Of a stretch of DNA of 32,988 nucleotides, positions 1-32,988 are shown piece by piece. The stretch comes from Acidimicrobiales bacterium (GTDB lineage: Bacteria; Actinomycetota; Acidimicrobiia; Acidimicrobiales; SZUA-35). The DNA is taken from positions 76,397 through 109,384 of the forward strand of contig JAHDFR010000005.1 in the NCBI GenBank assembly GCA_020628065.1. The letters run 5' to 3'. A program made the translations under genes and the position numbers. The stretch's first letter is position 1. Each line of letters starts with the position of its first letter. The notes below the pieces were generated by a model. It searched no databases. It had not been told where the DNA came from and was given only the letters and a program-made list of their open reading frames with translations.

Positions 1-1083
1 CGACTCGGGTTTTCCGCTCAAGAGTTTGAGACCGTCGCCCGGGAGCCGGAGAAGTACCTGGACGGGCTTGAGGTGCAGCTGGTGATGAGCCACTTGGCTT
101 CGGCCGATGAGGCGGCCAGTGGTCAGAGCGCGGATCAACTGGAACGATTTCAGGCCGTCCGGTCGGCGCTGCCCATCGGGTCGGCTTCGTTGGCCAACTC
201 GGCGGGGATTTTCCTTGGCGGGGACTTCCACTTCGACCTGGTACGGCCGGGCTATGCCCTCTACGGCGGAAACCCCCAACCTGAGCGTCTCAGCGATAAT
301 CCGATGGCCGCGGTGGTGGAGCTGTCAGCTCCGGTACTGCAGGTCTTCGAGGCTGAAGCCGGCTCTACGGTCGGCTATGGGGCAAGCCATCGTTTGGACC
401 GTCGTTCCGCCCTGGCCACCGTTGGGGTCGGATATGGCGACGGCTTCCTTCGATCAGGCTCGGGGCGAGGTTCGGTCTTCGTGGACGGTCACTCGGCACC
501 CATTCTCGGCCGTGTGTCGATGGATCTCACCACCATCGATATAACCGACATCCCTTCGGGTCTGGTCAAGCCGGGAACAATGGTTCAGCTGATCGGCAGC
601 GGGCGCAGTATCGATGAAGTTGCTGCTGACGCCGGCACCATCGGGTATGAGATTCTGACCAACCTTGGGCGACGCTACAGCCGCTCATATTCGGGGCGGC
701 CGTTGGCGGTGGGTGACGTGTACGAGCACGTGGGGGGTAAGCCATACTTCGTGGCGTTGGTGGATCGTTTCTATGAAGGCGTCCTGTCCGACGACCTACT
801 GAGCGCCATGTATCCGGAAGATCTGACGGAAGCCAGGCGAAACACCGCCGACTTCCTGGCTCAGTACTGGGGTGGTCCCGACGAGTACAACCAGCGCCGA
901 GGGCATCCTCGCCTTCGGATGCGGCATGCGCCATTCCACATCAACCAGGCGGCTCGTGATGCCTGGGTACATCACATGACCGTTGCGGTGGAGCGAACCG
1001 ACGGTGCTTCCGACGAAGCCAGGGCGATGTTGCTCCAGTACTTTTCGACAGCCGCCGATCATATGATCAACCAGCCCGGATAG
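1..1083 (+). CDS. alr: Alanine racemase (C-terminal part) fused to group II truncated hemoglobin; 5' partial
   Basis: The reading frame is already open at base 1, so the N-terminus, including the PLP lysine, lies outside the window. The first ~235 visible residues match alanine racemase, the PLP enzyme that makes D-alanine for peptidoglycan. They show RLGF, MSHLASADE, NSAG, a LVRPGYALYGG block, the VGYGDG block with the catalytic tyrosine (codon 433), GRVSMD, and the usual end TNLGRRYSRSYSG. Without a stop the frame then enters a complete group II (GlbO-type) truncated globin from about codon 709. This keeps Tyr B10 (codon 772), Tyr CD1 (811), YWGGP, the HPRLRMRH block with proximal His F8 (925) and Trp G8 (964). 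Each half is recognised with high confidence from family motifs. The fusion is read directly from the sequence. An internal GTG start at 709 or 718 could make a separate globin, but no convincing ribosome-binding site precedes it. A lost stop or assembly error is the main alternative. Confidence 0.9.
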   Translation, partial: RLGFSAQEFETVAREPEKYLDGLEVQLVMSHLASADEAASGQSADQLERFQAVRSALPIGSASLANSAGIFLGGDFHFDLVRPGYALYGGNPQPERLSDNPMAAVVELSAPVLQVFEAEAGSTVGYGASHRLDRRSALATVGVGYGDGFLRSGSGRGSVFVDGHSAPILGRVSMDLTTIDITDIPSGLVKPGTMVQLIGSGRSIDEVAADAGTIGYEILTNLGRRYSRSYSGRPLAVGDVYEHVGGKPYFVALVDRFYEGVLSDDLLSAMYPEDLTEARRNTADFLAQYWGGPDEYNQRRGHPRLRMRHAPFHINQAARDAWVHHMTVAVERTDGASDEARAMLLQYFSTAADHMINQPG

Positions 1084-1234
1084 ACCCTCCGGTCGTCATC
1101 TCGGACTAGACCAGTCAGTTGGCGTGGGCCTACAGTCGCTTGTACCGGTTGGGCTGTGCCAAATTTGGACATCGGGGCGTCGCTGTCGCCTCGGCCTGAC
1201 TTGAGAGCCGAATGGCCGGAAGGGGAACGACAAC

Positions 1235-2797
1235 GTGCATCCGGGGATTATCGCTCAGACTCATCCCGACAAGCCGGCGGCTGTTCTACACAGCTCCGGC
1301 GAGGCGCTGACGTACAAACAACTCGACGAGCGGTCCAACCAGCTGGCCCGTCTCCTGCAGGAGAACGGCCTGAGGCCTGGAGACCACATCGCCGTCTTCA
1401 TGGAGAATCGCCTCGAGTATTTTGAGTGTTTCTGGGCCGGTGTCCGCTCGGGTTTGTACGTCACCGCTATCAACCGGTACCTGAAGCCGGAGGAGACGGC
1501 GTACATCTTTAAGGACTCGACAAGCAGGGCCGTCATCTCCTCGGCCACGATGAAGGGCCTGGCCGCTGACCTGCCGTCGCTTGCCCCGGACGTTGATGTG
1601 TGGCTTTCGGTCGACGGCGGAATCGACGGTTTCCGCGACTATCGAGCGTCGATCGCTTCAATGTCGACCGAGCCGTTGGCCGATCAGCCGCGTGGTGACA
1701 CCATGCTGTACAGCTCCGGAACAACTGGGCGACCGAAGGGGATCAAGCGTCCGCTGACCGGTCTCGATATTGATGACCCGGATGCTGTCGCCCGACTCGT
1801 CCCCCTACTGCAGTTCATGTTCGGTTTTGACGAGTCGACGGTGTACCTCTCGCCCGCTCCGCTGTACCACTCGGCACCACTTGGATTCACCACCTCCACC
1901 CAGTCAATGGGGGCAACAGTGGTGGTGATGGAACGCTTTGATGCTGCAGAAGCTCTGCGGGCGATAGAGCAGCATCAGGTAACCCATTCGCAGTGGGTTC
2001 CGACAATGTTCAGTCGAATGCTCAAACTCCCCGAGGCGCAGAGGGAGGGATTTGACTGGTCCAGTCACAAGGTCGCCATCCACGCCGCTGCTCCTTGTCC
2101 GGTTGAGGTCAAGAAACAGATGTTCGACCTCTGGGGCCCGATCATCTACGAGTATTACGCCGGCACTGAAGTCAACGGCTTCGTCTTTTGTTCACCTGAA
2201 GACTGGCTTGAGCATCCGGGGACGGTCGGTCGGTCGATTCTGGGCACGATTCACGTCTGCGATGATGAGGGCAATGAGCTACCTGCCGGCCAGTCGGGCA
2301 CGATCTACTTTGAACGGGAAGAAGTCACCTTCGAGTATCACAACGACCCGGCCAAGACCCGAGGCTCGCAGCACCCCGAGCACGTTACGTGGTCGACCTT
2401 GGGTGATGTCGGTTACGTCGACGAAGAGGGGTTCTTGTTCCTAACCGACCGCAAGGCCTTCATGATCATTTCCGGCGGTGTGAACATCTACCCTCAGGAG
2501 ATCGAAGACTGCTTGATCATGCACCCCAAGGTGGCCGATGTCGCTGTCATTGGTGTCCCGAATCAGGACATGGGCGAGGAGGTGAAGGCCGTGGTTCAAC
2601 CCGAGGCGGGCTCAAAGGGCGATGACGCTCTCAGCTCCGAGCTCTTGGCCTACGCCGCTGAACACTTGGCCGGCTACAAGGTGCCGGTCAGCATCGATTT
2701 CCGACCCGAGCTGCCTCGGCTGCCGACCGGCAAGTTGTACAAGCGTCTGTTGCGCGATGAGTACTGGGCATCTCACAGCAGCGGCTCAACTGGCTGA
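1235..2797 (+). CDS. Acyl-CoA synthetase (AMP-forming), FadD-like
   Basis: This 520-residue adenylate-forming enzyme should activate a carboxylic acid to acyl-AMP and then acyl-CoA in the cytoplasm. The phosphate-binding loop YSSGTTGRPKG is at residues 159-169. A YYAGTE motif (the family's YG-TE position), GDVGYVDEEGFLFLTDR, the hinge-region GGVNIYPQEIE and the C-terminal PTGK with the adenylation lysine near residue 500 follow in the normal order. Length is typical. The GTG start at 1235 is preceded by aagggga at a suitable distance, which favours it over downstream codons. The crotonase follows on the same strand after about 95 bases, so the pair probably works together in fatty-acid or sterol side-chain degradation. 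The sequence resembles mycobacterial FadD proteins that act on unusual acids, but substrate cannot be read from it. Confidence 0.93.
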   Translation: MHPGIIAQTHPDKPAAVLHSSGEALTYKQLDERSNQLARLLQENGLRPGDHIAVFMENRLEYFECFWAGVRSGLYVTAINRYLKPEETAYIFKDSTSRAVISSATMKGLAADLPSLAPDVDVWLSVDGGIDGFRDYRASIASMSTEPLADQPRGDTMLYSSGTTGRPKGIKRPLTGLDIDDPDAVARLVPLLQFMFGFDESTVYLSPAPLYHSAPLGFTTSTQSMGATVVVMERFDAAEALRAIEQHQVTHSQWVPTMFSRMLKLPEAQREGFDWSSHKVAIHAAAPCPVEVKKQMFDLWGPIIYEYYAGTEVNGFVFCSPEDWLEHPGTVGRSILGTIHVCDDEGNELPAGQSGTIYFEREEVTFEYHNDPAKTRGSQHPEHVTWSTLGDVGYVDEEGFLFLTDRKAFMIISGGVNIYPQEIEDCLIMHPKVADVAVIGVPNQDMGEEVKAVVQPEAGSKGDDALSSELLAYAAEHLAGYKVPVSIDFRPELPRLPTGKLYKRLLRDEYWASHSSGSTG

Positions 2798-2891
2798 GTG
2801 CTTGCTTCTCGCACCGCTCGGGTCCTGTTAGTACAACGGGCGTAAACCGATGTGCAATGCTCGTATAACCAACTTGAACCAGGGGCCTGAC

Positions 2892-3689
2892 ATGACTGAC
2901 ATTGGATCTCTCGAGACCATCGACTACCGCGTTGACAACGGCGTGGCTCACATTCGCTTTGCCCGACCTGAAGGGGCGAACGCCGTCAACCCCATGTTCG
3001 CACGGGAGCTGCGAGAAGCCGTCCTGGCCGTCGAGTTCGACGACTCGGTGCGGGCGGCTTCGGTCACGGCCGAGGGCAAGGTCTTTTGTGCCGGCGGAGA
3101 TCTGAAAGAGTTCCACGCCGTCGGTTCCGAGCTTCCCGCCTTCGCCTCCCACATGTTGGTCGATTTTCACGCCGCGATTTATCGGATGAACAGAACACCG
3201 AAGCCGTTCGTGGCCGGTGTGCGGGGTGCAGCCGGCGGAGCGGGCTTCTCGCTCATGGCTGCTTTTGACTTGGTCATCAGCGGAGAGTCGACCAAGTACA
3301 CGATGGCCTATACGCGAGCAGGCGTTACCCCCGACGGAACTTCGAGCTATTTCGTGGCCCGGCACATTGGTCTGCGGAGGATGCTCGACCTCACTCTGAC
3401 AAATCGCACTTTGTCAGCCGAAGAAGCCGAGTCCTGGGGTCTTGTCAATCGTGTCGTGCCCGACGACGACGTGGACTCCTCGACCGCACAGCTGGCCCAA
3501 AAGCTCGCTGACGGAGCCTGGGCGGTGGGGCCGGCCAAGCGGGTCATCTACGAAGGGTACGAGATGGCCCTTGAAGCCGCCGGTGAGAACGAGGCCACGG
3601 CAATAGCGGCCGCTATGGGCACCCACGACGGTCAGGAGGGCATCGCCGCGTTCGTGGAAAAGCGCCGCCCCGACTTCAAGGCCCGGTAA
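2892..3689 (+). CDS. Enoyl-CoA hydratase/isomerase family protein, PaaG-like
   Basis: A 265-residue crotonase-fold protein acting on acyl-CoA thioesters. The first oxyanion-hole segment is FCAGGDLKEF and the second is the GAAGGAGFSL stretch. By my alignment both catalytic glutamates of classical enoyl-CoA hydratase are replaced: the position in GGxCELA becomes Ser and that in QPEI becomes Tyr or Thr. The motif AGVTPDG instead carries the aspartate typical of PaaG-type and other enoyl-CoA isomerases, so double-bond isomerisation is more likely than hydration. An upstream in-frame ATG at 2850 exists, but the ATG at 2892 has an aggggc ribosome-binding site seven bases before it and gives the normal family N-terminus. 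It probably belongs to an operon with the preceding acyl-CoA synthetase. A structured terminator overlaps and follows its stop. Confidence 0.9.
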   Translation: MTDIGSLETIDYRVDNGVAHIRFARPEGANAVNPMFARELREAVLAVEFDDSVRAASVTAEGKVFCAGGDLKEFHAVGSELPAFASHMLVDFHAAIYRMNRTPKPFVAGVRGAAGGAGFSLMAAFDLVISGESTKYTMAYTRAGVTPDGTSSYFVARHIGLRRMLDLTLTNRTLSAEEAESWGLVNRVVPDDDVDSSTAQLAQKLADGAWAVGPAKRVIYEGYEMALEAAGENEATAIAAAMGTHDGQEGIAAFVEKRRPDFKAR

Positions 3690-3729
3690 GGAGCCTAGTG
3701 AGTAGGCACTCCGCGTTCGCGGGCTCCTT
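3688..3729. terminator. Structured bidirectional terminator between convergent genes
   Basis: AAGGAG (3688-3693) pairs with CTCCTT (3724-3729). Inside are two further hairpins: GCCTA/TAGGC (3693-3697 with 3703-3707) and CCGCG-TT-CGCGG (3711-3722). Together they could form a three-way junction or alternative stems. It begins at the stop of the crotonase gene and faces the convergent gene ending at 3802. There is no T-run, so termination in either direction is inferred from position and structure. Confidence 0.55.
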
Positions 3730-3801
3730 GCGATGAGGCCTTGGCCGAAGAACCATTTTACGCAGCCGGCCGAGAGTCGGAAGGTGTGAGCCTTGCACCG
3801 G

Positions 3802-4308
3802 CTACATCATGAGAACATGGCCACGGTTGGTCGCCTGGGCCTGCTGAAGAGCTCCCATCACCCGCTGGTTGATTCCTTTAGCCGGCTCGTTGGGCTGTCG
3901 AATAGCAGCGCCCATGTACACCGGTACGGTGACCGCCCCGGACCAGAGTTCGTGGGGTTCGGATAGGAACTCCGAAATCTGCTTCAGTCTGGCGTTCAGG
4001 ATTGGAGCGTCGGCCATCGTGCGGACGACTAGCAGGAAAGCCGCCCCTTCTACTTGGGACACGGTGTCGTATTTGCGCCGTTGAATCTCAAGTCGTTCAT
4101 ATATCGAATCGGCCACGATGGCCTCAGCCTCAACAAGGCTTGGTCGTGGGTCCATGACGCCTTGTATTCGCGCTTGACGAACAACGGCCAGTACGGCCAC
4201 TGCGCACATCGGCTGGTTCTCTTCGACAGCGTCACGAATTGCGGCATGAAAATCGACGGGAACGGCGACCGTCGGTGAGCCAGCGGACTGCGGATTGGAC
4301 TCGACCAT
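3802..4308 (-). CDS. Hypothetical protein with degenerate GGDEF-like fold
   Basis: A 168-residue soluble protein without a signal peptide or membrane segment. The C-terminal two thirds resemble a diguanylate cyclase fold. A helix rich in A/V/I is followed by RRKYDTVSQVEGAAFLLVV, where EGAAF sits in the place of GGDEF, and then a strand TVPVYMGAAI that resembles the family's SVGIA strand. The GGDEF signature and its metal and substrate residues are absent, so it cannot be an active cyclase; a nucleotide-binding or purely structural role is possible. The ATG at 4308 is the only ordinary start codon after the in-frame mobB stop, but no good ribosome-binding site precedes it. The gene lies about 85 bases after mobB on the same strand and may be cotranscribed. 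The fold assignment is tentative. Confidence 0.6.
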   Translation of the reverse strand: MVESNPQSAGSPTVAVPVDFHAAIRDAVEENQPMCAVAVLAVVRQARIQGVMDPRPSLVEAEAIVADSIYERLEIQRRKYDTVSQVEGAAFLLVVRTMADAPILNARLKQISEFLSEPHELWSGAVTVPVYMGAAIRQPNEPAKGINQRVMGALQQAQATNRGHVLMM

Positions 4309-4392
4309 ACTGAATTCGTCGGCCGACTTGGGGGGTAAGTAAAGCCGTTGCCCCGACTTGGTGTCCCGCCGCCGGGGCGCAGCAAATCTCCG

Positions 4393-4896
4393 CTACGTCG
4401 ATGTCTGTCCGACCCCGAAGTTGGCGGAGAGAATCTGCAGAACGCGCTCTACCTCGGATGGGTGAACGGTAGCCAGAATCTCGCTGGTACGGGGCGGTTG
4501 CCACGTGGCATCGGCAGCTTCTTCTCGATGGACAATGATCGTAGGTAGCCCGGCCGATCGGAAACCTTCAACCAAGACGATGTCCACCCGTTGCTCCATA
4601 AGTGGCAGCAACTCGGACAGACCGGGAGCGGAGTCGTGATTACTCATCCACGCCAACTGATTTTCGCCGATAAGTAGCGTCTCGTCGGCTCCGGCCTGGC
4701 GCAACCGCCAGGAGTCCTTGCCCTCGGTGTCGAGTTCGATGCGGTGGGCGTCGTGCTTGATCGCCCCGACCCGGACACCGCTTGCAGTGAGACGGGAGAT
4801 TACTTCGGCAACCAATGTCGTCTTTCCTGTGCCTGACGGGGCGACAAACGAGACAACGGGAATTGGGCTGGGTTCGTCACCGGTGTCTGTCAACAT
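4393..4896 (-). CDS. mobB: Molybdopterin-guanine dinucleotide biosynthesis protein B (MobB)
   Basis: MobB is a GTP-binding accessory protein of molybdenum cofactor guanylylation. Near the N-terminus is VVSFVAPSGTGKTTL, a P-loop. It is followed by GVRVGAIKHDAHRIELDTEGKDSW and RLRQAGADETLLIG, both characteristic of MobB, and later DIVLVEGFR. The 167-residue length is typical. The ATG at 4896 is chosen because it starts just before the conserved P-loop strand. The frame stays open upstream, and an alternative ATG at 4980 would leave only about 20 bases to the divergent SDR gene at 5002. The MOSC-domain protein at 25665-26408 could also relate to molybdenum or sulfur chemistry, but no molybdoenzyme is in this window. 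Confidence 0.88.
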   Translation of the reverse strand: MLTDTGDEPSPIPVVSFVAPSGTGKTTLVAEVISRLTASGVRVGAIKHDAHRIELDTEGKDSWRLRQAGADETLLIGENQLAWMSNHDSAPGLSELLPLMEQRVDIVLVEGFRSAGLPTIIVHREEAADATWQPPRTSEILATVHPSEVERVLQILSANFGVGQTST

Positions 4897-5001
4897 GTCC
4901 TCAGTTCTGGGGCCGATTGGCTTTCCTGCCAGAGCCGCCAGTCGAATTCGAGCAGGTGTTTTTCGGGCTCGGGGAAGCATATCGGCTAGCTTGGTTCGGC
5001 A

Positions 5002-5769
5002 ATGGAGCTGAACCTCGATGGCCGAAAGGCTTTGATCACCGGCGGATCCAAAGGGATTGGCTGGGCCTGCGCTCGGGCGCTGGCGGCCGAGGGCGTCAAC
5101 CTGGCGATTGCTGCTCGCACAGTTGGCCCTCTGAAAGAGGCGACGTTGGCCTTGCGGAGCGAATTCGGGGTGGAGGTGTCCAGCCACTCCTGCGATCTGA
5201 CCAAAGCGACTCACCGGCAGGCATTGATGGAGGTCGCCGGTGAAGTGGACATTCTCGTCAACAACGCCGGTGCCATCCCATCCGGATCCTTGCTCGACGT
5301 CGACGACAAGACACTTCGAGAAGCCTGGGAACTCAAAGTGTTCGGCTACCTGGACCTGACCCGTCTCTTTCTGCCGTTGATGACCCAGCGCGGATCGGGA
5401 GTGATCATAAACGTGATCGGTTCGGCCGCCGATCACCCCAGATCCAGCTACACAGTTGGAGCGGCGGCCAATGCCGCCCTGGCGGCCTTCACCAAGGCTG
5501 AGGGTGCAAGCTCGTTCGTCCAGGGTGTCCGCATCGTTGGGCTCAACCCGGGTCTAACCAGAACGGATCGGCTTGAGACGTTGTTGCGTCAACAAGCCAA
5601 GGCGACCTTGGGCGACGAGGGTCGATGGGAGGAGTTGGTCCCCAAAGATCCTGAGCCTGCCGCCGCCGAGGACGTAGCCGACGTTGTCGTGTTCATGTGC
5701 TCGGATCGAGCGCGGCTCGTCTCCGGTACTACGATCACGCTCGACGGCGGTGCCGGATACCTGGCCTAA
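5002..5769 (+). CDS. Short-chain dehydrogenase/reductase (SDR) with atypical active site
   Basis: A 255-residue classical-type SDR. It has the cofactor motif TGGSKGIG at residues 14-21, DL after the third strand, NNAG near residue 90, the catalytic serine in NVIGSAAD, and the C-terminal LVSGTTITLDGG segment. The active-site YxxxK reads YTVGA, so the tyrosine is present but the catalytic lysine is replaced by alanine. A subset of actinobacterial SDRs with Y-x-x-G-x-x-x-NAAL in this region is known to me, but their reactions are poorly defined. It is transcribed divergently from mobB. The ATG at 5002 gives the normal family N-terminus (MELNLDGRKALITGG). Substrate is unknown. Confidence 0.88.
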   Translation: MELNLDGRKALITGGSKGIGWACARALAAEGVNLAIAARTVGPLKEATLALRSEFGVEVSSHSCDLTKATHRQALMEVAGEVDILVNNAGAIPSGSLLDVDDKTLREAWELKVFGYLDLTRLFLPLMTQRGSGVIINVIGSAADHPRSSYTVGAAANAALAAFTKAEGASSFVQGVRIVGLNPGLTRTDRLETLLRQQAKATLGDEGRWEELVPKDPEPAAAEDVADVVVFMCSDRARLVSGTTITLDGGAGYLA

Positions 5770-5860
5770 CGGATGGTGTCGGTCACGGGACCAAGGCCCC
5801 TGATTAGCCATCGGTGCCAAGAGAACCTGGGGACCTGTGAAAGAAGGGGACGTACGACAA

Positions 5861-6655
5861 GTGGCGAACACCGAATACACACAGCTGATCGACCAACTGG
5901 ATGAGTGCTACACCAACACGTTGGCACTGGCTGGATCGATGAGCGAAGAACAGTGGCAGACCCAATCGCTTTGTCCGGAGTGGGATTCCCGAGGAGTGGT
6001 GCTTCATCTGCTTGCCGTTGAGGATTCGCTTCTTGGCTGGCAACCAACGGGAGCGGACGACAGGTTGCCGTTCGACAAGATTGGCCAGTTCCGATCAGAG
6101 TCAGCGTCGTGGGACAACGGCGAGCTTTCCGCCCGTTGTCAGCAGACCTTCACCAACCGACGGAACGAGCTAACCGAACTGAGCTCTGATCAGTGGGAGC
6201 AGCCGTGCCCAACCCCGGTCGGACCGGCCAGCTACAGCGACTTCATGAAGGTCAGAATCTTTGACTTCTGGGTTCATGAGCGTGACATCGCCACCCCGCT
6301 GGGCCGCTCAACAGATGAAGGGACGGCCGCAGCCGTCACTTCGCTTGATCAGGTCCATCAGTCACTGGGCTACATCGTGGGTAAGAGAATCGGCCTGCCT
6401 GATGGTATGTCGATTCTGTTTGACATAACCGGCCCGGTGAGCCGCCGTATGGCCGTTGTGGTTGACGGGCGGGCTCAGCTGGTCGACAACGTCGTCGCCC
6501 CGAGCGTGACGGTGACGGCCGACCTGTTGACCTTCATGCAGCTGGCATGCGGACGCATCGACCCTCAGACGAGCATCGACGGTGGCCGGATCAGCTGGAG
6601 TGGTGATGACGAGTGGGGCCGAAAGGCGGCCTCGAATCTCCGTTTCACGATGTAA
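5861..6655 (+). CDS. Mycothiol-dependent maleylpyruvate isomerase-like (DinB/MDMPI) protein
   Basis: A protein of about 264 residues with the actinobacterial MDMPI arrangement: an N-terminal DinB-like four-helix bundle followed by a C-terminal SCP2-like domain. The first helix pair contains CPEWDSRGVVLHLLAVED, matching the family's CP-W-v-d-HL signature with a metal-binding histidine. Later FDFWVHERDIATPLGRS matches the wvHe-Dir-pLGR signature carrying the other metal ligands. Such proteins act on thiol-linked substrates in organisms that make mycothiol; the specific reaction cannot be assigned. The GTG at 5861 has gaaggggac upstream; an in-frame GTG at 5837 is the alternative. The last codons and the stop lie in the first copy of a 20-base tandem repeat, so the C-terminus may have been altered by repeat expansion. 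Confidence 0.85.
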   Translation: MANTEYTQLIDQLDECYTNTLALAGSMSEEQWQTQSLCPEWDSRGVVLHLLAVEDSLLGWQPTGADDRLPFDKIGQFRSESASWDNGELSARCQQTFTNRRNELTELSSDQWEQPCPTPVGPASYSDFMKVRIFDFWVHERDIATPLGRSTDEGTAAAVTSLDQVHQSLGYIVGKRIGLPDGMSILFDITGPVSRRMAVVVDGRAQLVDNVVAPSVTVTADLLTFMQLACGRIDPQTSIDGGRISWSGDDEWGRKAASNLRFTM

Positions 6656-6734
6656 ATCTCCGTTTCACGATGTAAATCTCCGTTTCACCACGTAAACCTC
6701 CGTTTCACCACGTAAACCTCCGTTTCACCACGTA
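6635..6734. repeat. Five-copy 20-bp tandem repeat at the gene end
   Basis: Five head-to-tail 20-base units occupy exactly 100 bases. Copies 1 and 2 are aatctccgtttcacgatgta. Copy 3 changes gat to cac, and copies 4 and 5 also change aat to aac. The stop codon of the MDMPI-like gene straddles the junction between copies 1 and 2. The array ends 19 bases before the stop of the convergent polX gene. The unit is not a hairpin, so it is not an obvious terminator; slippage expansion is the simplest origin. Confidence 0.97.
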
Positions 6735-6753
6735 GTCGAATGGAGTCACGGTT

Positions 6754-8532
6754 CTAGCGCCTTGAGGCCACCCATTTCATGAACTTCTTTTCGGTCCAAC
6801 TGTTGACCACCAACTGTCGGGGAGCCCACCCGCGCTGGGCGGTCTGAACGCCGTATTCCATGCGGCCTAACTCCGAGGTGTGGTGGCTGTCGGTATTGAT
6901 GACCAGCTTCACCCCCATGTCCACCGCCTTGCGAACAACGTTGGAAGCGGCGTCGAGGCGTTGAAGGGCCCCGTTGACCTCCAGGGCGACGTCGTTGGCG
7001 ATCAGGGCCGCAAGTACTTCGTCGTAGTCAATTTCAATTCCGGGGCGACGACCGATGTATCGTCCCGTCAGGTGGCCGATGGAATTGACCGTGGGATCCT
7101 CGATAGCGGCAATCAGACGCCGAGTCTGTTCCTGCTTTGGTAGGTCGAAGTGTGAGTGCACCGAGGCCACGGTGTACTCGAACTCTGCCCTGAAGTCGGG
7201 GTCGTAGTCCAAGCCTCCGTCCGGTCCAATGTTCAGCTCGCAACCAAACAGCAGTCGCATCTTTGGATACGAGGCTTGGAGCTGATTGATCTTGTCCCGG
7301 TGTTCTTCCATCTCGGCCTGGGTGGATCCGTTGATGGCCAGATCCTCACCGTGGTCGGTAATGGCCAAGTAGCTGTACCCCTGATCGTTTGCGGACGCCA
7401 CCATGTCCTCCAGGGAGGATCGGCCGTCGCCTGATCGGTCGGTGTGGTAGTGCAGGTCGCCGCGGATGTGCTTCCGCTCGATTACTTCCGGCAGGTCATC
7501 GCTGTCAGCGGCGGCCACCTCGCCGGTTCCTTCCCTCATGGGCGGTGGTATGAACTTCAGGTCAAGGGCTTCGTAGATACCAGCCTCAGTCTCGGCTGCC
7601 ACCAGGGTCTGGTCATCGTCCCCGGCGCTGGCAAAGAGGCCGTATTCGTTCAGCAGGAGACCTCGGTCAATAGCCCGTTGTCGCAGAGCGATGTTGTGGG
7701 CCTTGGAACCGGTGAAGTACATGATCGCTGCGCCGAACTGTCCCGGCTCAACCACCCGGACATCCACCTGCAATCCGGCACTGGTGAGAAAGGAGGTTTT
7801 GGTTGATCCGCTCAGGAGTACCTCGTCCACGTCCGGTAGGGCCACGACGGCGGCCATGATGTCGTCGGGTTTGGTCGAGGCCACGGTGATATCGACGTCG
7901 CCAATGGTCTCGGCCATCCGGCGCAGACTGCCGCAGTAGCGGACATCCACAACCGACGGATGTTCCGACAGGCGCTCAACCATTCGCTCGGCGACTCCCA
8001 TGACGTCGGCCACCGGCGTGCGATTGTCCTTGCCCCCGAGGCCGAGTCGCTCAATTGCGCTCTTGATCTTGTTCTCGCTGGCTGCGCCCATTCTGGGCAG
8101 TGTCCTGATCTGTTCTTCGTCGAGTGCCCGTCGTAGGTCCTCAAGGTTCTGAATGCCGAGCTCATTGCGCATGGCTTTGAGCGTCTTGGGCCCGACGCCG
8201 GGAATCTTCGCCAAGTCGGCGAATTCACGAGGGTAGGCCTGCCGAAGCGCCTCGAGTTTGTCGACCGACCCGGTATCGAGGAACTGTCGAATCTTAGAAG
8301 CAGTCGACTTGCCGACGCCGTCCAAACGCGCCAGGCCCGCCGCCGACAGAGGTCGGAGGTCGGTGGTGCTTGCTTCGACGGCCAGCGATGCCTTCTCGTA
8401 AGCCCTGACCTTGAACGATTGAGGGCTCTCTTCCTCCAGCGTGGTCAGGCGGGCGAGCTCATCGAGCATCTCCTTCACCGCCCGGGCCGCATCCTCACTG
8501 GAGTTGAACCTGCTATCCGGCGTATCGGTCAT
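6754..8532 (-). CDS. polX: DNA polymerase/3'-5' exonuclease PolX
   Basis: A 592-residue bacterial family X DNA polymerase for gap-filling repair. The N-terminal 8-kDa-like region holds helix-hairpin-helix motifs LDGVGKSTASKI and IPGVGPKTLKAM, near residues 70 and 112. The palm has GSLRRMAETIGDVDI with the two metal-binding aspartates and LQVDVRV with the third. FTGSKAHN is typical of the dNTP-binding region. The C-terminal PHP exonuclease domain has DLHYHTDRSGDG, ITDHGED, CELNIG, SVHSHFD, GHLTGR and NTDSHH, so its metal ligands look intact. The length is normal for bacterial PolX. It is convergent with the MDMPI-like gene and divergent from the hydroxypyruvate isomerase-like gene. No clear ribosome-binding site precedes the ATG at 8532. 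Confidence 0.96.
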   Translation of the reverse strand: MTDTPDSRFNSSEDAARAVKEMLDELARLTTLEEESPQSFKVRAYEKASLAVEASTTDLRPLSAAGLARLDGVGKSTASKIRQFLDTGSVDKLEALRQAYPREFADLAKIPGVGPKTLKAMRNELGIQNLEDLRRALDEEQIRTLPRMGAASENKIKSAIERLGLGGKDNRTPVADVMGVAERMVERLSEHPSVVDVRYCGSLRRMAETIGDVDITVASTKPDDIMAAVVALPDVDEVLLSGSTKTSFLTSAGLQVDVRVVEPGQFGAAIMYFTGSKAHNIALRQRAIDRGLLLNEYGLFASAGDDDQTLVAAETEAGIYEALDLKFIPPPMREGTGEVAAADSDDLPEVIERKHIRGDLHYHTDRSGDGRSSLEDMVASANDQGYSYLAITDHGEDLAINGSTQAEMEEHRDKINQLQASYPKMRLLFGCELNIGPDGGLDYDPDFRAEFEYTVASVHSHFDLPKQEQTRRLIAAIEDPTVNSIGHLTGRYIGRRPGIEIDYDEVLAALIANDVALEVNGALQRLDAASNVVRKAVDMGVKLVINTDSHHTSELGRMEYGVQTAQRGWAPRQLVVNSWTEKKFMKWVASRR

Positions 8533-8618
8533 TCAGTCACAACTACCGTCGCTCGGCCCAAAAGCAAAGGCAATCACCCTGATCCAGTCGGCCGGAGGCG
8601 GTAGCCGGGGTGGACAGT

Positions 8619-8659
8619 CCCACAGCCTGACGACGGCCAACTCCGTCGTGAGTTGTGGG
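8619..8659. promoter_or_regulatory. Long imperfect inverted repeat in a divergent intergenic region
   Basis: The left arm CCCACAGCCTGACGACGG (8619-8636) and right arm CCGTCGTGAGTTGTGGG (8643-8659) are complementary except for a central mismatch and bulge, with a six-base loop. It lies between the divergent starts of polX (8532) and the hydroxypyruvate isomerase-like gene (8717), so it is not at a gene end. It may be an operator or a leader-RNA structure of either gene. Confidence 0.7.
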
Positions 8660-8716
8660 ATTGATTTATTCATACTCTAGGGTTGGGGAAGATTCGGCGA
8701 CACGGACTGCAGGCAC

Positions 8717-9481
8717 ATGAAAATTGCGGCCAATCTGGGATATCTCTGGACAGAGCTTGAGCTGTGCGATGCCATTCGCCAGGCTCAGCGGTATGGGTTT
8801 GACGCCGTCGAATTCCACTGGCCTTACATCACCCACGCCCTGGACGTAGCGCTCACGTTGGAAGAGCTTGGCGTCCCGCTTGTATGTCTCAATACGGTGG
8901 CCGGCGACCTGCCCGCCGGTGAGTTCGGGCTTGCCGCCCTGCCCGGCCGTGAACAGCAGGCCCGGGCGGCAATCGACAAGGCCTTTGCCTATGCGGCAGA
9001 CTCCTCGGCATCGGCAATTCACGTTCTGGCCGGGGTGGCCGAGGGGAAGCAGGCGGCGGACACCTACTTGGCCAACCTTCGTTACGCCGCCGATCAGGGT
9101 GAGGCCTACGGCGTAGGTGTCTTGATCGAGCCTATTTCGTCGCACGCTCGGCCGGGATATTTTCTCCGGACAGTGAATCAGGCCGCTGATGTCATCGACC
9201 AACTGCCGACCGACAACGTGTCGATCATGTTCGACTGTTTCCACGCTGTGCACGAGGGCTATGAGCTGCTGACAACCATCGAGAGGTTCCTCCCTCGAAT
9301 TGGCCATATCCAATTCAGCTCGATTCCGGATCGCTCCGAACCAGACCACGGCGACGTCAATTACGCTGCTCTTATCCCCGCCGTCGTCGATTTGGGATAC
9401 GACGGTTTCTTCGGGGCCGAGTACATGCCGTCAACCACCACCATCGACGGGTTGAGCTGGCTGGAGGACATGAAGGGCTAG
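8717..9481 (+). CDS. hyi: Hydroxypyruvate isomerase family TIM-barrel protein
   Basis: A 254-residue xylose-isomerase-like TIM barrel that closely follows Hyi, which interconverts hydroxypyruvate and tartronate semialdehyde. Recognisable blocks in order are GFDAVEFHWPY, NTVAGDLPAGEFGLAALPGRE, VLIEPISSHARPGYFL (with the first catalytic glutamate), MFDCFHAVHEGYEL, IGHIQFSSIPDRSEPDHGDVNY and GYDGFFGAEYMPSTTTIDGLSW (with the second glutamate). The spacing and length are those of the family. No glyoxylate carboligase or tartronate semialdehyde reductase neighbours it, so the pathway is not confirmed and a related sugar or keto acid may be the substrate. The ATG at 8717 fits the conserved N-terminus; no strong ribosome-binding site is visible. 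Confidence 0.88.
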   Translation: MKIAANLGYLWTELELCDAIRQAQRYGFDAVEFHWPYITHALDVALTLEELGVPLVCLNTVAGDLPAGEFGLAALPGREQQARAAIDKAFAYAADSSASAIHVLAGVAEGKQAADTYLANLRYAADQGEAYGVGVLIEPISSHARPGYFLRTVNQAADVIDQLPTDNVSIMFDCFHAVHEGYELLTTIERFLPRIGHIQFSSIPDRSEPDHGDVNYAALIPAVVDLGYDGFFGAEYMPSTTTIDGLSWLEDMKG

Positions 9482-9667
9482 CCCGCGACAATTTCGGCCT
9501 ACGGTGCGTCTATTTCCTAGTCGGCCCCTGAAGCTGTGGGCTCAGGGCCGGTCGGTCACGGCAGGTCAAGTCGGCCTGCGATTACTACGTGGCCCCGTTG
9601 CTCCCGCGCTCGCTCCGCCTATCCGAGCGAACGCCGAACGGGATTATGCACAAGGGAGATGCAAACC

Positions 9668-10420
9668 GTGAATACAAGCAAGGAACTCGCAGCTGAGTTC
9701 TTCGGAACACTCTGGCTCGTCCTCGGTGGTTGTGGGTCGGCAATTTTCGCCGCCCAATTCCTCACCGGTGACGGCGCCTGGGACCTTGGGATCGGCCTAT
9801 TGGGCGTCAGCCTGGCGTTCGGTCTCACCGTTGTCACCGGCGCCTACGCTCTGGGTCACATTTCCGGCGGCCACTTCAACCCGGCGGTGACGCTGGGTCT
9901 GGTCGCGGGCGGAAAGTTCCCGGCAGCCAAGGTTGTTCAGTACATCGTGGCCCAGGTGCTCGGTGCCCTGGTCGCCGGCCTGGTCATCTACGCCATCGTC
10001 AGCGGTCAGGACGGCTGGGCGGGAATCGGCGAAGGAGCCGGAACGTTTGCCACCAACGGCTACGGCACCGACGGCTCTCCGGGTGGTTACAACGCTCTGT
10101 CGGTCTTCATCGCCGAGGCGGTGTTGACAGCTTTGTTCTTGATGGTCATCCTCGGAGCGACCGCCAAGCGTGCAGCTGCCGGAATGGGTGGTCTCGCCAT
10201 CGGCTTGATGCTCACTTTGATCCATCTGGTGTCCATTCCGATCAGCAATACCAGTGTGAACCCGGCTCGATCCACCTCGCAGGCCATTGTTGCCGCCATC
10301 TTTGGTGACGGTGTGACAACTCCAGTCGCTCAGCTGTGGATGTTCTGGGTTGCCCCGATCGTTGGGGCCGTCATTGGTGGCACCCTCTATCGTTCGCTGC
10401 TGGACACCGACGACGTCTAG
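9668..10420 (+). CDS. aqpZ: Aquaporin (AqpZ-like MIP channel)
   Basis: A 250-residue channel of the major intrinsic protein family with six hydrophobic helices. The two pore half-helices are [11 protein letters not shown] near residue 65 and SVNPARST near residue 200; both NPA boxes are intact. GGCGSA in the first helix and [10 protein letters not shown] favour a water channel of the AqpZ type over a glycerol facilitator. The open frame extends back to 9536, but that extension is not aquaporin-like. An ATG at 9659 touches the aagggag ribosome-binding site (9652-9658), so the GTG at 9668, nine bases from it, is the better start. A strong terminator follows about 80 bases after the stop. Confidence 0.93.
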
Positions 10421-10502
10421 TGGGGAACTGGAGTTAACCTCCAGCACCATTAGGGATCTCCGGTCACATCGCCGTGTAGATGTCTAGTGGAAGACCAAGT
10501 TA

Positions 10503-10534
10503 AAAGGGCCGGACGGGTCGCCGTCCGGCCCTTT
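10503..10534 (+). terminator. Strong intrinsic terminator after aquaporin
   Basis: AAAGGGCCGGACGG (10503-10516) and CCGTCCGGCCCTTT (10521-10534) form a perfect 14-bp stem with a GTCG loop. The stem ends in TTT followed by GTCGTC. It lies 83 bases after the aquaporin stop and before the SNF2 gene, so it should end aquaporin transcription. Confidence 0.92.
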
Positions 10535-10775
10535 GTCGTCCCCGTCGCACCAATGGCTCGATTCCGGGGTATGTTGGCCAACAGCCTCGCCGTGAGGTAG
10601 CATTACTTTGTGGCGCTGAGCGGGCGCCAACTTCCGGGGCAGTGCTGGCCCGGAACGGCGATGTTGTTGGTGGTTGCAGCCAACGTCCGCTGAAACAGGC
10701 TCCCAGCACGTAGGTCTGGCGCACACGTCGCATTGGCGAGGTGCGTCACAGGCAATTTGGAGAGACAACACCACT
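10535..10775. other. Intergenic region upstream of the SNF2 gene
   Basis: These 241 bases separate the aquaporin terminator from the SNF2 start. The SNF2 frame is open from 10674, but its first 34 residues are low-complexity and the better start is the ATG at 10776 with ggagag upstream. The region must hold the SNF2 promoter. I see no convincing -35/-10 pair, RNA gene or repeat. Confidence 0.6.
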
Positions 10776-13700
10776 ATGAACGCGGCTGCATTGCCGGTTT
10801 CGCCCAGTGAATTTGTTGAGGTGGTTCAAGCACACCTCGACGAGCGCGCCTCTGACGATCAGTTGGCGCTGCTGGATGACAATCGCAAGGCTTGGGCGTC
10901 GGCACTACTCCGTCTGCTCGACGACACCGTCATGGCCATCGACCGAGTTAACCAACGTCTGCAGGGTGCCGAGCGCAGCCTGGTGGTGGCCGACTTCGAG
11001 CAGGAGCGAAAGCGTATTGACGAGGTTCTGACCACCCTCATCGGACCAGTTCAAGAATCTGTATCCCGCCAGCCTCAGGTAAAAGAGGAAACGTCGCTTC
11101 CAGCCGGAACCGTTCAGCTTCAGCTGTCCTGGACCCCAGGCCGCGTTGTTGCCTGGGCCGCCGGATATCGGGCAGGCGCAGCCGACGAGGAAGGGCTCAA
11201 CGAGCTGTTGGCTTCGTTGGGTGCCGACTCCATCGGCTGGGAGCCCTACAACCCGGTCAAGATCCCCAACCAGGGTCGAGCGGTGTCGGTATCGGCTCCG
11301 ATTCGGGCATGTCTTGGATGGCTGGTGGCCCAGCGCGCCGCCGTCGACAACGATTCGGCCGGCGCCAGCGTGGCGTGGATGGGGCATATGACGGCGTTGG
11401 CCGTTCGACTTGCCACCCAAGGCCGCGTGGTACCACAACTGAAGAAGGCTCGCCGTACCGCAGCGACGCCCAAAGGTGACGAGGGATCTTCACCGTTCGA
11501 AGTTCGGTGGACCCCGGCGCTGCTCAACTCCGAGGAACACTCTGCCCTTGCCAAGTCGCTGCCGGGCTCGGTGGGGGTAATCGAGAGCCGCCCCGATGCG
11601 GCGGCGATGACCGATGCCATCCTTTCCGACCTGGTCACGGCTATTTGTCACGAAGCGGCCGGCCGGCTCGATGTCCCGGCCCCGCCGCCTGATCCCAGTA
11701 CCAAAGCTGATGTCGCCGAGAGTTTCCTGGCGTTGCTCGACGGCACACCCTTCCTGGCTCCGAGCCGAATGGGCTCGGAGTTGGCACGGCGCATCGACCA
11801 GTGGACGAAGCCGGTTACGTCGGTGAAGCAGTTCCAGTTGGTCATTCAACTTGATCCACCAGACGACTCAAATGCCTGGTATCTGTCGGTGCTCGCCCCG
11901 GGAACGGAGGGGCGCCTGCTTCCGGTTGAACAGGTGATGGTCAACTCACCGGCCGCTCGACGAAAGGAAGTGGAGCAGGAGCTTTCTCGTCTAGAGCGTC
12001 TTTATCCAGAACTGCTGAGGCCCGGTGCCCGTCGGCGAGGCGAGGTGGTGCTCAGCCAAGATGAGGCCTGGCAGCTGATGACGGTTGACGGAGCAGTTTT
12101 GATGGCGTCGGGTTACGACGTTCGGGCCCCGGCGTTGTCTAAGAAGCGGCCCAGCCCGGCACTGCGGCTCACGTCAGAAGACGCTCAAGAGAGCGTTGTC
12201 GGTGCACAGCAGCTCGCCAACGTTCGATGGAGCGTCGTTTTCGACGACGTCGAGTTGACCGCCGACGATATTGAGGATCTGGCTTCGCAGGCCAGACCGT
12301 TGGTCAAGAGCGATGGTCGTTGGGTAGAGCTTGACAAGGCAGACTTGGCCGAGGCGGCGGCTGCTTTGGCCGAGCGGGCCGATCAGTCAAGAATGAGTGG
12401 CGCTGACATGCTGCGCCATGTGCTCGGTTTGGACGGAACCCCGTTCTCCGGTGGTGTTTCGCTCGCCGGCGACGGTTGGGCCGCCGACCTTCTGCAGAGC
12501 GCCGCCAACCTTCCAGAGGATCCGCCGACAACGATGGAAGGTTTCAGCGGCGAACTGCGGACCTACCAAGCGGAGGCCCGGACGTGGCTGTCATTCCTTG
12601 ATGACGCCGGTCTCGGCGGTTGTCTCGCTTTGGATATGGGTCTGGGCAAGACACCCACGATGCTGGCCCACATCATGACCACAGCCGGCAATGGCCCGGC
12701 GCTGGTTATCGCTCCACCGGCCGTGGTCGGCAACTGGGCGTCAGAAGCGGCCAAGTTCGTGTCGGACCTGAACGTTCTGGTCCATCACGGACCAAGCCGA
12801 GCCTCGACCGGCGAGATTGCCGCTGCCGTTGAAGGGCGTGATCTGATCATCACGACCTACGGAACAGCGGTGCGGGACATGAATGATCTGGAGAAGATCC
12901 AGTGGGACAAGATTGTCTTGGATGAGGCTCAGGCCATCAAGAACCCGGCATCGGAAACCGCCCAGACGCTTCGACGGCTTGAGGCGCGGACTCGGGTTGC
13001 CCTAACTGGCACCCCGATCGAAAACGGCCTTGGCGACTTGTGGGCCATTATTGACTTCACCAACCCGGGCCTGGTTGGGCCACGGGCCGCCTTTGTGGCC
13101 AACTTGTCGGCCAATGGTGAGGGCAGCGCCGAGCGTGCATTGCGAGCCCTCAACGGGATTCTGGTGTTCCGCCGGACCAAGGCCGAGCCCAGTATCGCCG
13201 CCGAGTTGCCGGACCGGATTGATGAGCTTGATCACTGCGCCATGACGCCTGAGCAGATCGGGCTCTATCAGGCTGTACTCGACAACCTGTTGGTTGAGAC
13301 CACAAAAGATGACGGATCACCCCGTCAAAAGGGAGCTGTGCTGGCCGCCATCACGGCGCTGAAGCAGATCTGCAACCATCCCGTTGCCTACCGGTCCGAT
13401 GATGAGTCGCTCGAGGGACGCTCGGGCAAGCTGGCCCGCCTCAATCAAATCGTCGACAACGTCTTTACCTCCGGTGAGCGCATGCTGATCTTCACCCACT
13501 TCGCCACGTGGGGTGAGAAGCTTGCGACATATCTGTCCGACCGGACGGGGCTTCCGATTGGCTGTTACCACGGCGGACTGACGCGTACGGCTCGGGACAA
13601 GATGGTTGATGAGTTCCAGTCAGGTGAGGGGCCCGGTGCGATGGTGCTTTCCCTCAAGGCCGGAGGAACCGGTCTGAATCTGACCGCGGCCAGCCACGTC

Positions 13701-14123
13701 GTCCTCTATGACCGCTGGTGGAACCCGGCAGTTGAGGACCAGGCCCGAGATCGGGTGTGGCGCATTGGGCAGAAGAACACGGTTATCTGTCATCGCCTGG
13801 TTTGCCCTGGAACCGTCGACGAACGGGTCGAGGAAGTGGTGGCCGGCAAGCGACAAATCGCTGAGATGGTCTTGCCGAAGTCAAGCTCGGTGGACGACCT
13901 TGACGCTGAACAGCTGAGGGTGGCCCTTGGTCTCAATCCCGACTTGTTGGTAGCCGATCTTGACACCGATGCTTATGAGGCTCCGTCCCAGGATTTTGGA
14001 GCGGAGGAGTCCGATGAGGCCGGACCGACACCGTCGGAGGGCGGAGAGCCCGGGGCCGGTGACGACGCAACCGAGGTTGTCGACAAAGAAGCCGACGACC
14101 CTGTACTGGCCCGCCAGGGCTGA
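10776..14123 (+). CDS. SNF2-family DNA-dependent ATPase/helicase (HelZ-like)
   Basis: A 1115-residue protein. Residues 1 to ~570 form the long N-terminal region seen in bacterial SNF2 proteins of the HelZ type. The RecA-like core follows: ALDMGLGKT (Walker A, near residue 625), DEAQAIKNP (Walker B, near 715), LTGTPIENGLGDLW (motif III), IFTHFATWGEKL, LKAGGTGLNLTAASHVVLYDRWWNP and DQARDRVWRIGQ (motifs V and VI). It should translocate on double-stranded DNA and remodel protein-DNA or nucleic-acid complexes; its cellular role is not established. The last ~60 residues are unusually acidic (QDFGAEESDEAG, GAGDDATEVVDKEADD) and look disordered. The ATG at 10776 is preceded by ggagag. A small, strongly basic protein gene follows 42 bases later and is probably cotranscribed. 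Confidence 0.93.
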   Translation: MNAAALPVSPSEFVEVVQAHLDERASDDQLALLDDNRKAWASALLRLLDDTVMAIDRVNQRLQGAERSLVVADFEQERKRIDEVLTTLIGPVQESVSRQPQVKEETSLPAGTVQLQLSWTPGRVVAWAAGYRAGAADEEGLNELLASLGADSIGWEPYNPVKIPNQGRAVSVSAPIRACLGWLVAQRAAVDNDSAGASVAWMGHMTALAVRLATQGRVVPQLKKARRTAATPKGDEGSSPFEVRWTPALLNSEEHSALAKSLPGSVGVIESRPDAAAMTDAILSDLVTAICHEAAGRLDVPAPPPDPSTKADVAESFLALLDGTPFLAPSRMGSELARRIDQWTKPVTSVKQFQLVIQLDPPDDSNAWYLSVLAPGTEGRLLPVEQVMVNSPAARRKEVEQELSRLERLYPELLRPGARRRGEVVLSQDEAWQLMTVDGAVLMASGYDVRAPALSKKRPSPALRLTSEDAQESVVGAQQLANVRWSVVFDDVELTADDIEDLASQARPLVKSDGRWVELDKADLAEAAAALAERADQSRMSGADMLRHVLGLDGTPFSGGVSLAGDGWAADLLQSAANLPEDPPTTMEGFSGELRTYQAEARTWLSFLDDAGLGGCLALDMGLGKTPTMLAHIMTTAGNGPALVIAPPAVVGNWASEAAKFVSDLNVLVHHGPSRASTGEIAAAVEGRDLIITTYGTAVRDMNDLEKIQWDKIVLDEAQAIKNPASETAQTLRRLEARTRVALTGTPIENGLGDLWAIIDFTNPGLVGPRAAFVANLSANGEGSAERALRALNGILVFRRTKAEPSIAAELPDRIDELDHCAMTPEQIGLYQAVLDNLLVETTKDDGSPRQKGAVLAAITALKQICNHPVAYRSDDESLEGRSGKLARLNQIVDNVFTSGERMLIFTHFATWGEKLATYLSDRTGLPIGCYHGGLTRTARDKMVDEFQSGEGPGAMVLSLKAGGTGLNLTAASHVVLYDRWWNPAVEDQARDRVWRIGQKNTVICHRLVCPGTVDERVEEVVAGKRQIAEMVLPKSSSVDDLDAEQLRVALGLNPDLLVADLDTDAYEAPSQDFGAEESDEAGPTPSEGGEPGAGDDATEVVDKEADDPVLARQG

Positions 14124-14165
14124 CCGTTGGGGCCAACGTCGGTGGAAGAACCAGATAGGTAGGAC

Positions 14166-14513
14166 ATGGCAGCTAAACGACCTCGAAAGGCCTCCGGCCA
14201 AAAGGCTTCGAATCAGAAGTCTTCCGGGAAGAACAAGGGTGGCTCCAGGCGCAAGAAGAAGACCGGCAAGGTCAATGCCGTCAACGCCACCCAGTTCTGG
14301 GGGGCGAAGGAGGACTTGCCTGATGCTGACGTCGAAGCTCTCGTTTCGACCTACCCGCAGGCGATCGTAAAGTCCCTCGGCCGACCACCGTTGTCGGGCC
14401 ATCAGAACGCGTCTGAGCACTACTTCGCCGCCGTGTACGAGCGGACGGTGGTGCTGGGGTCGGCCTTGGCTGCCGCCGGTGACCTGATCGAGGCCGAGGA
14501 GCTGACGCGGTAG
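14166..14513 (+). CDS. Small basic-tailed hypothetical protein, downstream of SNF2
   Basis: A 115-residue protein I do not recognise. Residues 1-40 are almost all K, R, S, G and Q (AAKRPRKASGQK, SRRKKKTGK), a disordered nucleic-acid-binding type of tail. Residues 45-115 are a folded-looking helical region beginning NATQFWGAKEDLPD and ending AAAGDLIEAEELTR, with LSGHQNASEHYFAAVYERTVVLGSALAAA in segments between. The start has aggtaggac just upstream. Its place behind the SNF2 gene, whose own C-terminal tail is acidic, suggests a partner or DNA-targeting subunit; this is inference. Confidence 0.78.
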   Translation: MAAKRPRKASGQKASNQKSSGKNKGGSRRKKKTGKVNAVNATQFWGAKEDLPDADVEALVSTYPQAIVKSLGRPPLSGHQNASEHYFAAVYERTVVLGSALAAAGDLIEAEELTR

Positions 14514-14544
14514 CACCCGGCTGCAACCGCCTCCGCCTCTGGTC

Positions 14545-15999
14545 TCAGCTTCGCCCTGATGGCGACCTGCCGTGGAGCACCCGGTTAATGCGTTGGTTGG
14601 ATTCTTCCACCGCTTCGGCGAAGCGAGGAGCGTGGACGGCGGGGGAGAAGTAGTCTCCCTGGCACTGGTCGACACCGTAGGCTCGTGCTGCGGCCAGCTG
14701 TTGTTCTGTTTCCACCCGCGTCGCCGTCACGACGAGACCGCGTTGGTCGGCCAGTTCGACGACAGCCTCTGCCAAGCGGTTGACGACCTTGTCATGGCCC
14801 AGCAGCTTGGTGAATGTTCCGGTCAGGTTCAATCCGGCCAGAGGAAGATGGCGTAGGCGCTCGATGGAGAGCGACATTGGGTGCAGGCCATCGATGATGA
14901 ACTGACAGTCCTGGTCGGCGAGTCTGTGTAGCACCCGTCTGACAACAGGCAAATCGAGTGATCTTGACTCCGGTAGCTCCAGAAGCAGCTCGGTGGTGGG
15001 GAATAGTCGTCGAAGCTCCCGCAGAGAGGGTTCAAACGACCGGTGGCAGAGCTCAACCGGCGCCACGTTGCAGTAGACCTCCCGATTGGTCAGGAGATCA
15101 GTGTCGCTCCAGACTTGAGCGGCCTGCATGGCGTTGAGCCGGAGTCGCCGTCCCATCGCCGGAAGCTCTCCGGCTTGCTCGGCGATGGACAGCAGCTCGT
15201 CGTTGGACATAGGCCCACGTTGCCAGTGATACCAGCGAGCAAGTGCCTCGACTCCGACGACTGGTCCGCCCAGAGTTCGACGTGCTTGGTAACTGAGACG
15301 GATGTCGTTACGATCGACGGCCGCTATCAGGTCCGTCGCCAAAGCTGCGGCTTCGGCTGATCTCCTGGCCACCGAACTGTCGTAGATGACAAAGGGCTGG
15401 TCGTCGCTGGTTTCCGCCAGAGCCTGGTCGGCGCAATCAATCTCGGGAAGGCCGGAGTCGGCCAGTCGCTCCACCGTTGGCCGGTCGCCGAGGAACGCCA
15501 TTCCCACCCTGAAGTCAACCAACGCCGTGTGATCGTTTCGCAACGCCATCTCGGTCATTTGGGCCAGAGCCTCCGACAGCCGGGCCTCAGTTTGCTGTCG
15601 GAACCCAGCGCCTGAGATGACACCCACGTAGTTGCGATTGCCCAATGGCCAGAGTTTGAACTGGTACTGCAACGTGTCGGCGACGGCTTTGGCCAAGTCA
15701 GCAAGGGCAGTCCCCGCTCGTTCCGGACTATGAGGTGACCAGCAGGCCAGATCGGCGATCTGCTGCTGTATGCGAACGACGGCGACATCACCAACGTCGG
15801 GATCCCATTCGGCCCGACGATCTGCTAGATACCGTTCAACATGCCTCCAAGGGCGAGCAAGATCGATTGTCGCCGATCCGGTGCTGCCAGCGCCCCTTGC
15901 ACCGTGTTGAGACGCCCTTGAGCTGCGGCGAGTTTGCGTCGACCGGGAACGTAGAGATCGAAGTGTCGGAGGCCGGATGCCGTCCTGAGGAAGGGTCAT
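14545..15999 (-). CDS. Degenerate GGDEF-EAL protein, probably not an active phosphodiesterase
   Basis: A 484-residue soluble protein. After a basic, Ser/Arg-rich N-terminus (residues 1-45), residues ~50-225 are a GGDEF-like fold with GNRNY near the place of the GGDEF signature, so not a cyclase. From about residue 230 an EAL domain begins. LSYQARR, GVEALARWYHWQRGPMSN, YCNVAPVEL and LLLELPES are retained with their Glu and Asn. However, DDFG reads DGLH, the LKID catalytic lysine position reads LNLT, and AEGVE reads ATRVE. Losing these metal-binding and catalytic residues argues against c-di-GMP hydrolysis; a c-di-GMP-binding receptor or scaffold is plausible. The ATG at 15999 has aaggag six bases upstream, so it is preferred to the one at 16026. 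No membrane or sensory domain is present. Confidence 0.85.
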   Translation of the reverse strand: MTLPQDGIRPPTLRSLRSRSTQTRRSSRASQHGARGAGSTGSATIDLARPWRHVERYLADRRAEWDPDVGDVAVVRIQQQIADLACWSPHSPERAGTALADLAKAVADTLQYQFKLWPLGNRNYVGVISGAGFRQQTEARLSEALAQMTEMALRNDHTALVDFRVGMAFLGDRPTVERLADSGLPEIDCADQALAETSDDQPFVIYDSSVARRSAEAAALATDLIAAVDRNDIRLSYQARRTLGGPVVGVEALARWYHWQRGPMSNDELLSIAEQAGELPAMGRRLRLNAMQAAQVWSDTDLLTNREVYCNVAPVELCHRSFEPSLRELRRLFPTTELLLELPESRSLDLPVVRRVLHRLADQDCQFIIDGLHPMSLSIERLRHLPLAGLNLTGTFTKLLGHDKVVNRLAEAVVELADQRGLVVTATRVETEQQLAAARAYGVDQCQGDYFSPAVHAPRFAEAVEESNQRINRVLHGRSPSGRS

Positions 16000-16145
16000 C
16001 TTTATCTCCTTGGGATCTGCGGACACGGTGGTTGGGTGCAGGACCCGATGAGCGAGCGGGTTCCAAACAGCCCAACGTTCCTATCGGTCGCCGGGTCGAA
16101 CGTATTACGGAATCCGGTCTGGTGGAATTGCCTGCCGGACAGATC

Positions 16146-16175
16146 GGTTAACGTTTAACCAGCTGAGCCGCTCAG
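16146..16175. promoter_or_regulatory. Two adjacent inverted repeats in a divergent promoter region
   Basis: GGTTAA-CGT-TTAACC (16146-16160) is followed after two bases by CTGAG-CCG-CTCAG (16163-16175). Both are perfect, with three-base spacers. They sit between the divergent EAL-like gene (start 15999) and the small membrane protein gene (16231). Dyads of this size resemble repressor operators; function is inferred from position only. Confidence 0.6.
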
Positions 16176-16230
16176 GCCGGGTGGTCGGCGATGCGCCAAT
16201 CCGACCTACGACACGAGGAGAAGGAAGTAG

Positions 16231-16386
16231 ATGGCCCAAAGGAAACGCTCCCACATCGAGCAGCAACGACACAACCGTTGGGCCAACCTTCAATGGGCCG
16301 TCCTGATGATGCTTGTGCTTTTGGCAAGCGTTGCCGCTTTTGTGCTGTTCGACGGGGCCGGTGTGACCGGTGGACACAGCAACTAA
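16231..16386 (+). CDS. Small single-span membrane protein (51 aa)
   Basis: This short frame encodes 51 residues: a basic start (MAQRKRSHIEQQRHNRW), a single hydrophobic segment of about 23 residues (roughly 20-44, containing AVLMMLVLLASVAAFVLF), and a short Gly-rich tail ending GGHSN. A strong purine-rich site, gaggagaaggaag, lies just before the ATG. The positive-inside rule predicts a cytoplasmic N-terminus. No family was recognised. It is convergent with the aldose-1-epimerase-like gene. Confidence 0.7.
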   Translation: MAQRKRSHIEQQRHNRWANLQWAVLMMLVLLASVAAFVLFDGAGVTGGHSN

Positions 16387-16463
16387 ATCGGAGATCAGGT
16401 CGTCTCTGCTCAGCTCGAAGGCAGCGACGCACTGGAGCGCCTCTGCTCCTCAGATTCGGGCCC

Positions 16464-17303
16464 TCAGACTGCCCAGGTGATGAGGTACCAGATCTCGAGT
16501 GATGCGTTTGGGGTGGCCAGTTCCGGCTTGGTGTTGAACTGGTTCGGTGGTCCTGACTGTGGCTCGACACACAGGGCGTGATCAGGCTCGGTGTATATCA
16601 CCCAATGGTCACATGATGACTGCAGTTCGACTGCCAGATGATCACCCCAACGTATACGAGGGTTCTCCGATAGCTGGGTGAAACAGTCATCCCACGGTCC
16701 ATCCGGCACGCCTACCAGCTCTCCGGTCGGAATGCCGGCCGCGTCACGCTTATACATCTTTGCCTCACCGAAGCTCAGCGATGCCTCGTGGCCGTCAAGC
16801 TCACGGACGAACCATGGATGCCAGCCGGCCATGGCCGGCATCACTTCTTCAGCCGTGATCGTCATCCGGCAACGGAAGAATCGATCAGTTAACTCGAAGG
16901 TTTGTGAGACGGAGCCCAGAAAGGGCCATGGATCGTCGAAGGTAAGTGCAATGGCGTCGGAACCGACACGGTGCCATTGAGAGGTGAATCCGGTCCCGTG
17001 CAGCGAATGCTCGCCCATATTGATCGGCATCTGGTATTCGGAGCCATCAAAGGAGAATCGGCCTTCGGCAATTCGGCCCGCCCACGGCACCATGGGGTAG
17101 GCACCCCACCCGAATGGATCGCCTGCCCGGTGCTCGGGCTGGGCTGTAACGAGAAGCTCGCTTTCACCAACGCGAAGAGACGCAAGCCGCCCGCCGTTGG
17201 CTACGTCGATTGTGGCGTCGGCTCCATCGGCGGCGAGGGTGAATTCTTCCAAGCTGTCGTCCACGTGGCCACCGTAGTCGTGACGGTCGCTCCGAGGGTG
17301 CAT
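16464..17303 (-). CDS. Aldose 1-epimerase (galactose mutarotase) family protein
   Basis: A protein of about 279 residues of the mutarotase-like beta-sandwich family, which interconverts alpha and beta anomers of aldohexoses. Typical elements in order are GDPFGWGAYPMVPWAGRI, MGEHSLHGTGF with the substrate-binding His, MAGWHPWFVRE with the catalytic His, and CVEPQSGPPNQFN with the catalytic Glu. The open frame extends to 17489, but that extension overlaps the upstream ligase gene and is not epimerase-like. The ATG at 17303 is preferred, although no clear ribosome-binding site precedes it; a GTG at 17264 is an alternative. It follows the acyl-CoA ligase gene by about 60 bases on the same strand. 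The sugar acted on is unknown. Confidence 0.88.
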   Translation of the reverse strand: MHPRSDRHDYGGHVDDSLEEFTLAADGADATIDVANGGRLASLRVGESELLVTAQPEHRAGDPFGWGAYPMVPWAGRIAEGRFSFDGSEYQMPINMGEHSLHGTGFTSQWHRVGSDAIALTFDDPWPFLGSVSQTFELTDRFFRCRMTITAEEVMPAMAGWHPWFVRELDGHEASLSFGEAKMYKRDAAGIPTGELVGVPDGPWDDCFTQLSENPRIRWGDHLAVELQSSCDHWVIYTEPDHALCVEPQSGPPNQFNTKPELATPNASLEIWYLITWAV

Positions 17304-17365
17304 GGCGTACGGCACTGAAGACGGCGCCCGGGGCGGCCGCCCGAATGCAGCTCCGAATTGGTTTG

Positions 17366-19042
17366 CTACAGCTGTACTACGGCCAAGTCGCCTTTGGCAT
17401 GACTCGACCGGAGGAGCTTCTTGTCGAACTTGCCGACCGACGTTTTGGGAACTTCCTTGACGAGAGCAAACTGATCCGGGAGCCACCATTTCGCCACCTG
17501 TCCCTCGAGGTGTCGGCGGAGTTCTGCGGGTTCAGGTGATTTACCTGGAGCGGGTACGACACAAGCCAGGGGTCGCTCGTCCCACCTCTCATCGGGTACG
17601 CCGATGACGGCCGCTTCCAGCACGTCGGGATGAGACATCAGCAGGTTCTCAAGGTCGACACTCGAGATCCATTCGCCGCCCGACTTGATGACGTCTTTCG
17701 CCCGGTCCGAGATCTGGATGAAACCGTCGGCGGTCAACGTCCCAACGTCGCCGGTCCTCAACCATCCGTCACGAAACTTCTCTTCTGCTGAGTCGTGTAG
17801 GTAGCTTCCTGTCACCCACGGTCCGCGAATCTCGATCTCACCCTGGGAGACACCGTCGTTGGGTAGGACCTGTCCGGCATCGTCGCAAATCCTGATCTCT
17901 ACGCCTGGTAGGGTCCGACCGGTCTTGCATCGCCATTGCATCTCGTCTTCAGGTGATGTGCCTTTAGGCGGTCGGGCTATAGCGGCCAATGGACTGGTCT
18001 CGGTCATTCCCCAAGCCTGGGTGACGGTCACGCCGAAGGTGTCGTCGTAGGCCTGCATCAGACTGGCGGGAACGGCCGAACCACCGCAGATCACCTCCCG
18101 CAAAGAAGAAAGGTCGGCATCCGGACGGTTGTGGAGCAGATCGTTTAACACTGTCGGAACTGCGCCCGAATAAGTGGGGCGCATCTTCTCGATCATCTCG
18201 GCCAGCGGAGCGGCCTGAAGATTTGGCCCGGGCATCACCAGATCAGAGCCAACCATCCATCCGGCGTAGGGCATTCCCCAAGCCATGGCATGGAACATCG
18301 GGACAATCAACAACAGCCGGTCGTCCTGGGTGAAAGCCATGGATTGCGCCCCGGTAACCCCAAGCGAGTGGATAAAGATGGAGCGGTGGGAGTAGGCGAC
18401 GCCTTTCGGATTTCCTGTGGTTCCACTGGTGTAGCACAGGGCGGCCGCCGATCTCTCGGGCACCTGCGGATAGGCAAATCCGGGTGACTGCCCGGCCACG
18501 AGCTGGGCGTAGTCCAGCGTTGGTCCGAGACCCTCAATCGCACTGTTAGCTTCTTTGACAGTCTCCTTGGCAGTTTGACTGTTGGCCTTAGGGCCGATGT
18601 CGGCTTCGGTCCCACCATCGACGACTACGACGTGTTGAACTGTGGTCAACTGCGAACGGATTTCGGCCAAGAGGGGAGCCAGCGAGGCGTCGACGATCAG
18701 AACCTTGTCTTCGGCATGGTTGATGATGTACGTCAACTGGTCCGGGAAGAGCCGTATGTTCAGCGTGTGGAGTACGGCACCCATGCAGGGGACCGCCAGG
18801 TACGCCTCCAGGTGGGATTGATTGTTCCAGCAGAAGGTGCCGACCCGATCACCTGGCTGGACACCCAGGTCCGTCAACGCCGCGGCGAGTCGGTCGGCAT
18901 TGTCGGCGACGTCGGCGAATGTGGCCTGGCGCGGACCGTTGCCATCCCAGGTGATTATCGATGAGTCGGCATGGATCGACCGTCCATGCTGGAGGAGGTG
19001 AAGCACGCCGAGCTCGACGTCCTGCATGGTGCTGGCAAACAT
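17366..19042 (-). CDS. Medium/long-chain fatty-acid-CoA ligase (AlkK-like)
   Basis: A 558-residue AMP-forming acyl-CoA ligase. The N-terminus [15 protein letters not shown] and [34 protein letters not shown] are typical of the AlkK-like branch of fatty acyl-CoA ligases. The phosphate-binding loop is [12 protein letters not shown] and the A5 motif is [10 protein letters not shown]. The A7-A8 region is GWLRTGDVG and [21 protein letters not shown], and A10 is [11 protein letters not shown] with the catalytic lysine. It should feed fatty acids into beta-oxidation or lipid synthesis. The ATG at 19042 is used; a second ATG at 19027 is equally possible because neither has a clear ribosome-binding site. 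An aldose-1-epimerase-like gene follows on the same strand. Confidence 0.93.
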
Positions 19043-19118
19043 GGTGCCCAGTGTTGTTCAGCGCTGAAGCGGTAAGCCAATCGAGGAACCTGCCTCGGCC
19101 GGGATCGGTAGTGGTTAC

Positions 19119-20006
19119 CTAGCGGCGCGTGCGGGCCTGTTGAACTGCGTAGAAGGCAACGGCGGCAGCAGATCCGACATTTATGGAGTCGACCTCACCT
19201 GACATGGGGATTCGAAGACGATCGTCGGCGGCGTCCAACGTCGCCGTTGACAAGCCAGGGCCCTCCGAGCCGAGCAGGATGCCCACAGGCTCATCATCTG
19301 ACAGCATCAAGTCACCGATATCCACGGCGTGCGGATCGGGTGTCAACGCCAGTAATCGGAACCCGCGACGGCTGAGTTGTGCCAGGTCTTCGGGGAAAGG
19401 TCCGAGCCGTGCGTACGGCGTCGAGTACGCCTCACCCATCGAGACGCGGCCGCATCGTCGATACAGCGGGTCACAGCACGACTTGTCCATGACAAAGGCG
19501 TCAACATCGAGAGCAGCAGCGCAACGGAGGATGACCCCAAGGTTCGTCGGATTGTTGATGTTCTCCAGCACGACCGCCGTTCGTACGCCGGTGAGGGCTT
19601 GGTGGAGGTCGAGCAGGGGGCGTCGTCTAAAGCAAGCCAAGACACCCCGGTGCAGGTGATATCCGGTGACGTGAATGAGCACCTGAGGACCGCAGGCGAA
19701 CAGTGGAACATCACCGGGGATCGGCTCGGGAAGGGGCTTTGTCCGTGCGCCGTCCACCAACATCGATTCCAACTGGTAGCCGGCTCTCAGAGCCCGCTCG
19801 ACCACGATGTCACCCTCGGCAATGAAGAAGCCAGCCATGTCGCCGCCGGGGAGCTCCCGCTCTCGGCGCAAGACGTGGTCTCTGAGCCCTTGGAAGACCT
19901 CAATCCGAGTGTCGTCCGGGTCGGTTATTTCGATCCGATTGATGTCAGCGAGGGTACCGGCTGACGTCGGGGCCGACGTGCTCGGTGAACAGCTTAAGAA
20001 CCTCAC
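19119..20006 (-). CDS. TrmH (SpoU) family RNA methyltransferase
   Basis: A SPOUT-fold, SAM-dependent RNA 2'-O-methyltransferase with a substrate-binding N-domain (FFIAEGDIVVERALRAGY) and all three SpoU motifs. Motif 1 is ENINNPTNLGVILRCAAAL, motif 2 is GILLGSEGPGLS and motif 3 is IPMSGEVDSINVGSAAAVAFY. The target RNA cannot be assigned. The start is a problem. The family's N-terminal ITDPDDTRIEVFQGLRD is present, but no ATG, GTG or TTG lies between it and the stop of the upstream SelW-like gene. The nearest start is the GTG at 20006, with ATGs at 20018 and 20033; all overlap that gene by 62-89 bases in another frame. The two genes are therefore translationally linked or the start is unusual. 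Confidence 0.85.
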   Translation of the reverse strand: MRFLSCSPSTSAPTSAGTLADINRIEITDPDDTRIEVFQGLRDHVLRRERELPGGDMAGFFIAEGDIVVERALRAGYQLESMLVDGARTKPLPEPIPGDVPLFACGPQVLIHVTGYHLHRGVLACFRRRPLLDLHQALTGVRTAVVLENINNPTNLGVILRCAAALDVDAFVMDKSCCDPLYRRCGRVSMGEAYSTPYARLGPFPEDLAQLSRRGFRLLALTPDPHAVDIGDLMLSDDEPVGILLGSEGPGLSTATLDAADDRLRIPMSGEVDSINVGSAAAVAFYAVQQARTRR

Positions 20007-20211
20007 CGGGCTCGGCATGACGACCGGTCTCACCCTTGCTGTAAATGGTCTCGCCGTTGACGGTTACATCAAATACACCCTTGGCGCCGGTCACCAGGGT
20101 CAGCTGGTCGATGACGTTCTGGTAGTTGTAGAGAAGTTCGTTCGTCGCGCTCACGGCACGCTCTGAATAGTCTCAAGGGACGCAGTACGCTATTTCAACC
20201 TTGTAGCTCAT
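19945..20211 (-). CDS. SelW-like (Rdx family) selenoprotein with in-frame TGA
   Basis: From the ATG at 20211 the frame reads MSYKVEIAYCVP, then TGA (20175-20173), then DYSERAVSATNELLYNY and on to a TGA stop at 19945, for 88 residues including the TGA-encoded one. Downstream, LVTGAKGVFDVTVNGETIYSK and AEPGEVLKLF match the Rdx/SelW/SelT/SelH thioredoxin-like family, whose N-terminal redox motif is CxxC or CxxU. Here the TGA occupies exactly the second site (C-V-P-U). AGGA lies seven bases before the ATG. A hairpin with a GU-containing loop follows the TGA at SECIS distance. Conventional reading would begin at a GTG (20154) and lose the whole redox motif. Selenocysteine insertion is inferred; the alternative is a nonsense mutation of a Cys codon. 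Family function is thiol redox chemistry. Confidence 0.83.
20146..20160 (-). promoter_or_regulatory. Candidate bacterial SECIS hairpin
   Basis: On the minus strand, 12 bases after the in-frame TGA, CGTGC (20160-20156) pairs with GCGCG (20150-20146). The stem has five pairs, one of them G-U, with the five-base loop CGTGA, whose GU begins 18 bases after the TGA. A short stem with a GU-containing apical loop at about this distance is what SelB recognises in known bacterial selenoprotein mRNAs. Confidence 0.6.
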
Positions 20212-20319
20212 ACATGCATCCTAGCGGTCGCTCCCACCCGGCAGTGTCGTCACCAGGGACGATGATCGTCTTGGCAACAACCGGTCGGCTTGATGACCCT
20301 GGCTGATTGGGCGAGGCGC

Positions 20320-20325
20320 TATATT
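20320..20325 (+). promoter_or_regulatory. Candidate -10 box of the flavodoxin gene
   Basis: TATATT lies eight bases before the ATG at 20334, and no ribosome-binding site is present. This fits a leaderless transcript, common in Actinobacteria. No good -35 hexamer is seen at 16-18 bases. Confidence 0.4.
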
Positions 20326-20333
20326 CACTACGT

Positions 20334-20762
20334 ATGAAGGCGTTGGTCATCTACGAAACTCTGACCGGAAACACGAGGACCGCCTCGTACGAGATTGCGG
20401 GTCGGCTCTCGGCTGCGGGCGTTGCAACCGAGGTCTCCCCAATCACGGCAGTCGATCTGCAGGCGCTCTCCGACGCCGATCTGGTGATCGTGGGCAGTTG
20501 GACCGACGGAATCTTCTTCTTTGGGCAGAGGCCCGGTCGTGCCAGTCGACTGGCCAAGAATCTACCCAGGATCGACGGCAAGAAGGCTGTTGTTTTCTGC
20601 ACCTACGCCCTCGACTGTGGCCCGACCCTCGAAAAACTGGAGAGGATCGTTCGTATGGCCGGCGGGGATGTGCTTGGTGGTTACTCCATCCGCCGCGATG
20701 ATCTCGCCGGTGGGTCGAAAGAGCTGGCCGACCGTCTCCTTGGAGTGCTGGAAAGCACGTAA
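20334..20762 (+). CDS. Flavodoxin-like protein
   Basis: A 142-residue single-domain protein with the flavodoxin fold. The first strand and phosphate loop are MKALVIYETLTGNTRTASYEI, in which T-x-TGNT binds the FMN phosphate. ADLVIVGSWTDGIFFFGQRP fits the second FMN loop, with its aromatic cluster next to the ring. KKAVVFCTYALDCGPTLEKL is the third conserved strand-loop. It should act as a one-electron carrier or NAD(P)H-linked redox partner. It is divergent from the SelW-like gene, and both are redox proteins. Downstream and convergent is the fatty acid desaturase, a di-iron enzyme that needs an electron donor; a functional link is speculative. The ATG at 20334 begins the conserved first strand, so the open extension to 20307 is unlikely. 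Confidence 0.85.
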   Translation: MKALVIYETLTGNTRTASYEIAGRLSAAGVATEVSPITAVDLQALSDADLVIVGSWTDGIFFFGQRPGRASRLAKNLPRIDGKKAVVFCTYALDCGPTLEKLERIVRMAGGDVLGGYSIRRDDLAGGSKELADRLLGVLEST

Positions 20763-20790
20763 CCGGGATCGTGGCCCCCGGACGAAGGCG

Positions 20791-21795
20791 CTAGTCGAGA
20801 CTTAAAAAGCTGGTAGTCGTTTCTCGGCGGTCGGCTGGTGCCGGTCGGCCGCTTTCCTCCTCGGCGGAGGCCAGAGCCTTCCACAGGCTGACATATGACG
20901 GGTATTCGATTTCAGGAACCAGCCAGCCTGAGGTCACCAGCTCATCATGGAGCTTCGGCAAGTTTCGCCACGGCACACCCATATCGACGTGATGAGCTAG
21001 ATGCCACCCAGTGTGGTAGGGCGCCATCCAGAACCGCGCCATCCGACTCTGGCGAATAACGTGGGTCGTTTCACGGCGATCCTTCGAGCGGGCCATGCCA
21101 CCGTGCTCGGCCAGGGCGCGCAGCCGATTGGAGACCTTCCAACCAGTTGACCACGCCGCCATCCAGACCAAATAAAGCAATGGTCGTTGCACCACGACAC
21201 ACGCACCCACAAGGACGGCCTGGACGCCGATGATCTGAAGGGCTTCAGTTCTCCCCTTGGCCACCGCCCGGCCCAACACGCGCAGGTTCTTGTAAGCGCT
21301 GATGCCGATGGCATCCCTCGTCAGTTTCCGCCGCATCGAAGCCTGAGAGATGGGATAGCCCTGATAGAGACTCAGGTCTGGTTCCTTTGGGCCCATCTCA
21401 TCGCGGTGATGAGCGAAATGCGCCCGGCGATAGGCCAGCATGGCCTGCAGCGACGGATACGCCAGTAACCATCGGCCGGCGAAGTCGTTGGCCGTCTGAT
21501 TGGAGAACAACAGCCGATGAGCGGCCTCGTGAGCGAGGATGTTCAACAAGGCGTGGCCCCGGAACATGAGGACAAAGCCGACGAGATAGGCCCACCAGGT
21601 GTTGACCACGCCGACCAGAGCCAATAGTCCGAACGTCTGGATCAGCGCCCCCAAGACCGTCAGCAGGTTACGACCGTTGTCAATGTTGCGCAGATCGTGG
21701 CGGATAGCGGCGTGAGGCTTAGCTGAAGCCGTCAGCCGGTCGGTGGGAAGAACATCGGGCAGGAGCGCCCGGTCGGGCACCATCGTCGAAGCCAT
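20791..21795 (-). CDS. Membrane fatty acid desaturase family protein
   Basis: A 334-residue di-iron membrane enzyme. The three histidine boxes are HEAAH (near residue 90), HFAHH (near 126) and HLAHH (near 268), in normal order and spacing. Hydrophobic spans lie at about 45-85 (LLTVLGALIQTFGLLALVG and WWAYLVGFVLMF) and 190-215 (VQAVLVGACVVV and LLYLVWMAAW). It inserts a double bond or hydroxyl into a lipid or related chain using O2; regiospecificity and substrate are not evident. A carotenoid ketolase or hydroxylase-type activity is an alternative for this superfamily. A perfect 13-base palindrome sits immediately before the start codon. The gene lies downstream of the amidase on the same strand but has its own apparent promoter. 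Confidence 0.9.
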   Translation of the reverse strand: MASTMVPDRALLPDVLPTDRLTASAKPHAAIRHDLRNIDNGRNLLTVLGALIQTFGLLALVGVVNTWWAYLVGFVLMFRGHALLNILAHEAAHRLLFSNQTANDFAGRWLLAYPSLQAMLAYRRAHFAHHRDEMGPKEPDLSLYQGYPISQASMRRKLTRDAIGISAYKNLRVLGRAVAKGRTEALQIIGVQAVLVGACVVVQRPLLYLVWMAAWSTGWKVSNRLRALAEHGGMARSKDRRETTHVIRQSRMARFWMAPYHTGWHLAHHVDMGVPWRNLPKLHDELVTSGWLVPEIEYPSYVSLWKALASAEEESGRPAPADRRETTTSFLSLD

Positions 21796-21798
21796 GAA

Positions 21799-21811
21799 AT
21801 CTACTGTAGAT
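21799..21811 (-). promoter_or_regulatory. Palindromic candidate operator before the desaturase start
   Basis: ATCTAC-T-GTAGAT is a perfect 13-base palindrome ending three bases from the desaturase ATG. On the coding strand it includes TACAGT, seven bases before the ATG, which would serve as a -10 box for a leaderless mRNA. A regulator bound here would block transcription or translation. Confidence 0.6.
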
Positions 21812-21901
21812 GGTCGGTGCGGCCGTCTCCAGGGAGACTGGCGAGTGGAGCGCCAGCGGTATCGGGCGAAGCAATCGAGGTCGCGCCACAGCTCTTGGCT
21901 C

Positions 21902-23368
21902 TTAGTCCAGCGGGGGCGGCGTGAAGCCTCCTAACAGGCGCTCCAGCTGCTCGGCCACCGCCAGGCAGGTCTTGTCCTCAAGATAAGGCCCGACGACCTG
22001 AACACCGATTGGTAGGCCGTTGGAGTGTGTTGCGACCGGCACCGCGGTTGCCGGTAGATAGACGACTCCGAACAGCCCCATCCACCTCATTTGATCGGTG
22101 TAAGGACGGGCGGTGCCGGCGACCGAGATCGTTCGGTCGCTCATCGGATGACTGTGGTCGTGCTCGATCGCCACCGTGGGCGAAATGGGAGCCAACACGA
22201 CGTCCCACTCAGCGAAGAACTCAAGCCAGCGCTGTCGCATCTGAAGTCGGCGCTCGTTTCGCGAGAGCCACTGGCGATGTCGCAGCGTGGCGCCGGCGAC
22301 CCCCAGGCCACCGGAGATCGACCGGCCTTCGGCCAGAGCGGCTGCCATCTCCTCCAGCTCGGCCATCGACCAACTTCCCGACAACGCTGATCCGAGTAGG
22401 TCGTCAAAGGTTGCGTCGGCCTTGGCAAAGTCAAAGCCGTCAGGTCGGATGTCGAAGTTTACCTCGGCCCCATTGTCGGCCAATGACGTGGCGGCGGTGA
22501 TGACTGCTTGTTCGATCTCGGGATCGACCGGGCAGTAGTCATCGTTGGCCCACACGGCCACTCTCAGCGGTCTATCGGATGACGGTCTTGCCGGGGGCAG
22601 CTGCAACGACCAGGCTTTGCTTTCCCATGAGTTCGGTCCGATCAACAGGTCGAGGGCTCGACGGCAGTCCTGTACGGTTCGGGCCATGGGGCCGACGACT
22701 GCGATGTCTCCCAAGGTAAGCGTCCCCGGAGGGCCGGGGATTTGACCCCGACCTGACACGATCCCATAGCTGGGTTTGTGGCCTACCACCCCGCACATGG
22801 CGGCCGGATTGCGGATCGAGCCGGCGATGTCGCTACCCACCTCAAGGGCGGAGAAACCAGCGGCTAGTGCGCCCGCCGACCCCCCTGAACTGCCACCAAC
22901 ACTTCGTGCAGTGTCCCAGGGATTGTTTGACGTTCCGTGTACCTCGTTGAATGTCTGCACGTCGCCGGCGTACAGCGGCAGGTTGCTCTTGCCGAAGATG
23001 ATGGCACCGGCCGACTTCAGACGCGTGACAACGTCGGCGTCGCTGTCCGGGATGTAGTCGCGTAGCTCAACCGCCCCCGAGGTCGTTGGCATCCCGGTGA
23101 CCATGAACGAGTCCTTTATGGTCATCGGCAGACCGGCCAAGGGCGTCACGTCGTCGTCAATAGCGCCTTTGGCTCGAGCCTGATCAACGGCGCTTGCCTG
23201 CCGTTGGGCCGCCTCAAGGTCGCGAGCCACGATGAGGTTCAACCGAGGGTCGATCCGGTCGATCCGGTCCACGGTCAATTGCAGGAGCTCCCTAGCCGAG
23301 ATCGAGCCGGACTGGAGCTCGAACATCTGCTTCTCTGCCGAGGCGTTGAGGAGGGCGGGATCGTCCAT
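21902..23368 (-). CDS. Amidase signature family enzyme
   Basis: A 488-residue amidase with an intact Ser-cisSer-Lys triad: the lysine in LPMTIKDSF, the cis-serine in SVGGSSGGSAGALAAG and the nucleophile serine in GSDIAGSIRNPAA. GTSNNPWD, VVGHKPSYG and the C-terminal NGLPIGVQVVGP are family hallmarks. It hydrolyses an amide to acid and ammonia. No gatB or gatC is nearby, and the sequence looks like a stand-alone amidase rather than GatA. The ATG at 23368 has gagag upstream. It is divergent from a small lipoprotein gene. The substrate is unknown; many relatives act on fatty, aryl or peptide amides. Confidence 0.92.
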   Translation of the reverse strand: MDDPALLNASAEKQMFELQSGSISARELLQLTVDRIDRIDPRLNLIVARDLEAAQRQASAVDQARAKGAIDDDVTPLAGLPMTIKDSFMVTGMPTTSGAVELRDYIPDSDADVVTRLKSAGAIIFGKSNLPLYAGDVQTFNEVHGTSNNPWDTARSVGGSSGGSAGALAAGFSALEVGSDIAGSIRNPAAMCGVVGHKPSYGIVSGRGQIPGPPGTLTLGDIAVVGPMARTVQDCRRALDLLIGPNSWESKAWSLQLPPARPSSDRPLRVAVWANDDYCPVDPEIEQAVITAATSLADNGAEVNFDIRPDGFDFAKADATFDDLLGSALSGSWSMAELEEMAAALAEGRSISGGLGVAGATLRHRQWLSRNERRLQMRQRWLEFFAEWDVVLAPISPTVAIEHDHSHPMSDRTISVAGTARPYTDQMRWMGLFGVVYLPATAVPVATHSNGLPIGVQVVGPYLEDKTCLAVAEQLERLLGGFTPPPLD

Positions 23369-23409
23369 GGACTATCTCTCGATTCCTGTTGCGAGTACTG
23401 TCGACTGCT

Positions 23410-23428
23410 CAAATTCGGCCAAATTCGG
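23410..23428. repeat. Direct repeat caaattcgg x2, 10-base period
   Basis: CAAATTCGG occurs at 23410-23418 and again at 23420-23428, one helical turn apart. It lies in the divergent intergenic region between the amidase (23368, minus) and lipoprotein (23561, plus) genes. A tandem protein-binding site is possible; nothing else supports this. Confidence 0.5.
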
Positions 23429-23560
23429 GCCTAATCCACGTTTGCAATCGCCTCCAAGCCTACGCTGGTCGCAACCTGCCTGGCGGCGCCGAAGGTCACC
23501 GAGTCTGACGACGCCGCTAGACGGAGCCGTCGGTCGTTCAGGTCAGCTTGGAGGAAACAC

Positions 23561-23881
23561 ATGGCCATGGGTGGTACGTGGAGGAAGGTATCGACACTTT
23601 GTGGCGCGGGGCTGTTTGCGGTGGCACTGGCCGGTTGCGCCGATCGGCCATCGAGCGAGGCGTTGACCGACTCCATCTTGCGGGCCAGCGACTCGCAGGC
23701 CATCGAGCTCTCCAATGAGCAAGCTTCCTGCATTGCCGAGGCCTTGCTCGACAGCGATCTGGCCGACGTGACCGTGACCGGATTGGCCGAGAACTTTGAT
23801 CAGCCGGCGGTGGCGGCGGCCGACGCCGACAACGTGGAGGCCATCGTTGCCGATGCCGCTGTCAGCTGCTCCGGGAGCTAG
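23561..23881 (+). CDS. Small predicted lipoprotein
   Basis: A 106-residue exported protein. The N-terminal signal has basic residues (TWRK), a hydrophobic core (LCGAGLFAVAL) and a lipobox LAGC with the cysteine near residue 26, so it should be lipid-anchored on the outer face of the membrane. The mature part is Ala/Asp-rich and acidic, with two cysteines (SCIAEALL and VSCSGS) that could form a disulfide. No known domain was recognised. The ggagg at 23550 supports the ATG at 23561. psuG starts 12 bases after the stop and is probably cotranscribed. Confidence 0.83.
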   Translation: MAMGGTWRKVSTLCGAGLFAVALAGCADRPSSEALTDSILRASDSQAIELSNEQASCIAEALLDSDLADVTVTGLAENFDQPAVAAADADNVEAIVADAAVSCSGS

Positions 23882-23893
23882 CCTGTCGCTTCG

Positions 23894-24847
23894 ATGACAA
23901 CTCAAGCTTCGGTTCCCGGCCCGGCTGTACGCTCGAACGAAGAGACGGCGCCTGCACTACGTGACGGTCGCCCGGTTGTGGCCTTGGAGAGCACGATCTT
24001 CTCTCACCTTGGGCTTCCTGCACCATTCAATTCTCAGGCCCTCGACCGTGTGATGGTGGCCGTCCGAGCCGGCGGAGCCGTCCCCGGACTCACCGCCGTT
24101 CTCGATGGGGAGATCTGGTGTGGAGTACCAACGCAACAGCATTCGACGATCTGCGGACCGGCAGACAAGGTGGCCAAGCGAGATGTGGCAGCAGCCGTCG
24201 GCAGACGAGCGCCATATGGAGCCACCACGGTCTCGGCTTCGGTGGCAATAGCCGAGGCCGCCGGCGTCGAGACCTTCGCCACTGGCGGCATTGGCGGGGT
24301 GCACCGTGGCTGGTCGGCGACAGGCGACGTGAGCGCCGACCTGTCGGCAATCGCCGATCATCGAGTAGTTACAGTTTCGGCCGGAGCCAAGTCCTTCCTC
24401 GATCTGCCGGCAACGCTTGAGCGGCTCGACACCCTCAGTGTTCCCGTCATCGGTTGGAGAACGAACGAGTTTCCGGCCTTCTACGCTCGGTCCAGCGAAC
24501 TGCCTGTGGCCACGAGAGTCGAGTCGGCTGTCGAGCTGGCGGGAATTGCTCGAACCCATTGGGCCTTGGGTGGGGGAGGGATCCTGGTCGTGAACCCCGT
24601 TCTGCTGGAAGCCGCCATCGACTTGGCTGAGTTGGACAACTGGACCGCTGAGGCACTTCAGCTGGAAGGCCTCGATCCAAGTCAGGGAGAGACCGCCGCT
24701 GTGGCTGGACCGTCGGTGACGCCACGGGTTCTGTCCAGGCTGGTTGATTTGAGTGGCGGGCGGACGCTGGAAGCCAACCTGGCATTGGCCGAATCAAACG
24801 CCTCGGTGGCGGCCGAGATCGCTTCTGCTCTAGCGGTCAACAGATAG
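23894..24847 (+). CDS. psuG: Pseudouridine-5'-phosphate glycosidase
   Basis: A 317-residue PsuG enzyme that splits pseudouridine 5'-phosphate into uracil and ribose 5-phosphate. Hallmarks in order are VVALESTIFSHLGLP with the metal-linked glutamate, GGAVPGLTAVLDGEI, AKRDVAAAVGR, YGATTVSASVAIAEAAGV, ATGGIGGVHRG, DVSADL, VVTVSAGAKSFLDL with the catalytic lysine, TLERLDTLSVPVIGW and NEFPAFY. Length is typical. No pseudouridine kinase gene (psuK) is adjacent, so its substrate must come from elsewhere. Its last 18 bases overlap the tail of the convergent glycosylase gene. Confidence 0.95.
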   Translation: MTTQASVPGPAVRSNEETAPALRDGRPVVALESTIFSHLGLPAPFNSQALDRVMVAVRAGGAVPGLTAVLDGEIWCGVPTQQHSTICGPADKVAKRDVAAAVGRRAPYGATTVSASVAIAEAAGVETFATGGIGGVHRGWSATGDVSADLSAIADHRVVTVSAGAKSFLDLPATLERLDTLSVPVIGWRTNEFPAFYARSSELPVATRVESAVELAGIARTHWALGGGGILVVNPVLLEAAIDLAELDNWTAEALQLEGLDPSQGETAAVAGPSVTPRVLSRLVDLSGGRTLEANLALAESNASVAAEIASALAVNR

Positions 24848-25657
24848 CGATTCGGGCGAAGTCTGACAGGTAGGGCACCACCAGATGCTTCGGTCGTCGA
24901 TTTCGGCAGTGACTATCGTGTCCTCGCATGATCGGCACGCTTGACCGTGTCGCTTGTAGGCATACAGCCTCTCAGTCCTCGTGAGCTTCGATCGCGAAGC
25001 CTTGCCAACCTTGCCGGGATCGACAGTGACGATGCGGCCGGAACGCTCGCCGGCCCGGAGCTCGGTCACCGACAGATCCCAGATCTGAGTCACGACCTCG
25101 GGCGGAACCTTGCTGGACGGAGTGAAGGGATCGAGTCCGACCATAAAGAGAAGCTCGGACCGGTAGACGTTACCTAGACCGGCGATAGCCCGTTGATCCA
25201 GGAGCGCACGGCCGATGGGCACGGATCGGCGGGCCAATGCCTTGGACAGCTGTTCGGCTCCGCCGTCTGTCGGGGCCAGTGGGTCGGGGCCAAGTCGTGC
25301 AAGAACTGCCTCAACTTCGTCCGGTTCCAACACCTGACATGTTGTTGGACCGGCAAGATGGATTCGGTCGCTGTCCGTGCTCAACAGTAGGCGGGCGTTG
25401 CGGGAGGGCTCTGGGAACGGCTGACGCTGGATGCGAAACTTGCCGAAGAGGCCGAGATGCACATGCACACTAAGCTCGTTGGCGAATTGATAGAACAGAT
25501 GCTTGCCTCTTGCCTCGATGGCGGTGACCATTTGGCCGTCCACTTGGGCGGCTCCGGAACTGAAGCGTCCTTGGGGTGATGACGCCGTTACACGGCGACC
25601 GACGAGCTTCTTGCCTTGTAGGCGGGCCGCTCGATGGAGGATGTGTCCTTCAGGCAT
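24830..25657 (-). CDS. nei: Fpg/Nei family DNA glycosylase (endonuclease VIII-like)
   Basis: A 275-residue bifunctional DNA glycosylase/AP lyase for oxidised bases. MPEGHILHRAA gives the catalytic Pro2 and Glu3; the MPEGH start indicates the Nei rather than Fpg (MPELPE) branch. ARGKHLFYQF carries the conserved lysine. LLDQRAIAGLGNVYRSELLF is the helix-two-turn-helix, and the C-terminal zinc finger has C-R-S-C and C-P-T-C pairs with YKRHGQ before it. All catalytic elements look intact. It starts eight bases after the MOSC gene stop and is probably translated from the same mRNA. It converges with psuG with an 18-base tail overlap. Confidence 0.94.
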   Translation of the reverse strand: MPEGHILHRAARLQGKKLVGRRVTASSPQGRFSSGAAQVDGQMVTAIEARGKHLFYQFANELSVHVHLGLFGKFRIQRQPFPEPSRNARLLLSTDSDRIHLAGPTTCQVLEPDEVEAVLARLGPDPLAPTDGGAEQLSKALARRSVPIGRALLDQRAIAGLGNVYRSELLFMVGLDPFTPSSKVPPEVVTQIWDLSVTELRAGERSGRIVTVDPGKVGKASRSKLTRTERLYAYKRHGQACRSCEDTIVTAEIDDRSIWWCPTCQTSPESLSVDR

Positions 25658-25664
25658 CGCAGAC

Positions 25665-26408
25665 CTACCCGGACACCTCGAGGCTGTCGCCTACGCTGAT
25701 GGTGCCTGTGTGCTCTACAAGGGCTCCGATGCCGAGTAAGCCGCCACGATCACGACTAATGGACTTGAGAACGTCCAGGTCACGGGCCAATTCCGGCTCA
25801 CCCATCAGGCCAGGTTGTGGTCGAGTCACCATGACACATCGATCAATCTGCTTGAGAACGTCGAGGACGACCGAGCCGCCGATTGACAGCCGTCTCTCCA
25901 CCAGACTGTCCTCACTGTGCCCGTCGGTGATGACGTTGATGCGAAAGCGTCGTCGATCCCATTCACCGAGCGTCTGGAGTGAAACCAACGAGACCTTTGT
26001 CTTCGTCGAGTCGTGGAACGAACCGGTCGGACCGTTCCATTCAAGCCACTCTCCGGTCTCGGTGGCGTCCGCTTGGGTCTGGAAGGTGCCGGTTGACTCC
26101 GGCGTCGCCTGGCGTAGCTCAACTGACTGACCCAACCAGCTCGTCAGATCTTCATCGCTGTCGGTTTCGGTCCCGTCGGGCAGCGTAATGACCACTTCGT
26201 CAGCACTAATGAACCGGGCTTGTGCCATCAACAGTTCTGGTCGACGACGGGCCGTAAGGCTGATTCCCGAGTTGGACTCGACCAGGGACCACGCCCGGTC
26301 GCCCTCGATCCCGTCGGTGCCAATGGACGCTTCGTCAAGACGCTCACCCAGCATCGACTTGACTGGATAGCGCCAGATGTCCGTGACCTTGCCGGGTTGG
26401 TAACTCAT
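25665..26408 (-). CDS. MOSC domain protein with N-terminal beta-barrel
   Basis: A 247-residue protein of the MOSC family. The N-terminal barrel has VTDIWRYPVKSMLGERLDEA and GIEGDRAWSLVE, the usual MOSC_N motifs. The C-terminal MOSC core has RRFRINVITDG, SIGGSVVLDVLKQIDRCVMVT with the conserved cysteine (ligand or sulfur carrier position), and a terminal VGDSLEVSG. Relatives such as YiiM, YcbX and mARC bind molybdenum cofactor or transfer sulfur and reduce N-hydroxylated compounds. A mobB gene is in the same window, though 21 kb away. It precedes the DNA glycosylase gene by seven bases and follows the zinc metallopeptidase gene, all on the minus strand. Confidence 0.9.
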   Translation of the reverse strand: MSYQPGKVTDIWRYPVKSMLGERLDEASIGTDGIEGDRAWSLVESNSGISLTARRRPELLMAQARFISADEVVITLPDGTETDSDEDLTSWLGQSVELRQATPESTGTFQTQADATETGEWLEWNGPTGSFHDSTKTKVSLVSLQTLGEWDRRRFRINVITDGHSEDSLVERRLSIGGSVVLDVLKQIDRCVMVTRPQPGLMGEPELARDLDVLKSISRDRGGLLGIGALVEHTGTISVGDSLEVSG

Positions 26409-26459
26409 CTTCAGAGCCTAGAACCAAACCGTGTTCGTACGCTGCGAGCAGACCTGGCG

Positions 26460-27395
<936 letters not shown>

Positions 27396-27420
27396 GACGC
27401 AACTCCTGTCGCCCAATGCG

Positions 27421-27458
27421 GGCAGGGGCGCCGCTTCGCCTACGCCTGGCGCCCTGCC
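27421..27458 (-). terminator. Hairpin between the dehydrogenase-like and peptidase genes
   Basis: GGCAGGGGCGCC (27421-27432) and GGCGCCCTGCC (27448-27458) form an 11-bp stem with one bulged G and a 15-base loop. It follows the minus-strand gene ending at 27511 and precedes the peptidase start at 27395. It lacks a U-tract, so it may be a weak terminator or a 5'-leader structure. Confidence 0.55.
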
Positions 27459-27510
27459 TTACCTCAGCTACAGCCTAACGGAGTATTCGACGGTACCCGG
27501 CGGGAGCCGG

Positions 27511-28395
27511 CTAGCCCGCCAGTGGGCGACCAAAGGGCAGTGCGGCCTGCCATGAGGTCAAGAAGCTCTCCGCCCGGCGACATGCGGCGAGAAACAGCGG
27601 CTCATCATTGGCGGTGGCATCGGCCGAGAGTTCGCCAAGTAGCGCTTTGATGTCGTCAGCCAGGTCAGCGGGGGAGCGGTCGGGGCTCGTCCCGGTCAGT
27701 AGGGGGCCGGACGCAGCGACGAAATCGGGAACATACGTCACCCCGCTTTTGATCATGACGGCCAAGGCCTTGGTGGTTATCGGGGTCGGTCCCCAGGGTA
27801 CGACCGCCTTCGCCTTCAGCATCTCGGCCCCTTGATGGTTCAAGACGCCCGGCTTGGATCCCACAAGAATGGCATCGACGTCAGCCGCCCAGAGCATCCA
27901 GGGCTTTGCGTCCACGCCATCGACATCTACCAGTTGCGCCCCGGCCGAGGTCAGTTGATCACAAAGAGCGGTCGGGGCTGCGGCCTGTCCCTCCACCGCA
28001 ATAGTGCAGCCGTCCATAGTGCCACCGAGAGCCTGCTCTACCGAAGCGGAGACGGTGGCCGCCAATGCGGCGTCAGTATCGCCTTGACCGTCATCGGAGC
28101 GGGGCACTCCTTTGCCATCGAGGAGAGTCAGTCGGCCGTCGGCGGCTTCGGTGGCAAGTTCGGTACGGAAGGCGGCAACGGCCTCGGTGGTGGTCTCATC
28201 GACGGCGTTTATTCCGGCTGATGCGCCGCCGTGTTGGAGTTCGAAGGTGGCAAAGGTGTAGGTGGCCGATCGGGCCAAATCCCAGGTACTGCTCTGCAGG
28301 ATCTTGCGGGCTCGGCGGACATAGCCCGATGCCGGGACGTCAGCGAAGTCGGTGAGAACAAATGCGTCTACCGTCTTCAGCTTCTGTACCGGCAT
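27511..28395 (-). CDS. Degenerate Glu/Leu/Phe/Val dehydrogenase-like protein
   Basis: A 294-residue protein. The C-terminal half matches amino acid dehydrogenases. ADVDAILVGSKPGVLN, AEMLKAKAVVPWGPTPITTKAL and SGVTYVPDFVAASGPLL parallel the family's nucleotide-domain segments (KAKIVVEGAN-PTTPEA and GI-VVPDILANAGG). In the N-terminal half FELQHGGASAGI stands where the family has GGAKGG, so the substrate-binding lysine is missing. The Rossmann loop GQAAAP replaces the usual GxGxxG. It is therefore probably not an ordinary amino acid dehydrogenase. The ATG at 28395 is preceded by aggac. It lies 68 bases downstream of hppA on the same strand. Fold assignment is moderate; function is unknown. Confidence 0.7.
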   Translation of the reverse strand: MPVQKLKTVDAFVLTDFADVPASGYVRRARKILQSSTWDLARSATYTFATFELQHGGASAGINAVDETTTEAVAAFRTELATEAADGRLTLLDGKGVPRSDDGQGDTDAALAATVSASVEQALGGTMDGCTIAVEGQAAAPTALCDQLTSAGAQLVDVDGVDAKPWMLWAADVDAILVGSKPGVLNHQGAEMLKAKAVVPWGPTPITTKALAVMIKSGVTYVPDFVAASGPLLTGTSPDRSPADLADDIKALLGELSADATANDEPLFLAACRRAESFLTSWQAALPFGRPLAG

Positions 28396-28463
28396 CGGTC
28401 CTAGCTTAGATCAGTCGGATGGGGTGACGAACAGTCGAACCGACTTGAGCGCCACGTCCGCCA

Positions 28464-30611
<2,148 letters not shown>

Positions 30612-30679
30612 GACAATCCTCCAAATATGCGGACACAGGTCGCGATCAGGTGGCTGCAGTGGCCAAGCGCGACTGATGC

Positions 30680-30708
30680 AAGCTAGTTCCGTTAGGAAGC
30701 AACAACAA
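30680..30708 (-). promoter_or_regulatory. Candidate hppA promoter
   Basis: On the minus strand TTGTTG (30708-30703) and TAGCTT (30685-30680) are separated by 17 bases. The -10 end is about 70 bases upstream of the hppA ATG, within the 153-base gap after the aminopeptidase gene. The match to consensus is only partial. Confidence 0.35.
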
Positions 30709-30764
30709 CGATCAGGTCCGGATTTGGCCAGATAGCAACAGAGAGAGCCTACTGGCTCACGACG

Positions 30765-32222
30765 CTATGGGCGCGGAGATGGGGTCATCCATCCAGCCGC
30801 CAGAGTATCCCGTAGGTGGATGGCGTCAAGGGTGCCCGTGGTCTCCCGGATGCTGTGCATGGACAATTGCGGGGCTCCCAGGTCGACGGTGGGGATTCCG
30901 AGCCGCGCCGCGGTGATCGGTCCGATCGTCGATCCGCAGGGAAGATCGTTGCGGTGGTGGTAGAGCTGATGGGGAATGTCGTGTTGGCGGCATATCTGGC
31001 GAATGAACGACTCGCTGATCGCCTCCGTCGCATACCGTTGATTGGCGTTGCGCTTGATGGCGATACCGCCATTCATCTTTATGTTGTGGGTGGGGTCGTG
31101 GCGGTCGGGGTAGTTGGGGTGCGTGGCGTGGGCTCCATCGGCTGACAGCACCATCGACCGATGGCAGGAGGCCAGAAACTCGGCTCGGCTCATGCCCATC
31201 GAGCCGCCAATCCGCTCAAGCAGAGACGCCAGGAAGGCACCGGCCGCACCGGTGGCCGACTCCGACCCGATCTCCTCGTGGTCATAGAGCACCAGAACCG
31301 GAACGGAGTTGGGGGCAGCGGCGGCGTTGGCGTGGACACCAACCAATGCGTGCACCCCGGCGAACGACGACAACAGATTGTCGATTCGGGCAGAGGCAAT
31401 GAACTCTTGGTCGCCGCCAACGAGGGCCGGCTGTTGGAGGTCAAAGGCCATCAGGTCCCAAGACATCACCTGTTCCGGCGCGATACCGGCGATCTGAGCC
31501 ATGAAGCGGACAAATCGCCCGGCGTCGTCAGGCTCGTTGGCCGACTCGTGCTTATCGGATTCACCGGAGGAGAGGTCCTCGTTCAGCGTCCAGATGGGCT
31601 TGAGATGCTCTTGGGGATTCAGCGTTAAGCCGTTGCGGTTGACGTCGCGGTCGAGGTGAATAGCCAACTGGGGAACTGTGAGGATCGCATCGTCGACCGA
31701 GACCAAGACCTCGGTCAACTCGCCGTTGTCGCCTTCGTAGATCATCCGCCCGGCGACGCCGAGGTCGCGATTGAGCCACGAGTTGGTTAGAACGCCCCCG
31801 TACACCTCCAGGTTCAGTTGGTGGTAGCCGGATCCCTCCATGTCGGCATTGCCTTTGACCCGAAGGTTCGGTGAATCGGTGTGGGCACCAACAATGGTGA
31901 AAGATGTCTCCGGTGTCGCCTGCCCTGGCTGGATCCAAGCGGTGAGAGATCCCCCGCTCGAAACGAAGTATGCCCCCGACTCGGCCGGAAGCTCCTCGAC
32001 CAGTTGGACACGACGGAAGCCTGCGCCCTCGAGGTGGTCGGCCGCTCGGGCAACAGCGTGGTAGGGAGTCGGACCGGCCTGCAGGTCTCGTAGTAGCTGA
32101 GCGATATATTGACGATCGCTCTCAGGCCGTTGGTCCAGCACCGATCCGGCCAGATCTTGCCGGGTCACGTGGATATGGCTTGCTGCGCTGTCGGAGAGTC
32201 CCTGCTGACCGGTGGATTCCAT
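30765..32222 (-). CDS. apeB: M18 family aminopeptidase
   Basis: A 485-residue cytosolic zinc aminopeptidase of family M18. Metal ligands are visible in FTIVGAHTDSPNLRVK (His and Asp), YDHEEIGSESATGA (Glu pair) and LGAPQLSMHSIRE (His). DGAHATHPNYPDRHDP and NHKINGG-like HNIKMNGG are family hallmarks. The N-terminal LLRDLQAGPTPYHAVARAADHL is the usual M18 opening, so the start at 32222 is chosen; the open frame to 32573 adds a non-homologous extension. It removes N-terminal residues, often acidic ones, during peptide turnover. It is transcribed divergently from gltB, with about 310 bases between the starts. Confidence 0.92.
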   Translation of the reverse strand: MESTGQQGLSDSAASHIHVTRQDLAGSVLDQRPESDRQYIAQLLRDLQAGPTPYHAVARAADHLEGAGFRRVQLVEELPAESGAYFVSSGGSLTAWIQPGQATPETSFTIVGAHTDSPNLRVKGNADMEGSGYHQLNLEVYGGVLTNSWLNRDLGVAGRMIYEGDNGELTEVLVSVDDAILTVPQLAIHLDRDVNRNGLTLNPQEHLKPIWTLNEDLSSGESDKHESANEPDDAGRFVRFMAQIAGIAPEQVMSWDLMAFDLQQPALVGGDQEFIASARIDNLLSSFAGVHALVGVHANAAAAPNSVPVLVLYDHEEIGSESATGAAGAFLASLLERIGGSMGMSRAEFLASCHRSMVLSADGAHATHPNYPDRHDPTHNIKMNGGIAIKRNANQRYATEAISESFIRQICRQHDIPHQLYHHRNDLPCGSTIGPITAARLGIPTVDLGAPQLSMHSIRETTGTLDAIHLRDTLAAGWMTPSPRP

Positions 32223-32531
32223 GGCCCTACGATAACGGGCGCTCCAGTTTCGGTGCTGCGGGCACCTAAATGGCGTGATCGGCTGATTGGATCGGCGACT
32301 TGTCGGGGATTGGTGGCACCTATGGGCCATCGCCAGTACAGATTTGGACTTGCCGCGAAACCTGTGAGTGCGATAACTTGAAGAGGCGCGGCGAGCCGAG
32401 CCAATCCGGAGTACAAACGCCTCCGGCACCCGTCTGCTCTGCTCCCCACTCTCCGGGCCAATGTCGTCCCCATCATCCGACAACGCTGTCGGAAGCCTTA
32501 TGTAAACGCCCTTGGACGATTTTTGGAGGAA
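32223..32531. other. Divergent intergenic region between the aminopeptidase and gltB
   Basis: These 309 bases contain no supported gene or RNA. One small dyad, CCGACA-ACGC-TGTCGG (32477-32492), lies 40 bases before the gltB start and could be an operator or leader hairpin. A TATCGT about seven bases before the aminopeptidase ATG could be a -10 box for a leaderless transcript. Long open frames here on either strand have no protein-like features. Confidence 0.5.
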
Positions 32532-32988
32532 TGTTGCTTCAGCAACCCGGCCCGCAAGGCCTCTACGACCCACGCTATGAACATGACGCCTGCGGTGTCG
32601 CTTTCGTCGCCGACTTGAACGGTCATGCCAGCAACGGCATCGTTCGCGATGGCCTTGACGCTCTCACCAACATGCAGCATCGGGGGGCTACCAACGCCGA
32701 ACCCAATACCGGCGACGGTGCCGGACTGCTGATACAGGTGCCGGACAAGTTCTTCCGTAGCCTTGTCCCGGAGCTTCCGCCCCAGGGGCACTACGCCACG
32801 GGAATGGCCTTCCTGCCGCCAACCGAAGACCTGCGTGCCAAGTCGATGCGAATGATCGACATCATCATGCAAGAGGAGGGCCTTCGGGTTTTGGCCTGGC
32901 GGGAGGTGCCGGTGAACACCGCCTCCCTGGGTGAGCAGGCTTTAGGGGTTATGCCCTCATTCCACCAGATCTTTGTTGCCGATGCCGA
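32532..32988 (+). CDS. gltB: Glutamate synthase large subunit, N-terminal fragment; 3' partial
   Basis: The first 152 codons of the glutamine-dependent glutamate synthase large subunit run off the end of the window. After a short propeptide, YEHDACGVAFVADLNG carries the N-terminal-nucleophile cysteine (residue 21) exposed by processing. NMQHRGATNAEPNTGDGAGLL and the following IQVPDKFF are typical of the class II amidotransferase domain. This domain releases ammonia from glutamine for glutamate formation from 2-oxoglutarate. The ggagg at 32526-32530 is only one base from the ATG at 32532, so the TTG at 32535 may be the true start. gltD, if present, would lie beyond the window. Confidence 0.93.

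Follow-up and report, generated by a model that had tools for sequence, protein, structure and literature searches.

A SelW-like gene with an in-frame UGA and a SECIS-like hairpin in an Acidimicrobiales bacterium

The selW-like gene and its predicted product

The window, that is, the whole stretch of 32,988 nucleotides analysed here, carries a selW-like selenoprotein gene on its minus strand (19945..20211). The frame opens with an ATG at 20211 and ends with a terminal TGA at 19947-19945, giving a predicted product of 88 residues with selenocysteine (Sec) at residue 13. Its translation over minus 20211-19945 reads MSYKVEIAYCVP-UGA-DYSERAV..., where the UGA replaces the second Cys of a C-V-P-C motif. 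This in-frame TGA (20173..20175, minus strand) is codon 13, the predicted Sec codon, and occupies the second position of CxxU. An AGGA, likely the ribosome-binding site, was read directly at 20219..20222 (minus strand), 7 bases 5' of the ATG. Just downstream of the UGA, a bacterial SECIS-like hairpin spans 20146..20160 (minus strand); its five-pair stem is formed by 20160-20156 with 20150-20146 and closes a CGUGA loop. The hairpin starts after 12 bases past the UGA; counted from that codon, the loop G is base 19 and the loop U base 20. The first in-frame start codon past the UGA is a GTG at 20154, within the hairpin loop. The ATG, the AGGA, the frame through the TGA, the hairpin and the GTG all lie where an earlier note on this DNA had placed them.

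Two further genes flank selW. A SpoU-family RNA methyltransferase gene (19119..19944, minus strand; PF00588, 1.2e-30) lies directly 3' of it, with an uncertain exact start, and a divergent flavodoxin-like gene (20334..20762, plus strand; PF12641, 1.8e-7, 31.5 bits against a cut-off of 27.5) begins at an ATG at 20334, with a TTG at 20307 in the same frame. Both neighbouring proteins score under the cut-off of each of the eight NCBIfam models listed.

With the TGA read as a residue, the selW product matches the Pfam Rdx family (PF10262) over residues 4-74 (5.9e-18; 65.3 bits, cut-off 22.6) and the SelT/SelW/SelH family model TIGR02174 (51.1 bits, cut-off 34.2), and reaches 71 bits with NF041051 SelTWH_Campy, under the cut-off of 88. 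It is the sole Rdx match in its own genome at E values up to 1. The family match and the motif C10-V-P-U13 bear out the claim of the earlier note that the TGA falls on the second position of a CxxC/CxxU redox motif.

AlphaFold2, given 39 sequences with Cys substituted for Sec, returned a model with a pLDDT of 95.4 and a pTM of 0.86, in which C10-V-P-U13 lies between a strand (3-10) and a helix (16-33). The best Foldseek matches of this model are the SelW-family structures 2fa8 (TM 0.85), 2oka, 2obk and 3dex, and thioredoxins and glutaredoxins match more weakly. The structure 3dex is SAV_2001 of Streptomyces avermitilis, which shares family and fold with the selW product (phmmer E 4.5e-9; TM 0.75-0.82 over chains) but carries Cys (CTQC) where the latter has Sec. 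Mouse selenoprotein W (2npb) matches in fold at TM 0.63 and weakly in sequence (E 0.38); it is a eukaryotic protein, and eukaryotic SECIS elements are located in the 3' UTR, as stated in a passage of PMC1088965, whereas the hairpin found here lies just past the UGA. Because of the modelled fold and the motif, the product is most likely a small thioredoxin-like CxxU thiol/selenol oxidoreductase.

Conservation of the UGA codon and of the hairpin

We searched 148 genomes, comprising the genome to which the window belongs and relatives from its genus, family and order, and found a SelW-like protein in 57 of them, own genome included. The 57th match (G061) extends over only about 24-27 residues, close to the C-terminal end, and was left out of the count at the UGA site. 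The earlier note had anticipated either Cys or TGA at this position in homologues; the codon is TGA in 56/56 sequences that cover the site (30 + 26, the window's own copy included), with protein identity among the UGA-bearing homologues down to 35%. In 39 aligned sequences (the window plus 38 of the remaining 55), the C and UGA positions are invariant. A second collection, which may share genomes with the first, was searched with the part after the UGA, a query that favours neither Sec nor Cys at that position. TGA is present in all 80 loci taken from it (the best 80 of 238), 71 of which carry the motif YCVP[TGA]DY. The titles of these best 80 records mostly name Acidimicrobiales, Acidimicrobiia, Acidimicrobiaceae or other actinobacteria, together with three Chloroflexi or Anaerolineae, and the two nearest records have 83% identity to the selW product over 75 residues. 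Because this search set out from close relatives and retained only the 80 best of 238 loci, Cys forms may exist at greater distance; the family does include such forms, SAV_2001 among them. A plasmid search returned 24 records, all below 60% identity. In the relative G035, a second and diverged Rdx copy (L121) has a TGA at the same site, read by eye as CLQ-U-NY.

An in-frame TGA interrupts the frame in the standard code, and tRNA-Sec was not found in the own assembly; both would fit a pseudogene, an old Rdx gene disabled by the UGA. Such a stop would hardly recur as the same codon in 56/56 and 80/80 (best 80 of 238) sequences. The earlier note had named random stops and frameshifts in close relatives as the mark of a pseudogene; in all 56 sequences the 59 codons that follow the UGA are free of in-frame stops, and the second TGA present in G088 and G048 lies at the C-terminal end. 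Moreover, dN is well below dS. Downstream of the UGA, the window compared with seven congeners gives dN 0.11-0.24 and dS 0.66-2.55; upstream, over 11 codons only, dN is 0.08-0.28 and pS 0.14-0.97, the comparison with L022 there holding one synonymous change only. These values point to purifying selection on the selW-like gene, and we consider a pseudogene extremely improbable.

The part before the UGA also bears on where translation starts. Were the GTG at 20154 the true start, the product would be a shorter Rdx protein without CxxU and the upstream part would be untranslated. This GTG is the first in-frame start after the UGA and is kept in 51/56 sequences, but the other 5/56 have GTC, which is no usual start. 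The Cys at -3 from the UGA is present in 56/56 sequences, and Val at -2 and Pro at -1 in 51/56 each, while the third bases of their codons vary; therefore, the part before the UGA appears to be translated too. A GTG start would also remove the first strand and the redox motif from the fold. The bases that change slowly belong to the hairpin, and the GCC preceding the GTG is among them. Initiation at the GTG thus has next to no likelihood, and a start at the ATG at 20211 is preferred. A standard-code gene finder that starts past the UGA would probably truncate the gene and lose its active site.

The earlier note had described a five-pair hairpin with a GU loop 12 bases past the TGA and had read it as a bacterial SECIS. 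The hairpin is present, and its size and distance agree with the model of bacterial SECIS elements by Zhang and Gladyshev. Bacterial SECIS elements have been described as having a small apical loop with a guanosine and as lying immediately 3' of the UGA (a passage of PMC1088965). The single-sequence folding energy is not special (z -0.09; 80/200 shuffles fold at least as well), and Rfam returned no family for window positions 19500-20700 up to E 10. A hairpin drawn from one sequence is no proof, because its stability is no better than that of shuffles; it is the comparison between sequences that supplies support.

The alignment of 56 sequences, 54 of them distinct, shows pairing in 90.4% of stem cells; each of the two outermost pairs is disrupted in 11/54 distinct sequences. 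Changes on both sides occur in four of the five stem pairs, which 9/500 shuffles reach, and the number of pair types in the stem is reached by 8/500. Double-change cells number 18 against 6.1 in shuffles, and the covariation score is 0.268; 0/500 shuffles reach either value. Relatedness of the sequences inflates these covariation counts, according to the tool's own warning. Shifting the partner strand by 1 to 3 columns lowers the score to at most 0.099 and pairing to at most 69.6%. The codons of the loop region are GCC in 53/56 and GTG in 51/56 sequences. In the 29 closest sequences (30 minus one that carries an insertion), codon +6 is always GCC and codon +7 always GTG; no other alanine, valine or fourfold codon in that stretch lacks third-base changes. 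Pooling both sets gave 136 stretches of 39 bases, 98 of them distinct. The loop opens with CGT or GGT in 98/98 distinct sequences and is CGTGA in 71, and the number of stem pairs formed is five in 64, four in 24, three in 8 and two in 2. The near-invariant loop codons, together with the covariation, are as would be expected of a bacterial SECIS, and the covariation supports the reading given in the earlier note.

Selenocysteine machinery and decoding

SelA makes Sec on its tRNA, with selenophosphate supplied by SelD. In the own genome, selA (391.8 bits, cut-off 267.9) lies on contig C89 and is adjoined by selB, a 618-aa frame whose joined pieces score 254.3 bits (cut-off 242.25); selD (366.7 bits, over its cut-off) lies on contig C14. 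The selD frame (L015:1474-2538) holds a single in-frame TGA in the context HGAG-U-ACK, which we take to be the usual Sec site of SelD. The selenophosphate synthetase of this genome is thus probably a selenoprotein itself. A formate dehydrogenase alpha-like gene on contig C297 (L130:889-2859, minus strand) has an in-frame UGA in CNRT-U-HAPS. It is the only one of six Pfam PF00384 (molybdopterin oxidoreductase) matches with an internal TGA, and it scores 651.6 bits with the formate dehydrogenase alpha model, slightly under the cut-off of 666, with a start codon chosen by the analyst.

The earlier note had pointed to selA, selB, selD and tRNA-Sec in the parent genome: the three protein genes were found, and tRNA-Sec was not found in the draft assembly (432 contigs, 95.2% complete), though it is present in 10/11 congeners. 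In this assembly, Rfam gave five tRNA-Sec candidates, which ARAGORN showed to be tRNAs for Ser, Leu, Leu, Gly and Tyr (scoring covered 150 of 1087 first-look candidates). ARAGORN and Rfam did not find tRNA-Sec around selA/selB or selD, and congener tRNA-Sec DNA gave only short matches to the own assembly (best E 0.06). An assembly gap at tRNA-Sec is plausible here, because the copies of two congeners (G006 and G009) sit at most 250 bases from a contig end.

Among the 148 genomes, tRNA-Sec scoring at least 58 bits was found in 92, and in 52 of the 57 selW-positive genomes, those without it being G000, G007, G017, G023 and G026. ARAGORN called tRNA-SeC with anticodon tca in 30/30 loci and in 10/10 congener loci given to it. 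A selA match is present in 98/148 genomes, namely in 57/57 selW-positive genomes against 41/91 others (Fisher p 2e-14, a value that ignores relatedness). The single-contig relative G044 contains selW, selA and tRNA-Sec. Four genomes (G055, G087, G100 and G105) have a tRNA-Sec of at least 58 bits and no selA match, from incomplete assembly or as remnants.

In-frame UGA codons in at least three genes of the own genome could also arise from organism-wide reassignment, with UGA read as another residue such as Trp or Cys. Against this, selW and many of its copies in relatives still end at a UGA stop, and all three genes with an internal UGA are members of known Sec families, in each case with that codon at the Sec position. 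Moreover, selA, selB and selD are present, and a tRNA-Sec with anticodon UCA was found at 10 congener loci. We therefore regard reassignment as very unlikely, and favor Sec insertion at codon 13.

Taken together, the family assignment, the UGA in all relatives that cover the site, the covarying hairpin and the presence of selA, selB and a UGA-containing selD support the proposal of the earlier note, and minus 20211-19945 is almost certainly a genuine actinobacterial selW-like selenoprotein gene of the Rdx family, as judged from sequence comparison. We propose that ribosomes would start at the ATG at 20211. At codon 13, SelB would deliver Sec-tRNA(Sec) to the UGA, aided by the hairpin just downstream, and after Sec insertion translation would run on to the terminal UGA. 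The product would adopt a thioredoxin-like fold, and its C10-V-P-U13 would link the first strand to the first helix.

A known family and its recurring neighbours

Bacterial SelW-like CxxU selenoproteins are an abundant published family, described since 2005, and the gene reported here is a well supported but ordinary further member. In the passages concerned, SelW-like proteins outnumber every other selenoprotein family in the Sargasso Sea set (PMC1088965) and, along with SelD, are the most widespread in GOS (PMC2398784). A passage of PMC1794560 notes that their Cys homologues are very few or absent in organisms that contain Sec, and reports a SelW-like selenoprotein in Symbiobacterium, filed there under Actinobacteria. 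As described in passages of PMC1088965 and PMC2398784, bacterial SelW-like selenoproteins share with the present gene the SelW family, the CxxU motif and a UGA followed by a small hairpin with a loop G; those passages indicate no basic difference from it, and they leave Acidimicrobiales unnamed. A limited keyword search of the open literature found no paper on selenoproteins of the class Acidimicrobiia. The trait is common in the order, as the 57/148 genomes with a SelW-like protein and the 98/148 with selA indicate.

The trio of selW, SpoU and a divergent flavodoxin-like gene recurs as neighbours (window 19119-20762; loci L020-L049). SpoU lies downstream of selW on the same strand in 26/30 loci, the window included, and the flavodoxin-like gene was matched in 25/30, the window again included; by coordinates, it is divergently upstream in 22 of these and beyond SpoU in 3. 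In the second collection (best 80 of 238), the window's SpoU was matched in 25/80 and the flavodoxin-like gene in 24/80 loci; among the 48 of these loci longer than 5,900 bases, each was matched in 16. Therefore, the link between the neighbours holds in only part of the order, or divergence blurs it.

The function and substrate of bacterial SelW were called unclear in 2005 (a passage of PMC1088965), and the recurring flavodoxin-like and SpoU neighbours offer a testable lead on the substrate. One could imagine the trio as a single selenium-dependent unit, wherein the selW product receives electrons from the flavodoxin-like protein and, either itself or through its Sec-limited translation, adjusts the methyltransferase; we hold this to be unlikely. 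In the window (19944-20033), the ATG or GTG starts in the SpoU frame lie only inside selW (GTG, ATG and GTG, lying 89, 74 and 62 bases upstream of where the selW stop ends). Failed Sec decoding could therefore lower SpoU translation too at this locus.

A general overlap of selW and SpoU, of the kind that would couple their translation, was considered and rejected: in 23/26 loci, SpoU has an ATG, GTG or TTG 0-104 bases past the selW stop. In 1/26 (L021) there is no such start, and in 2/26 (the window and L022) the SpoU start lies only inside selW.
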